DNA of 64,000 nt, taken from positions 1-64,000 of the forward strand of contig JAHENA010000005.1 of the NCBI GenBank assembly GCA_024643405.1, read 5' to 3'. Below, piece by piece: positions 1 through 64,000 of the stretch. Origin of the DNA: Flavobacteriales bacterium. GTDB lineage: Bacteria > Bacteroidota > Bacteroidia > Flavobacteriales > Flavobacteriaceae. The first letter of the stretch is position 1; each line of letters starts with the position of its first letter. A program made the position numbers and the translations under genes. Under the pieces are notes generated by a model. It worked only from the letters and a program-made list of their open reading frames with translations. It was not told the DNA's origin and did not search any database.

Positions 1-846
1 ACTTTTGGAACAGAACTTAAAGTTGCTCAGATAGTTGTGGAACCTAAAGTGACTGATCAGGAAAAGTTGCGTATTGTTGACCAATTAAAACAGTTTAGAG
101 CAGATGTTTTAGAAAATGGCGCAAGTTTTAGATCTAAAGTAGTGTTGTATTCAGATGATAAGGCATCAATAAGTTCTGGTGGAAAATATACTTTGAATAG
201 AAAAAAGCCGAGAATGGTAAAAGAGTTTAGACAAGCGGCTTTTTCTCTACAAGAAGGTGAAATATCAGATCCTTTTGAAACAGAATTTGGTTTTCATATA
301 GTGTATTGTGAAAAAATTAGAGGGCAAGAGTATGATGTCAGTCATATTCTGTTAATTCCAAAAGTTTCAACAGAGGCTATTAAAGAAGCAAAAGAGCGCA
401 TTGATAAAATCAGAGAACGTATTGTTAATGGGGACATATCATTTGCTGATGCTGCAAGAGAATCAAGTGATGAAAAAGAAACCAGAAATGATGGAGGCCA
501 GCTTATAAATCCGGAAACTCAAGATTATAATTTTGAATTGACCAGAATGGATCCTGAATTATATTCTCAAATTCAAAATTTAAAAGACGGCGAGGTTAGT
601 TTAGTGCAAACTGAAAAGGATAGAACTGATAAATTAAAATTTAAAATTTTAACTGTTACGGACAGAGTTAATGAGCATGAAGCGAATTATGCACGTGATT
701 ATTTAAAAATTAAAGAGCAAGCCCTTAATGAAAAGAAGGTAAAAGCAATTGAAACTTGGCAAAATGATAAAATCATGGACACTTATATAAAAATTAGTGG
801 CTCTTATAGAGATTGTGATTTTGCAAGCAATTGGTTAAAAAAATAA
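1..846 (+). CDS. Peptidylprolyl isomerase, PpiC/SurA-like (5' end outside window)
   Basis: Frame is open to base 1 (TFGTELKVAQIV precedes the listed GTG at 37). Two parvulin-like segments: 'LQEGEISDPFETEFGFHIVYCEKI' and 'VSHILLIPK...ANERI..FADAARESSDE' type. Confidence 0.85.
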   Translation, partial: TFGTELKVAQIVVEPKVTDQEKLRIVDQLKQFRADVLENGASFRSKVVLYSDDKASISSGGKYTLNRKKPRMVKEFRQAAFSLQEGEISDPFETEFGFHIVYCEKIRGQEYDVSHILLIPKVSTEAIKEAKERIDKIRERIVNGDISFADAARESSDEKETRNDGGQLINPETQDYNFELTRMDPELYSQIQNLKDGEVSLVQTEKDRTDKLKFKILTVTDRVNEHEANYARDYLKIKEQALNEKKVKAIETWQNDKIMDTYIKISGSYRDCDFASNWLKK

Positions 847-850
847 CATT

Positions 851-1804
851 ATGTCAGACGTAGCTGCCGTAGAACAATTCGTAAAAAAATTTGAAGATTT
901 AAAATCTGAAATTGCAAAAGTTATTGTTGGTCAGGATGAGGTTGTCAGCCAAATTCTAATAGCTATTTTTTCAGGCGGGCACTCATTACTTATTGGGGTT
1001 CCTGGTTTGGCAAAAACATTAATGGTGAATACGATTGCTCAGGCTTTAGGTTTAGATTTTAAAAGAATTCAGTTTACGCCAGATTTAATGCCTAGTGACA
1101 TTTTAGGAAGTGAAATATTAGATGAGAACCGACATTTTCATTTTATAAAAGGGCCCATTTTTGCCAACATTATTTTGGCAGATGAGATTAACAGAACACC
1201 CCCAAAAACTCAGGCAGCTTTATTAGAAGCGATGCAGGAACGATCTGTAACCGTAGCGGGTCATCATTATGAATTAAGTTTGCCATATTTTGTTTTGGCT
1301 ACCCAAAACCCTATTGAACAAGAAGGAACCTATCCGCTGCCAGAGGCCCAATTGGATAGATTTATGTTCGCCATTAATTTAGATTATCCCTCTTTTAGTG
1401 AAGAAGTCCAAGTTGTTAAATCAACTACCAGTGATACAAAGGAAAAAGTGAATCCGCTTTTTTCCTCAAAAGAAATAGTAGATATTCAACATCTTATTCG
1501 CAGAATCCCAGTAGCGGATAATGTTATAGAATATGCGGTCACTATGGTTGGTAAAACCAGGCCAAATAGTCAGTCAGCCAGTGATTTAGTAAAAAATTAT
1601 TTAGATTGGGGTGCCGGACCTAGAGCGTCACAAAATTTAATTTTGGCAGCAAAAACACATGCCGTAATTCATGGTAAATTTTCTCCGGATATTGAAGATG
1701 TTCAAGCGGTTTCTCACAGTATTCTAAGACATAGAATTATTAAAAATTACAAAGCAGAAGCAGAGGGTATAACAGATGATTTTATTATAAAAAGTCTGTT
1801 TTAA
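851..1804 (+). CDS. MoxR-family AAA+ ATPase
   Basis: Walker A-like GVPGLAKT, Walker B ILADEINRTPPKTQAALLEAMQER, FVLATQNPIEQEGTYPLPEAQLDRF. Confidence 0.95.
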   Translation: MSDVAAVEQFVKKFEDLKSEIAKVIVGQDEVVSQILIAIFSGGHSLLIGVPGLAKTLMVNTIAQALGLDFKRIQFTPDLMPSDILGSEILDENRHFHFIKGPIFANIILADEINRTPPKTQAALLEAMQERSVTVAGHHYELSLPYFVLATQNPIEQEGTYPLPEAQLDRFMFAINLDYPSFSEEVQVVKSTTSDTKEKVNPLFSSKEIVDIQHLIRRIPVADNVIEYAVTMVGKTRPNSQSASDLVKNYLDWGAGPRASQNLILAAKTHAVIHGKFSPDIEDVQAVSHSILRHRIIKNYKAEAEGITDDFIIKSLF

Positions 1805-1830
1805 ATAAACCTTTGCGATCAAAAAAGTGA

Positions 1831-2967
1831 TTGTCTTTAACTTATAAACATAGAATTTTTGGATTAGATGTAATGAGAGCCATAGCGATTAGCATGGTAC
1901 TTATAGCGCATGCCATGTTTATTTTCAAAGATTTTAAAAATCCATTGATTGATGTTATACATATTTTTGGATTTTTAGGAGTAGAAATATTTTTTGTGTT
2001 AAGTGGATTTTTAATTGGAGGTATTTTGTTCCAGTTATTTAAGTCAAAAGAGGTTTCATTTAAGGATTTGACGCGCTTTTGGATGAGGCGATGGTTTAGA
2101 ACCCTTCCATTATATTTTTTATTTTTAATCGTCAATATTTTAATAGCAGTCGGTGTTGGATTTGAACTTCCAAAATCCTTATGGAAATATTTGTTTTTCT
2201 TGCAAAACTTTTCAACCACACACATCCCATTTTTCCCGGAGTCGTGGAGTTTATCAGTTGAAGAATACGCCTATTTAATTGCTCCTTTGAGCTTATTTAT
2301 TTTTTTAGGAATTTTTAAAAAACAAAAACATGTTACAAGAGAAAAGCTGTTTCTCTATACATCACTGTTATTAGTGATTCTATTTTTAATAACTAAAATT
2401 ATTTACAATATCGTTAATCATGATATCTCGCAAAATTTAGAATTATGGAATTCTAATTTGAAAGCCCTAGTTATTTATAGATTAGATGCTATTTTTTATG
2501 GATTTGTTTTAGTTTACTTTTTTGAAACAAATAAGGCATTAATTAAAAGATTAAAGAACATTTTATGTTTCATAGGGTGCATGATAATTTTTGTAACCCT
2601 TGTTTTGGTGCCCTCTTCAGGATTCACAATCGAAAATAATTCATGGTATTGGAATGTATTTTATTTACCATGCAATTCAATTGGGATTGCAATGATTTTA
2701 CCATTTCTGTTTTACCTTGAAACCGCAAATAATAGCATCAAACTATTTATAAACAACATGAGTATTTATTCATATAGCATGTATTTGTTGCACTATACCT
2801 GTTTATTATATATAATGGAAATGCTCATAGAATTTGAAGGTTTAAATATGTTCTATAGAATTATTTGGTTTGTCATTTATTTCATAATAACATATTTTTT
2901 TTCAAAAGTTATTTATACCTATTTTGAGAAACCAATCACTGATTTGAGAGACAGATGGACGTCTTAG
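1831..2967 (+). CDS. Acyltransferase 3 family membrane protein
   Basis: N-terminal RIFGLDVMRAIAISMVLIAHA...GVEIFFVLSGFLIGG and many TM segments. Apparent TTG start directly after an in-frame TGA; the first ATG (1873) would cut into the conserved motif. Confidence 0.88.
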   Translation: MSLTYKHRIFGLDVMRAIAISMVLIAHAMFIFKDFKNPLIDVIHIFGFLGVEIFFVLSGFLIGGILFQLFKSKEVSFKDLTRFWMRRWFRTLPLYFLFLIVNILIAVGVGFELPKSLWKYLFFLQNFSTTHIPFFPESWSLSVEEYAYLIAPLSLFIFLGIFKKQKHVTREKLFLYTSLLLVILFLITKIIYNIVNHDISQNLELWNSNLKALVIYRLDAIFYGFVLVYFFETNKALIKRLKNILCFIGCMIIFVTLVLVPSSGFTIENNSWYWNVFYLPCNSIGIAMILPFLFYLETANNSIKLFINNMSIYSYSMYLLHYTCLLYIMEMLIEFEGLNMFYRIIWFVIYFIITYFFSKVIYTYFEKPITDLRDRWTS

Positions 2968-3169
2968 AAATTTTTGAATAAAAAGTAGATTCAATATTGC
3001 AATATTTTAGTCATATAACTAATAAAAAGCCAATTATATAAATTTATAATATGACTATAATAATTTCGTATTAATAGTCATTTGTTTGCAGGGTTTATTT
3101 TTAAAACTTTGTATTAATTTCGTAATTTGCGATACTTTATAAAACATTAAATAAATTAAAACAAAACGC

Positions 3170-5440
3170 ATGGCATTTGATATCAATATGATTAAAGGTG
3201 TTTACACCAAAATGGCAGAACGAGTAGATAAAGCTCGCGAAGTTGTAGGAAGACCGCTAACCCTTTCTGAAAAAATATTATATAATCACCTTTGGGATGG
3301 GAACCCTACAAAGGCATTTGTTAGAGGAAAGGATTATGTCGATTTTGCACCAGACCGTATTGCTTGTCAAGATGCGACTGCACAAATGGCTTTATTGCAA
3401 TTTATGCAAGCAGGAAAATCTAAAGTAGCGGTGCCAACTACAGTGCATTGTGATCATTTAATTCAGGCTAAAGATGGGGCCAGTGTTGATTTAAAACATG
3501 CCAATTCTGTAAGTAGTGAAGTATTTAATTTTTTAGAGTCGGTTTCGAATAAATATGGCATAGGATTCTGGAAACCTGGTGCTGGAATTATCCATCAAGT
3601 GGTTTTAGAAAATTATGCGTTTCCTGGTGGAATGATGATTGGAACGGATTCTCATACCGTAAATGCAGGTGGTTTAGGAATGGTAGCTATTGGTGTAGGT
3701 GGAGCGGATGCCGTAGATGTAATGGCTGGAATGGCCTGGGAATTGAAATTCCCAAAATTAATTGGAATAAGATTAACAGGGAAATTATCTGGTTGGACGG
3801 CTCCAAAAGATGTCATTTTAAAAGTAGCTGAAATTTTAACCGTAAAAGGTGGGACAGGTGCTATTGTTGAATATTTTGGCCCAGGAGCAACATCTATGTC
3901 TTGTACCGGTAAAGGAACTATTTGTAATATGGGTGCTGAAATTGGGGCGACGACTTCAACTTTTGGTTATGATGAATCTATGGAACGTTATTTACGTTCT
4001 ACTGACAGAGCCGATGTCGCAGATGCTGCTAATAAAGTGAAGGATTATTTAACTGCTGATCCAGAAGTTTATGCAAATCCTGAAAAGTATTTTGATCAAG
4101 TTATAGATATTAATTTATCAGAGTTAGGCCCACTTTTAAATGGTCCGTTCACACCTGATTTGTCTACTACAGTTGGTAAAGCTATGACAGAAAAAGCAAA
4201 AGCTAATGATTGGCCTATAACTGTAGAATGGGGATTAATTGGTTCATGTACAAACTCTTCATATGAAGATTTGTCCAGAGCTTCATCTATTGCACAACAG
4301 GCATTAGATAAAGGTATTAAGATGAAAGCTGAATTAGGGATTAATCCGGGTTCTGAGCAAGTAAGATATACAGCTGAAAGAGATGGCATCCTTCAAGTAT
4401 TTGAAAAATTAGATGCTAAAATATTCACTAATGCTTGTGGACCGTGTATTGGACAATGGGCGAGGTATAGTGACCCAAAAAATGCACCAAAAAACAGTAT
4501 AGTGCATTCTTTTAACAGAAACTTTGCTAAACGTGCTGATGGAAATCCTAATACTCATGCGTTTGTTGCGTCGCCTGAATTAACGGCGGCTATCGCTATT
4601 GCAGGTCGATTAGATTTTAATCCAATGACTGATAAGTTGATAAACGAAAATGGACAGGAAGTGATGTTTGATGAACCAACAGGATGGGAATTACCTCCAA
4701 AAGGTTTTGAGGTTAAAGATAATGGTTACTTAGCGCCTGAGGCAGATGGTAGCCATGTTCAGGTAAATGTATCACCCACCTCTGAGCGTTTACAACTACT
4801 AGAACCTTTTCAACCCATTGGAAACACCATTAATGGTGCTAAATTATTGATAAAAGCCTTTGGTAAGTGCACCACAGATCATATTAGTATGGCGGGACCT
4901 TGGTTACGTTTTAGGGGGCATTTAGATAATATTTCAAACAACTGTTTAATAGGGGCTGTTAATGCCTATAACCAAAAAACCAATTTTGTAAAAAACCAAT
5001 TAACGGGTGAATATGGTGGTGTGCCAGATGTGCAACGCCAATACAAAGCAAAAGGTATTAAAACAATTGTTGTTGGCGATCATAATTACGGAGAAGGGTC
5101 TTCACGAGAGCACGCGGCGATGGAACCTAGGTTTTTAGGTGTTGCTGCTGTTATTGTTAAATCTTTTGCGCGTATTCATGAAACGAATTTGAAAAAACAA
5201 GGTATGTTAGGTTTAACCTTTGCCAATGAATCTGATTACGATTTAATTAAAGAAGACGACACTTTCAATTTTATAGATTTAAAAGATTTTGCTCCAGGTA
5301 AGCAACTAACACTTGAGGCTGTTCATGCTGATGGAACTAAAAACCTTATCAAATTAAACCATACTTATAATCAATCGCAAATAGATTGGTATCATGCTGG
5401 TTCGGCATTAAATTTAATAAAAAGACAAAACGCCTCTTAA
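3170..5440 (+). CDS. acn: Aconitate hydratase
   Basis: 756 aa; FeS ligand motifs [11 protein letters not shown] and [29 protein letters not shown]. Confidence 0.97.
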
Positions 5441-5460
5441 ATTAGAAGGTTCTTATATAT

Positions 5461-5488
5461 AAAATCCAGCTGCAAAGCTGGATTTTTT
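5461..5488 (+). terminator. Rho-independent terminator after acn
   Basis: aaaatccagct-gcaa-agctggatttt stem-loop running into a T tract. Confidence 0.85.
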
Positions 5489-5545
5489 GTTTTTCAAGAA
5501 TTAATAAAAATCATTTATAGTTGTATTTTTACCAAAACACTTCGT

Positions 5546-6319
5546 ATGAATTCCAGAGCAGATCAACTAAAAGCATTTGATAGATTATTAACCATTATGG
5601 ATGAATTGAGGGAAGGTTGTCCTTGGGATAAAAAACAAACCATGGAATCCCTGCGTCATTTAACTATTGAAGAAACCTATGAATTGGGTGATGCCATTTT
5701 AGATCGTGATTTACAAGAAATTAAGAAGGAATTGGGCGATGTATTGTTGCACATCGTTTTTTACTCTAAAATAGGCAGTGAAACCAATGATTTTGATATT
5801 GCTGACGTATGTCATGGTATTTGTGATAAATTGGTAAGTCGTCATCCTCATATTTATGGAGATGTAAAGGTTGAAAATGACGAAGATGTCAAGCGTAATT
5901 GGGAAAATTTAAAATTAAAAGAAGGTAAGACGAGTGTTTTAGAAGGCGTTCCAAATAGTCTTCCGGCATTAGTAAAAGCGAACAGAATTCAGGAGAAAGT
6001 GGCTGGAGTAGGTTTTGATTGGGAGGCACCACATCAGGTGTGGGAAAAAGTAGAGGAGGAGTTAAAGGAATTTAAAGATGAAGTTGATAAGGGTAATACT
6101 GATGCTATGGAAAGTGAATTTGGAGATGTGTTATTTTCAATGGTTAACTACGCGAGATTTTTAAATATTAGCCCTGAAAATGCCTTAGAACGCACCAATA
6201 AAAAATTCTCAAAACGATTTCAGTATTTGGAAAGTAAAGCCAAAAGTTTAAATAAACCTTTAAAAGAAATGACTTTAGCTGAAATGGATGTTTTTTGGGA
6301 AGAAGCTAAAAAGATGTGA
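5546..6319 (+). CDS. mazG: Nucleoside triphosphate pyrophosphohydrolase MazG
   Basis: LREGCPWDKKQTMESLRHLTIEETYELGDAI...ELGDVLLHIVFYSKI; second MazG half EFGDVLFSMVNYARF. Confidence 0.95.
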   Translation: MNSRADQLKAFDRLLTIMDELREGCPWDKKQTMESLRHLTIEETYELGDAILDRDLQEIKKELGDVLLHIVFYSKIGSETNDFDIADVCHGICDKLVSRHPHIYGDVKVENDEDVKRNWENLKLKEGKTSVLEGVPNSLPALVKANRIQEKVAGVGFDWEAPHQVWEKVEEELKEFKDEVDKGNTDAMESEFGDVLFSMVNYARFLNISPENALERTNKKFSKRFQYLESKAKSLNKPLKEMTLAEMDVFWEEAKKM

Positions 6320-6412
6320 CCACTTTATAGTTATTTTTGCCTTAAAATCGGATAGATTTAATAAATCAAAATATATTCATTTTATTTATAATATATTTTG
6401 AATGTATATTTA

Positions 6413-9400
6413 ATGAATAAAAAAGTTGAGCTTTTAAATGTTATTTTTTTATTACTAGCAATTTCTTGTTGGTCTCAAACTAATAATATCCCACCAACAA
6501 TTACTGCATCAGGTGATCAAACATACTGTCCTTTAAGTGAACTAAATATTGTAACTTTTTTTAATATTGAGGACCCAGATGACTCAGAAATTGAGGCACT
6601 ATATATTCAAATTTCAACAGGATATCAAATTGGTTTTGATTCATTAATTTTAAATGGAAACCATCCAAATATTTTGACATCATGGAATGTTACAGAAGGG
6701 AAACTGACTTTAAAAGGAAATGGTACTCCACAAGCGCGATACGTTGATTTGATTGATGCAGTATATGATGTTGTTTTGAAAAGTACAAGCAACAACCCAA
6801 CAGACAAATTTTTTTCATTTACCATTGGGGATGCTAATTATTTACCTTCTACAGGTCATTATTATCAATATGTGTCTGCAATTGGGATTACGTGGACAAA
6901 AGCTAAAATAGCAGCAGAAAATAGCCGTTATTATGGTTTACAAGGGTATTTGGCAACCATCGGGTCACCAGAAGAAGCGCAATTATCTGGAGAACAGGCG
7001 GCCGGTGCAGGTTGGATAGGGGGAAGTGATGCAGCGGCAGAGGGAGTATGGCGCTGGGTTACCGGACCAGAAGCTGGGACAGTATTTTGGAATGGTGCTG
7101 TAAACGGATCAACTCCAAATTATGCCAACTGGAACAATAATGAACCAAATAATGCAAATGGCGGTGAAGATTATGCTCACATAACAGATCCATCTATTGG
7201 TAATCGAGGGTCTTGGAATGATTTAAGAGAAGCTGGTGATCCACCGGGACCATATCACCCAAAAGGCTATATTGTGGAATATGGTTGGCCAAACGACGCT
7301 CCTTTAAATATTTCAGCTACTACGCAATTTAGAGTTACTAAAATAACTACCACTAAACCTAATTCAAGTTGTGGGGCAGGAAGTGTTGTTTTAGAAGCTT
7401 ATGCAACAACTTTAACAGCAACGGTTTTATGGTATGATACAACTACAGGAGTAAATTCTATAGGTAATGGTAATCAGTTTATTACACCAATTATTAGTAC
7501 TACAAAAACCTATTATGTATTAGCTTCTGAAAATGGGTGTTTAGAAGGTCCACGGGTTCCGGTTAATGCTACCATAATAACAATACCCACAATCAATTCT
7601 GTTACAGGTAATTTAGTATGCGAATCGGGTTCCGGCACCTTATCTGCAACTCCATCATCAGGTGTTGTAAATTGGTATGGTAGTCCAACAGGAGGAATGA
7701 TGTTAGCAACAGGAAATTCGTTTCAAACGCCTATTGTAAATACATCAACTACCTATTATGTTGATGCAACTTTTAATGGATGCACAACAGCAATGAGAAC
7801 TCCGGTTACTCTAACAGTCCAAAAAACACCCATACCTAGCGCGAATGCTAATCAAGCATTTTGTGATATTGCACAAGCTACTATTTCGAATCTTTCTGCT
7901 GTAGGAAATTCCTTATTATGGTATATTTCAGGTTCAGGTGGAATTCCAATTAATCCTTCAGATTTATTAACAACCAGAACTTATTATGTTTCTCAAACAA
8001 TAAATGGATGTGAAAGTATCAACAGATTACCAGTAAATGTTATAATACATGAAACCGTTGGATTGCCAACCACAATCCCTGATTTGTTTCAGTGTGATTC
8101 CATGTCAGATGGCGATGATACCAATGGTTTTACAACATTCGATTTAACAATTAATGAATCTGTATTATTGAACGGAAAATCCGCTTCCGATTATACGTTT
8201 TATTATTTTACTGATTCGGCATTTTCAAATCCCATTGCTACACCACCCAATGCATTCATTAATACTACTGTAGGTGGTCAAACTATTTACGTTAGAATTG
8301 TAAATAATTTGAATAATTCTTGTTTTACAGACGCCTCATATACTATTCAGGTAAATCAATTACCAATAGTTCAAAGTGCAATAGTATTTAAAAATTGTGA
8401 TGAAGATGGTATCCCAGATGGGTTTACAAATTATAATTTAGAAGAAGCCAACGTTATTATTTCAAACAATAATTCAGTCGGCTTAGTCTTTACCTATTAT
8501 ATGACCTCCAATGACGCTGAATTCGCTGTCAATGCCATTTCTCCTTTTTATAATAATACCATGGGAAATACAGTTTATGCACGGGTTGAAAACACTAATA
8601 ATTGTTTTCGTGTATCAACTATCAATTTACAAGTTTCAACTACGGCATTCCCTCAAGGCTTTATTTACGAATTAGAAAACTGTGATGACGATGCAACAAT
8701 TGACGGATTAAATGCATTTAATTTAAATCAGGCCTCTCCATTATTTATAGCTCAATTTCCAACAGGTCAAAATTTAAGCGTGCATTATTACAGAAATTTA
8801 AACGATGCACAGTTAGAACAGAATGAAATAGATACCTCTAGTAATTATACGAATGAAACCAGTTTTTCACAGACATTATATGTAAGAGTAGAAAGTGATG
8901 ACAATGGCGATTGTTTTGGACTTGGGCCTCATTTATTATTAACAGTACATCCAAGACCTGAATTTGAGGTTGACAATTCTGCTATTTATTGTTTAGATAA
9001 TAAACCTGTTACCTTAACTATTTTTAATCCGAAAGGGAATTATACTTATAAATGGACAGATGGAAATGGACAAGTGGTCAGTACTATGCCTTTTGCCACT
9101 GTAGTTTCTGGTGGCAATTATACAGTTATTGGTACATCAAATTTTGGATGCGAATCGTTTCCTGTAACATTTAATGTGGTTGAATCCGCTCTTGCTGTTA
9201 TTAGTGCTGATGATGTTACTATAGTTGAGTTATCAAATAACAATAGTATTACCATTGATAACGAAAACAATAATTTAGGTATTGGTGATTATGAATTTGC
9301 TTTAGATAATATCAATGGACCATACCAAGATGAACCCTATTTTGATCATGTTGGTGCTGGGTCTCATACTATTTATGTAAAAGACAAAAATTTATGTGGT

Positions 9401-9700
9401 ATAGCAGAATTAGAGGTTTTTATTCTTGGATTTCCTAAATATTTCACACCAAATAATGACGGGAATAATGATACCTGGCAGGTAAAGGGGTTAGGAACTG
9501 ATTTTTCTAATTCTTCAGTTGTTAACATTTATGACCGTTATGGAAAATTTATTAAACAGTTGAATGCTAAAAATGGCTTTTGGGACGGAACCTTTAATGG
9601 TCAACCATTAGTGGGATCAGATTATTGGTTTGTTGCAGAACTTATTGAAATAACTGGAGACATCAAAACCTATCGCGGGCATTTTAGTTTAGTGAGATAA
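6413..9700 (+). CDS. T9SS type B sorting-domain protein with C-type-lectin-like domain and Ig-like repeats
   Basis: Signal peptide; CTLD-like 'GHYYQYVSAIGITWTKAKIAAE...WIGGSD...WNNNEPNN...EDYAHI'; three 'TYYV...NGC...P' repeats; C-terminal 'FPKYFTPNNDGNNDTWQVKGL...VNIYDRYGKFI...' gliding-motility-type domain. ATG at 6413 preferred to the TTG at 6398. Confidence 0.85.
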   Translation: MNKKVELLNVIFLLLAISCWSQTNNIPPTITASGDQTYCPLSELNIVTFFNIEDPDDSEIEALYIQISTGYQIGFDSLILNGNHPNILTSWNVTEGKLTLKGNGTPQARYVDLIDAVYDVVLKSTSNNPTDKFFSFTIGDANYLPSTGHYYQYVSAIGITWTKAKIAAENSRYYGLQGYLATIGSPEEAQLSGEQAAGAGWIGGSDAAAEGVWRWVTGPEAGTVFWNGAVNGSTPNYANWNNNEPNNANGGEDYAHITDPSIGNRGSWNDLREAGDPPGPYHPKGYIVEYGWPNDAPLNISATTQFRVTKITTTKPNSSCGAGSVVLEAYATTLTATVLWYDTTTGVNSIGNGNQFITPIISTTKTYYVLASENGCLEGPRVPVNATIITIPTINSVTGNLVCESGSGTLSATPSSGVVNWYGSPTGGMMLATGNSFQTPIVNTSTTYYVDATFNGCTTAMRTPVTLTVQKTPIPSANANQAFCDIAQATISNLSAVGNSLLWYISGSGGIPINPSDLLTTRTYYVSQTINGCESINRLPVNVIIHETVGLPTTIPDLFQCDSMSDGDDTNGFTTFDLTINESVLLNGKSASDYTFYYFTDSAFSNPIATPPNAFINTTVGGQTIYVRIVNNLNNSCFTDASYTIQVNQLPIVQSAIVFKNCDEDGIPDGFTNYNLEEANVIISNNNSVGLVFTYYMTSNDAEFAVNAISPFYNNTMGNTVYARVENTNNCFRVSTINLQVSTTAFPQGFIYELENCDDDATIDGLNAFNLNQASPLFIAQFPTGQNLSVHYYRNLNDAQLEQNEIDTSSNYTNETSFSQTLYVRVESDDNGDCFGLGPHLLLTVHPRPEFEVDNSAIYCLDNKPVTLTIFNPKGNYTYKWTDGNGQVVSTMPFATVVSGGNYTVIGTSNFGCESFPVTFNVVESALAVISADDVTIVELSNNNSITIDNENNNLGIGDYEFALDNINGPYQDEPYFDHVGAGSHTIYVKDKNLCGIAELEVFILGFPKYFTPNNDGNNDTWQVKGLGTDFSNSSVVNIYDRYGKFIKQLNAKNGFWDGTFNGQPLVGSDYWFVAELIEITGDIKTYRGHFSLVR

Positions 9701-10504
9701 TTTAAAAATTTCACTTAAAGCCATGGCAACACCATCATTTTTATTAGTTTCTGTCACTTTTTTGGCGATTTTTAATACCGCTTCATTGGCGTTAGCAACG
9801 GCAATACCTAATCCCACCGATTTAAGCATCTCAACATCGTTATAATTGTCACCAAAGGCAACAACCTCATGCATATCAATATTTGGGTAACAATGGTTTA
9901 TCAATGTTTCAATAGCGGTTTTTTTTGAAATAGCTCGATGTGATATTTCTATATAGGTCGATTTGGAGCGATATAAAATAATATCATTAGAATGTTCTTT
10001 TTCTAAAACCTTATATAAATATTCAATCTCGTTTTCTTCACCCATGCACATTATTTTATGGGCACCTATCCCTTCTAGTTCCCAGCTTTTTAAAACTTCT
10101 GTATTAGATTTAATTATAGGCACTACTTTAGTGTTACTAATTTCTCTTTTAGCCCAAAAGTCTATGGCCGGAACAAACCATTCATCTGCATGATATAGAC
10201 TTATATGAATTGAGGTGGTATTGCATTTATTTATAATAGATTCAAGAACTAAATTGTTAATTTCTGTGGATTGTATAATGTCATCATTATTGATAATTAA
10301 ACCACCATTATAGGCAATAATTGGAGTCGTTGTATTTCCTAATTCATGCTGTAAATGCCTCATCGCTTTCGGCATTCTTGAAGAAATTAAAATAAATGGG
10401 ATAGGAGAAATGCGCTTCACTTCACTGATGGTAATTTTTGATAATTCCCGGTCCTTATTCAATAGAGTACCATCTATATCACTACAGATTAATTTATAAG
10501 TCAT
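9689..10504 (-). CDS. HAD-superfamily Cof-type phosphatase
   Basis: MTYKLICSDIDGTLLNKDRELS; AFGDNYNDVEMLKSVGLGIAVANA. Start moved to ATG at 10504 because the longer ORF runs into a terminator hairpin. Confidence 0.9.
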   Translation of the reverse strand: MTYKLICSDIDGTLLNKDRELSKITISEVKRISPIPFILISSRMPKAMRHLQHELGNTTTPIIAYNGGLIINNDDIIQSTEINNLVLESIINKCNTTSIHISLYHADEWFVPAIDFWAKREISNTKVVPIIKSNTEVLKSWELEGIGAHKIMCMGEENEIEYLYKVLEKEHSNDIILYRSKSTYIEISHRAISKKTAIETLINHCYPNIDMHEVVAFGDNYNDVEMLKSVGLGIAVANANEAVLKIAKKVTETNKNDGVAMALSEIFKLSH

Positions 10505-10540
10505 GATTGGAAATGAATTATGCGAAACAAATTTGTTGAA

Positions 10541-10574
10541 AAACTGAAACATGCTCATATGCATGTTTCAGTTT
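10541..10574 (-). terminator. Stem-loop terminator downstream of the DUF349 gene
   Basis: aaactgaaacatgc-tcatat-gcatgtttcagttt perfect 14-bp stem; T tract on the minus strand. Confidence 0.75.
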
Positions 10575-10582
10575 CTATAAGG

Positions 10583-12622
10583 TTAGTAAAGCTCCTTTAT
10601 TTTACTGAGTTTAGTTTTCCAGAGTTTTAAAGAGTCCTTGTGGTTTTTAATGTTATTATGAACTTCTTTTACTAAAGGATTATCATCATTAACATTGGTA
10701 AAAAATTGAAGGTTGTTTTCCAGTTGATTAATTTGCCCTTTTAATTCATCAATTTTTTTACGAATAAAGAATCTTTCACTATCAAGATTTTGGTTATCAT
10801 CTTCATTGCTCAATACTTCTAATTTATTTTCAAACTTAATGAGTTCCACCTCATTTTTATCCATTTTTAATTTTGAAAATAATTCGTCCAGATTTTTATT
10901 AAACTTGCCTTCTATGAATCGTTTATCATTTGGTACTCTTCCTATTTCCTTCCATTCAGAAATAATATTTTTAATAAGCACTAAATCTTTTTCTTTGTCG
11001 CCAGAAAATGTTAAATTCTTCATAGAATCTAAAAGCGTATTTTTCTTAGTGTAAGCCTCTATTTCTACTTTATTTGCAGCATTCTTTGAAGCATGAAGTT
11101 TGTCAAAAAAGTGATTACAGGCCGTTTTAAACTGTTTCCAAATTTTATCACTATCTTTTCTAGGGACATGCCCAATCTTTTTCCAGTCATTTTGAATTTT
11201 TTTCATCAATGCTGTAGTCGTTTGAATATCTTCGTTGTCCTTATTGTCTTCAGCAATTTTAATAAGATCTAATTTCTTTTGAAGGTTTTTATATTGTTCT
11301 TTTTTTAATCCTTTATAAAAATTATTCTTTTTCTTATTAAATGTTCTTACCGCATCTTTAAATTTGGCCCAAGTTTCTTCATTGACTTTTGAAGGCACTT
11401 TACCTGCATTAAAAAACGCATCTCTTAAGCTTTCAATCTCTTTAATTTTCCTTTGCCAAATATTATGTGAATTAACTTCATCTGTATTTAGAGCTTCAAT
11501 TTTAGATATGATTTCCAGTTTTTTGTCCAGATTTTTCTCGTAAATTTTGTCTATTTCCTGATAATATTTTTGGCGTTTATCATTAATTATTTTTGTTGAA
11601 TTTTTAAAACGCTCCCAAATTTCTTCCCTGTTTTCTCGGGCAACCGGACCAAGCTCTTCTTTCCACATTTTGTGAAGTTCTTGTAATTCTCTAAAGGCAT
11701 GCAGAATATTGTCATCTTGAGCAAGTTCTTCTGCTCTCTCTATGATTTTTAATTTTTTATCTAAATTATGTTTAAAGTCTAAATCTCGTAAATCTCTATT
11801 TAGGTGCAGAAAATCATAAAACATTTCAACATGATGATGATACGTATTCCAGGCCGTATTATATTTATCTCTTGGAATTGGACCTGTATTTCTCCAACGT
11901 TCTTGTAATTCTTTGAAATGTTTATAGGTAGTATTTATATTCTCTTCAACATTTATTAAACCTTTTAATTCTTCAATTATTTCAAGTTTATCTTCTAAGT
12001 TTTGTTTTAGATTTTGTTCTAATCCTTTATAATGTTCATGAAGCTTACTTTTAAAGGCTTTATAGATATCTTTAAATCGTTTTTGAACTGGGCTTGAATA
12101 GTAAAAATCAATTTCATTTCCACCATCTGAAATAAATTCATCTTTTTTCTCTTCTAAAAGACTGTGAAATTTAGTTTTAAATTCATTGTTTATGAGTTCA
12201 ACATGATTTTTTATGGCCTGAGCCTTCTCATTGTTTACTAACCTTTCTAATTCAATAGCAAGCGCATCAAGGGACATGCTATCATAATCTTTTACTTCAA
12301 TCGTGTGTCTTTCTTTGTGCCCATCATCTTCTGCATCCTCTGCATTCGATTCGTCTATTTCGTTTAAAACTTCGTCATTTTCCTCTTCAGAAGCAGTTTC
12401 TTTTTCTTTTGCATCAACTCTTTCAATCAGTTTTTCCGCAACTTCAGTTGGGTTTTCTTCTTTTGGATTTTCAACTATTATAGCAGAATCATTCTCAGAA
12501 ATTTCTAGTTCAGATTTTTCAACCGGAATTTCTGTAGAAATTACTTTTTTAGTTTTCTTTGTAGTTGGTTTTTTAATTTCTTTGTTTCCTTCTGCTTCTT
12601 GCAGGTTATCTAGCTCAGACAT
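10583..12622 (-). CDS. DUF349 domain-containing coiled-coil protein
   Basis: Repeated 'W.....VPR...D..W..FK....F' type units (e.g. WRNTGPIPRDKYNTAWNTYHHHVEMFYD, WKKIGHVPRKDSDKIWKQFKTACNHFFDK); acidic N-terminus. Confidence 0.85.
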   Translation of the reverse strand: MSELDNLQEAEGNKEIKKPTTKKTKKVISTEIPVEKSELEISENDSAIIVENPKEENPTEVAEKLIERVDAKEKETASEEENDEVLNEIDESNAEDAEDDGHKERHTIEVKDYDSMSLDALAIELERLVNNEKAQAIKNHVELINNEFKTKFHSLLEEKKDEFISDGGNEIDFYYSSPVQKRFKDIYKAFKSKLHEHYKGLEQNLKQNLEDKLEIIEELKGLINVEENINTTYKHFKELQERWRNTGPIPRDKYNTAWNTYHHHVEMFYDFLHLNRDLRDLDFKHNLDKKLKIIERAEELAQDDNILHAFRELQELHKMWKEELGPVARENREEIWERFKNSTKIINDKRQKYYQEIDKIYEKNLDKKLEIISKIEALNTDEVNSHNIWQRKIKEIESLRDAFFNAGKVPSKVNEETWAKFKDAVRTFNKKKNNFYKGLKKEQYKNLQKKLDLIKIAEDNKDNEDIQTTTALMKKIQNDWKKIGHVPRKDSDKIWKQFKTACNHFFDKLHASKNAANKVEIEAYTKKNTLLDSMKNLTFSGDKEKDLVLIKNIISEWKEIGRVPNDKRFIEGKFNKNLDELFSKLKMDKNEVELIKFENKLEVLSNEDDNQNLDSERFFIRKKIDELKGQINQLENNLQFFTNVNDDNPLVKEVHNNIKNHKDSLKLWKTKLSKIKELY

Positions 12623-12725
12623 TTTATAAATGTTTAGGTTCAGTAATTTCTTTATTGTTTAAATATACTAACAACTCAAGTAATTACAAAAGGGTGGAAG
12701 GTTTTTAATACGGTAAAATGTGTTT

Positions 12726-13466
12726 TTAACTTAAATCCCATATAGACCAGGCTTCTTCCGCCTGTAATTCTAACATTTTTAAGCCATTTAGAATGGTTGC
12801 ACCATGATTCTTACCTATTTTCAAAAAAGTGGTTTCTTCAGGATTATAAATTAAATCATATAAAATATGTTCGCTATTGATAGCTCCAAATGGGATGTCA
12901 GGACAAGCGTCAACATTCGGAAATGTGCCAATAGGGGTACAGTTTATTATTATTTGGTGTTCTTTGATGATTTTATCTGTTAAAACATTATAGGTAAAGC
13001 CTATACCATTTTTAGAAGTTCTAGAAACAAAATCATAGTGAATATTTAATTCTTTTAAACTAAACGCAACAGCTTTACTGGCTCCACCAGTTCCTAATAT
13101 TAACGCCTTTTTATGATGTGGTTTTAAAAGAGGCTTTAATGACTGTTTAAATCCGTGACAGTCTGTATTATATCCTATTAGTTGGTTGTTTTGAGTAACT
13201 TTAATCGTATTAACAGCGCCTATTTTTTTGGCCGTTTCATCTAATTTATCAATAAATGGAATGATGACTTCTTTATATGGTATGGTAACATTAAAACCTT
13301 TAATACCCTCTGTGTTTTTAATGATAGAGGGAAATAACTCTATATTTTCAATATCAAAATTTTCATAAGTTACATTGGTAATCTGTTCCTTTTCAAATTT
13401 ATTTTTAAAATAAGCTCTAGAAAATGAGTATGAAATATTTTTACCTATTAAGCCTAATTTATGCAT
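12726..13466 (-). CDS. aroE: Shikimate dehydrogenase
   Basis: MHKLGLIGKNISYSFSRAYF; GFNVTIPYKE; GAVNTI; LILGTGGASKAVAFSL; INCTPIGTFPN. Start at 13466, overlapping the upstream DUF368 gene. Confidence 0.95.
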   Translation of the reverse strand: MHKLGLIGKNISYSFSRAYFKNKFEKEQITNVTYENFDIENIELFPSIIKNTEGIKGFNVTIPYKEVIIPFIDKLDETAKKIGAVNTIKVTQNNQLIGYNTDCHGFKQSLKPLLKPHHKKALILGTGGASKAVAFSLKELNIHYDFVSRTSKNGIGFTYNVLTDKIIKEHQIIINCTPIGTFPNVDACPDIPFGAINSEHILYDLIYNPEETTFLKIGKNHGATILNGLKMLELQAEEAWSIWDLS

Positions 13467-14478
13467 GTTGTTTTCTTGTTTTTTGTCCGTAATATTCAAG
13501 AGCCAAAACAATTATAATCCCCAGAAAAATAAAGGCTACCGCATAATAAGTTTCTGTATTGAGTGTGGGAATATATCGTTCATAGTTTAAAACAACTTTT
13601 GTTCCCGTAGAATCTAAAATATGCGTACCATCTTCTGCTAATTTATAAATAGTATTTTTCCACGGCCAGACAACTCCTAATGAGCCTACTATAAATCCAA
13701 TAATCGCTGAAAGTGTGATACTTTTATAATGTTTTAAAATATAACTTAAAATATGTGAAAATGTTACCAAGCCTACAACAGAGCCTAAAGTGAAGACAAC
13801 TAAAACTTCAAGCATTCTTATTCTTTGGGAGTTGTGAATAAAACTAAAATTACCACTAAAAAGATCAAAAAAAGTATCAGATAAAGCATTTACTGAATCG
13901 ACCAAAAGCAATACATAATTTCCTAAAAGAATGAGTATAAAGGAACCGGAGAATCCAGGAAGCGTCATACCTGAGACACTTATAATACCACAAAAAAACA
14001 CAAACCAAAGGTTGTCATTTTCCTTGGCAGGATTTAAAAAGCTAATACTGATTCCTGCAATAATTCCTAATGCTAAAGCCGTATATGTTTTATAATTCCA
14101 GTCTTTAAAATCTTTATTAATATAATAAATAGAGCCGATAATCATTCCAAAGAAAACACTCCAGATATATAGTTCATAGTATTTAATCAAATAATCTAAT
14201 ACTTTTGAAACACTAAAAAAACTCACAATCATTCCAAGGAATAACAAGCCAATGAATTTACCATTGATGTAATTATAAAAACTTTTAAATCTTCCGTTAA
14301 TCAGTAATTTAAACGCCTTTGTATTAATTTTTCTGAGAGAATAAATAAATTCTTCATAGAAACCAGCAACAAAAGCAACAACACCTCCAGAAACTCCAGG
14401 GACTTTGTTTGCAGCTCCCATACCCAATCCTTTTAGAACCAGGAATATTTTATCTCTTAGTGTTCTGGTGCTTTCCAT
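13459..14478 (-). CDS. DUF368 family membrane protein (copy 2)
   Basis: MGAANKVPGVSGGVVAFVAGFYEEFI and MTLPGFSGSFILILLG; polytopic. Confidence 0.92.
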   Translation of the reverse strand: MESTRTLRDKIFLVLKGLGMGAANKVPGVSGGVVAFVAGFYEEFIYSLRKINTKAFKLLINGRFKSFYNYINGKFIGLLFLGMIVSFFSVSKVLDYLIKYYELYIWSVFFGMIIGSIYYINKDFKDWNYKTYTALALGIIAGISISFLNPAKENDNLWFVFFCGIISVSGMTLPGFSGSFILILLGNYVLLLVDSVNALSDTFFDLFSGNFSFIHNSQRIRMLEVLVVFTLGSVVGLVTFSHILSYILKHYKSITLSAIIGFIVGSLGVVWPWKNTIYKLAEDGTHILDSTGTKVVLNYERYIPTLNTETYYAVAFIFLGIIIVLALEYYGQKTRKQHA

Positions 14479-15407
14479 TAGTGTTTTTTTGAACCTACTT
14501 TTTCAAGAATAAAAATAGTTAAAAAACCTGCAATGATTAGTAGTGTTGCGAGTAATAAATGATTATCTCCTAGATAATCAAAAGGTAATACACTTTTATC
14601 TATAAGCGGTGTCTTAACACCTTTTGAATTCACATGCCAGGTTAATGTTTCTTTCCATGGCCAAACTTTATTTAAAGAACCAAAAATAAAACCGGTTAGA
14701 ATTGCTAAGGTAAGATTATGATAATGTTTAAACAACCATTTTAATAGGTGACTGAAACTTAAAAGACCGATTACGGCACCACTTACAAAAAATATCAATT
14801 TTTTTAAATCAAAATCATGTAGCGCATCACTTAAGGTTTTATAAGCCCCCAAAATCACCAAGATAAATGAGCCTGAAATACCAGGTAGAATCATGGCGCA
14901 AATAGCTAAGGCCCCGGCAAAAAACAAAAAGAATGAACTTTCATTAGTTGCCATGGATGGTAATGTTGAAATATAAAAGGCAATAAAGGATCCAAATAGC
15001 AATCCGATTATAACAGAAATGTCCCATTTAGTTATTTGTTTTCCAACAAAATAAATACTGGCAATAATAAGTCCAAAGAAGAATGACCAAATTAATACAG
15101 GTTCATTCTCAATTAAATATTTAGCAAGTCTCATAAATGATACAAAACTGACAATAATCCCAGATAACAAGGCTACCAGAAAATTTCCGTTTAATTGTTT
15201 CCAAAACGATTTAAATCCCTTCTGAAAAAGTGTTTTAAAGAGAGCGACATTAACATTACTTATAGTAGCAATGAGCTCTTCATAAATACCAGATATAAAG
15301 GCAATGGTGCCTCCAGAAACACCAGGAACGGCATCGGCAGCGCCCATAGCCAATCCTTTTAATGAAATCATTAAATAGTCAATAAATTTTCTTTGCATGT
15401 GTTGCAT
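14478..15407 (-). CDS. DUF368 family membrane protein (copy 1)
   Basis: MGAADAVPGVSGGTIAFISGIYEELI and MILPGISGSFILVILG; TAATG overlap with the downstream copy. Confidence 0.93.
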   Translation of the reverse strand: MQHMQRKFIDYLMISLKGLAMGAADAVPGVSGGTIAFISGIYEELIATISNVNVALFKTLFQKGFKSFWKQLNGNFLVALLSGIIVSFVSFMRLAKYLIENEPVLIWSFFFGLIIASIYFVGKQITKWDISVIIGLLFGSFIAFYISTLPSMATNESSFFLFFAGALAICAMILPGISGSFILVILGAYKTLSDALHDFDLKKLIFFVSGAVIGLLSFSHLLKWLFKHYHNLTLAILTGFIFGSLNKVWPWKETLTWHVNSKGVKTPLIDKSVLPFDYLGDNHLLLATLLIIAGFLTIFILEKVGSKKH

Positions 15408-15439
15408 TTAATTATTAAATCCAAAGGTATGCAAATTTT

Positions 15440-16846
15440 TTATAGACCTTCTTTTTGATTTGTTTTTAGTAAGTTTTTTACTTGTGGTTTGTTACAAACT
15501 TCAGGAAAAAGTTCATCAATAATAAAAGAATATTCTGCATTATATTTGAGTCCATTTTTTAAATGGAATGTGCCTTTATCTGTTTCATTAAGTATAAAAA
15601 ACAGGCCTGCTAATCTATATTCAAGTTCTGCATTTTCAGGATAAAACTCTACGGCTTGTTCAAAGTTAAAAACTGCGGCTTCCGGTTCGCCAAGTTTAAT
15701 TAATATGTCGCCACGAGATAACCAAGTGGAGAGTTCATAATTTCCCAATTCCAGTGTTTTTTTGAAGCCTCTTTCTGCTTCTTCGTATAATTTTAATCTT
15801 AAATTTATTTGTGAATATAATTTCCAGTATATCACATTTTCACTATCAATATTAATGGCTTTGTTAATATAGTATAGCGCTTTTTGGTAATTTCTCTTTC
15901 TATTATAAAATCTGGTGATGGCAATCCAGCCTTTGTCTAATAACGGGTCTTCATGTACCGTTTTGTAATAATACTGAACTGCTAAATCATCATTTTTTAA
16001 TTTTTCATAACAGTTGCCAATGCGTAACAAAGCGAAGGAAGTTGGATCATCAAGTTTTAAAGTAAAACTATAAAACTCAATAGCCTCCTCAAAACGTTTT
16101 AGTTTTTCAAGGACTTTCCCTTTTTCGAGATAGGCCCCAACAAAACTATCATCAGAAATAATAGCAAAATCAAAAGCGGCTAAAGCCTTTTTATAATCTT
16201 TTAAAGTGAAATATTGTTTACCCAATTGATGCCAAGCAACTTCGCAATAGGGATTCTCATCTAAAAATGAATTCAAGTATTCAATAGCCTCAGTATTCTG
16301 ATCAAGAAAATCAAAGCAATAAATGATGTTATATAACGCTGAATAATCCTCAATGTCCTCATCCAGACATTTCATGAAATATGCTTTGGCTTCTTCAAAT
16401 TGATCCAGAAATAAGTATTCCATGCCTATTAGAGAATAGAGGTCAACAACGTCATCAGTTAACTCCAACGCTTGTTTAAGAACCTCAATTGCCTGAAAAT
16501 GCTCATCTTTCTTTGAAAGAATATTTGCTTTTTGGATATAAATTTCTTCATTCATAGGTTCGAGACGATACAACTCATTTAATAAGGCATCCGCTTGAAC
16601 TAATTTATTTTCAAATACATAAACTTCAACTTTAAAAAGTTTTAAGTTTGTTGAAGTGGGATGCTGATCTAAGCCTAATTTAATAGCCTTTTTTGCTAAA
16701 GACATTTTACCTTGATTCAGGTAATGATGGATAATATTTTCAAACTCTTCTGAATCAAAAAACAAAACATTGTTTGTTTTTAGCATGGATTCAAATTTAA
16801 TTAATGGGAAACTATCGTTGTCGTTAGAGCTATACTCCATAAGCAT
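15440..16846 (-). CDS. Tetratricopeptide repeat protein
   Basis: Repeated TPR-like helices with A-A/Y-P pattern (e.g. 'YQKALYYINKAINIDSENVIYWKLYSQINLRLKLYEEAERGFKKTLELG'). Confidence 0.9.
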   Translation of the reverse strand: MLMEYSSNDNDSFPLIKFESMLKTNNVLFFDSEEFENIIHHYLNQGKMSLAKKAIKLGLDQHPTSTNLKLFKVEVYVFENKLVQADALLNELYRLEPMNEEIYIQKANILSKKDEHFQAIEVLKQALELTDDVVDLYSLIGMEYLFLDQFEEAKAYFMKCLDEDIEDYSALYNIIYCFDFLDQNTEAIEYLNSFLDENPYCEVAWHQLGKQYFTLKDYKKALAAFDFAIISDDSFVGAYLEKGKVLEKLKRFEEAIEFYSFTLKLDDPTSFALLRIGNCYEKLKNDDLAVQYYYKTVHEDPLLDKGWIAITRFYNRKRNYQKALYYINKAINIDSENVIYWKLYSQINLRLKLYEEAERGFKKTLELGNYELSTWLSRGDILIKLGEPEAAVFNFEQAVEFYPENAELEYRLAGLFFILNETDKGTFHLKNGLKYNAEYSFIIDELFPEVCNKPQVKNLLKTNQKEGL

Positions 16847-17004
16847 GTTTGTATGATTCTACATCAATAAAAGTATGATTCTAATTGTTTTTTCAAGGAA
16901 GATGACCTAAATGTTTTTAACAAAGTAATCAACAGGTAAACCTCTTATAAAGAAGATAGATGGTTTGTGTTTGAAAATGAATAAGTTATGTCTTTTTTAT
17001 TTGG

Positions 17005-18180
17005 CTAAAGAGAATTCAGAACACTGATGATTATGCGACATCCTTTAATTATTTCTTCTTCTGAAATGGTTAAAGGAGGTGTAATTCTGATAGCCTTAGG
17101 CTCAAATAATAACCAAAAAAGAATTAAACCTTCCTCTTGACAGTTCAAAATCACCTTATTGGTAATTTCTTCTGAAGGCATAATTAATGCAAGCATCAGG
17201 CCTTTTCCACGTATTTCTAGAATTAAAGGATGCACTAAAAGCGCTCGAAAAAGTTGCTCTTTTTCTACAGTTTGAGCCATTAATTTGCTTTGAATGATTT
17301 CAGTTAATGTCGCTAAGGCCGAAGCGGCGATCACTGGATGACCTCCAAAAGTAGTTATATGACCTAATTTTGGATTTTCGGCGAGTAAATCCATCAATTC
17401 TTTAGAAGCGGTAAAAGCGCCAATAGGCATGCCACCACCAAGCCCTTTTCCTGTTACCAGAATATCAGGGATGCAATGATAATGTTCAAATCCAAATAGT
17501 TTACCTGTTCTGCCAATACCTGGCTGAATTTCATCTAATATAAGTAGCGCACCAACTTCATCACACTTAGCTCTTACTTTTGGTAAATAATTATTTTTTG
17601 GTTCAATAAAACCAGCGCCACCTTGAATAGTTTCTAAAATAACACCAGCTGTTTTTGAAGTAATAAGTTCTAAGTCTTCCTCTTTGTTAAAAGTTATAAA
17701 CCTTACATCTGGAAGTAATGGTCTGAAAGCTTGCTTGCGTTCTTCATATCCCATAACACTCATGGAGCCCATTGTATTTCCGTGATATGCATTAAAGGCT
17801 GAAATAATTTCACTCCGTCCAGTGGCTCGTTTAGCGAGTTTCAAAGCACCTTCAATAGCTTCTGTTCCAGAGTTTACTAAATAAGTTATTTGTAAAGGAT
17901 AGGGTAAGTTTGTGGCTAGTAATTTACAAAGTTCAACGGCTGGTTTTTGAATATATTCACCATAAACCATGACATGTAAATACTTATCTAATTGCGATTT
18001 AATGGCCTCAATTACTTTTGGATGATTATGACCTAATGGGGTTGCAGAAACACCAGCCACAAAATCTAAATAGGGCTTTTGGTTGGTATCATATATATAA
18101 GAGCCATGAGCATGGGAAATTGTCATTGCTAATGGGTGCGTTGTGGTTTGGGCTTGATATTTAAAGAAGTCTTGCTTCAT
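17005..18180 (-). CDS. Class III (PLP-dependent) aminotransferase
   Basis: YLDFVAGVSATPLGHNHPKV; NSGTEAIEGALKLAKRATGR; LILDEIQPGIGRTGKLFGFEH; VTGKGLGGGMPIGAF. Confidence 0.93.
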   Translation of the reverse strand: MKQDFFKYQAQTTTHPLAMTISHAHGSYIYDTNQKPYLDFVAGVSATPLGHNHPKVIEAIKSQLDKYLHVMVYGEYIQKPAVELCKLLATNLPYPLQITYLVNSGTEAIEGALKLAKRATGRSEIISAFNAYHGNTMGSMSVMGYEERKQAFRPLLPDVRFITFNKEEDLELITSKTAGVILETIQGGAGFIEPKNNYLPKVRAKCDEVGALLILDEIQPGIGRTGKLFGFEHYHCIPDILVTGKGLGGGMPIGAFTASKELMDLLAENPKLGHITTFGGHPVIAASALATLTEIIQSKLMAQTVEKEQLFRALLVHPLILEIRGKGLMLALIMPSEEITNKVILNCQEEGLILFWLLFEPKAIRITPPLTISEEEIIKGCRIIISVLNSL

Positions 18181-18185
18181 AAAAA

Positions 18186-19982
18186 TTACTCTCGTTTTGG
18201 TTTACTCAAAATGGGCTTATTTTTTATAAGTTGCTTTTTGTCTTTTATGTTTTGAGGTATTTTTCTAGATGCTTTTGACTCTTGTTCATTATTAGTGTTT
18301 GACTTTTTGTCTGCAGATTCTATTCTATCAAGCATGGCATCATCAAAAAACTCTTCTTGTGGTACATAATCATCTAAGCCTGTTATTTTTGGCAAAACCA
18401 GAGGTGGATCATCTTTAAACAAATCATCAATACTTTTTATTTGTTCTTCTTCACGCCAATCGAAACCTTTTAATAATTTTTCTTTATCTGGAAATGTAGA
18501 CTCAGGATATATTTTACCATCAATTTGATTTATTTTTTTAACTTCTTCAATAAGCTTTTTATCTAAATAAATTTTAATACTTCCTGACTTAGCTTTGTCA
18601 ATACCTACCAATTCGTTTAAATCATTTCTAAAATAATAGATAGACTCTGCGTTTTTAATAACATCAACGGTTTTTAATTCGTTTTCCTCATTAAATAACC
18701 CAACTAAGCGTTGACCTGCAATTTGATTAAAACCCGCTTCAAGAGTGTCTTTACTTATTAAAAAGGCATTTTTGAATACAATAAGAGAATCTAATTTTTC
18801 GGTTTCAGGATTTGAAATAAGGTGAATAGTATCTCCGGTCATTTGGTTGCCAATATTCCATAAAATAGGTTTTCTTTTGGTTGAAAAAGCATCTCCTGTT
18901 GAATATTTAGAAATGTTGATAAGTTGTGTTAATCCCTGTTCATGATTCACGTGAACCGAATCTGCTTTTCCACTCATGTCAGATTTGTAAAGTCTCACAT
19001 TTCTAAAAGCACGAGTAATTCTTTTTTCAGGTTTACCAGTTACCATTAAGGTATCAGCATGCATATAAATAGAATCATTTTCTTGAACCGTGATTGCTAA
19101 TGCACGTCTAGTTATGAAAACGGAATCTTTTTCTTTAAAAACTTCAGCATAATGGCCTTTAACAATACTATGGTTTAAAGTATCTGTAACCTTTATGTTA
19201 TTGGTCGCAGAGGCAAAACTTATGTTATTATCAAAATATAAGCTATCCCCTTCTATGATTCTGTTATCATAATCAATTCTTGATTTTTTTAAGGCATAAC
19301 CAATTTTGGTTTTGGTGTCGTAATACCCTTTTTCACAATAAGTAACACTTTCTTCAGTTGTAATGGTTGAAGGGCCAAATAAATAAGCTTTGCCTGTATC
19401 TGAATAAAAATCAAAATAATTTGATTTTATGGTGGCATCCGGATTAACTAAAACAACATCCGTTACAAATTGATATTTTTTCAAATTCATATAGTAACGT
19501 CCAATTTTACTGGTAATAGTGCCAGAAGTATCTTTAACTACGGTACCGCCATTTCTATAAAATGCTTGTTGTTTTTCTCGGTCAAAATATAAAGTATCAG
19601 AAGTAATAGTTGAATTTGGGTCTGTTAAAACCACATCACCACTGGCAAAGGCTAATTTGGTAAGACCACTATATTCAATGTATTTTGAATTCATATTGAT
19701 GGTATCTCCTTGAATCAGTTTTACATGGCCATAAGCCTCAATAAAATTCTCTTTACCGTAATAATAGGCTTTGTCACACCACATATTGATACTTTCATGG
19801 ACAATATGAATTTGTTGGGAATCATCGCGGGTTAAAATTTTAGCTCCAGGATACTCGGCTTCATTAAAGGTTAAGAAACCAGAGTATTCAATCTCAATTT
19901 TTTTTTGGTCTTGTGCTTTTAAACTGAAAGCAAAAGCCAAAAAACAAAAAAGGAGTAGATATATTGATTTTAATGTATTCAA
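18186..19982 (-). CDS. OstA-like / LptA-LptD N-terminal-like protein
   Basis: Signal peptide; repeated 'ITSDTLYFDREKQQAFY', 'MNSKYIEYSGLTKLAFASGDVVLTDP' OstA-type beta repeats. Confidence 0.82.
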   Translation of the reverse strand: MNTLKSIYLLLFCFLAFAFSLKAQDQKKIEIEYSGFLTFNEAEYPGAKILTRDDSQQIHIVHESINMWCDKAYYYGKENFIEAYGHVKLIQGDTINMNSKYIEYSGLTKLAFASGDVVLTDPNSTITSDTLYFDREKQQAFYRNGGTVVKDTSGTITSKIGRYYMNLKKYQFVTDVVLVNPDATIKSNYFDFYSDTGKAYLFGPSTITTEESVTYCEKGYYDTKTKIGYALKKSRIDYDNRIIEGDSLYFDNNISFASATNNIKVTDTLNHSIVKGHYAEVFKEKDSVFITRRALAITVQENDSIYMHADTLMVTGKPEKRITRAFRNVRLYKSDMSGKADSVHVNHEQGLTQLINISKYSTGDAFSTKRKPILWNIGNQMTGDTIHLISNPETEKLDSLIVFKNAFLISKDTLEAGFNQIAGQRLVGLFNEENELKTVDVIKNAESIYYFRNDLNELVGIDKAKSGSIKIYLDKKLIEEVKKINQIDGKIYPESTFPDKEKLLKGFDWREEEQIKSIDDLFKDDPPLVLPKITGLDDYVPQEEFFDDAMLDRIESADKKSNTNNEQESKASRKIPQNIKDKKQLIKNKPILSKPKRE

Positions 19983-20041
19983 ATCAGCTTTGTTTGTCGC
20001 AAAAATAACGATAATTATAATGTTTCAGTACAATGAATCAA

Positions 20042-20070
20042 AAAACGCTTCAATTTTTTTGAAGCGTTTT
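20042..20070 (-). terminator. Stem-loop terminator after purA
   Basis: aaaacgcttcaa-ttttt-ttgaagcgtttt. Confidence 0.75.
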
Positions 20071-20096
20071 ATAAATATATAATTTGATTATTTACT

Positions 20097-21377
20097 TTAT
20101 TTTTTATTTCTAAAAATAGTTTGTTTTCTGTCAGGTCCAACTGAGACGATGGTAATTGGAATCTCAAGTTCTTTTTCTAAAAACTGAATGTAATCATTTA
20201 GTTCTTTAGGTAGTTGACCTGCTTCTGACATTTTGGTCAAATCTTCATTCCAACCTTTAAATTCAGTGTAAACAGGCTGCACATTTTCTGGTTCAATATT
20301 ATACGGAAAATGGGTGATAACATCTCCTTTATAATTATAGGCAGTACAAACTTTTAGTTTTTTAAAACCTGAAAGAACATCGCCTTTCATCATCATTAAT
20401 TGTGTGACACCATTTACTTGACACGCATATCTCAAGGCTACTAAATCAAGCCATCCACAACGTCTTGGTCTTCCTGTTGTGGCTCCAAATTCCTGACCAA
20501 CACGACTCATTGTAGCACCATCTTCATCAAATAATTCCGTCGGAAATGGTCCTGAACCAACGCGTGTTGTGTACGCTTTAAAAATACCAAATACATCCCC
20601 TATTTGGCTTGGTGAAACCCCTAAACCAGTGCAAGCTCCTGCAGCGGTTGTATTACTAGAGGTAACATAAGGATAGGTTCCAAAGTCAATATCTAATAAG
20701 GAGCCTTGCGCCCCTTCAGCAAGAATGGTTCTGCCTTGTTTTTGCGCTTGATACAAATATTCTTCTGAATCAATAAATGTAATGGATTTCAAAACTTTAA
20801 CAGCTTCAAAAAATTCTTTTTCAAGTTCTGCTAAATCATACTGAATATCTACATTGTAATAAGAAATCATGGATTCATGCTTATCTGCCAATGCTCTATA
20901 GCGCTCCTTCCAGTCACTTAATTCTAAATCCCCAACACGAAGCCCATTTCTGCCAGTTTTGTCCATATAAGTCGGTCCAATGCCTTTAAGTGTTGAACCA
21001 ATTTTCGCTTTGCCTTTGGCCGTTTCACTTGCGGCATCTAATAAGCGATGGGTAGGTAATATGATATGAGCCTTTCTGGAAATCAACATTGATTTTCTAT
21101 AATCAACATGTTGTTCTTCGAGCTTATCTAATTCCTTTTTAAATATAACAGGATCAATTACAACGCCGTTACCTACTAAATTAGTCGTATTATCATGAAA
21201 AATACCAGATGGAATGGTGTGTAAAACATGTTTTCTACCATTAAAAACTAAGGTGTGTCCTGCGTTTGGTCCACCTTGAAAACGTGCTATAATATTGTAT
21301 TTTGATGTTAGTACGTCAACAATTTTTCCTTTGCCTTCGTCTCCCCATTGTAAGCCTAATAGTAAATCTACTGCCAT
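20097..21377 (-). CDS. purA: Adenylosuccinate synthase
   Basis: LGLQWGDEGKGKIVDVL; GGPNAGHT; STLKGIGPTYMDK; GRPRRCGWLDL. Confidence 0.98.
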   Translation of the reverse strand: MAVDLLLGLQWGDEGKGKIVDVLTSKYNIIARFQGGPNAGHTLVFNGRKHVLHTIPSGIFHDNTTNLVGNGVVIDPVIFKKELDKLEEQHVDYRKSMLISRKAHIILPTHRLLDAASETAKGKAKIGSTLKGIGPTYMDKTGRNGLRVGDLELSDWKERYRALADKHESMISYYNVDIQYDLAELEKEFFEAVKVLKSITFIDSEEYLYQAQKQGRTILAEGAQGSLLDIDFGTYPYVTSSNTTAAGACTGLGVSPSQIGDVFGIFKAYTTRVGSGPFPTELFDEDGATMSRVGQEFGATTGRPRRCGWLDLVALRYACQVNGVTQLMMMKGDVLSGFKKLKVCTAYNYKGDVITHFPYNIEPENVQPVYTEFKGWNEDLTKMSEAGQLPKELNDYIQFLEKELEIPITIVSVGPDRKQTIFRNKK

Positions 21378-21389
21378 TGTAATTTTTAA

Positions 21390-21842
21390 TTATTTTTTTG
21401 CTTTTCTATGTCCATAGAAGTAGAGTGAATGATTATTGATTTCAATATCAAAAACTTCTTCTATTGTTTTTTTTATAGATTGTATTCTAGGATCACAGAA
21501 TTCAATTACTTCTCCTGTATCCGTAAGAATTACATGGTCATGTTGTCTGTCAAAATATGATTTTTCGTAATGTGCTTGATTTTGACCAAATTGATGTTTT
21601 CTAACAAGGCCACATTCTAACAGTAATTCAATGGTGTTATAAAGAGTTGCACGAGAAACGCGATACTTTTTGTTTTTCATGCTGAGATATAAAGATTCTA
21701 TATCAAAATGTTCTGTTTTATTATAAATTTCTTGAAGAATAGCATAGCGTTCAGGAGTTTTACGATGTCCATTACCTTCTAAAAAGGCCGTAAAGACATT
21801 CTTAACAATATCCTGATTTTTTGTATCCACTTTTACATTCAT
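21390..21842 (-). CDS. Fur-family transcriptional regulator
   Basis: [29 protein letters not shown]...[44 protein letters not shown]. Confidence 0.92.
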
Positions 21843-21865
21843 AATCTCAAGACAAATTTACACTT

Positions 21866-24085
21866 TTATACTCTATTCACTTTATCTATCCCATTAATTT
21901 TTTTAAGTTTTTCAATTAGTTTTTTAACAAGCGTATTGTTTTTTACAATAATATTTATTTTGCCTGTAAATAAACCATCGTCACTTTCAAAACTTAAACT
22001 TTTCATGTTGACGTGCATATTTGATGATATCTCCTGAGTAATTTCATTGACAAGACCCATGTGGTCAATTCCTGAAACTCTTATCTGAACTAAAAATTCT
22101 TGTTGGGTAGAATCAATCCATTTGGCAGACATGATTCTGTAAGCGTAATTAGATTGTAAACTCACAGCGTTCGGGCAGTTTTTTTTATGAACTTTGATAC
22201 CTTCTGTAACGGTTAAAAAACCAAAAACCTCATCACCTGGAATAGGATTGCAGCAATTGGCCAATTTATAATCTAATTTTTCTTCTTCTTTGCCAAAAAC
22301 AATGGAATCATAATTTGATGTGACTTCTTCTTTTTCTATATCTTCTTTCTTGATGTTAGCCTTTCTGGTAATTTTATTTTTAATAAAACTCATTAAGGCA
22401 TTACTTCTAGAGGAAGCATAATCCTTTAGCATGCTATTGTCAATAGTACCAATACCAACTCTATAAAATAGGTCTAAACTTGTTTTAAGTTTAAAATAGT
22501 TAACTAACTCATTAATACTTGCTTCATTTAAAGTGATTTTTAACTGCTTTAACTTTCTTCTTAAAATCTCTTTTCCTTCTTCACCAACTTTTTTTCTGTC
22601 TTCTTTTAATGCTGATTTAATTTTACTTCTGGCTCTTGCAGTTGTTGCATAGTCAAGCCAGTTAGCTGTTGGCTTGGCGGTGTCAGAAGTTAAAATATCG
22701 ACCTGGTCTCCGCTTTGCAATTCATGACTTAGAGGAACCAGTTTTCCATTTACTTTAGTCCCCCTAGTTTTCATTCCAACTTCAGAGTGAATATTAAAAG
22801 CAAAATCTAATGCTGTTGCTCCTTTTGGTAATGATTTCAGTTCCCCTTTAGGCGTAAAAACAAATATTTCTTTTGAATAGAGATTGAGTTTAAATTGCTC
22901 AACAAAATCAACGGCATTTATATCTGGATTTTCAAGAGCTTCTTGTAATCTATTAATCCAGTTTTCTAAATTGTCTTCTTTTTCTTCGTCCTGTTTATAT
23001 TTGTAATGAGCGGCATATCCTTTTTCAGCGATTTCATTCATGCGCTCACTTCGTATTTGTACCTCAACCCATCGGCCTTTTGGCCCCATCACAGTGATAT
23101 GCAGTGCTTCATAACCAGTAGATTTTGGTGAAGAAATCCAGTCTCGGAGTCTAATGGGGTTTGGTCTAAAATGATCCGTTACAATGGAATATATTTTCCA
23201 TGCAATAAATTTTTCGTTTTCCGGGTCACTTTTATAAATAATTCTAATGGCAAACTTATCATAAACCTCATCAAAGGAAACTCCTTGTTTCAACATTTTT
23301 CGTCGTATTGAAAAAATAGATTTAGGCCTGCCTTTTATAGTATATTTAAGATGCTCTTTGTCCAAAGAAAGTTTAATAACATGGCTAAACTCATTTATAT
23401 ATTGGTCTTGCTCTTCTTTACTTTCTTTAATTTTAAATAATATATCGTTATAAACTTCTGGTTCTGTATATTTTAAGCCTAAATCTTCAAGTTCTGTTTT
23501 TATATTATAGAGTCCGATTCTATGGGCTAATGGGGCATAAATATAGAGTGTTTCTGAGGCAATTTTGACTTGCTTATCTGGACGCATGGCATCCATGGTT
23601 TGCATATTATGCAGTCTGTCTGCAATTTTTATAATAATTACCCTAACATCATCATTAAGAGTAAGAAGCATTTTACGAAAATTTTCTGCTTGTAAAGAGG
23701 CATGCATATCTTGCTCCTTACTTAAAGAAGAAATTTTAGTTAATCCATCGACAATTTTAGCAACTGTTTTTCCAAAAAGGCGCTCAATATCTTCAATTGA
23801 GATGTCTTTATTATCTTCAACCACATCATGTAGTAATGCAGCAGCAATGGATGTTGCATCTAAGCCTATTTCTTGTGCAACAATTCTTGCAACGGCCAGA
23901 GGATGAAAAATATAGGCTTCCCCAGATTTTCTGCGTTGGTTTTTATGGCCATCAAGTGCCACATCAAAAGCACTTCGTATAAGTTTTTTATCCTCGTCTG
24001 TTAGTGTTCGGTAACTTACTTTTAATAACTCTTTGTAGGCTTTGGCAATGGCTGCATTTTCTTTTTCTATAGCTTCATCTGTCAT
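21866..24085 (-). CDS. RelA/SpoT-type (p)ppGpp synthetase/hydrolase
   Basis: HD domain FHPLAVARIV...AALLHDVVEDN; synthetase RPKSIFSIRRKMLKQGVSFDEVYDKFAIRII; TGS domain VFTPKGELKSLPKGATALDFAF; C-terminal ACT. Confidence 0.96.
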   Translation of the reverse strand: MTDEAIEKENAAIAKAYKELLKVSYRTLTDEDKKLIRSAFDVALDGHKNQRRKSGEAYIFHPLAVARIVAQEIGLDATSIAAALLHDVVEDNKDISIEDIERLFGKTVAKIVDGLTKISSLSKEQDMHASLQAENFRKMLLTLNDDVRVIIIKIADRLHNMQTMDAMRPDKQVKIASETLYIYAPLAHRIGLYNIKTELEDLGLKYTEPEVYNDILFKIKESKEEQDQYINEFSHVIKLSLDKEHLKYTIKGRPKSIFSIRRKMLKQGVSFDEVYDKFAIRIIYKSDPENEKFIAWKIYSIVTDHFRPNPIRLRDWISSPKSTGYEALHITVMGPKGRWVEVQIRSERMNEIAEKGYAAHYKYKQDEEKEDNLENWINRLQEALENPDINAVDFVEQFKLNLYSKEIFVFTPKGELKSLPKGATALDFAFNIHSEVGMKTRGTKVNGKLVPLSHELQSGDQVDILTSDTAKPTANWLDYATTARARSKIKSALKEDRKKVGEEGKEILRRKLKQLKITLNEASINELVNYFKLKTSLDLFYRVGIGTIDNSMLKDYASSRSNALMSFIKNKITRKANIKKEDIEKEEVTSNYDSIVFGKEEEKLDYKLANCCNPIPGDEVFGFLTVTEGIKVHKKNCPNAVSLQSNYAYRIMSAKWIDSTQQEFLVQIRVSGIDHMGLVNEITQEISSNMHVNMKSLSFESDDGLFTGKINIIVKNNTLVKKLIEKLKKINGIDKVNRV

Positions 24086-24155
24086 AAACTAAAAATAGCA
24101 TAAAGAATATTAACATACAACAGCTTTGTTGTTTTTAATTTCTCAAATAATATGT

Positions 24156-24728
24156 TCAAATATTTAAAAAATGGACCAGTAATTGAATGGCTTTACCTCG
24201 ATGGCTAATTTTATTTTTCTGGGTTAAATCCATTTCAGCAAAAGTCTCGTTAAATCCAATAGGTTTAAAAATAGGATCATACCCAAATCCTTTTTTTCCT
24301 TCTTTTGTTTCAGTAATGATTCCCTCACATACACCTTCAAAAGTATGTAGCTTATTGTTAATATGTAAGGCAATGACTGTTTTAAATTGTGCTTTTCTGT
24401 TTGTTTGATTTTTAAGACTTTCAAGTAATTTTTGCATATTATCATCAGCATTTCTTTGTTCTCCAGCATAACGCGCTGAATAAACACCTGGTTCTCCATT
24501 TAAAACAGTTACTTCAAGTCCGGTATCATCAGCAAAGCAATCATAACCGTAGTGCTTTTTTATATACTCTGCCTTTTGAATAGCGTTGCCCTTAATGGTG
24601 TTTCGTGTTTCTGGAATGTCTTCAAAACAGCCAATTTCTTTTAAACTCAGTAGTTTAATATTTTTAGGTATTAGGTTTTGTACCTCTTTAATTTTATTTT
24701 GATTGTTCGTAGCAAAAACGAGTTGCAT
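24156..24728 (-). CDS. rdgB: Non-canonical purine NTP pyrophosphatase (RdgB/HAM1)
   Basis: FATNNQNKIKEVQ; CFADDTGLEVTVLNGEPGVYSARYAG; GKKGFGYDPIF; SHRGKAI. Confidence 0.95.
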   Translation of the reverse strand: MQLVFATNNQNKIKEVQNLIPKNIKLLSLKEIGCFEDIPETRNTIKGNAIQKAEYIKKHYGYDCFADDTGLEVTVLNGEPGVYSARYAGEQRNADDNMQKLLESLKNQTNRKAQFKTVIALHINNKLHTFEGVCEGIITETKEGKKGFGYDPIFKPIGFNETFAEMDLTQKNKISHRGKAIQLLVHFLNI

Positions 24729-24867
24729 AAATAGTTTAATTTGAAAGTTTTTTATCGAATTTAAACAAAGCTAAAATTAAAATTGAGACGGTAATTTTAA
24801 ATGTTAAAAATCTCTCTAAAATTTATATATTGTCCTCTTAAAATTTAATCATATAATATCTTCTTAA

Positions 24868-27087
24868 ATGAAACAGATTCTAATCATTGTTTTTTCATTT
24901 TTTTTAACCTTTAACAGTTATTCTCAAAACCAGCCATGGCAAGGTAAATTTGAGCCCATTGATAATTTGATTAATCAACCAAATTCTTTTAGAGCTGCCA
25001 GTGGAGCACCAGGAAAGGATTACTGGCAACAACGTGCTAATTATAAAATTGATGTGGTTTTAGATGAAAAGAATAATACGATTAATGGTGAAGAAACAAT
25101 TACTTATTTTAATAATTCACCTGATGATTTAAGTTATTTATGGATTCAACTGGAACAGAATGTCAATAAAAAAGGCAGTGAAGATTTTGGTTCAGTAAAT
25201 AACGGTATCGCTGAAGGGATGAGTACACGTCAGATGCAGTTTCTTACAAGAGCTATTGATTTTCCGGCAGGATATACCATTAAATTTATTAAAGACGAAA
25301 ATGGAAATGCTATCAAATCATTGGTAAATAATACCATGATGAAAGTGCTTCTGAATCAGCCTTTAAAATCTGGTGAATCTTTAAGTTTTTCAATAGGATG
25401 GTCTTATCCAATTACAGACAGAAGTATGTTTTTATTGTCAAGAGAAGGCTATGAATATTTTCCAGAAGATGATAATACCGTTTATTTAATTGCACATTGG
25501 TTTCCTAGAATGGCAGTTTATAATGATACTGAAGGTTGGCAAAATCAACAGTTTAACCGGTTGGGAGAGTTTGCTCTTGAATTTGGTAATTATGAAGTAA
25601 ATATTTCTGTGCCAGAAGATCATATTATTGCCTCAACAGGTGAATTACAAAACAGCAGTGAAGTTTTGAGCAAAACAGAACTTAAACGAATAGAGGAAGC
25701 CAGAAAATCTTTTGATAAGCCTGTATTAATTGTTACAAAAGAAGAAGCCGAAGCTAATGAGAAGGAAAAATCAACCAAGCTAAAAACATGGAAATTTAAG
25801 GCATTTAATGTTAGAGATTTCTCATTTGCGTCTTCTCGCAAATTTATTTGGGATGCACAGGCCGTAAAATTTTCTGATCATAACACTTTAGCTATGTCTT
25901 TTTATCCTAAAGAAGGCTTGCCTGTATGGCAGGAAGAATCTACAAAAGCAGTAGTTAATGCTTTGCAGGTGTATTCAGAGTCCACTTTTGAATATCCTTA
26001 TCCAGTGGCTATCTCTGTGAATACCTCAAATATTGGAATGGAATTTCCAATGATTAGTTTTAATGGAGGTCGTCCTGTTAATGGAAAAATGAGCGAAGGT
26101 GCTAAGCAAGGTATGATTGGAACCATTGTACACGAAGTTGGGCATAACTGGTTTCCAATGATTATCAGTTCTGATGAGCGCAAATGGATGTGGATGGATG
26201 AAGGTTTGAATACTTTTATTCATCAAAGAACCATAGCAGAACGTTATCCTCATTTTAATAGTGTCACACCGAAAATGATAGTACCATTTATGAGTGGTGA
26301 TAAAAGTATTATGAGACCTATTATGACGACTTCAGACAACGAATTATTCAGTCAATTTGGAGCAAATTTTTATTTAAAACCGACTGTAGGGCTGCAAATG
26401 TTAAGAAACTCCATAGTGGGAAAAGAACTTTTTGATCAGGCATTTAAAGAATATTGTAACAGATGGAAATACAAGCACCCTAATCCGGCTGATTTGTTCA
26501 GAACCCTTGAAGATGCCACAGCTGTAGATTTAGACTGGTTTTTTAAAGGATGGTTTTTTACTACGGATGAAGTAAACATGGAATTATCTGACGTGAAATG
26601 GTTTAAAGTTTATGAAGAATCTTTGAATATTGAAGATCAAAATAAGAATGTAAAAATGAAAATTGAAGGTGAAAATTCTGGTGGTAAATCTGAAGATTTT
26701 TCAAGTGGGCCTGAAGTAATAACAATGACCTCAACTTCAGACCAAGATTATGGTCAATTTTTATCAAGGCTTGATGAACCTGTGATTCGCAAGCAATTGT
26801 CGGGAAAGAATATTTATGAAGTGACTATAAAAAATGTAGGTGGTTTAGTCATGCCAGTAACGATTGAATGGATTTTTAAAGATGGAAGTACTGAAATTGA
26901 CAAGTTACCGGCTGAAATTTGGCGTCTAAATGAATATGAAATTAAGAAGACGTTTGTGAAAGACAAAGAGGTCACTCAAGTTAATTTAGATCCTAATTTT
27001 GAATTTGCTGATACGGACATGAATAATAACACTTTTCCTAAAAAGGAGGCACAATCTGATTTTGATAAGTTTAAAGGTAATAATTAA
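24868..27087 (+). CDS. M1-family zinc metallopeptidase
   Basis: Signal peptide; HEVGHNWFPMIISSDERKWMWMDEGLNTF (HExxH...E). Confidence 0.94.
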   Translation: MKQILIIVFSFFLTFNSYSQNQPWQGKFEPIDNLINQPNSFRAASGAPGKDYWQQRANYKIDVVLDEKNNTINGEETITYFNNSPDDLSYLWIQLEQNVNKKGSEDFGSVNNGIAEGMSTRQMQFLTRAIDFPAGYTIKFIKDENGNAIKSLVNNTMMKVLLNQPLKSGESLSFSIGWSYPITDRSMFLLSREGYEYFPEDDNTVYLIAHWFPRMAVYNDTEGWQNQQFNRLGEFALEFGNYEVNISVPEDHIIASTGELQNSSEVLSKTELKRIEEARKSFDKPVLIVTKEEAEANEKEKSTKLKTWKFKAFNVRDFSFASSRKFIWDAQAVKFSDHNTLAMSFYPKEGLPVWQEESTKAVVNALQVYSESTFEYPYPVAISVNTSNIGMEFPMISFNGGRPVNGKMSEGAKQGMIGTIVHEVGHNWFPMIISSDERKWMWMDEGLNTFIHQRTIAERYPHFNSVTPKMIVPFMSGDKSIMRPIMTTSDNELFSQFGANFYLKPTVGLQMLRNSIVGKELFDQAFKEYCNRWKYKHPNPADLFRTLEDATAVDLDWFFKGWFFTTDEVNMELSDVKWFKVYEESLNIEDQNKNVKMKIEGENSGGKSEDFSSGPEVITMTSTSDQDYGQFLSRLDEPVIRKQLSGKNIYEVTIKNVGGLVMPVTIEWIFKDGSTEIDKLPAEIWRLNEYEIKKTFVKDKEVTQVNLDPNFEFADTDMNNNTFPKKEAQSDFDKFKGNN

Positions 27088-27132
27088 TAGACATCTAATA
27101 TACCAGTCGTTTTAAAATCAACCAACCAAAAG

Positions 27133-28773
27133 ATGCAGAAATTTAATTCACCTTTAGAAGCATTTTTATATTGGGAAACTAATACACCAAACAAGGTTTT
27201 TCTAAGGCAACCAATTCAGGGTAAAATAAAAGAATACACATTTGCCCAAGCAGGATTAGAGGCCCGAAAGATAGGGGCTCACTTAAAGTCTTTAAATTTA
27301 CCGGAGCAATCTCACATCGCTTTAATTTCAAAAAATTGTGCGCATTGGGTACTTGCAGATATAGCTATTATGATGGCTGATTTTATATCCATACCCATTT
27401 ATCCGACATTAAATGCTGATAGTATTCATCAAATATTAATACACAGCGAATCAAAGGCCATTATTATTGGTAAGTTAGATGATTTTGAATCTCAAAAAAG
27501 CGGCATACCAGATATTCATAATATTAGCATTGGGTTATATAATCAAGCGACTGGGATACTTTGGGAAAATATTATATCAAAAGAACCGGCTTTAGTCAAT
27601 TTAAACCTTCCTAAAAAAGAAAAGCTGCATACTATTATTTATACTTCAGGAACTACAGGGGTACCAAAAGGAGTGATGCACAGTGCTGGCAGTTTTATGG
27701 AGAGTTCCAATACGTTAAATAGGCATTTTGAATTACCAAAAAACTTAAAATTATTTTCTTATTTACCATTGGCGCATGTTGCAGAACGTGTATTGGTCAA
27801 TGCCGGTTTCGTTTTAGGCGGTAATATTACATTTGCAGAATCATTGGATACTTTTGCTAAGGAACTGGAGGCAACACAACCACATCTTTTTTTCGCTGTA
27901 CCAAGAATCTGGACCAAGTTTAGAGAAAAAATTTTAGAATCCATACCTCAAAAAAAGTTAAGTATTCTTTTAAATATTCCTGTTGTTAACACATTCGTTA
28001 AAAGAAAACTCAAACAGAAATTGGGCCTATCTGAAGCTGTTTTTATTGCATCAGCAGCGGCTCCCATAGCTTCAAGTTTAGTAAAGTGGTATCAAAAGAT
28101 CGATATTAAAATTTTGCAGGGTTACGGGATGACTGAAGATTGCTGTGTTTCACATTTTAATACCCACGAATACAATAAAATAGGTACGGTAGGTAAAACA
28201 CTTCATGGTGTAAAAGTTAAATTGTCAGAAGAAAGTGAAATATGTGTTAAGAACAACTGTTTAATGCTGGGGTATTTTAAGAACCCTGAAGAAACCGCAA
28301 AAGTTTTTGATGCAGAAGGCTATTTAAAAACAGGGGACAAGGGTGAATTTGATCATGATGGATTTTTAACCATAACGGGCCGAGTAAAGGATCAGTTTAA
28401 AACAGATAAAGGGAAATATATTTCTCCATCTCATATAGAATTATTACTATCTCATAATACCGACCTTGAACAGATTTGTATTGTGGGCACGGGTATTCCT
28501 CAGCCTATAGCATTAATTACCTTGTCTGAACTTGGAAAATCTAAATCTAAAAGAGACCTATCTCAAAGTTTGTTGGAATCAATAAAAAGTATCAATCCTA
28601 CATTAGAAAAGCATGAACGATTGGAAAAAGTTGTGATTATGAAAGAAGACTGGACCGTCGCAAATGGCCTAGCTACACCTAGTTTAAAAGTGAAACGCAA
28701 CAATATTGAGAAAATTCATCAAGATTATTATAAGTCTTGGTTTGAAATGAAAGACTTTGTAATTTTTGAATAA
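27133..28773 (+). CDS. AMP-binding acyl-CoA synthetase/ligase
   Basis: IIYTSGTTGVPKGVMHS; ILQGYGMTEDCCVSHFN; YLKTGDKGEFDHDGFLTITGRVKDQFKTDKGKYISP. Confidence 0.94.
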   Translation: MQKFNSPLEAFLYWETNTPNKVFLRQPIQGKIKEYTFAQAGLEARKIGAHLKSLNLPEQSHIALISKNCAHWVLADIAIMMADFISIPIYPTLNADSIHQILIHSESKAIIIGKLDDFESQKSGIPDIHNISIGLYNQATGILWENIISKEPALVNLNLPKKEKLHTIIYTSGTTGVPKGVMHSAGSFMESSNTLNRHFELPKNLKLFSYLPLAHVAERVLVNAGFVLGGNITFAESLDTFAKELEATQPHLFFAVPRIWTKFREKILESIPQKKLSILLNIPVVNTFVKRKLKQKLGLSEAVFIASAAAPIASSLVKWYQKIDIKILQGYGMTEDCCVSHFNTHEYNKIGTVGKTLHGVKVKLSEESEICVKNNCLMLGYFKNPEETAKVFDAEGYLKTGDKGEFDHDGFLTITGRVKDQFKTDKGKYISPSHIELLLSHNTDLEQICIVGTGIPQPIALITLSELGKSKSKRDLSQSLLESIKSINPTLEKHERLEKVVIMKEDWTVANGLATPSLKVKRNNIEKIHQDYYKSWFEMKDFVIFE

Positions 28774-28783
28774 AACAAACAAA

Positions 28784-29338
28784 ATGAGACTACTTTGCAT
28801 AGGAGATAGTTTAACATTTGGGTATGAAACGGACGCTTCAAAAAAATGGACAAGTTTACTTGAGAAGGAATTAAACTTAGAAGTCATTAATTTTGGTGTC
28901 AACGGTGATACTACAACAGGAATGTTAAGCAGATTGACCAATGCCATTAAAGAGTTTAAGCCAACATATTGTTTGATTTTTGGGGGCACCAATGATTTAT
29001 GGTTTGGATTAAAAAATGAATTCATCATGTCCAATATATATGCTATGTATAAGCAAGCAATACATTTCAATGTGTTTCCAATAGTAGGTATTCCAACACC
29101 ATGTTTTGATATTGAAGAACTTAATGTTATTGGAGAAAACTATTCAGAAAGAATATATAAATTTCAATGCAGTTTAATTGAATTTTGTTCTAACAAGGAA
29201 ATGGCATCTATTAATTTTAATGAAAGTATTTTGCGGGAATATTTTATGCAAGATGGTATTCATTATAATGATAAAGGGCACATGTTCATTAAGAATCAAT
29301 TAAAAGAAAAACTTCAAAACCTATTGAAGAATATTTAA
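28784..29338 (+). CDS. SGNH/GDSL-family hydrolase
   Basis: CIGDSLTFGYET; NGDTTTGM; GGTNDLWFG; DGIHYNDKGH. ATG at 28784 preferred to the TTG at 28766. Confidence 0.92.
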   Translation: MRLLCIGDSLTFGYETDASKKWTSLLEKELNLEVINFGVNGDTTTGMLSRLTNAIKEFKPTYCLIFGGTNDLWFGLKNEFIMSNIYAMYKQAIHFNVFPIVGIPTPCFDIEELNVIGENYSERIYKFQCSLIEFCSNKEMASINFNESILREYFMQDGIHYNDKGHMFIKNQLKEKLQNLLKNI

Positions 29339-29375
29339 ATTTTAAATATTTGAAAAGAATAAACAAATCAAGTCA

Positions 29376-29849
29376 TTATTTGTGATGATAGGGTTCATTC
29401 TTTAATATGGTGAAACCTCTGTAAAGTTGCTCAATTATAAAGAGTCTAACCATTTGATGGGAAAAGGTCATTTTTGATAGTGATAATTTCCCCATTGCTT
29501 GTTTGTAAACATCATCAGAAAATCCAAAAGGACCACCAATGACAAAAACCAATTGTTTTATCCCTGAATTCATGTGTTTTTGTAAATAGTTAGAAAAAGC
29601 AATAGAATCTAATTGTTTACCATTTTCATCCAATAAAATAAGGACATCATTAGCAGTTAAGGCACTTAATATAAGCTCGCCTTCTTTTTGTTTTTGTTGC
29701 TCTTCGCTTAAATTTTTTACTTTCTTTAAATCTGGAATGATTTCAAAATAAAATTTGATATAAAAATTTAAACGTTTTTGATACACTTCAATTAATGATT
29801 GAAGCTCTCTCTGGTCTGTTTTGCCAATGGCGATAAGTTTTATTGTCAT
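29376..29849 (-). CDS. rlmH: 23S rRNA (pseudouridine1915-N3)-methyltransferase RlmH
   Basis: LDENGKQLDS; FVIGGPFGFSDDVYKQA; LSKMTFSHQMVRLFIIEQLYRGFTILKNEPYHHK. Confidence 0.97.
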   Translation of the reverse strand: MTIKLIAIGKTDQRELQSLIEVYQKRLNFYIKFYFEIIPDLKKVKNLSEEQQKQKEGELILSALTANDVLILLDENGKQLDSIAFSNYLQKHMNSGIKQLVFVIGGPFGFSDDVYKQAMGKLSLSKMTFSHQMVRLFIIEQLYRGFTILKNEPYHHK

Positions 29850-29974
29850 AAAACAAAATTACTATTTGAAAATTATGAATTACTTAATTAAAGCAGAATA
29901 ATTTGTAAAATTCATAATTTGAAAATCTATTAAAGACAATCAATTTCTTATTTTAGCAGTAAATTTTAAATCGA

Positions 29975-30835
29975 ATGATTACTAAAGAACAATTTGACAA
30001 AGAAATTGACATTATTATTTCTAATGCCATCAGAGAAGATGTTGGTGATGGAGATCATAGTTCAATAGCTTGTATTCCAGACGGTGTAAGAGGAAAGGCA
30101 AAGCTCTTGGTTAAAGATAAAGGTGTTATTGCAGGTGTTGCTTTTGCAAAAAAAGTGTTCGCTTATGTTGATAAAAGTTTAAAAATTGAAATTTTAATAG
30201 AAGACGGTTCTGAAGTGTCTTTTGGTGACATCGTTTTGTATGTTGAGGGTTCTCCTAAATCTATTTTAATGGCAGAGCGTACGGTTTTAAATGCGATGCA
30301 ACGTATGAGTGCCATTGCAACTAAAACCAGAATGTTTGTTGATTTATTGAAGGGAACGAGAACTAGAATTTTAGATACAAGAAAAACGACTCCTGGAATT
30401 CGTGCTTTAGAAAAATGGGCAGTTAAAATTGGTGGTGGAGAAAATCACCGGTTTGCTTTATATGATATGATTATGCTAAAAGATAATCACATTGATTTTG
30501 CAGGCGGAATTACTAAGGCGATTGATATGGCAAAACAGTATTTAAAGGATACTGATAGAGATTTAAATATAATGGTAGAGGCGAGAGATTTAATTGAGGT
30601 TAAAGAAATTCTCCAAAGTGAAGGTGTTTACAGAATTTTATTAGATAATTTTGATTATGAAGACACTAAAAAAGCAGTTAAATTAATCGGAAATAAGTGT
30701 CTTACTGAATCATCTGGCAATATTAACGAAGAAACCATAAGACATTATGCGGAGTCAGGTGTGAATTATATTTCTTGTGGCGCCTTGACGCACTCAGTTT
30801 ATAATATGGATTTAAGTCTTAAAGCAATCAAATAG
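29975..30835 (+). CDS. nadC: Nicotinate-nucleotide diphosphorylase (carboxylating)
   Basis: REDVGDGDHSS; ERTVLNAMQRMSAIAT; ILDTRKTTPGIRALEKWAVKIGGGENHRFALYDMIMLKDNH. Confidence 0.97.
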   Translation: MITKEQFDKEIDIIISNAIREDVGDGDHSSIACIPDGVRGKAKLLVKDKGVIAGVAFAKKVFAYVDKSLKIEILIEDGSEVSFGDIVLYVEGSPKSILMAERTVLNAMQRMSAIATKTRMFVDLLKGTRTRILDTRKTTPGIRALEKWAVKIGGGENHRFALYDMIMLKDNHIDFAGGITKAIDMAKQYLKDTDRDLNIMVEARDLIEVKEILQSEGVYRILLDNFDYEDTKKAVKLIGNKCLTESSGNINEETIRHYAESGVNYISCGALTHSVYNMDLSLKAIK

Positions 30836-30927
30836 TTCTATCAATTAGTTTTTGAATTTGTTAAAATAGAAGGTATATAAGTTTTTTAATTTAATAACTT
30901 TACATAAAATAACAGATACAATTATTA

Positions 30928-31869
30928 ATGACAAAACCAATAGAAAAAAAGCTTTCTAAAATACCAGTAGTCAATATTTTATTGAAGTTTTTGAAGAGAC
31001 TAAAACTTCCCGGTCTTGAAGGACTTTCTTTTTATGATTTATTAGAATTATATGTTATTGGAATCGTCAGAGGCGCTCTAACTACTAGAGCCAGTGCAAT
31101 TGCCTTTAGTTTTTTTATGGCTTTATTTCCATTTCTGTTATTTGTTTTAATTGTGATTCCTTATGTACCTATTGACGATTTTAAAATTGAATTTTTACAT
31201 TTTTTAGATTCGTTTCTACCACCTAATACATCAGAATTTTTCTTTCAAAATATATTTGAAAATATAGATCAGTCCCAACGTGGTGGTTTAGTGTCTACCG
31301 TTTTTTTATTATCTATTATTCTCATGGGGAATGGTGTGAATGCCGTGTTTTCTGGTTTTACAAATTCGTACCATGAGCAGTTGGGTAGAAATGCATTAAG
31401 ACAGTATTTATATGCTTTAAGTGTTTCTCTAATTTTAGCATTTCTCCTTATTTTTACTATTGTAGTTTTAGGGTATTTTCAAATTTATGTAGTTCAAAAA
31501 GTATTAGACGTTTTGGGAAGTCAAGGCTATCAAGTGGAGTCTCAAACCGTGTTTTGGTTTGATGTTGCAAAATATGTATTCTTCATTATTATGGTTTATT
31601 TAGCGACAGCCACCTTATATTATTTTGGAACAAAGGAAGGGAAATATTCTAATTTCTTTTCTATTGGCGCTTTATTAACAACCTTCCTAATCATTGTAAC
31701 CTCCTATCTTTTTGGGCTTTATATTGAGAATTTTGGCCAATTCAATAAGTTATATGGTTCTATAGGAGCGCTATTAATATTAATGTTTTATTTGTGGTTA
31801 AATGCTAATATTCTGTTATTGGGTTATGAGTTGAATGCTTCCTTGAATAATTTACGTAAAAGATTTTAG
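30928..31869 (+). CDS. YihY/virulence factor BrkB family membrane protein
   Basis: TTRASAIAFSFFMALFPFLLF; YGSIGALLILMFYLWLNANILLLGYELNA. Confidence 0.93.
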   Translation: MTKPIEKKLSKIPVVNILLKFLKRLKLPGLEGLSFYDLLELYVIGIVRGALTTRASAIAFSFFMALFPFLLFVLIVIPYVPIDDFKIEFLHFLDSFLPPNTSEFFFQNIFENIDQSQRGGLVSTVFLLSIILMGNGVNAVFSGFTNSYHEQLGRNALRQYLYALSVSLILAFLLIFTIVVLGYFQIYVVQKVLDVLGSQGYQVESQTVFWFDVAKYVFFIIMVYLATATLYYFGTKEGKYSNFFSIGALLTTFLIIVTSYLFGLYIENFGQFNKLYGSIGALLILMFYLWLNANILLLGYELNASLNNLRKRF

Positions 31870-31872
31870 GTG

Positions 31873-34326
31873 ATGGCATATTTTATTGACGTCATACTTC
31901 CAATGCCGCTTGAAAAGTTATTTACCTATAGCATCACTATTTCTGAAGCAGATTTTTTAAAAGCAGGGATGCGTGTGGCAGTACCCTTTGGAAAAGCAAA
32001 AATTTACACGGGAATAGTTTTTAATATACATACTGAAGCGCCGCTTGCTTATGAGGCCAAACCTATTGATCAAATTTTAGATGAAGCTCCTGTGGTTAAT
32101 CCTATTCAACTTAATCTTTGGCAATGGATTGCGAGTTATTACATGTGTACCTTAGGAGATGTTATGAGAGCAGCCTTGCCGAATGCTTTTATTTTAGAGA
32201 GTGAAACGATTATTGTATTAAATACTGATAAAGTCATAAATGATGTAGACTTAAAAGATGATGAATTTTTAGTTTATGAGGCATTAATACATCAATCTTC
32301 CTTGAAAATCCATGATATTTCAAATATACTTGATAAAAAGACGGTCTTACCGGTTATTAAAAGGCTAATAGAGAAAGAAGCCGTTTTAATTGAAGAAGAA
32401 GTATATGAAAAATATAAACCTAAGTTGGTTAGGTATGTGAAATTGCATGCTCATTTTTCTTCTGAAAAAGCACTTCAAAATTTGTTAGAAGAATTAAGTA
32501 GAGCTCCTAAACAAAGCCAAGTGGTACTTTCTTTATTTTCAATTTCAGCAAAGACAAAAAAACCTGTTAAAGTATCAGATTTATCAAATGAAAGTGCTGC
32601 TTCAGCGTCTATTATAAAAACCTTAATTGATAAAGGCGTTCTGGAAGAATATTTTATCCAAACGGATAGAGTTCAATATTCAGGCGCAGAAAATGAAGCG
32701 TCAAAACACCTTAATAAATATCAGGAAACCGCTTTAAGTGAAATTAAGACATCTTTTAAAAAGCAGGCTGTGGTATTATTGCATGGCGTAACTTCTTCAG
32801 GGAAAACAGAAATTTACGTTAAACTTATTGAAGAGGCCTTAGCAAAAAATAAACAGGTATTGTATTTGTTGCCAGAAATTGCCTTAACAACCCAGTTAGT
32901 TGCTAGACTACAGAATTATTTTGGAGAGCAAGTGGCTGTTTTTCATTCAAAATACTCATCACAAGAGCGTGTTGAGGTTTGGAATAATGTCTTGGAAAAT
33001 AAAAATAAAGCACGAATTGTTTTAGGAGCGCGTTCCTCTGTTTTTTTACCATTTAGTAATTTAGGATTGATTATTGTTGACGAAGAACATGAACAATCAT
33101 TTAAACAATTTGATCCTGCGCCTCGTTACCATGCACGTGATACGGCCATTGTTTTAGCTCATTTACATGAGGGTAAATCCCTTTTGGGTTCCGCAACACC
33201 TAGTTTAGAGAGTTATTTTAACGCACATGAAAATAAGTATGGTTTTGTGGAAATTAATACGCGTTATAATAATGTTCTCATGCCTGATATTGAATTGGTT
33301 GATATTAAAGAGAAGCATAAGCGCAAATTGATGAAAGGGCATTTTAGCGACCGTCTCATTGAGGAAATGACTGAAGCTTTGCAAGAAGGAAATCAAATTA
33401 TTTTGTTTCAGAATAGGAGGGGCTTTTCTCCAATAGTAGAATGTAATACGTGTGGAATATCGCCTCAATGTCCTAACTGTGATGTGAGTTTAACCTATCA
33501 TCAATATAAAGACCAATTACGTTGTCATTATTGTGGGTATCACACCGCGATGATTAAAAACTGCTCAGCTTGTGGTAGTGTTGAGTTAGACAGTAAAGGT
33601 TTTGGAACTGAGCAAATAGAAGAAGAAGTTAAATTATTGTTTCCAGATTATAAAGTAGCTCGGATGGATTTGGATACTACAAGAGGAAAATATGGATACG
33701 AAAAAATAATTACCGCTTTTGAACAACAGGACGTTGATATTTTGGTTGGAACACAGATGCTTACAAAAGGCCTAGATTTTAGAAATGTAAAGCTTGTCGG
33801 GATTATGAATGCTGATAATATGCTGAATTTTCCTGATTTTAGAGCCCATGAAAGAAGTTTCCAATTAATGTTACAGGTCTCTGGCAGGGCAGGGCGAACT
33901 GATAAAAGAGGTAAAGTATTAATTCAAACCTACAATCCTGAACATAGAATACTACAACAGGTTTCTACAAATAATTATATTGAAATGTATAACGAACAAA
34001 TGAATGATCGTTATAATTATAAATATCCGCCGGTTTACAAGCAAATTAAAATTACCTTAAGGCATAAAGATTATAACCGAGTTGAGGCAGGGTCACAATG
34101 GATGGCCAAATCACTACGTCAAGTTTTTGGTGACGCTATATTAGGTCCGGAATCACCGCCTATTGCCAGAATTAGAAATCAATTTCATAAAAATATATTG
34201 GTAAAAATTCCTAAAAAACAATCTTTAATAAAAACAAAAGAAGCTATTATTAAAATAAATAACAGCTTCTCAAGTATTAAGGATTTTAGGTCGGTAAAGG
34301 TAATTTTAAATGTCGATAACTTTTAG
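31873..34326 (+). CDS. priA: Primosomal protein N' (PriA helicase)
   Basis: LLHGVTSSGKTEIYVKLI; DEEHEQSFKQ; CNTCGISPQCPNCDVSLTYH...CHYCGYH zinc sites; GTQMLTKGLDFRNV. Confidence 0.97.
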   Translation: MAYFIDVILPMPLEKLFTYSITISEADFLKAGMRVAVPFGKAKIYTGIVFNIHTEAPLAYEAKPIDQILDEAPVVNPIQLNLWQWIASYYMCTLGDVMRAALPNAFILESETIIVLNTDKVINDVDLKDDEFLVYEALIHQSSLKIHDISNILDKKTVLPVIKRLIEKEAVLIEEEVYEKYKPKLVRYVKLHAHFSSEKALQNLLEELSRAPKQSQVVLSLFSISAKTKKPVKVSDLSNESAASASIIKTLIDKGVLEEYFIQTDRVQYSGAENEASKHLNKYQETALSEIKTSFKKQAVVLLHGVTSSGKTEIYVKLIEEALAKNKQVLYLLPEIALTTQLVARLQNYFGEQVAVFHSKYSSQERVEVWNNVLENKNKARIVLGARSSVFLPFSNLGLIIVDEEHEQSFKQFDPAPRYHARDTAIVLAHLHEGKSLLGSATPSLESYFNAHENKYGFVEINTRYNNVLMPDIELVDIKEKHKRKLMKGHFSDRLIEEMTEALQEGNQIILFQNRRGFSPIVECNTCGISPQCPNCDVSLTYHQYKDQLRCHYCGYHTAMIKNCSACGSVELDSKGFGTEQIEEEVKLLFPDYKVARMDLDTTRGKYGYEKIITAFEQQDVDILVGTQMLTKGLDFRNVKLVGIMNADNMLNFPDFRAHERSFQLMLQVSGRAGRTDKRGKVLIQTYNPEHRILQQVSTNNYIEMYNEQMNDRYNYKYPPVYKQIKITLRHKDYNRVEAGSQWMAKSLRQVFGDAILGPESPPIARIRNQFHKNILVKIPKKQSLIKTKEAIIKINNSFSSIKDFRSVKVILNVDNF

Positions 34327-34328
34327 TA

Positions 34329-35024
34329 TTAAATGTTATTTAAAGCATCTACAAGTTGTGTCTTTTTATTTCTACTTAAAGGAATTTCATAAGCACCAAC
34401 TTCCACATTTTTACTGTTAAATCTATCTATTTTATCAAGATTAACAATATAAGATTTATGAATTCTTAGAAATTTATTTTCTGGTAATTCTTTTTCAAAT
34501 GATTTCATGGTCGATAATACTACAAGACTATTCTCTTCAGTCACCAATTTTACGTAATCTCCTAAAGCTTCAATCCATTTAATGTCTTTAATGTAAACTT
34601 TACGTTTTTTAAGATTACTTTTTACAAAGATATGTTCACCTTCTTCTTCATTAAAGTCTAAGGTTAATTTATGCTGTTCTAATGCTTTTTCAACAGCCGT
34701 ATTAAAACGCTCTCTTGTAATTGGTTTATGCAAGTAATCGGTAGCATCATAATTAAACGCTTTAAAAGCATATTCTGTTTTACCGGTTACAAAAATAATT
34801 TGGGGTTTGTTGTTTAATACATCCAAGAGCTCAAAGCCATTAAGTACAGGCATTTCAATATCTAAAAAGATAAGGTCTACTTGATTTGTATTTAAACCAT
34901 TTTTTGTTTCTAAAGCACTACTGTACTCCGCAATTAAGTTGAGAGAGGGGTGATTCTCTACTAACTTGACTATTGAGAGACGTTGTATTGCTGAATCGTC
35001 TACTACTACACAGTTTAAAGTCAT
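34329..35024 (-). CDS. LytTR-family response regulator
   Basis: Receiver domain CVVVDDSAIQRLSIV...LIFLDIEMPVLNGFELL...KPITRERF; LytTR domain IKWIEALGDYVKLVT...FLRIHKSYIVNLDKI. Confidence 0.95.
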   Translation of the reverse strand: MTLNCVVVDDSAIQRLSIVKLVENHPSLNLIAEYSSALETKNGLNTNQVDLIFLDIEMPVLNGFELLDVLNNKPQIIFVTGKTEYAFKAFNYDATDYLHKPITRERFNTAVEKALEQHKLTLDFNEEEGEHIFVKSNLKKRKVYIKDIKWIEALGDYVKLVTEENSLVVLSTMKSFEKELPENKFLRIHKSYIVNLDKIDRFNSKNVEVGAYEIPLSRNKKTQLVDALNNI

Positions 35025-35147
35025 AACATTTTATATTTCGGTTAAGATATCGACAATATTACAAAAAATTCGGTTAAAAACCAAATTTCATCGTTAAACT
35101 GTTTTTTTTAACAAAATTTTAACATTTATGAAATAACTAGAATATAC

Positions 35148-35178
35148 TTGCAATATATAAATAAATAGATTATTTTTG
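35148..35178 (+). promoter_or_regulatory. Bacteroidetes-type promoter of rpsF operon
   Basis: TTG (35148-35150), 20 nt spacer, TATTTTTG (35171-35178) matching the TTG-N(17-23)-TAnnTTTG consensus. Confidence 0.65.
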
Positions 35179-35208
35179 CACCCATTTTAATAATAAATTT
35201 AGATTTTT

Positions 35209-35547
35209 ATGAATCATTATGAAACTGTTTTCATCTTAAATCCCGTTTTATCTGAAGATCAGATAAAGGAAACAGTAAAGAAATACGAAGATTTTCTTGT
35301 TTCTAGAGGAGCTAAGATGGTATCGAAAGAAGATTGGGGACTAAAAAAATTAGCTTACCCTATTCAAAACAAGAAAAGTGGTTTTTACCACTTAATGGAA
35401 TATACTGTTGATGGAGAAGTAATAGCTCCGTTAGAAGTAGAATTTAGACGTGACGAGCGTTTTATGCGCTATTTAACTGTTAGTTTAGACAAGCATGCTG
35501 TGTCTTGGGCAGAAAGAAGAAGAGCAAAACTTAAAGAAAAAGCGTAA
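35209..35547 (+). CDS. rpsF: 30S ribosomal protein bS6
   Basis: [18 protein letters not shown]...[23 protein letters not shown]...[10 protein letters not shown]. Confidence 0.98.
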
Positions 35548-35549
35548 TT

Positions 35550-35846
35550 ATGTCAACAATTGAACAACAAGCAAAAGGAAAAAAAGACGGAGAAATCAGA
35601 TATCTTACGCCTTTAAATATTGAAACTAACAAAACTAAAAAGTATTGTCGTTTCAAAAAGTCTGGTATTAAGTATGTAGATTATAAAGATGCAGACTGGT
35701 TATTAGGTTTTGTTAATGAGCAAGGTAAAATTTTACCAAGAAGATTAACAGGAACTTCATTAAAGTACCAAAGGAAAGTGTCAGTGGCTGTAAAAAGAGC
35801 GCGTCACTTAGCTTTAATGCCTTACGTAGCCGATTTATTAAAATAA
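35550..35846 (+). CDS. rpsR: 30S ribosomal protein bS18
   Basis: IDYKD-like core '[51 protein letters not shown]'. Confidence 0.98.
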
Positions 35847-35859
35847 AATACCGATAACA

Positions 35860-36312
35860 ATGGAACTTATATTAAAACAAGACGTTGAAAACTTAGGATT
35901 TAAAGACGATGTTGTAACAGTTAAGAACGGTTATGGTAGAAATTTTTTAATTCCTCAAAAACAAGCTATTTTAGCTACAGTTTCTGCTAAAAAAGTATTA
36001 GCAGAAAATTTAAAGCAAAGAGCTTTTAAAGACAAAAAAATAATTGATGATGCAAATAAAATTGCTGAAGTTTTAAAAGCTTTAGAAATTAAAATTACTG
36101 CTAAAGTAGGTACTGGAGACAAATTATTTGGTTCTGTAAGCAATATGGATGTAGCTGAAGCATTGTCAAAAGAAGGACAATCAATTGACAAAAAGTATAT
36201 TGCAGTTGCAGGTGGGCATGTAAAGCGTTTAGGAAAGTACGATGCTACAATACGATTACACAGAGACGTAACTGTTGACTTACCATTTGAGGTTATTGCA
36301 CAAGCAGATTAA
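35860..36312 (+). CDS. rplI: 50S ribosomal protein bL9
   Basis: MELILKQDVENLGFKDDVVTVKNGYGRNFLIPQKQAI. Confidence 0.98.
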   Translation: MELILKQDVENLGFKDDVVTVKNGYGRNFLIPQKQAILATVSAKKVLAENLKQRAFKDKKIIDDANKIAEVLKALEIKITAKVGTGDKLFGSVSNMDVAEALSKEGQSIDKKYIAVAGGHVKRLGKYDATIRLHRDVTVDLPFEVIAQAD

Positions 36313-36346
36313 TCAAAATAAATAGTTAACAATAGTTAATAAATAA

Positions 36347-36376
36347 AGGGCTACTCATTTGAGTGGCCCTCTTTTT
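36347..36376 (+). terminator. Terminator after rplI
   Basis: agggctactc-attt-gagtggccct followed by cttttttat. Confidence 0.85.
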
Positions 36377-36425
36377 TATGTGTACTATTGATTACTTTTG
36401 ATACACTAATTCAAAATTTCTTTAA

Positions 36426-39400
36426 ATGAAAAAAATCACTTTGTTTTTAATGTTTATGTTGAGCGTTAGTTTTGCAATTGCGCAAGTGACTACCTCTAAT
36501 ATAAAAGGATTAATATTAGATGAAGCTTCTCAGCCATTAATGGGAGCTAACATTGTCGTTATTCACACACCAACAGGCACAAAAGATGGAGCGGCTTCCA
36601 ATTTTGATGGCCGTTACAACTTATTAAATCTTCGTGTTGGAGGGCCTTACAGTATAACGGTAAGTTATATAGGTTATAAAGCACAAACTTTTAATGATGT
36701 TTACCTGGATTTAGGTAAAACACTTAGCTTAGATTTAATTCTTGTGCCAGATAGCGAGCAATTAGAAGCGGTTGTTGTAACAGGAACTACTGGCACTGGT
36801 ACCTTTGGAAGTGACAGAACAGGTGCGGAAACCAGTGTAGGAAGACGTGAATTAACCCGCTTGCCTTCAATCTCTCGTTCTGCTTCAGATTTCACAAGAT
36901 TAGAACCTACTGCCAGTGGAAACTCCTTTGGTGGAAGAAATGATCAGTTTAATAATTTCTCTTTAGATGGAGCCATATTTAATAACCCATTTGGATTAGA
37001 TGCTCCAACCCCTGGTGGTCAAACGGATGCACAGCCTATTTCTTTAGATGCAATTGATCAAATATCGGTTTCTACTGCGCCTTATGATGTGACCCAATCT
37101 GGGTTTACAGGTGCATCAGTAAACGCCGTCACCAAAAGTGGTACCAATGAATTTCATGGAACCGTTTATGGGTTTACCAGAAATGAAAAAATGACGGGTA
37201 AGAAAATTAAAGGAGAAGAAGTGGTTAGACCTAAATTAGATCAAACTCAGTATGGTGTTAGCGTAGGAGGACCAATTATAAAAAATAAATTATTCTTTTT
37301 TGCCAATTTTGAAAAAGATGACCGTTCAGATTTAGGTTCTAATGGTTGGGTGCCAAACAGAGGCACTGGCGCTATTAATGAGTCTAGAGTTTCAGCATCA
37401 GATTTGATGGCGGTTCAAAGCGCATTATCAGATTTAGGATACAATACGGGAGCTTATGAAGGCTTTACTTATGCCTCACAATCTACTAAGGGAATTTTTA
37501 AACTGGATTGGAATATAAATGAGAAAAACCGTTTAGCCATTATTTATAACTGGTTGGATGCTTCAAAGGAAAAACCTGCACATCCAACAGCGCTTGGTTT
37601 TAGAGGTCCAAATGCAGCGACTTTACAATTTGAAAATACAGGTTATGAAATCAATAATAAATTACAATCTATTCAGTTAGAATTGAATTCAACCTTATCA
37701 TCAACTGCTAGTAATAAACTTCAAGTAGGTTATACGCATTTTGATGATTTCAGAAACCCGCTTTCTGTTCCGGCGCCAACCATCACCATTCAGGAAGGTG
37801 GATCCAATTATATTATAGCTGGTCATGAGCCATTTTCTATTCACAATACGCTTGATCAAAAAGTATTTCAATTTACTGATAATTTAAGTTTTTATCAAGG
37901 TGATCATACCTTTACTATTGGAACGTCATTTGAAAAATTCGAGTTTGATAACTCTTTTAATCTTGGAGCCTATGGCGCAAGAGGGGTGTTTTTTCCTTCT
38001 TATGGAAGTGTAGCTGATTTTCTTGCAGATGCAGGTCCTGGAGGAGGCATGCAAGCCATGTTAAATGATGCGACAGCGGCGAATGCTGCTTTAGAAGCTA
38101 ATGGAACAGGTGTTCCGGGTGGATGGGCATTGGCTGAAACTAATGTTGGACAATTAGCATTTTATGCACAGGATGAATGGAATCTTTCTGATAGATTTAA
38201 ATTAACCTATGGGGTCCGTTTTGATAAACCATTGTTCTTTGATTCAGCACAAAAGGCTCAGGATGTCATTGACAGAGCATGTTGTTATGTGCCGGATATA
38301 CCTTATGTGAATCCAAATACAGGAGAGTCTGTAAAATTAGATAATACACAAATGCCTAATAATGATTGGTTAATTTCTCCTCGATTAGGATTTAATTATG
38401 ATGTTAATGGTAACGATACTTTTCAGTTACGAGGTGGTTCTGGTTTATTTACAGGTCGTTTCCCATTTGTATGGTTAGGAAACCAAATTGGAAATCCAGA
38501 AGTGTTTTTCTACCAAATGGTTGACCCAGAATACAAGTTTCCACAAGTTTGGAGAACTAATATAGGAACGGACTATAAATTTGAAAATGGTTTAATTTTA
38601 ACGGGTGATGTTTCTTATACTAAAGATATTAACGGCGCACACGTTCAAAACTGGGGATTATTACCTCCTTCAGGAACTTTGCAAGGCGTAGATAACAGAG
38701 CAATTTATACTTCTGCTGATATTATTAATAACGCTTATGTATTTACTAATTCAGATAAAGGCCGTATTTGGAATGCTTCTGTGAAAGCTCAAAAAACCTT
38801 TAATAATGGTTTTTACACTATGTTCGCTTATAGCTATTTAAATTCAAAAGATGTCAACTCCATTGAGGCAGAAATTACAGGAGATGCCTTTGTTTTTAAT
38901 GCTGCTTTAGGAAATGTTAATGATGACGTGTTGTCTTATTCTAAATATGGTGATACACATCGATTCATTGGTGTTATGAGTAAAAAATGGAATTATGGAA
39001 ATGATAAATGGTCTACTACGTTGTCAACATTTTTTGAATATGCACAAGGAGGTCGTTTTAACTATACTTACGGTGGAGATATTAACGGCGATGGTTCTAA
39101 TTTAAATGATCTTATTTATGTGCCAACCTCAAGTGAAATTACTCAAATGCAATTTTCAGGAGCTGGACAAGGCGCTGCTTTAGATGCTTTTATTGCACAG
39201 GATGATTATTTAAGCGGAAGACGTGGTGAATATGCTGAACGCTACGGAGCTATTGCACCTTGGAGAGGCAGATGGGATATTAAATTTTTACAAGATTATA
39301 ATATCAAAGTTTCTGAAAATAAAACTAATACGATTCAATTTAGTATAGACGTACTTAATGTTGGTAACCTAATCAATTCTGATTGGGGCGTCATTCAACA

Positions 39401-39551
39401 ACCAAACAATGTACAACCAATTGGGGTATCGGTTGATGGAACAGGCACTCCAACCTATACTTTTGATCCCAACCAGACAAAAACCTTTGGGTTTGACTCT
39501 AGTTTAGCTTCACGCTGGCAAGCGCAAGTAGGATTACGTTATATTTTCTAA
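36426..39551 (+). CDS. TonB-dependent receptor with N-terminal carboxypeptidase-regulatory-like domain (Oar-like)
   Basis: Signal peptide; IKGLILDEASQPLMGANIVV...FDGRYNLLNLRVGGPYSITVSYIGY; plug 'FNNFSLDGAIFNNPFGL...DQISVSTAPYDVTQSGFTGASVNAVTKSGTNEFHGTVYGF'; C-terminal aromatic LRYIF. Confidence 0.93.
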   Translation: MKKITLFLMFMLSVSFAIAQVTTSNIKGLILDEASQPLMGANIVVIHTPTGTKDGAASNFDGRYNLLNLRVGGPYSITVSYIGYKAQTFNDVYLDLGKTLSLDLILVPDSEQLEAVVVTGTTGTGTFGSDRTGAETSVGRRELTRLPSISRSASDFTRLEPTASGNSFGGRNDQFNNFSLDGAIFNNPFGLDAPTPGGQTDAQPISLDAIDQISVSTAPYDVTQSGFTGASVNAVTKSGTNEFHGTVYGFTRNEKMTGKKIKGEEVVRPKLDQTQYGVSVGGPIIKNKLFFFANFEKDDRSDLGSNGWVPNRGTGAINESRVSASDLMAVQSALSDLGYNTGAYEGFTYASQSTKGIFKLDWNINEKNRLAIIYNWLDASKEKPAHPTALGFRGPNAATLQFENTGYEINNKLQSIQLELNSTLSSTASNKLQVGYTHFDDFRNPLSVPAPTITIQEGGSNYIIAGHEPFSIHNTLDQKVFQFTDNLSFYQGDHTFTIGTSFEKFEFDNSFNLGAYGARGVFFPSYGSVADFLADAGPGGGMQAMLNDATAANAALEANGTGVPGGWALAETNVGQLAFYAQDEWNLSDRFKLTYGVRFDKPLFFDSAQKAQDVIDRACCYVPDIPYVNPNTGESVKLDNTQMPNNDWLISPRLGFNYDVNGNDTFQLRGGSGLFTGRFPFVWLGNQIGNPEVFFYQMVDPEYKFPQVWRTNIGTDYKFENGLILTGDVSYTKDINGAHVQNWGLLPPSGTLQGVDNRAIYTSADIINNAYVFTNSDKGRIWNASVKAQKTFNNGFYTMFAYSYLNSKDVNSIEAEITGDAFVFNAALGNVNDDVLSYSKYGDTHRFIGVMSKKWNYGNDKWSTTLSTFFEYAQGGRFNYTYGGDINGDGSNLNDLIYVPTSSEITQMQFSGAGQGAALDAFIAQDDYLSGRRGEYAERYGAIAPWRGRWDIKFLQDYNIKVSENKTNTIQFSIDVLNVGNLINSDWGVIQQPNNVQPIGVSVDGTGTPTYTFDPNQTKTFGFDSSLASRWQAQVGLRYIF

Positions 39552-39578
39552 AATTAAAAGAATTTATATTATTAAATT

Positions 39579-39608
39579 TGCGCTCCTAATTAGGGGCGCA
39601 TTTTTTTT
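39579..39608 (+). terminator. Terminator after the TonB receptor gene
   Basis: tgcgctcct-aatt-aggggcgca followed by tttttttt. Confidence 0.85.
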
Positions 39609-39611
39609 ATT

Positions 39612-40079
39612 ATGAAGTATAGTAGATTAACAAAAGAGCAATTCGAAGAATTACAACAAGAATTTATAAACTTTTTAGCGACACAGTCTGTGACCGCTGA
39701 TGAGTGGAAAAATTTAAAGGAAAATAAGCCTGAACTGGCAGAAATGGAACTGGATATTTTTAGTGATCTCATATGGGAAGGTGTTTTAAAAAGCGCTAAA
39801 TATTTGGAACATATTTCGCCACAACATATGCATTTGTTCTCCATTAATAATGATAGTATGCATGTTATAGCTGTTACCTTAAAAAATGAAGTGGATATGA
39901 CTACAAAGGAAGGCTTTGGTTGGTTACGTGATAATTTAATGGATGAAAATGTAGAGTTTTTACAAGCAAAAAAGGAATATTCTGAAGACAGAAATCTTGA
40001 TGTTTTTAAACTGATTCAACAAGGTTCCGTCATTACAAAAGGTGATTTGTATAACTATTTTAATAAACTCATCAATTAG
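39612..40079 (+). CDS. Conserved hypothetical protein (possibly DUF6495-like)
   Basis: ATG start, 155 aa; no catalytic motif recognised. Family assignment is from memory only. Confidence 0.7.
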   Translation: MKYSRLTKEQFEELQQEFINFLATQSVTADEWKNLKENKPELAEMELDIFSDLIWEGVLKSAKYLEHISPQHMHLFSINNDSMHVIAVTLKNEVDMTTKEGFGWLRDNLMDENVEFLQAKKEYSEDRNLDVFKLIQQGSVITKGDLYNYFNKLIN

Positions 40080-41321
40080 TTATTCATAACGTAAGGACTC
40101 CACAGGATCTAGTTTAGAGGCCTTAATAGCAGGTAATAACCCGGATAATATTGCTACCAGAAAGGTGATTGCAAAAGCACTAAACATGGCTAGCCATGGC
40201 GTGGTAAAATTAAATCCGGCTGCTGATGAAACCCCTAAGCCTATTAATAGGCCTAAGATTATTCCTAAAATACCACCTAATTGTCCGACAATAATAGTTT
40301 CAACAAAAAATTGAACCGCAATGGTGGCACGCTTGGCCCCTAAAGCTTTTCTTACACCTATCTCACGAGTTCTTTCTGTAACTGACACCAGCATAATATT
40401 CATTAACGCAATAGATGATCCAAAAATGGTAATGATACTTATAATCCAGGCGGCCATATACAAATATTGTGTGATAGAACCGACTCTGTTAATTAAATCA
40501 GTACTGTTTTCAATAGCGAAATTGTTGTCTTCAATCGGGTTTAACTTTCTAATTTTTCTAAAAGTAATCACGGCCTCTTCCTGAGCATTTTCAAGAAGTT
40601 CTTTTTTTTCTACTTTAACACTTAAACCGTAATTGATATTGGCATTTGTAAAAATAGAACGCGCTTTTTGAATGGGAATAATAACCCGATAATCCTCGTT
40701 ACTACCGAGTCCTGTTTTTTTAGATTCTAATATGCCGATAACCTTAAATTTAGTGCCTCTTACACTAATGGTTTTATTTAACGGGTATAAGTCATTAAAT
40801 AATTTTTTTTGTAAATCCACGCCAATCACGCATACATTATTATTGTTTTCAACGTCAAAGTAATTGAATTCTCTTCCTAAAGCTATTTTTAATCCTGAGT
40901 TTTGTAGATAATTTTCATTCGCTCCTAAAACTGGAACATCGGGATCCGTTTTTGTGCTTTCATATTTTATTTCTGCGGCATTGGTTCCTGTAAAGACAAG
41001 AGAAATTGACGATAGAGGAAATTGATATTTTTCAATAAAATCCTTGGCGTCTGCATAGGTTATCACCGGGTTTTGTTTTTGACGTTCTCCACCACCACGA
41101 CGCTGTACTTTAAACTCATCACGTTGAATATTAAACGTGTTGGCGCCCATGGATGAAAAATCACTTGATATGGTGTTTTCAAGGGCAGAAATAGCACTTA
41201 AAATGCCAACCAGAGCCGTAATGCCTATGGCAATAATTAAAACGGTTAAAATAGTACGTAATATTTGACTTTTTATAGAATCTATAGCAATTCTAATATT
41301 TTCCCGCACTAATGAAAACAT
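40080..41321 (-). CDS. ABC transporter permease, MacB/FtsX type
   Basis: N-terminal 'LRTILTVLIIAIGITALVGILSAISALE', periplasmic domain, C-terminal 'ITIFGSSIALMNIMLVSVTERTREIGVRKALGAKR'. Confidence 0.95.
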   Translation of the reverse strand: MFSLVRENIRIAIDSIKSQILRTILTVLIIAIGITALVGILSAISALENTISSDFSSMGANTFNIQRDEFKVQRRGGGERQKQNPVITYADAKDFIEKYQFPLSSISLVFTGTNAAEIKYESTKTDPDVPVLGANENYLQNSGLKIALGREFNYFDVENNNNVCVIGVDLQKKLFNDLYPLNKTISVRGTKFKVIGILESKKTGLGSNEDYRVIIPIQKARSIFTNANINYGLSVKVEKKELLENAQEEAVITFRKIRKLNPIEDNNFAIENSTDLINRVGSITQYLYMAAWIISIITIFGSSIALMNIMLVSVTERTREIGVRKALGAKRATIAVQFFVETIIVGQLGGILGIILGLLIGLGVSSAAGFNFTTPWLAMFSAFAITFLVAILSGLLPAIKASKLDPVESLRYE

Positions 41322-41448
41322 AAACTGGATTTAAAAATTATTCACTTTTTTTGTTAGACTAAGAAAGGGCAATAAAGTTACTATAAAATTTAAAAAAGGT
41401 AACAAGTCACATTAAAAATTAAGATATTTGTGCAATAAAAATATTTCC

Positions 41449-42819
41449 ATGGCTCAAAAACCAAGTATTCCTAAAGGCACAAGAGATTTTAATCCGGAAC
41501 AAGTTTCTAAAAGAAATTATATTTTTCAAAAAATTAGAAGTGTTTTTGAAACTTTTGGATTTCAACCGATAGAGACTCCGAGTTTTGAAAATTCTGAAAC
41601 TTTAATGGGAAAATATGGAGAAGAAGGAGACCGATTGATTTTTAAGATTTTAGATTCTGGTGATTATTTAAGTAAAGTAGATGATTCTATATTTAATCTC
41701 AAAGATTCTAATAAATTAACAAGTTCTATTTCTGAAAAAGCTTTGAGGTACGATTTAACCGTACCGTTTGCGCGTTATGTAGTACAACACCAAAATGAGA
41801 TTGAATTTCCTTTTAAGAGGTATCAAATGCAACCGGTATGGCGGGCCGACAGACCACAAAAAGGGCGTTTTAGAGAATTTTACCAATGTGATGCTGATGT
41901 GGTTGGTTCGCAATCATTATGGCAGGAAGTTGAGTTTGTGCAGCTTTATGATGCAGTTTTTTCAGAATTAAAACTAGAAGGTGTTACTATTAAAATTAAT
42001 AATCGCAAAATACTTTCTGGTATTGCAGAAGTTATTGGTGCACAAGATAAATTAATTGATTTTACGGTAGCCCTTGATAAACTTGATAAAATAGGCGAGG
42101 AGAAGGTTAAAGAAGAAATGTTGAGTAAAGATATTCCTCAAGCAGGTATTGATAAATTAAAACCATTATTCAATTTAAAAGGAAGTTTTGAAAGTCAAAT
42201 GGAAACACTTAGGACTATTTTGGCATCTTCAAAAGAAGGATTAAAAGGGATTGAAGAATTGGAATTTATGAATACAGCTATGAACACCTTAGGTTTAAAA
42301 ACAGCGTCCTTACAACTGGATGTTACCTTAGCCCGCGGTTTAAATTATTATACGGGGGCTATTTTTGAAGTGTCTGCTCCTAAAACGGTCCAAATGGGTT
42401 CTATTGGTGGAGGTGGAAGATACGATGACCTCACAGGTATTTTTGGTTTAAAGGATGTGAGCGGCGTGGGTATTAGTTTTGGATTGGATAGAATTTATTT
42501 GGTATTAGAAGAATTAGGTCTGTTTCCTGAGACGATTACTAAAACCATTGATGTTCTATTCATCAATTTTGGTGAGAAGGAGGCCTTATTCAGCTTAAAA
42601 GCAATCAAACAATTGCGTGAAAATAACATCAATGCAGAATTATATCCTGATGCTGCTAAAATGAAAAAACAAATGAACTATGCCAATAAAAGAAATGTGC
42701 CGTTTGTAGTTTTGGTTGGAGAGCAAGAAATGAATTCAAATACCTATACCTTAAAAAACATGGTATTAGGAACTCAGGTAGCGTTAAGTTTAAAAGAGTT
42801 AATTAATCTTATCAAATAA
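41449..42819 (+). CDS. hisS: Histidyl-tRNA synthetase
   Basis: [62 protein letters not shown] at 41449 preferred. Confidence 0.97.
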
Positions 42820-42853
42820 AAACGAGTTTTAAATTAATTTAAAACTCGTTTTT
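42818..42853. terminator. Bidirectional terminator between hisS and the T9SS gene
   Basis: 36-nt perfect palindrome aaaaacgagttttaaatt/aatttaaaactcgttttt between convergent genes; overlaps the hisS stop. Confidence 0.85.
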
Positions 42854-42875
42854 AGTGTAAAAGCCTATTATTTTA

Positions 42876-44822
42876 TTATTTAACCAGTACTTTTTTGGAA
42901 ATCTTTCCGAATTCCGTTTCAATTTTTAAAGCATAAACACCTGTTTTAATTTGACTGGTACTATACTCTAAATAATTTTTCGTGCTTTTGGTGTTAAGCT
43001 TAATAACGGATTGTCCGAGAACATTATACATTTCCACAGATCTTATTTCTTTAGAATCAGGGTTTTGAACGATAATACTATGCAATTCATTAGAATAGAA
43101 GACATCAATTGTGGTGTTATTATGAATATCGTTCACGTCCAAAGCATTCGTATTTGCAAAAGTAATTTCAAAACGGTTTAAATAATCCCCAGCTAACAAG
43201 AAAACCTCATATTTACCTTCTATTAAATTGTGGTATTTATTTAATTCTTTATCATGAACAAAGACCATTAGATTGACTGGTGTATTTTCTTGTTTATCAA
43301 TTGTAATACTGTTTATTCCATCGTTTTTAACGTGAATACCAATTGGTAAAATGGTTTCATCTGTAATCTGGTTGGTTGCTTGAATAACATATTTGTCTGT
43401 ATCAATTAACCAGAACATGTCATCCATTTGATTATCAATATTTAAGGCATCATAACCCCAATCATACCCAGAAGTAGCATTTGTATCAACAGTTACCAAA
43501 AGCTCTCTATGAATCTGATTAACAGAATTTAATCCCAGACGGAGTTTGGTTCTAGAATCTATAACTTTTGTGCTAGTTGTTTTTGTATTTAATGATTTTA
43601 TAAATTCTGAATTAATTCCATCTTCTTTTTGATATACGCGTTGACCGTTATTGAATTTAATGGTGCCTGTTGTTGCAGCCCTTACAAAAAAGCCTTGAGC
43701 TACAGGTATGTAGCGCCCTGGAGTCTTTAGGAAACCAGTAGGTGCAATGCCCAGAAATGGTCCGGGGATACCGCCAGCCAAAGTATAGGTAGCATATCCT
43801 CCTTGATATTCTTTTAATATATGTGAACCCCCACTCCAATGTTGCCAGAAATACAAAGTGCCTGTAGTAGAACCTGTTCCACCTAATATAGCTTCATTAT
43901 CCAAAATGAATTGGTCGGCGTCTATAGAGGATGGATAGGGGTTTCCTATTAAATAAATGTTATCAGCACTAACCTTTAAATTGATATCCCCATTGTTTGG
44001 TTTGCCTTCAATAACATAGTTTTGTTGGTTTTGGACAGAGCCTGTTCCAGGGCCTTTCATTGTAAAACCTTCACCTACTAATAAGCTACCTGTGCTCCTT
44101 ACATGTTGCCATTGAGAAAAGTCATCAGAAGCTTTATTACTAAATTTCCAGATCCAGTAATCAGCAATGCGCAACGGAGAAGCGGTTCCATCGTATCCTG
44201 ATGTTAAAAAACCAATATTTTTAAATATATCTGGAAGTTTATAAGGGTTATTATTTGTGGAATTATTGGTTGGTCCAACTGGTGAGGACCAATAATTATA
44301 GGTGTATTTATCAGCTGTTCCTTGTTGATCAATTTCAAGAGAGCCTGAGCTTGTGGGGTCTAAAGTACTTCCTAAATCTTGTAATAACTGGGATTCTCCT
44401 GCTAATACTATTTTGCCATCAAGCTTTAAATTGTCGGTAACTTGTACACTATTGTCCACTACAGTTAATGTTGTATTGTTTTCTAATGTGAGCGTTTTAA
44501 CATATCCTGTAGTAACTCCGGCATATATTATTGGATAATTGGTTAAACCAGCTGGTATCACTACATTTAAAGTAGGTAAATTACCATCTGTTGGGACCCC
44601 AACTTGCCAGTTTTCAGGGTCATTCCAATCAGTATTAACGGTTCCACTCCAATAATTTTTAGTCTCTGTGGCAGATGCCGTTGTTCTGGAACCAATTGTA
44701 TTATCTTTAGTTACAGCATCCGCCCAATAAAATTTTGATGAAATTTGTGAAAAGGAAGTAATACTACTAAATAATAATATAGAAAATAGTATTGGTCTGA
44801 CTGAAAGTACAATCTTATCCAT
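42876..44822 (-). CDS. T9SS type A sorting-domain secreted protein
   Basis: Signal peptide; C-terminal 'VEMYNVLGQSVIKLNTKSTKNYLEYSTSQIKTGVYALKIETEFGKISKKVLVK'. Confidence 0.88.
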   Translation of the reverse strand: MDKIVLSVRPILFSILLFSSITSFSQISSKFYWADAVTKDNTIGSRTTASATETKNYWSGTVNTDWNDPENWQVGVPTDGNLPTLNVVIPAGLTNYPIIYAGVTTGYVKTLTLENNTTLTVVDNSVQVTDNLKLDGKIVLAGESQLLQDLGSTLDPTSSGSLEIDQQGTADKYTYNYWSSPVGPTNNSTNNNPYKLPDIFKNIGFLTSGYDGTASPLRIADYWIWKFSNKASDDFSQWQHVRSTGSLLVGEGFTMKGPGTGSVQNQQNYVIEGKPNNGDINLKVSADNIYLIGNPYPSSIDADQFILDNEAILGGTGSTTGTLYFWQHWSGGSHILKEYQGGYATYTLAGGIPGPFLGIAPTGFLKTPGRYIPVAQGFFVRAATTGTIKFNNGQRVYQKEDGINSEFIKSLNTKTTSTKVIDSRTKLRLGLNSVNQIHRELLVTVDTNATSGYDWGYDALNIDNQMDDMFWLIDTDKYVIQATNQITDETILPIGIHVKNDGINSITIDKQENTPVNLMVFVHDKELNKYHNLIEGKYEVFLLAGDYLNRFEITFANTNALDVNDIHNNTTIDVFYSNELHSIIVQNPDSKEIRSVEMYNVLGQSVIKLNTKSTKNYLEYSTSQIKTGVYALKIETEFGKISKKVLVK

Positions 44823-44863
44823 AAATAAGAAATTAATAATAGCTTGGGGCTATATTATCCATA

Positions 44864-44893
44864 CAAATATAATGAAAAATCCATTAAAAACAA
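44864..44893 (-). promoter_or_regulatory. Predicted promoter of the T9SS type A gene
   Basis: Minus strand TTG (44893-44891), 19 nt spacer, TATATTTG (44871-44864). Confidence 0.55.
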
Positions 44894-45202
44894 ATATAAT
44901 CGATAAAGTGAATATTAATTTAAGTAAAGGACTACAAAATAAAAATTCTAACTAAATCATTCTTGAAAGTTGGTTACGGGACATTTAATCAAACAATGTT
45001 AGAATAATGACTTTTGGTACGACCTGTTAGCTATTAGATACATTTAATTATTAACACAAAAGAGTAGCAGTATTGACTAAAAATAGTTTATAAAAAAAGA
45101 TACTTCAGTGGAATATGATGATATATTTTAGTTTATTTGTATTAGAGAGGCCCATTTTAATTAACGATAAAATTTAATGGATCTTCCATTTTTTTAGAAT
45201 TT

Positions 45203-46744
45203 ATGAACATAAAAGTAAGTTTTATTGCCATTATTATTTTGATGTGTTTTGGATGTAAAGAAGAATCTAAAAATAATTCTGACTTATTAATAAGTCAAGG
45301 TTCATCATCAGATAAAGAAGAAAAATTTCGTCCTCAATTTCATTTTACACCAGCAACACATTGGATGAATGATCCAAACGGATTGGTCTATTATAAGGAC
45401 TACTATCATTTATTTTATCAATATTATCCTGACAGCACAGTTTGGGGGCCTATGCATTGGGGTCATGCCAGAAGTAAGGACTTATTACACTGGGTACACA
45501 GACCCATAGCCTTATATCCGGACAGTTTGGGTTATATTTTTTCAGGTAGTGCCGTTATTGATAAAAATAATACGGCAGGTTTTGGTAAAGAGGCAATGGT
45601 TGCCATGTACACGTACCATGACCCGATTAAAGAAAAGCAAGGCAGTAATTTATTTCAAACACAAGGTATTGCTTACAGTAATGATGAAGGTGAAACCTGG
45701 ACAAAATATGAGCAAAATCCAGTAATAGAAAATCCGGGAATAAGAGATTTTAGGGATCCAAAAATATTCTGGAACGAAGAAAAATCCATTTGGCAAATGG
45801 TACTGGTAGCCAAAGACCATGTACAGTTTTATGAATCACCTAATATTAAAGACTGGAAAAAAATCAGTGAGTTCTGGTTTGAAGACCATCCACCATTGGG
45901 TGTTTGGGAATGTCCTGATTTATTTAAATTGAAAGTTGAAGGTACAAAAGAAGAAAAATGGGTACTTATTATAAGCCATGGAACAGGAGCACCAAACGCA
46001 GGTTCGGGCACCAGATATTTTGTAGGCGATTATGATGGCACCACCTTTACTACCAGGCAAAAAGAAAGCCAATGGGTAGATTATGGTACCGATAATTATG
46101 CAGGTGTTACTTTTAATAATGAACCGAGTAATAGAAGAATCTTTATAGGATGGATGAGCAATTGGGATTATGCCACTACAACCCCAACAGAATCCTGGCG
46201 CAGTGCCATGACCTTACCAAGAGAACTGTCGCTAATAAAAGAAGGTGAGAGTTATTATTTAAAAAGTCCTTTGATTACAAAATTTAATAATCTGACACAA
46301 AATATTTCAAAAACAGAAATTACAGGAAATATACCTTATCAATTTAGTTATAACAATTTGCAATCAAGTGTCATATCATTTGATGCTATAGTTGAAGAAA
46401 AATTTCTTGTCATTTTTTCAAATGATAAAAAGGAGTCATTCAAAATCAGTTATAACTTTCATGATGGATTACTTAAACTTGACAGAACGAAATCTGGACA
46501 AGTTGATTTTAATGAAAAATATAAAACCAGTTCTATTCAAAAAATGCGAATTGGTAAACAGAATAAATTATCAATCAAATTAGTTTTAGATGCTTCTTCT
46601 ATAGAAATCTTCATTAATGGAGGACGGTATGTCATGACTAATCAAATATTTCCAAATGAGGGTTTCACTAATTTTGAAATACTTCCAAAAGAAAATGTCA
46701 AGATTTCTAATTTTAAAATTCAATTTATAAAAAGAAGCATTTAA
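45203..46744 (+). CDS. GH32 glycoside hydrolase (levanase/fructanase/invertase-like), lipoprotein
   Basis: WMNDPNGLVYY nucleophile motif, RDPKIFW, WECPDLF; lipobox MCFGC. Confidence 0.95.
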   Translation: MNIKVSFIAIIILMCFGCKEESKNNSDLLISQGSSSDKEEKFRPQFHFTPATHWMNDPNGLVYYKDYYHLFYQYYPDSTVWGPMHWGHARSKDLLHWVHRPIALYPDSLGYIFSGSAVIDKNNTAGFGKEAMVAMYTYHDPIKEKQGSNLFQTQGIAYSNDEGETWTKYEQNPVIENPGIRDFRDPKIFWNEEKSIWQMVLVAKDHVQFYESPNIKDWKKISEFWFEDHPPLGVWECPDLFKLKVEGTKEEKWVLIISHGTGAPNAGSGTRYFVGDYDGTTFTTRQKESQWVDYGTDNYAGVTFNNEPSNRRIFIGWMSNWDYATTTPTESWRSAMTLPRELSLIKEGESYYLKSPLITKFNNLTQNISKTEITGNIPYQFSYNNLQSSVISFDAIVEEKFLVIFSNDKKESFKISYNFHDGLLKLDRTKSGQVDFNEKYKTSSIQKMRIGKQNKLSIKLVLDASSIEIFINGGRYVMTNQIFPNEGFTNFEILPKENVKISNFKIQFIKRSI

Positions 46745-46762
46745 TAATTTTAAAACAATAAT

Positions 46763-47647
46763 ATGGCTAAAATAACTTGTTTTGGTGAAGTTTTATGGGA
46801 CGTGTTCAAAACACATGAGAAGATAGGTGGAGCACCATTAAATGTCGCTTTAAGGTTAAAATCATTTAATAATGAAGTCGCTATCATTAGTGCCATAGGA
46901 AACGATATGTATGGAAAGACCCTTTTGGACTATATTTCTGAAAGCGGCGTTAATACAGATTATATACAAGTGAACGAAACACTGGAGACAGGAAAGGTTC
47001 TTGTTACCTTAAATGATAAAGGGTCTGCAACGTATGATATTATGTATCCATGTGCCTGGGATAAAATTAGTTTTAATGAAAAGGCGAAAGCCTTAGTTTC
47101 AAATTCAGAGGCCTTTGTTTTTGGTAGTTTGGTTGCCAGAGATGCGGTTTCAAAGGAGGCCTTATTACAACTTGTTGAAGTAGCCCCTTATAATGTTTTT
47201 GATTTGAATTTAAGAGCTCCACATTATACAAAAGAGCTGTTAATTCAACTTATGAACAAGGCACATTTTATTAAATTTAATGATGACGAACTGTATGAGG
47301 TAAGTGCTTATTTGGGGTCTAAATATTTGTCTATGGAACAAAATATTCGTTTTATTTCCAAAGCAACAAACACGAAGCACATCTGTGTGACCAAGGGGAA
47401 TCATGGTGCTGTTTTATTATATAATGATGTCTTTTATTACAACAGTGGTTATCTAATAAAAGTCAAAGATACCGTAGGAGCAGGGGATTCCTTTTTAGGA
47501 ACATTAATAAGCCAACTTCTTAACAAGATTAAACCGCAAGAGGCTATTGATTTTGCATGCGCTGTTGGAGCTTTAGTTGCACAAAGTGAAGGTGCTAATC
47601 CAAAAATATCAAGTGATATGATTGAAAAATTTATAAACCCTTATTAA
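46763..47647 (+). CDS. PfkB-family carbohydrate kinase, probable fructokinase
   Basis: FGEVLWDVF; GGAPLNVALRL; VKDTVGAGDSFLGTLI; co-directional with GH32. Confidence 0.93.
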   Translation: MAKITCFGEVLWDVFKTHEKIGGAPLNVALRLKSFNNEVAIISAIGNDMYGKTLLDYISESGVNTDYIQVNETLETGKVLVTLNDKGSATYDIMYPCAWDKISFNEKAKALVSNSEAFVFGSLVARDAVSKEALLQLVEVAPYNVFDLNLRAPHYTKELLIQLMNKAHFIKFNDDELYEVSAYLGSKYLSMEQNIRFISKATNTKHICVTKGNHGAVLLYNDVFYYNSGYLIKVKDTVGAGDSFLGTLISQLLNKIKPQEAIDFACAVGALVAQSEGANPKISSDMIEKFINPY

Positions 47648-47702
47648 TATTTAAAAATTAATAAGGGCTTATTCTCTGATGAAAATGGATTTTAAAGCGC
47701 TA

Positions 47703-48578
47703 TTATTTCTGTCCTTTTTTAAATCCGTAAAGGTTTTGTCCTATAAAATCGTGTGGAAATTTATCATCGCCTTCAAACCCAATTTCTACAGTACCGCTAT
47801 CTTCTGGGATATAATTTGTTTTAAAAATATAATCCCACAAACTTAAACTAATACCATAATTGACACCATACGATCCTTTAGGTAAAGTATAGGCATGATG
47901 GTATAAATGCATGACCGGATTGTTAAAAAGATACTTTAGGGGACCATAGGTTATTTTAATATTGGAATGATTTAAATGACCTATAGCGATGGTAATAAAA
48001 TGTATAATGTACGCCTGATTCGGTTCAAAACCACCTATTAGCATCACTCCAAATGTTTTTAATGGTTTGTACAGAATGTTCTCCATCCAGTGATATCTCA
48101 AATGCGCTGCAAATCCCATTTCTTTGACGCTATGGTGTACTTTGTGGAACTTCCATAGAAATGGATATTTATGTAATAACACATGTGTAAACCACTGTAC
48201 AAAATCAAGAATAATGAAAAACACCAGTAGTTGTAGCCACATAGCCCATTCAGAAATATCAAAAATAGCAAAGCTTTTGGCGGTTATATTAATATCTGCA
48301 AAAACAAGACCTATAATCTTGTAAAAACCACTGATGACAATTGAAAAAGCAAAAAAGTTGAAATACATATAAAAGGCATCCAACCAAAAATCTTTTCTAA
48401 TAATAGATTGATCTTTTCTCCAAGGGAATGCGATTTCTAAAAGCCAAACAATAACTGATATTGCCGTAAGCCCCCAAAAATAATTAGTATACCATGGTAC
48501 GTCAAAAATTATTGATTTCCATGTCCAGTCTACCGTTCCATTAAAGGAATTTATAAAAGCGTTAAGATACTTTTCCAT
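47703..48578 (-). CDS. Sterol desaturase/fatty acid hydroxylase family membrane protein
   Basis: Histidine boxes HVLLHKYPFLWKFHKVHHS, GHLNHSNI, HLYHHAY. Confidence 0.92.
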   Translation of the reverse strand: MEKYLNAFINSFNGTVDWTWKSIIFDVPWYTNYFWGLTAISVIVWLLEIAFPWRKDQSIIRKDFWLDAFYMYFNFFAFSIVISGFYKIIGLVFADINITAKSFAIFDISEWAMWLQLLVFFIILDFVQWFTHVLLHKYPFLWKFHKVHHSVKEMGFAAHLRYHWMENILYKPLKTFGVMLIGGFEPNQAYIIHFITIAIGHLNHSNIKITYGPLKYLFNNPVMHLYHHAYTLPKGSYGVNYGISLSLWDYIFKTNYIPEDSGTVEIGFEGDDKFPHDFIGQNLYGFKKGQK

Positions 48579-48624
48579 AATAATTTAATTGTTTGTAAAA
48601 TGTTATTAATTTTTATTCGTATTA

Positions 48625-49092
48625 TTAATCTAATTCATACCATGCAATATTTGTTAACGGAGGGCGTCTTCCAGTATCAACCGGTGGATAATTTGTTGCT
48701 AAATAATTAACGATAATCTCTTGATTTTTCCCTAAATCCGGCAGATTCTGAGTTTTCTGCATCCATTTAATAGTGGCGTTCCAGCGATCCGCATTCATAC
48801 GGTTTTGAAGAATTAATTTTGATGAATGACAGGCCGTACAGTTACGTACCACTGTCATCATCCCTTCAGCATCCACAAAACCAGTAGCTACATGTATGCC
48901 ATTTTCTATTCTATCTGGATCTAGTTCTTCAACAACAGCAGCCACCTCTGGGGGTTTGTTGAAATTAAAAAATTCAGGATTAGACATATAATAAACAAGC
49001 GCCCCACCTGCTATTACAAACAAACTGAATAGTAAAAGTAATAAATGATATACTTTCTTAACTTGTTTAAAAAATTCTAATTCTTCAGACAT
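48625..49092 (-). CDS. Membrane-anchored monoheme cytochrome c
   Basis: N-terminal TM helix; single CTACH motif with downstream Met; directly abuts the Mo-oxidoreductase gene (TAGATG junction). Confidence 0.85.
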   Translation of the reverse strand: MSEELEFFKQVKKVYHLLLLLFSLFVIAGGALVYYMSNPEFFNFNKPPEVAAVVEELDPDRIENGIHVATGFVDAEGMMTVVRNCTACHSSKLILQNRMNADRWNATIKWMQKTQNLPDLGKNQEIIVNYLATNYPPVDTGRRPPLTNIAWYELD

Positions 49093-50313
49093 CTACTTCA
49101 CTTTAACAGCAATGCGGTGACATGCATTATTTAAATAACCTTTAGGATTCCATCCTGGTAATAGCATAGGTTGTGCTTTTCCGTTGCTATCCGTTGCTTT
49201 GGCCCAAACTTCATAATATCCTGTTTGAGGAAAATCAATGGAAGCCCTAAAATGTTGCCAGGCTAATCGGTTTTTTGGTTTTTCAATGGTACACATTTTC
49301 CAGGTAGAGCCATAGTCTATGGAGTACTCCATTTTAGTTACTTCTAATTCTCCCGCCCAGGCATGTCCTCGGATGTTTAATGTTTTTCCTTTAGTTATAA
49401 TAGCACCAGATTTTGGATAGGTAATTAGTGATTTGACGGGCATAGACTCAATGATACAATAATCTTCATCCTTTATCTTTTCTCCGGGTTCAATAGGTTT
49501 ACAAGGTACCCTATAAGAATCGCCACCCATTTTTTCACCATCATGAATGATATTACGAATACTAATTCTGTTAAGCCATTTTCCTGAAACAGAAGCAGGC
49601 CAGCCACCAGCCACCAGTCTTAAAGGATACCCGTGCACCAACGGAATATCTTCTCCATTCATTTTAAAGGCAATTAAAGTTTCATCCTGTAATGCTTTTG
49701 ACATAGGGCATCCTCTGGAAATAGGCTCTTTTTTAGGGTCGCGACTTAAATGTATATCTGCCGCATGATAGCCAATATAAACCGCGTTATTTTTTATACC
49801 GGCATCTTCTAAAACATCTCTTAACCGCACACCAGTCCAAGAGGCACAGTGCACCGCGCCAATAGTCCATTGATTTCCTTGCGCTGGCGGATTAAATTCA
49901 CTGCGCCCATTTCCTCCACATTCTATGGTTAATTGATAAGTATATTGTTTAAATTTTGATTTTAATTCAGCAAGTGTATAGGTTTTCTCTTTAGTGACAG
50001 ATTCCCCATCAATTTTCAATACCCAGTTTTTAACATCAATACTCTCAGGAATTAATCCGTTATTTCTTATAAACATACACGAATTTGGGGTGATCGCATC
50101 ATCTAATAAATGCGCCTGTGCTTCCATATTCCATGGCTTGTCATTCAACAAAACCATTTCTTTATTTTTATTAAACATTTTAAAAGGATCTGGATCTTGT
50201 AATGCCAATGGCACATAACCTTCTAATATATTAGATCCAAAAATAATTTCTGCTCCAATAAGTGTTGCAAACGAGCTAATCGTAGCTTTTTTAACAAAAG
50301 ATCTTCTTTTCAA
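49093..50313 (-). CDS. Sulfite oxidase-family molybdopterin oxidoreductase (SorA/SoxC-like)
   Basis: KRRSFVKK Tat-like leader; YQLTIECGGNGRSEFNPP; GAVHCASWTGVRLRDVL (Mo-ligand Cys); HGYPLRLVAGGWPASVSGKWLNRI; C-terminal dimerisation domain. Confidence 0.9.
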   Translation of the reverse strand: MKRRSFVKKATISSFATLIGAEIIFGSNILEGYVPLALQDPDPFKMFNKNKEMVLLNDKPWNMEAQAHLLDDAITPNSCMFIRNNGLIPESIDVKNWVLKIDGESVTKEKTYTLAELKSKFKQYTYQLTIECGGNGRSEFNPPAQGNQWTIGAVHCASWTGVRLRDVLEDAGIKNNAVYIGYHAADIHLSRDPKKEPISRGCPMSKALQDETLIAFKMNGEDIPLVHGYPLRLVAGGWPASVSGKWLNRISIRNIIHDGEKMGGDSYRVPCKPIEPGEKIKDEDYCIIESMPVKSLITYPKSGAIITKGKTLNIRGHAWAGELEVTKMEYSIDYGSTWKMCTIEKPKNRLAWQHFRASIDFPQTGYYEVWAKATDSNGKAQPMLLPGWNPKGYLNNACHRIAVKVK

Positions 50314-50384
50314 AAGTGTAGAATTAAATTAATTTTTACATGATATATACAAGATACAAATTACAATTTTAAAAATTTAACTTA

Positions 50385-50400
50385 TGTAACATATGTTACA
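50385..50400. promoter_or_regulatory. Perfect 16-bp palindrome, Crp/Fnr-like operator candidate
   Basis: TGTAACATATGTTACA in the divergent intergenic region 50314-50468. Confidence 0.55.
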
Positions 50401-50468
50401 AACATTATTACAAGTCAGCTTTATATTGTACCTTCATTATATTATGAAAAAACTTAAAGTTAAATTTT

Positions 50469-51149
50469 ATGATAAAGAATTTTGGAACTAAATTTATTGG
50501 ATGGGCTTTTATTTTAGCCGCCGTATTATTGTGGAGTGGCTGGGCACTTTCACCGCATCATGTTGGAGAGTATTTTCAAGCTTCAGATTTTCCTGCCATA
50601 GGTGAGCACGTATGGTTCTGGATATGGATGTACCGTATTCATATATTTGGATGGGTCACCATGGCCATTGCTATTTTTGCATTTGTTTCAATGACAGGTA
50701 AGAAACCTTTTGGGGTTGTGATTATACCTGGTGCAGGTATGGTGATTGTAGGAACGTTTACCATTGCCATCGCGGCTGCGTTTTATTATAATTATGGAGC
50801 CTGGGGCGTAGGTCAAACTATGGGTAAATCGCCTGAAGAAATTCAAGAATTTTTAAATGGAACACTTTATACGAATCAATATGTGACCTGTTTTGTACGT
50901 TTTGGACGTATTTTTTCAGGGGTAGGTTTGGTATTATTAGGTTTTGGTCTTTTAAAATGGCATATGCTTAGCAAATGGCTAAGTTGGTTTACTATTTTGT
51001 TGGGTCTAACCGCTATGGGAATTATACTGGCAATTCCAGATAATTTTGAAATTTATAAGCCTGTTTTTCACGTGAAAGTCATATGGTTACTAACCATGGG
51101 TGTTTTTATACTCTTAAAAGGTATTAACCTCTCTGAAACGGAGTCTTAA
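50469..51149 (+). CDS. Polytopic membrane protein of unknown function
   Basis: 226 aa with about six hydrophobic segments; ATG start; divergent from the sulfite-oxidase-like gene. Confidence 0.75.
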   Translation: MIKNFGTKFIGWAFILAAVLLWSGWALSPHHVGEYFQASDFPAIGEHVWFWIWMYRIHIFGWVTMAIAIFAFVSMTGKKPFGVVIIPGAGMVIVGTFTIAIAAAFYYNYGAWGVGQTMGKSPEEIQEFLNGTLYTNQYVTCFVRFGRIFSGVGLVLLGFGLLKWHMLSKWLSWFTILLGLTAMGIILAIPDNFEIYKPVFHVKVIWLLTMGVFILLKGINLSETES

Positions 51150-51178
51150 GAGTCTTATTTGAAACTTATTAAATAGAT

Positions 51179-51211
51179 AAACTCTGCATGGAATAAGATG
51201 CAGAGTTTTTT
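51179..51211. terminator. Stem-loop terminator between convergent genes
   Basis: aaactctgcat-ggaataag-atgcagagttt followed by a T tract. Confidence 0.8.
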
Positions 51212-51228
51212 ATTTGTGGGTATTTCAA

Positions 51229-52437
51229 TTAAAAAAGCTTTTTAGCTATTATCAACCACGCATATCTTAAAAAGACGCCCCATGGATTTAATTCTGTATT
51301 TGGTTTTTTTCCTTTTCCTATACGTTTAATTTGCGCTTCATACCAAATAATATTCATGGCGCCGTCAATGGCTTTAACGCCTGTTTTTTTAATATGACTC
51401 GTAAAATCAGTTTGCTTTCCGGCGAATAGATCGTTGGCTATATTTGGAAATAAAACAAAGGGACGCGCCATTCCAATAACATCTACCTGATTAGAAGTTA
51501 CGGCATCCTGCATGACAGAGGCTGTCCTAAAACCACCTGTTAGCATCAATGGTGTCTTGGTTACTTTTCTTGCTTTTTCAATATATTCCATAAAATACGC
51601 CTCTCTTTTACTGGTGCTCTCTTGTCTTTTTCCCATCATTGCCGGTGCTTCATAGGTGCCTCCAGATATTTCAATTAAATCAATCCCTTCTTTTGACAGC
51701 ATTTTAACAACTTCCATAGATTCATCCTCCGTAAAGCCGCCTTTTTGGAAATCTGCGGAATTTAATTTAATTCCAATAGGGAATTTTTCTCCAACTTTTT
51801 TTCTGATATTTCTATATACTTCAATCACAAATCGGGCTCTGTTTTCAATCGTACCACCCCATTTATCCTCTCTGATATTGGTGTAAGGTGATAAAAACTG
51901 ACTTACCAGATACCCATGAGCTCCATGTATCTGAACGCCAGTAAAACCGGCTTTTTTCAAAATAAAGGCGGTTGTACCAAACGCTTCAATAATTTCTAGT
52001 ATCTCATTTTCGAGTAGCGCTTTTGGTATTTTTTTTGTCGCATTCTTTCTGCCTCCAGTTCTAAGAGGAACTGCCGACGGCGCTAATAATTCACTATTTA
52101 TTTGTTCCATGGCCTGTCTGCCAGGATGATTAATTTGTGGCCATAAATGTGTTTCTGTTCCTTTTACAGTGTCGGCCCATTCTTTAAGTAAATCAAAATT
52201 TTTTTCATCCTCCACAATCACATTTCTAGGCTCGCCAAGCGCCTTGGAGTCAATCATGATATTGCCTGTAATTAACAATCCGGCGTCACCTTGGGCCCAT
52301 TTTCTATAAGCATTTATAAGGGTTGGTGTCGGCTCATGATTTTTATTGGAAGCATTCTCACTCATGGCCGATTTGGCAATTCTGTTACTTAATTTGGTGC
52401 CATTAGGCAAAATCAATTCTTGTTGTAAAATACTCAT
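51229..52437 (-). CDS. NADH:flavin oxidoreductase, old yellow enzyme family
   Basis: NRIAKSAMSENAS; LWPQINHPGRQA; GVQIHGAHGYLVSQFLSPYTNIREDKWGGTIENRARFV. Confidence 0.94.
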   Translation of the reverse strand: MSILQQELILPNGTKLSNRIAKSAMSENASNKNHEPTPTLINAYRKWAQGDAGLLITGNIMIDSKALGEPRNVIVEDEKNFDLLKEWADTVKGTETHLWPQINHPGRQAMEQINSELLAPSAVPLRTGGRKNATKKIPKALLENEILEIIEAFGTTAFILKKAGFTGVQIHGAHGYLVSQFLSPYTNIREDKWGGTIENRARFVIEVYRNIRKKVGEKFPIGIKLNSADFQKGGFTEDESMEVVKMLSKEGIDLIEISGGTYEAPAMMGKRQESTSKREAYFMEYIEKARKVTKTPLMLTGGFRTASVMQDAVTSNQVDVIGMARPFVLFPNIANDLFAGKQTDFTSHIKKTGVKAIDGAMNIIWYEAQIKRIGKGKKPNTELNPWGVFLRYAWLIIAKKLF

Positions 52438-52499
52438 GATGGGTTTATATTTTATTATTCCAAAGGGATAAAAATATTTATAATAGTTTGTGTATATTT

Positions 52500-52913
52500 T
52501 TAATGACTAGTAAAAGGATTAAAGCCTGCTTTTATCTGATTAATTATTGGTAAAAACAGAGGTTTTGGTAATTGACCCCATTCAAACCAGCACCACGTTT
52601 CACATTTATGCGGTTCCATTAATTTAACTTTACCTGAAGCAAAATCTGCCAACATAAAAATGGTGATATAATGCTTATTTTCTTTTAAGAAAACATCATT
52701 GGTGGCTATGCCAAACCGAAGATTCTTGATTTTAATACCCGTTTCTTCTAAAACTTCACGTTTCGCGCAGGATTCCCAAGACTCACCGTGTTCTAAATGT
52801 CCTCCGGGATAAGACCAAGAACCCTCACCATGTGCATTTTTTCTTTTACCTAGCAAGATTTTACCATCTTTAAGGACCATGACCCCAATACCAACTTTTG
52901 GACTATTTTCCAT
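52500..52913 (-). CDS. NUDIX hydrolase
   Basis: Nudix box GHLEHGESWESCAKREVLEETGI. Confidence 0.95.
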   Translation of the reverse strand: MENSPKVGIGVMVLKDGKILLGKRKNAHGEGSWSYPGGHLEHGESWESCAKREVLEETGIKIKNLRFGIATNDVFLKENKHYITIFMLADFASGKVKLMEPHKCETWCWFEWGQLPKPLFLPIINQIKAGFNPFTSH

Positions 52914-52965
52914 TATTGTAATGCTAAAGATTTTTGGAAAGTTTAAAATATCATTTCCTTATTAT

Positions 52966-54435
52966 TTAATTTGTAGCGCTATTCTTTATTATTTGATAAT
53001 AAAACCGGATGGAATTTTCAAAATCGCTGACCGGTAATTTTTCATTTAGACCGTGAAAAGATTTAATATTTCCTTTATTGAGTTTGATGGCTGAAAACCT
53101 ATAAATATTGTCAGAGATCTCATTTAAATGTCTGGAATCTGTTCCTCCTACTACTAAATATGGGGCAACTAACACGTCTGGATAAATTTCTGAAATAGTC
53201 CGCTGTAAAGTTTTATAACCAAAAGAACTGGTGCTGGATACGTTTGATGGTTCAGAAATAAAGTCACCCTTTTTAATCATGATGCGGTCGTCATGAATAA
53301 GGTCTTTCACACGTTGAGTAACAGAGGCAATGGTTTCGCCTGGAATAATTCTAAAGTTGATGGTTGTACTGGCAAACTGCGGAATGACATTATCTTTCAC
53401 ACCACTATTAAAGATAGTCGGTGCGGTGGTAGTTCTCACTAGGGCGTTACCGGAACCGGATTTTTCATAAATTCCAGTAATCACGGATTCAAACAGGGAT
53501 TTATTCGCAAAAACTAATTTATTTACAAAGGGCATCTCCGGACCTAAATTTTCGATAAAGCCATCAATTGGGGGAGAAATTATAGCAGGAAACGGATTCT
53601 GTTTAAGTTTAACTATGGCATTAGAAAGGACATCTATGGCCGTTTCTTTTTCTGGCATGGAAGAATGACCCCCTTCCATTTTTACTGATAATTCTAACGA
53701 AATAAACCCTTTTTCTGCTACGCCAATAAGCGCAACATCTTTTTCAATATCTGGGATCATATGCTGCACAATACTTCCTCCTTCATCTAAAACAAATTCA
53801 GCTTCAACTTTTTCATTTTTCAAGTATTGTGCGATAGCTTTTGCCCCGTTAACACCTCCAATTTCTTCGTCGTGACCAAAGGACAGATAAATTGTTCGCG
53901 CTGGTTTAAAATCAGTTTTAAGTAAAAGTTCCACAGATTCCATAAGACCTATAACTCCAACCTTATCATCTATAGTTCCGCGACCCCATATAGTATCGTT
54001 TATTATTTCGCCACCAAAAGGATTGTGTTTCCAGTCTGAAATATTTTCTTCAATAACTGGCACTACATCCAAATGAGCCATTAAAATAATGGGTTTTAAA
54101 CTCAGGTCTGATCCAGTCCATTTATATAAAAAACTAAAAGAATTGAAGGTTTTCTTTTCTAAAATGGAATCCACTAGAGGATAAGTTTCTATTAAAAATT
54201 TTTCAAAATTCTGAAATTGTAAAGAGTCAAAATCTATTTCATTCTCCGGTGATACCGTTTTAATTTTTATGGCTTTAGAGAAGTTCTCAACAGAAGTACT
54301 CTTAATTTTAAAAGCAGCGACCGGTTCGTATTTTAATTGTGTTGATTTAAAATTTAAAGTATTGAATAATAAGTAAATAATAAATATTACGATTAATACA
54401 AGACCTGCTAAAAGGATTTTTTTTATAATTTTCAT
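52966..54435 (-). CDS. M20-family metallopeptidase (carboxypeptidase-like), membrane-anchored
   Basis: ILMAHLDVVPV; WGRGTIDDKVGVIGLMES; SFGHDEEIGG; VVGGTDSRH. ATG at 54435 gives an N-terminal TM helix and an ATGA overlap with the upstream gene. Confidence 0.92.
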   Translation of the reverse strand: MKIIKKILLAGLVLIVIFIIYLLFNTLNFKSTQLKYEPVAAFKIKSTSVENFSKAIKIKTVSPENEIDFDSLQFQNFEKFLIETYPLVDSILEKKTFNSFSFLYKWTGSDLSLKPIILMAHLDVVPVIEENISDWKHNPFGGEIINDTIWGRGTIDDKVGVIGLMESVELLLKTDFKPARTIYLSFGHDEEIGGVNGAKAIAQYLKNEKVEAEFVLDEGGSIVQHMIPDIEKDVALIGVAEKGFISLELSVKMEGGHSSMPEKETAIDVLSNAIVKLKQNPFPAIISPPIDGFIENLGPEMPFVNKLVFANKSLFESVITGIYEKSGSGNALVRTTTAPTIFNSGVKDNVIPQFASTTINFRIIPGETIASVTQRVKDLIHDDRIMIKKGDFISEPSNVSSTSSFGYKTLQRTISEIYPDVLVAPYLVVGGTDSRHLNEISDNIYRFSAIKLNKGNIKSFHGLNEKLPVSDFENSIRFYYQIIKNSATN

Positions 54436-54851
54436 TTTTTGATTTTTCTGTTTAAAAGTGTTGCTCCCAGCCATGCCATGGGTATATAGGCACCGCCAAT
54501 ATCTAAAACAGCAAACCAGGTTGGCGAAGGTAGTAATAAGATGTTAGTAATACCACCTATCAGGAAAAACAAACCAATTAACAATGCGAACTTCATTTTA
54601 TGGGTTGTTGCTATCCATGCTGCTAACAGGGCGCCTCCCAAAGTGCCCAATGCATGGGCTAAAAACGGAAATAAAAAATTAATGGGCTTAAATAAATGCA
54701 TAGAAGCTTTTAAACCTTCCATAGTGGTAATATCTGCACCTTCTGGAGGAGGAATGATAGAACCACTTATGGTAATAATACCCATATTGATAATACTACC
54801 TATTACAATTCCAGTAACTACAGCTAAAATGTTTCTCAGTATTGTATTCAT
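54432..54851 (-). CDS. Small membrane protein of unknown function
   Basis: Four hydrophobic segments; start ATG 54851 preferred; ATGA overlap with the M20 gene. Confidence 0.7.
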   Translation of the reverse strand: MNTILRNILAVVTGIVIGSIINMGIITISGSIIPPPEGADITTMEGLKASMHLFKPINFLFPFLAHALGTLGGALLAAWIATTHKMKFALLIGLFFLIGGITNILLLPSPTWFAVLDIGGAYIPMAWLGATLLNRKIKK

Positions 54852-55326
54852 AAGTCTTATGGTTATATGATTAAGTTTAATGATAAAAGTTATGAGTTCA
54901 TTTGAACACAAAATGGCCATTTCTTATAGCACTTAACATTTGATTTTAAAAATAGTGAATTTATTCACAGATTTTAAAAATAAAAGATGTTGCCAAGTCT
55001 TTAAATGAGGCTGCATCCTTGTTTTAATATATGTCTCTTCATTAAAGATTATAATGCATAATAATTAGTATTTCTCAATTTAGTTAAAGTATAAATTACA
55101 TTTTAACGAAAAATTTACATAAAACATGTAATATTAAGAGAAATAATAAGAATCTTTTACATGCTTTAGCTACATTTGAAGGGTGTTATTTAAATTATTT
55201 TTTTCAAAATTTTATAATACTTATCAATTATAGTCGTTTTAATTGTAATAAATTATTAAAAATGAAAGACATCTAAAACCCTACTAATCAACGTATTTAA
55301 TTGAACCCAAATTAATCAACTAACCA

Positions 55327-56148
55327 TTGAAAAAGCAAATACATACAGCTTACATAATTGTAATGATTTTAATTATTATAGCTGTAACCTTTTATTTAAG
55401 TTACACGGGATATACCTATTACAAAACCCCTTTAGAAGAACGTTTTTATCATCCACAACATACATGGTTTAAACCAAGTGGAGCCTACGGACATGGGTTA
55501 GGTATTATTGGAACATTTTTGATTCTTTTTGGTGTGACTATTTATATTGCCAGGAAGCGATATAACTTTTTATCAAAAATTATTCGTTTAAAATATTTAT
55601 TAGAGTTTCATATTTTCTTATGCACTTTGGGACCCATTATGGTTCTTTTTCATACAGCATTTAAATTTGGAGGTATTGTTTCAATTGCTTTCTGGAGTAT
55701 GGTTGCGGTTGTTTTAAGTGGTGTGATAGGCAGATTTATTTACATTCAAATTCCAAGAACGCTTGAAGGAAGAGAACTTACCCTAAATGAAGTAAAAGGG
55801 TTAAAAACGGATTTAGCCACAGCCATAAACGAAGAAGTTGTGGTAGATGCTGAAATGAGACAGGTTATTTTAAATATATCGAATTCAGAAAGACCTTCTA
55901 CTAAAGATTTAAGAAAATTAAAAAAGGAACTTATTAAGAAAAAATTTCCAAAAGAGGATAGAAATTATATTTTGAAATTATTGAAAGATGATATTTCCTT
56001 ATCAGGTAAGATCAAGCGGCTTTTATTGATGCAAAGGCTTTTTAAATACTGGCATGTTGCCCATTTACCATTTGCATTAATTATGCTCATTATAGTGATT
56101 ATTCACGTCGCAGTAACACTGGCCTTTGGCTATAAATGGATATTCTGA
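55327..56148 (+). CDS. Predicted diheme cytochrome b-type membrane protein
   Basis: TTG start; hydrophobic helices with two H-x13-H pairs (HIFLCTLGPIMVLFH and HLPFALIMLIIVIIH). Confidence 0.75.
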   Translation: MKKQIHTAYIIVMILIIIAVTFYLSYTGYTYYKTPLEERFYHPQHTWFKPSGAYGHGLGIIGTFLILFGVTIYIARKRYNFLSKIIRLKYLLEFHIFLCTLGPIMVLFHTAFKFGGIVSIAFWSMVAVVLSGVIGRFIYIQIPRTLEGRELTLNEVKGLKTDLATAINEEVVVDAEMRQVILNISNSERPSTKDLRKLKKELIKKKFPKEDRNYILKLLKDDISLSGKIKRLLLMQRLFKYWHVAHLPFALIMLIIVIIHVAVTLAFGYKWIF

Positions 56149-57491
56149 TGGAAAGTGAAGTTTTTATAGAACAGATTATAGTTTACGGTGTTGTATTTAT
56201 TATATGCGCTATTACTATATTTTTCTATACACGCAAAAAACGAGTTAAATCTGAGGTGGTTGAAAAAAAAGTGAACATTGCCAAAGAAGAAGGCTTGTTT
56301 GAACCCGTTTCATTGTATCCTCATATAGACCTTAAGTCCTGCATAGGAAGTGCTGCCTGTGTTGCTGACTGTCCTGAAAAGGATATTTTAGGAATTGTTG
56401 ATGGTGTTGCAACGGTTATAAATACCGCAAATTGCATCGGTCATGGTGCTTGTTTTCATGCATGTCCGGTAGAGGCTATTTCGCTTAGAATCGGAACAGA
56501 ATCCAGAGGCGTCGATTTACCGCATGTTAATCAAAATTTTGAAACCAATACAAAAGGTATCTATATCGCTGGTGAATTGGGAGGCATGGGACTCATTAAA
56601 AACAGTGTGGAACAAGGGCAGCAAGCCATTGAAAATATTGTAAAAAGTAAAAAACCATCAAAACCCAATGTCATTGACGTTTTAATTGTGGGTGCGGGGC
56701 CAGCAGGAATTTCGGCCACACTAGCTGCAAAAAAGCATGGATTAACCAGTGTTACTTTAGAACAAGATTCTTTAGGTGGTACCGTGTATACTTTTCCTAG
56801 ATCAAAAATTGTGATGACATCACCTATGGATTTACCACTATATGGCAAAGCAAAGTTATATGATACTTCAAAAGATGAATTATTGCAGCTTTGGAAAAAG
56901 GTCATAGCTGATCAGGAAATAAAAATTACAGAGAACACCAAAGTCGAGCAGATTATACCAATTGAAAATGACACCTTTAAAGTGATTACTTTAATGGGAG
57001 ATGAATATATATGCAACCATATACTTTTAGCCATTGGTAGAAGAGGAAGTCCAAGAAAATTGAATGTGCCGGGTGAAGAAGCAACTAAAGTCGCTTACCG
57101 ACTTTTGGAGCCTGAAAGAATTCAAAAAAAGAATATTTTAGTAGTAGGAGGTGGGGATTCTGCCATTGAAACTGTTTTATTACTTAAGGAAAATAATGAT
57201 GCTATTTTATCATATAGAAGTGATAAATTTTCAAGATTGAAACCAAAAAACAGAGAAAAAATAGAAGCAGCTATTGAAGATAAATCTTTAAAAGTCATCT
57301 TTAATTCAACTCTAGTATCCATTCATGATGATTATGTGTTGCTTAAAACAGAAACGGCCACGACTCCTGAGAAAATACCTAATGATTTAGTCTACATTTT
57401 TGCTGGAGGAGAATTGCCTACAGGATTTTTAGAGAAATCAGGTGTTAATATATCCAAGCGTTTTGGTTACGTTATGAAAAGACATGATTAG
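56136..57491 (+). CDS. Membrane-anchored FeS- and FAD-dependent NAD(P) oxidoreductase
   Basis: N-terminal TM; CIGSAACVADCP and CIGHGACFHACP FeS motifs; GAGPAGISATLAAKKHG FAD site; VVGGGDSAIETVLLL NAD(P) site. Confidence 0.88.
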   Translation: MDILMESEVFIEQIIVYGVVFIICAITIFFYTRKKRVKSEVVEKKVNIAKEEGLFEPVSLYPHIDLKSCIGSAACVADCPEKDILGIVDGVATVINTANCIGHGACFHACPVEAISLRIGTESRGVDLPHVNQNFETNTKGIYIAGELGGMGLIKNSVEQGQQAIENIVKSKKPSKPNVIDVLIVGAGPAGISATLAAKKHGLTSVTLEQDSLGGTVYTFPRSKIVMTSPMDLPLYGKAKLYDTSKDELLQLWKKVIADQEIKITENTKVEQIIPIENDTFKVITLMGDEYICNHILLAIGRRGSPRKLNVPGEEATKVAYRLLEPERIQKKNILVVGGGDSAIETVLLLKENNDAILSYRSDKFSRLKPKNREKIEAAIEDKSLKVIFNSTLVSIHDDYVLLKTETATTPEKIPNDLVYIFAGGELPTGFLEKSGVNISKRFGYVMKRHD

Positions 57492-57497
57492 TTTAAT

Positions 57498-59336
57498 TTG
57501 AGAATAATTATAAAACATATCGCTTTATTATTACTACTATCGGTAGCGACTGGTTATGGGCAAATTTCTCCAGGAGATTTGTCTCAAGCACACGCCAAAT
57601 TAGAAGGCATGAGTAATTGCACTCAATGCCATGAAATAGGAGAAAAAGTTTTAGATAGTAAATGTTTATCCTGTCATAAAGAAATTCAAACCCTTATAAA
57701 TAATAAAAAAGGATTACATGCTAATCCTGAAGTGATTAGAAAAGATTGTTTTGAATGCCATAGTGACCATAATGGAAGAAATTTTGATATGGTTCGTTTT
57801 GATCAAGATAATTTTAAACACGTTCAAACGGGTTATAAGCTTGAGGGAAAACACGAAACTATCGACTGTAATAAATGTCATAAGTCTGAGTTTATTTCAG
57901 ATTCTGAATTTAAAAAGCGCAAGAGCACCTTTTTAGGTTTGAACCAAGAATGTCTTTCATGTCATGATGATTTTCATCAAAAAACACTTCCTAAGGATTG
58001 TAAGCAATGTCATGATTTTGAAGCTTTTAAACCCGCTACTCAATTTGATCATAATAAAGCAGATTTTAAATTATCTGGCAAACATCTGGATGTAGATTGC
58101 AAGGAATGTCATAAGGAAACCACCCGTAACGGCAGGAAATTTCAAGAATTTACAGGTATTGCTTTTGAGGATTGTAAATCCTGCCATAAAGATCCGCATG
58201 AAAGTCAATTGCCGGGTGATTGTAAATCATGTCATACAGAATTAGATTTTAAATTATTTAATGGGCAAGATAGCTTTAATCATAGCGCCACTAATTTCAA
58301 GTTAAATGGAAAACATGCTGAGGTTGATTGCTTTGCGTGTCATAAGGAGTCTACAGATCCCAAAATAATCTTTCAAGATAGATTGAGAATTACCGAAAAT
58401 AATTGTGTGAAGTGCCATAAAGATCAACATGAGGGAAAATTTGGTTTAGATTGTGCCAAGTGCCATACTGAAACTAATTTTTTGGCGTTAAAGAGTATGA
58501 AATCATTTGATCATTCACTAACCGATTATCCACTAGAAGGCAAGCACTTAGAAGTAGATTGCAAGCAATGCCATAAACAAAGGTATACTCAGGCCATCAA
58601 TTTTTCGGCCTGTAACAATTGCCATACAGATTATCATAAAGGGGAGTTTAAAGAAAATGGCATCATACCAGATTGTGTGACTTGTCATTCGTTACTGGAA
58701 GGATTTGATTATAGTTTGTTTACTTTAGAAAAACATCAAGAAACACAGTTTCCGTTAAAAGGAGCGCACTTAGCAACCCCTTGTTTTGCATGTCATGTGG
58801 GTGAAAAGGAGAAGCGATGGACTTTTAGAAATTTAGGACCAGATTGTAACAATTGCCATAATGATATTCATCAAGGATATATAAGCAAAAAGTTCTATCC
58901 AGATAATGATTGTAAGGCCTGCCATGTCAATGAAAGTTGGTCTCAAATAACCACCTTTAACCATAGCAATACAAAATTTAAATTAGAAGGCAAGCATACA
59001 GAAGTTGAATGCAGAGCCTGTCATTTCATCGAAAAGACTGATAATAATGTAGTTACAATTCAAAAATTTGCTAATTTGGATTCTCAATGTGCTTCATGCC
59101 ATGAAAATCAACATGGTGATTCATTTGCAATAGCAGGCGTGACAGATTGTAAAAGGTGCCATGTAACCAATTCTTGGTTTCCTGAAAATTTCAATCACGA
59201 TACTACCAATTTCCCTCTGGAAGGAAAGCACCAAGAAATAGATTGCAGAGCTTGTCATACAAGTAGTATTATAGAAGGAAAAACTAAAGTTATTTATAAA
59301 ATTAAAAAATACCAATGTATAGATTGTCATTCATAA
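57498..59336 (+). CDS. Multiheme c-type cytochrome (23 CxxCH motifs)
   Basis: TTG start with signal peptide MRIIIKHIALLLLLSVATGYGQ; 23 CxxCH counted in the ORF translation; repeated FxHxxTxFxLxGKHxEVDCxxCH module. Confidence 0.92.
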   Translation: MRIIIKHIALLLLLSVATGYGQISPGDLSQAHAKLEGMSNCTQCHEIGEKVLDSKCLSCHKEIQTLINNKKGLHANPEVIRKDCFECHSDHNGRNFDMVRFDQDNFKHVQTGYKLEGKHETIDCNKCHKSEFISDSEFKKRKSTFLGLNQECLSCHDDFHQKTLPKDCKQCHDFEAFKPATQFDHNKADFKLSGKHLDVDCKECHKETTRNGRKFQEFTGIAFEDCKSCHKDPHESQLPGDCKSCHTELDFKLFNGQDSFNHSATNFKLNGKHAEVDCFACHKESTDPKIIFQDRLRITENNCVKCHKDQHEGKFGLDCAKCHTETNFLALKSMKSFDHSLTDYPLEGKHLEVDCKQCHKQRYTQAINFSACNNCHTDYHKGEFKENGIIPDCVTCHSLLEGFDYSLFTLEKHQETQFPLKGAHLATPCFACHVGEKEKRWTFRNLGPDCNNCHNDIHQGYISKKFYPDNDCKACHVNESWSQITTFNHSNTKFKLEGKHTEVECRACHFIEKTDNNVVTIQKFANLDSQCASCHENQHGDSFAIAGVTDCKRCHVTNSWFPENFNHDTTNFPLEGKHQEIDCRACHTSSIIEGKTKVIYKIKKYQCIDCHS

Positions 59337-61198
59337 TCATACTGTTTTTAATGATGACGTCTCTTTGGGCGCAATCTCCTCATGGCAATGATTTAAAAAT
59401 TAATTGCAATCAGTGCCATAATCCGTCTGGATGGGAATTGGATATTTATTTGATGCGATTTAATCATGATAAAACAGACTTTAGGTTGGAAGGGGCACAC
59501 ACACAAACGGATTGTAAAGCCTGCCATGAAACTTTAGTTTTTAAGGAAGCTCCAAATCAATGTGCTTCCTGCCATAATGATATTCATAGTATGTCGGTTG
59601 GAAATGATTGTGTACAATGTCACACTACAAAAACCTGGATTGTTGATAATATACCTGAAATTCATGAAGAAAATGGATTCCCGCTTATAGGGGCTCACGG
59701 AAGTTTGAGTTGTAATGAATGCCACACGGCTGAAACAAGTATTAGATTTGACAGAATTGGAAATGATTGTATCTCATGTCATAAAAAAGATTATGACGCC
59801 TCACAAAGCCCAAATCATACAGAACTAGGATTTTCTACAGATTGTATTGAATGTCATAATCCATTAGGGACTGGTTGGGATTCTGAAAATATCAATCATA
59901 ATTTTTTCCCATTAACACAGGGGCATGATATTCAGGACTGTAAACAATGTCATAAAACAAATAATTATTCAGATGCTTCACCAGAATGTATAAGTTGTCA
60001 TCAAACAGATTTTAATAGTACAAGTAATCCAAATCATTCTAGTGTTGGTTTTTCAACAGATTGTGTCTCTTGTCATACGACTAATCCAGGATGGACACCA
60101 GCGAATATCAATCATGACTTTTTCCCATTAACATTGGGTCATAATATACAGGATTGTACACAATGTCATAAAACAGCGAGTTATGCAGATGCTTCACCTG
60201 AATGCGTGAATTGTCATCAAACGGATTATGATAACACCCAAAACCCAATTCATAGAGATACTGGTTTTTCAACGGAATGTGTTTCCTGTCATACCACCAA
60301 TCCAGGATGGACACCAGCAAATATTAATCATGACTTTTTCCCGTTAACATTAGGTCATGATATTCAGGATTGTACACAATGTCATACTACTAATAGTTAT
60401 GCAGATGTTACCCCTGAATGCGTGAATTGTCATCAAACGAATTACAGTAACACTAATAATCCAAATCATTCCACAAATGGTTTCTCTACAGATTGTGTAT
60501 CCTGTCACACCACCAATCCGGGATGGACACCAGCAACTATCAATCATGACTTTTTCCCATTAACATTAGGCCATGCCATACAGGATTGTAATCAGTGTCA
60601 CACCACAAATAATTATGCTGATGCTTCACCAGAATGTGTAAGTTGTCATCAAACGGACTACAATAACACTAATAACCCAAATCATAGTACTAATGGGTTT
60701 TCAACAGATTGTGTATCCTGTCATACAATTAATCCAGGATGGACACCAGCAACTATCAATCATGATTTTTTCCCATTGACATTAGGTCATGATATTCAAG
60801 ATTGTAAACAGTGTCATACTACCAGTAATTATGCTGATGCTTCACCGGAGTGTGTAAGCTGTCATCAAACAAATTATGATAATACAACGAACCCAAATCA
60901 CCTTGCAGCTCATTTCCCCACGGATTGCGTAGCCTGTCATACCACAAACCCGAATTGGACACCTGCCCAATTTGACCATGATGCACAATATTTTCCAATA
61001 TATTCTGGAAAACATAGACAAGGGCAAGCTTGGAATGATTGCGTGGAATGCCATACCAATCCAAATGATTATGCAGATTATTCCTGTTTTAAATGCCATA
61101 GGCAAACCGAAATGGATGATAAGCACCAAAACATGACTGGTTATGCGTATGTGAGCAGTGTCTGTCTGCAATGCCACCCCGACGGTACAAAACCTTAA
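59315..61198 (+). CDS. Multiheme c-type cytochrome (25 CxxCH motifs) with internal tandem repeats
   Basis: Signal peptide MYRLSFIIILFLMMTSLWAQ; 25 CxxCH counted; overlaps the previous gene by 22 nt. Confidence 0.93.
   Translation: MYRLSFIIILFLMMTSLWAQSPHGNDLKINCNQCHNPSGWELDIYLMRFNHDKTDFRLEGAHTQTDCKACHETLVFKEAPNQCASCHNDIHSMSVGNDCVQCHTTKTWIVDNIPEIHEENGFPLIGAHGSLSCNECHTAETSIRFDRIGNDCISCHKKDYDASQSPNHTELGFSTDCIECHNPLGTGWDSENINHNFFPLTQGHDIQDCKQCHKTNNYSDASPECISCHQTDFNSTSNPNHSSVGFSTDCVSCHTTNPGWTPANINHDFFPLTLGHNIQDCTQCHKTASYADASPECVNCHQTDYDNTQNPIHRDTGFSTECVSCHTTNPGWTPANINHDFFPLTLGHDIQDCTQCHTTNSYADVTPECVNCHQTNYSNTNNPNHSTNGFSTDCVSCHTTNPGWTPATINHDFFPLTLGHAIQDCNQCHTTNNYADASPECVSCHQTDYNNTNNPNHSTNGFSTDCVSCHTINPGWTPATINHDFFPLTLGHDIQDCKQCHTTSNYADASPECVSCHQTNYDNTTNPNHLAAHFPTDCVACHTTNPNWTPAQFDHDAQYFPIYSGKHRQGQAWNDCVECHTNPNDYADYSCFKCHRQTEMDDKHQNMTGYAYVSSVCLQCHPDGTKP
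59843..60925 (+). repeat. In-frame coding tandem repeat, about five units of 216-219 bp plus a degenerate sixth
   Basis: Units start at TGT codons 59843 (219 bp, divergent), 60062, 60278, 60494 and 60710. 'ggatggacacc' recurs at about 60089, 60305, 60521 and 60737. Confidence 0.9.
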
Positions 61199-61200
61199 TT

Positions 61201-62820
61201 ATGAAAATTAAAAGTTATTTTATTTTCATATTATGTATGGGAATAACGTTAGCTAATTTATTAGCTCAGGAAAAGGAGCATATTCTAATTGGGAAAGTTA
61301 CTTTTATAACGTCAAAAAACGCTTATGTAAAGTTTGATGACACGAGTGTTATTAATATAGGAGATACCCTTCAAGCTCCAAATAAGGAAAAATGTTTAGT
61401 AGTTACAAACAAGTCTTCAAACTCCGTTGTTTGTTTAAAATTAAAAAATTGTTTAGTCAATAAAGAAGATAAGATAAGCTTTGTTTACCAGTTAGCATCT
61501 AAAATTGAAATTCTTGAAAGCGAAGAAATACAGGAAAATATAGGAATTAGTTTTAATGATTCTATACAATCCATAAAGAAGAAGAGAACATATTATACAG
61601 AAAATATAACAGGACGCTTATCGGCAGCCAGTTATAGTAGTCTTTCTAAAATTAGAGGCGATAATCATAGATTAATGACTCGGTTTTCACTGGAGGCCAA
61701 TCATATAAATAACTCCAAATTTTCGGTAGAAACGTATCTTAATTACAGATATAATATCTATTCTGTTGGGATAAACAATAATTTAAACAAAACTGACTTA
61801 AATGTTTTTAACCTTGCTTTGCGATATGATATTGATTCTACATTTTCTATTACCGCAGGAAGAAAAATAAATTATAAAATTTCTTCACTAGGTGCTATTG
61901 ATGGGTTACAGGCTGAAAAATATTTTGGAAATAGTTACGTTGGGGTATTAGCAGGTTTTAGACCAGATATTTATGATTTTACTTTAAATACTAATTTATT
62001 ACAGTATGGCGGCTACATCGGGCAAATGACGGATCATGAAAATTTTTATTCTCAAACCACTTTGGGTTTTGCCGAACAAAAAAATGATAATCAAATAGAT
62101 AGGAGATTTACTTATTTTCAGCATTCAAGTACTATTTTTAAAAAATTGAATGTGTTTTCAACTTTAGAACTTGATTTGTTCAATAAGTTAAATGATTCCG
62201 TAAAAAGTAATTTAAGAGTGACTAATTTATATGTTTCTGGTCGTTATAGATTTAATAATAAAATAAATGCCGCTTTATCATATGATTCTAGAAAGCGCAT
62301 TATCTATTATAAAACCTATGAAACCGATATCGAAGAATTGCTTGATGAAGATATAGCGCGTCAAGGATTTCGAGCACGATTAAATATCAGACCTTTTAAA
62401 AATATTTATTCAGGTTTTAGTTACAGCAAAAGGTTTCAAAGCGATAATCAAAATAAATCAGATAATATTTATGGGTTTTTAAGTTTTTCTAAATTGCCTA
62501 TTGAAGGTAGGGTGTCTTTAACTTATAACATGAATACGTCAAATTATTTAAAAAGTAATATTGCCTCCATTAGATATTCAAGAGAATTATTGGATGGCAG
62601 ATTAGGTACTGATATTTATTATAGATTTGTAAATTATAAATATGAAAGCAATTTGCCCGATTTTAATCAGCATTATTTCGGGGCTTATTTATCATATTAC
62701 ATTGACCGTTCATTTACGTGCAGTTTATCAGGTGAAGTTTCACAATATAATGAAGAAACAAATTATAGAATCAATGCTCAAATTATTAAACGCTTTTTTA
62801 GAAGCAGAAAACAAAATTAA
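61201..62820 (+). CDS. Predicted outer-membrane beta-barrel protein with N-terminal SH3/OB-like domain
   Basis: Signal peptide MKIKSYFIFILCMGITLANLLAQ; globular 'GKVTFITSKNAYVKFDDTSVINIGDTLQ'; C-terminal alternating aromatic/polar strands (YLNYRYNIYSVG, FNLALRYDIDSTFSITAGRKINYK...). ATG at 61201 preferred to 61171. Confidence 0.7.
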   Translation: MKIKSYFIFILCMGITLANLLAQEKEHILIGKVTFITSKNAYVKFDDTSVINIGDTLQAPNKEKCLVVTNKSSNSVVCLKLKNCLVNKEDKISFVYQLASKIEILESEEIQENIGISFNDSIQSIKKKRTYYTENITGRLSAASYSSLSKIRGDNHRLMTRFSLEANHINNSKFSVETYLNYRYNIYSVGINNNLNKTDLNVFNLALRYDIDSTFSITAGRKINYKISSLGAIDGLQAEKYFGNSYVGVLAGFRPDIYDFTLNTNLLQYGGYIGQMTDHENFYSQTTLGFAEQKNDNQIDRRFTYFQHSSTIFKKLNVFSTLELDLFNKLNDSVKSNLRVTNLYVSGRYRFNNKINAALSYDSRKRIIYYKTYETDIEELLDEDIARQGFRARLNIRPFKNIYSGFSYSKRFQSDNQNKSDNIYGFLSFSKLPIEGRVSLTYNMNTSNYLKSNIASIRYSRELLDGRLGTDIYYRFVNYKYESNLPDFNQHYFGAYLSYYIDRSFTCSLSGEVSQYNEETNYRINAQIIKRFFRSRKQN

Positions 62821-62822
62821 AT

Positions 62823-63614
62823 ATGAAAATCAAATCATTATGTGCTGTATTACTAGCATCCGGTTTTTTAGGGTGTAATAATAACCCAAAAGTTATTCCT
62901 GTAACTTCAGAAAATGCCAATCCAAATGCTTCGGGCATATTTTCAGGCTCTTCAAATGAGAATGTAGATTTTAATGCGCCTACCTCTGACGCATTTCATA
63001 AAGTAGTAGTGAATGAAATACTTCCAACTTCCAAATATGTTTACTTAAACGTCACTGAAGATGGTGAAAACTATTGGATCGCCACAAGAAGTATGGAAGC
63101 CACTGTAGGGGAAACCTACTATTATAAAGGTGGCCTTTTAAAAACCAATTTTGAAAGTAAAGAATATAACCGAGTATTTGATAAAGTTTATTTAATTGGA
63201 AATTTAGTAACGGTCAATCATGCCAATTCGGCATCTGTAGCATCAAGCGGTGACTATTCAAATACCAATCAAAGTTATGCTCAAAAGGAGGATATCCCTA
63301 TGCACACTGAAAAGATTGTACAGCATCAAGGGTCTATGAAAATAGCTGAATTAGTTAGAGATCCAAAGAAATATGAAGGTAAAACAATCCAATTAGATGG
63401 TATTTGCACCAAAATTAATGCGGGAATTATGGATAGGAATTGGATTCATATCAAAGATGGAAGTCAAGATGATTATGATTTAGTAGTCACCTCAGATACT
63501 TTTGTTCCAGAAGGGACTGCATTCACTATTAAAGCTATTGTGGTTTTAAATAAAGATTTTGGGGCTGGCTATAAGTATGATTTAATTTTAGAACAAGGGG
63601 TTCTGATGAAATAG
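62823..63614 (+). CDS. Lipoprotein, NrfJ-like
   Basis: Lipobox GFLGC; 'VVVNEILPTSKYVYLNVTEDGENYWIATRSMEATVGETYYYKGGLLKTNFESKEYNRVFDKVYLIGNL' resembles NrfJ-related proteins; OB-fold-like C-terminal part. Confidence 0.7.
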   Translation: MKIKSLCAVLLASGFLGCNNNPKVIPVTSENANPNASGIFSGSSNENVDFNAPTSDAFHKVVVNEILPTSKYVYLNVTEDGENYWIATRSMEATVGETYYYKGGLLKTNFESKEYNRVFDKVYLIGNLVTVNHANSASVASSGDYSNTNQSYAQKEDIPMHTEKIVQHQGSMKIAELVRDPKKYEGKTIQLDGICTKINAGIMDRNWIHIKDGSQDDYDLVVTSDTFVPEGTAFTIKAIVVLNKDFGAGYKYDLILEQGVLMK

Positions 63615-63636
63615 GATTAAAAGAAAACTAAAAAAA

Positions 63637-63666
63637 GGGCCTAAACGTATGTTTAGGCCCTTTTTA
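63637..63666. terminator. Bidirectional terminator between the lipoprotein gene and ccsA
   Basis: gggcctaaac-gtat-gtttaggccc with flanking A and T tracts. Confidence 0.9.
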
Positions 63667-63683
63667 TTTAAACGAATTTCTTT

Positions 63684-64000
63684 TTATGAAATCACTTTGT
63701 ATTTTCTTTTTTTAAGATAGGCAAGTATGGTAATTCCAATAATGATGGCAACTACAATATATACCCAACTTGGTATGGGCACAGGATCACCAGTTGCATA
63801 GGAATGTAATCCAGATAAATAATAGTTCACACCATAATACGTCATAATCACGGTTGCTAATCCAAAAATGGTAGAAACGTTATATATGAATAAGCCTGTA
63901 AGTTTTGGGATAATTCTCATATGAAGAATGAAGGCGTAAACCAATATAGTTACTAATGCCCAGGTTTCTTTAGCATCCCAGCCCCAATAGCGACCCCAAG
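63684..64000 (-). CDS. CcsA/ResC-type cytochrome c biogenesis protein (5' end outside window)
   Basis: Minus-strand translation at the edge gives WGRYWGWDAKETWALVTILVYAFILHMR, a WWD heme-handling motif; ORF runs off the window. Confidence 0.9.
   Translation of the reverse strand, partial: WGRYWGWDAKETWALVTILVYAFILHMRIIPKLTGLFIYNVSTIFGLATVIMTYYGVNYYLSGLHSYATGDPVPIPSWVYIVVAIIIGITILAYLKKRKYKVIS

Follow-up and report, generated by a model that had tools for sequence, protein, structure and literature searches.

A conserved Bacteroidota operon with a multiheme cytochrome whose heme number varies in steps of three

The dodecaheme cytochrome of Geobacter sulfurreducens extends its 12 hemes over 12 nm, about 1 nm per heme, and the triheme cytochromes c7, such as PpcA, share the ligand order HHCHCC. 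The sixteen-heme cytochrome HmcA of sulfate reducers is built of c3-type tetraheme units and belongs to an inner-membrane complex. Among the porin-cytochrome conduits, ExtA holds 12 hemes in 32 kDa (PMC12977616). In archaea, ANME multiheme cytochromes, which are S-layer fusions, carry up to 86 motifs (PMC9012536), and the tandem repeats in Borg multiheme cytochromes are described as disordered stretches that never disrupt functional domains (PMC9879509). Filament-forming cytochromes are known from both Geobacter and archaea (PMC11936953).

Here, an operon from a marine member of the Flavobacteriaceae is compared with these systems. It lies near the end of the stretch of 64,000 nucleotides that was analysed, referred to as the window (Flavobacteriales bacterium, assembly GCA_024643405.1, contig JAHENA010000005.1, positions 1 to 64,000 of the forward strand), and contains two multiheme cytochrome genes, c23 and c25, between genes for a likely cytochrome b and an Fe-S flavoprotein on one side and for a predicted outer-membrane barrel and a likely lipoprotein on the other (Table 1). 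The order cytochrome b, flavoprotein, c23, c25, barrel and lipoprotein is kept from Flavobacteriaceae to Bacteroidales, and the ResB/CcsA gene usually adjoins the operon. Six histidines of the likely cytochrome b (H6, H95, H109, H243, H246 and H260) are invariant among 14 orthologues, and searches returned no Pfam, NCBIfam or convincing PDB match for this protein. The barrel likewise has no Pfam or NCBIfam match and no convincing sequence relative in the PDB; its AlphaFold model (pLDDT 78.1, pTM 0.59), in which the strands were counted from the DSSP string, matches the folds of ushers and porins in Foldseek with E-values down to 1.7e-11, and the 50 structural matches listed include no MtrB-type structure. 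In a comparison set of one genome per species, the system occurs in 21 of 400 genomes of the family and in 27 of 396 genomes of the phylum (searched by the barrel), and only one of ten Maribacter genomes has the gene, so that its distribution is patchy. Elsewhere in the window, a sulfite-oxidase-like molybdopterin protein (48625-50313, minus strand; PF00174, PF03404) is encoded a few kb from the multiheme operon, and next to it lies the gene of a small protein that has one CxxCH. A pair of neighbouring genes for membrane proteins of similar appearance (13459-15407, minus strand) are by eye DUF368-like paralogues, and a secreted protein of 1100 aa (6398-9700, plus strand) has a C-terminus that by eye resembles a gliding-motility (type B) sorting domain of type IX secretion.

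Table 1. Features of the operon and of the c25 gene in the window (C, CxxCH; h, any other His)
Feature	Position	Strand	Evidence
Likely b-type cytochrome, a membrane protein with hydrophobic segments seen by eye	55327..56148	+	conserved His
Fe-S flavoprotein: N-terminal membrane anchor (by eye), 4Fe-4S dicluster, pyridine-nucleotide-disulphide-oxidoreductase domain	56136..57491	+	Pfam PF13237, PF13738, PF07992
c23, 23-heme c-type cytochrome, fixed-length partner	57498..59336	+	23 CxxCH; heme number across loci
c23/c25 overlap: last c23 heme motif (CIDCH, 59316-59330) and stop coincide with start of c25 signal peptide (MYRLSFII) in other frame	59315..59336	+	
c25, secreted 25-heme c-type cytochrome, 627 aa, variable-length arm	59315..61198	+	ORF, 25 CxxCH, Pfam
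Leading hC half-module: H23 and first heme CNQCH, start of predicted mature protein	59381..59419	+	conservation
Triheme module 1 [hhCChC], divergent	59465..59623	+	ligand order
Triheme module 2 [hhCChC], divergent	59663..59857	+	ligand order
Triheme module 3, within 73-aa first unit; positional clade across genera (100/99)	59897..60076	+	ligand order, unit tree
Triheme module 4, tandem array	60113..60292	+	ligand order, Tandem Repeats Finder
Triheme module 5, tandem array	60329..60508	+	ligand order, Tandem Repeats Finder
Triheme module 6, tandem array	60545..60724	+	ligand order, Tandem Repeats Finder
Triheme module 7, array end, carries extra His H533	60761..60940	+	ligand order, Tandem Repeats Finder
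Triheme module 8, divergent C-terminal cap, found in most relatives	60977..61177	+	ligand order, orthologue loci
Predicted outer-membrane beta barrel, ~22 strands, small N-terminal beta domain	61171..62820	+	AlphaFold, Foldseek
Likely lipoprotein, 263 aa, LGC lipobox by eye, conserved in operon	62823..63614	+	synteny
Fused ResB/CcsA-type cytochrome c maturation protein, C-terminal end of 1037 aa, extends past window	63684..63998	-	NCBIfam TIGR03144; full ORF in L073, conserved neighbourhood

The c25 gene had drawn attention in an earlier note on this DNA as a 25-heme cytochrome with a 216-bp in-frame tandem repeat, and both descriptions stand: the ORF contains 25 CxxCH motifs, and Tandem Repeats Finder reports a period of 216 bp in 4.7 copies with 0% indels at 59887-60900. 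The interval 59843-60925 consists, as described there, of exactly one 73-aa unit and four 72-aa units and is followed by a divergent last unit of 79 aa. The further claim that each 72-aa unit has three CxxCH and exactly three other histidines holds apart from the last of them, which carries a fourth extra His (H533, in LAAHF). The repeat architecture reaches beyond this interval. When C denotes CxxCH and h any other His, the whole protein reads hC followed by eight copies of [hhCChC], with the one additional His in module 7. With 26 other histidines for 25 CxxCH, the sequence count is compatible with bis-His ligation. A signal peptide is recognisable by eye, with cleavage at ..LWA/QSPHG, and the head of the protein, QSPHG..CxxCH, is conserved; H23, G24 and the first CxxCH are invariant among 16 orthologues. 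The whole protein scores above the Pfam gathering cut-offs for PF14522 (Cytochrome_C7; 89.1 bits, cut-off 24.8) and PF02085 (Cytochrom_CIII; 80.0 bits, cut-off 22.9), as well as for the Cytochrom_c3_2 and MtrC/MtrF domain models, and a single phase-shifted unit passes PF02085 (30.4) and not PF14522 (17.5). AlphaFold prediction of c25 with 16 homologues was uninformative (pLDDT 42.6, pTM 0.18), and a "heme wire" would be a plausible structure of the protein.

The same grammar is found in the gene upstream. The ligand order of c23 is seven copies of [hhCChC] followed by hhCC, with one extra His, so that both proteins consist for the most part of one repeated ligand-order module, His-His-CxxCH-CxxCH-His-CxxCH; in Bacteroidales, the module order of c23 is less regular. 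Taken together, the end of c23 (hhCC) and the beginning of c25 (hC) make up one whole module that is split between two genes, and the two proteins together therefore carry a multiple of three hemes wherever both obey the rule (48 in the window). The split coincides with an overlap of the genes. In the window, TGT ATA GAT TGT CAT TCA TAA (CIDCHS-stop) is read in the other frame as ATG TAT AGA TTG TCA TTC ATA (MYRLSFI), and in 48 of 49 loci a c25 start codon is found one base ahead of the codon for the first Cys in the final CxxCH of c23. The frame shift from c23 to c25 is the same in all 49, and c23 ends 0-7 residues past its last CxxCH. It is hypothesised that this arrangement couples the translation of c23 and c25.

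Whether the split module also exists as a unit of protein structure was approached through spacing and profile scores. The predicted mature c25 starts with (A)QSPHG, and its first CxxCH lies eight residues further on. In composites of the c23 tail with the predicted mature c25, the second CxxCH and the His that follows it are spaced by 9 (range 8-16), compared with exactly 8 in 159 of 159 internal c23 modules. The composites reach a median profile score of 57.8 bits, the c23 tail alone 49.2 and the tail joined to a random c25 segment 53.3; as the composite is only slightly above the random-segment control, the composite module is suggestive only. The two proteins possibly share axial ligands in this module; the ligands also balance within each chain, and sharing across c23 and c25 is thus not forced.

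Complete c25 orthologues were read from genome loci of this family and of other Bacteroidota families. At 42 loci, the gene encodes 10, 16, 19, 22, 25, 28, 31, 34, 37, 40, 43, 46, 49, 58 or 61 hemes, in one case 30, and 41 of the 42 numbers equal 1+3n; the exception (L070, 30 hemes) misses one heme near the C-terminus. Tandem-repeat copy number in this coding gene therefore differs between relatives over the range of 10-61 hemes with the frame intact. The proposal that heme number varies in steps of three is thereby supported between species, and the fixed copy number across distant relatives that the earlier note had set against it was not found. c23 has 23 hemes in Flavobacteriaceae loci and 20 in other Bacteroidota loci. 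On the c23 tree of the 42 loci, with c23 counted only where complete, heme number changes 31 times in c25 and once in c23 (20 versus 23); four loci with a truncated, interrupted or duplicated gene (L063, L067, L111, L122) were left off this tree. About one third of the modules in distant relatives have extra or reordered histidines, and most keep the hhCChC order. Two further loci depart from the 1+3n rule: L123 encodes an 18-heme relative, with no c23 within the stretch fetched, and L122 (4635-8605 in minus-strand coordinates) has a 38-heme gene and then a 10-heme c25-type gene behind a 20-heme gene, the 38 breaking the rule. In a Bacteroidia MAG (L071:8001-11163), two consecutive c25-type genes encode 28 and 13 hemes, both 1+3n. 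At L111:4482-6059, a stop splits the 20-heme gene into ORFs of 5 and 15 hemes, which represents a pseudogene, a sequencing error or a read-through stop codon.

Heme number also differs at short evolutionary distance. Four Yeosuana genes encode 25 (the window), 25, 22 and 31 hemes. In another genus, two genomes have 43 and 31 hemes in c25, although the tree separates their 20-heme genes by only 0.016 changes per column and their flanks are about 84-90% identical in DNA. Each of the four extra modules of the longer gene has no more than 65-85% identity with the copy nearest to it, which does not fit a simple recent duplication; an older block may have been lost in one genome, or exchanged.

In contrast to the near-identity at the DNA level that had been noted for the units of the window, units 2-5 have 77-83% of bases and 76-88% of residues in common and differ at about 47% of fourfold sites (64/135, pooled); unit 1 is 71-74% identical in bases to the others. 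The value at fourfold sites is not far below that of neighbouring genes, which differ at 52-70% of such sites when this genome is compared with its congeners. The units of the window are also scattered in the unit tree (5 label changes, shuffled mean 4.9), so this genome gives no indication that its array was amplified recently. On unit divergence, the fourfold-site comparison with congeners and the unit tree, the recent amplification that had been suggested for the window is rejected.

Arrays of other species tell more about how their length may change. In the tree of unit DNA, the first array unit forms one clade across genera (100/99), and units from the interior group by species, with separate clades for Y. 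marina (98/98), for Maribacter PFL5 (99/93) and for Y. aromativorans (97/98); the units of the window are an exception to this species-wise clustering. This is the pattern that would be expected of an array with fixed ends whose interior undergoes gain, loss and homogenisation. Exact repeats within c25 arrays measure 131 nt in Y. marina, 128 nt in Maribacter Ww89 and 149 nt in Lutibacter oceani, and repeats of 100-150 nt, present in several arrays, would be enough for recombination. Spacing strings additionally reveal that longer arrays repeat blocks of two or four modules. In Lutibacter oceani (L061:8001-10322), a two-module block occurs twice at a distance of 441 nt, and the copies have 149 identical nt, so that length can also move by six hemes. 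The presumed mechanism of length change is recombination between module copies, by which whole modules would be inserted or deleted; both ends of c25 would stay fixed and heme number would move in threes. Because the copies would recombine in register, frame and ligand pattern would be kept without special selection.

What the sequences show is the grammar of the modules, heme numbers of 1+3n in c25, a partner of nearly fixed length, and an operon and a gene overlap that are both conserved. In the reading that we consider probable, c23 and c25 form one wire of a single triheme module, the operon serves as an outer-membrane conduit, and the length of c25 evolves by module recombination. An outer-membrane electron conduit is what the gene content suggests as the most economical reading of the operon. 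Electrons would be exchanged with the cell interior by the membrane cytochrome b and the Fe-S flavoprotein and would cross the periplasm along c23, whose length is fixed; c25, together with the barrel and the lipoprotein, would carry them at or through the outer membrane as an arm of evolving length. We infer the location in the cell, the direction of electron flow, the extended shape of the wire and any benefit of its length. Since the heme number of c25 nearly always changes by whole blocks while its partner hardly changes, evolution appears to adjust the length of the wire. It is put forward more tentatively, as a possibility towards which we do not lean, that c23 and c25 form an uninterrupted heme chain via the composite module, that the start overlap couples their synthesis and that selection tunes the reach of the outer arm.

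Alternatively, c25 might be a periplasmic electron store (capacitor) or general relay, in which the number of modules would set heme capacity instead of reach. A signal peptide that looks plain by eye, without a lipobox or obvious outer-membrane anchor, would suit such a role, as would the best solved relatives by sequence, which are soluble multiheme cytochromes (HmcA-type 1z1n and dodecaheme 3ov0). However, an outer-membrane-barrel gene lies directly downstream of c25 in the neighbourhoods examined, and c25 is linked to c23, and not to a free pool, by the module they divide between them and by the overlap of their genes, so that this role is rather unlikely, though by no means negligible. 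Homopolymeric extracellular filaments of c25, similar to the OmcS, OmcE or OmcZ nanowires and with unit number defining filament geometry, would agree with its multiheme and putatively bis-His composition, but are improbable: the C-terminus of c25 is a complete module, and the unpaired hC at its head is complemented instead by hhCC at the end of c23, and 10 to 61 hemes per subunit are a poor fit to a fixed helical interface. Least of all do the differences in copy number look like assembly artefacts from collapsed or expanded repeats, an explanation with hardly any credit left: although draft contigs that end inside c25 (e.g. G265, G195, G211, G377, G488 and G716) indicate that the array does break some short-read assemblies, the longest exact repeat is 30 nt in the window's gene and below 70 nt in most others, and eight single-contig genomes, each with flanking modules and frame intact, encode 16 (G085), 19 (G261), 22 (G038), 22 (G205), 28 (G632), 34 (G690), 37 (G697) and 43 (G526) hemes. 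Contig breaks show a problem elsewhere but do not create the heme-number series. For the window itself, whose genome is a draft of 190 contigs, the 30-nt limit makes the misassembly that the earlier note had raised as an objection unlikely.

If c25 is of extended shape, its 10 to 61 hemes would span some 10 to 60 nm at about 1 nm per heme. Laboratory work cannot easily vary the length over which biological electron transport takes place, and the Bacteroidota loci offer a natural length series with the same operon, the same module and a barely changed partner. This series makes the dependence of conduction, reach and capacity on length testable, and also opens the question of which habitat or acceptor accompanies a longer wire. 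In addition, the locus points to an electron-transfer operon in Bacteroidota in which a heme motif doubles as the start site of the next gene. In the open-access papers searched, no description of the operon or of the heme-number series in Bacteroidota was found.

Among solved structures, the best profile match of c25 is the HmcA-type 1z1n (E 5.8e-11), and c25 also matches the NCBIfam model of HmcA weakly, with 56 bits and below the equivalog cut-off of 400. The dodecaheme cytochrome of Geobacter sulfurreducens (3ov0; profile E 2.9e-5, single-sequence E 4.9e-4) resembles c25 in its tandem triheme units within one secreted chain. The order HHCCHC of c25 is different from the HHCHCC of c7 and is not a cyclic shift of it, and we know of no fixed-length partner, barrel operon or length series for the Geobacter protein. 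Large archaeal cytochromes of ANME and Borgs are similar in their very high heme numbers per chain and in the tandem repeats of multiheme genes, but unlike in Borgs, the repeat of c25 is itself the heme-binding module. With the porin-cytochrome conduits (MtrCAB, Omb/Oma/Omc and ExtABCD), the operon shares multiheme cytochromes encoded beside a predicted outer-membrane barrel, and c25, with about 72 aa per three hemes, is peptide-poor like ExtA (PMC12977616). It differs from them in a barrel without detectable sequence relation to MtrB, PioB or OmbB and in two long linear cytochromes that split a module between them, one of them of variable length. Since the ligand order is unlike that of c7 and the barrel has no detectable relation to the MtrB type, the operon would represent a conduit variant outside any named family.
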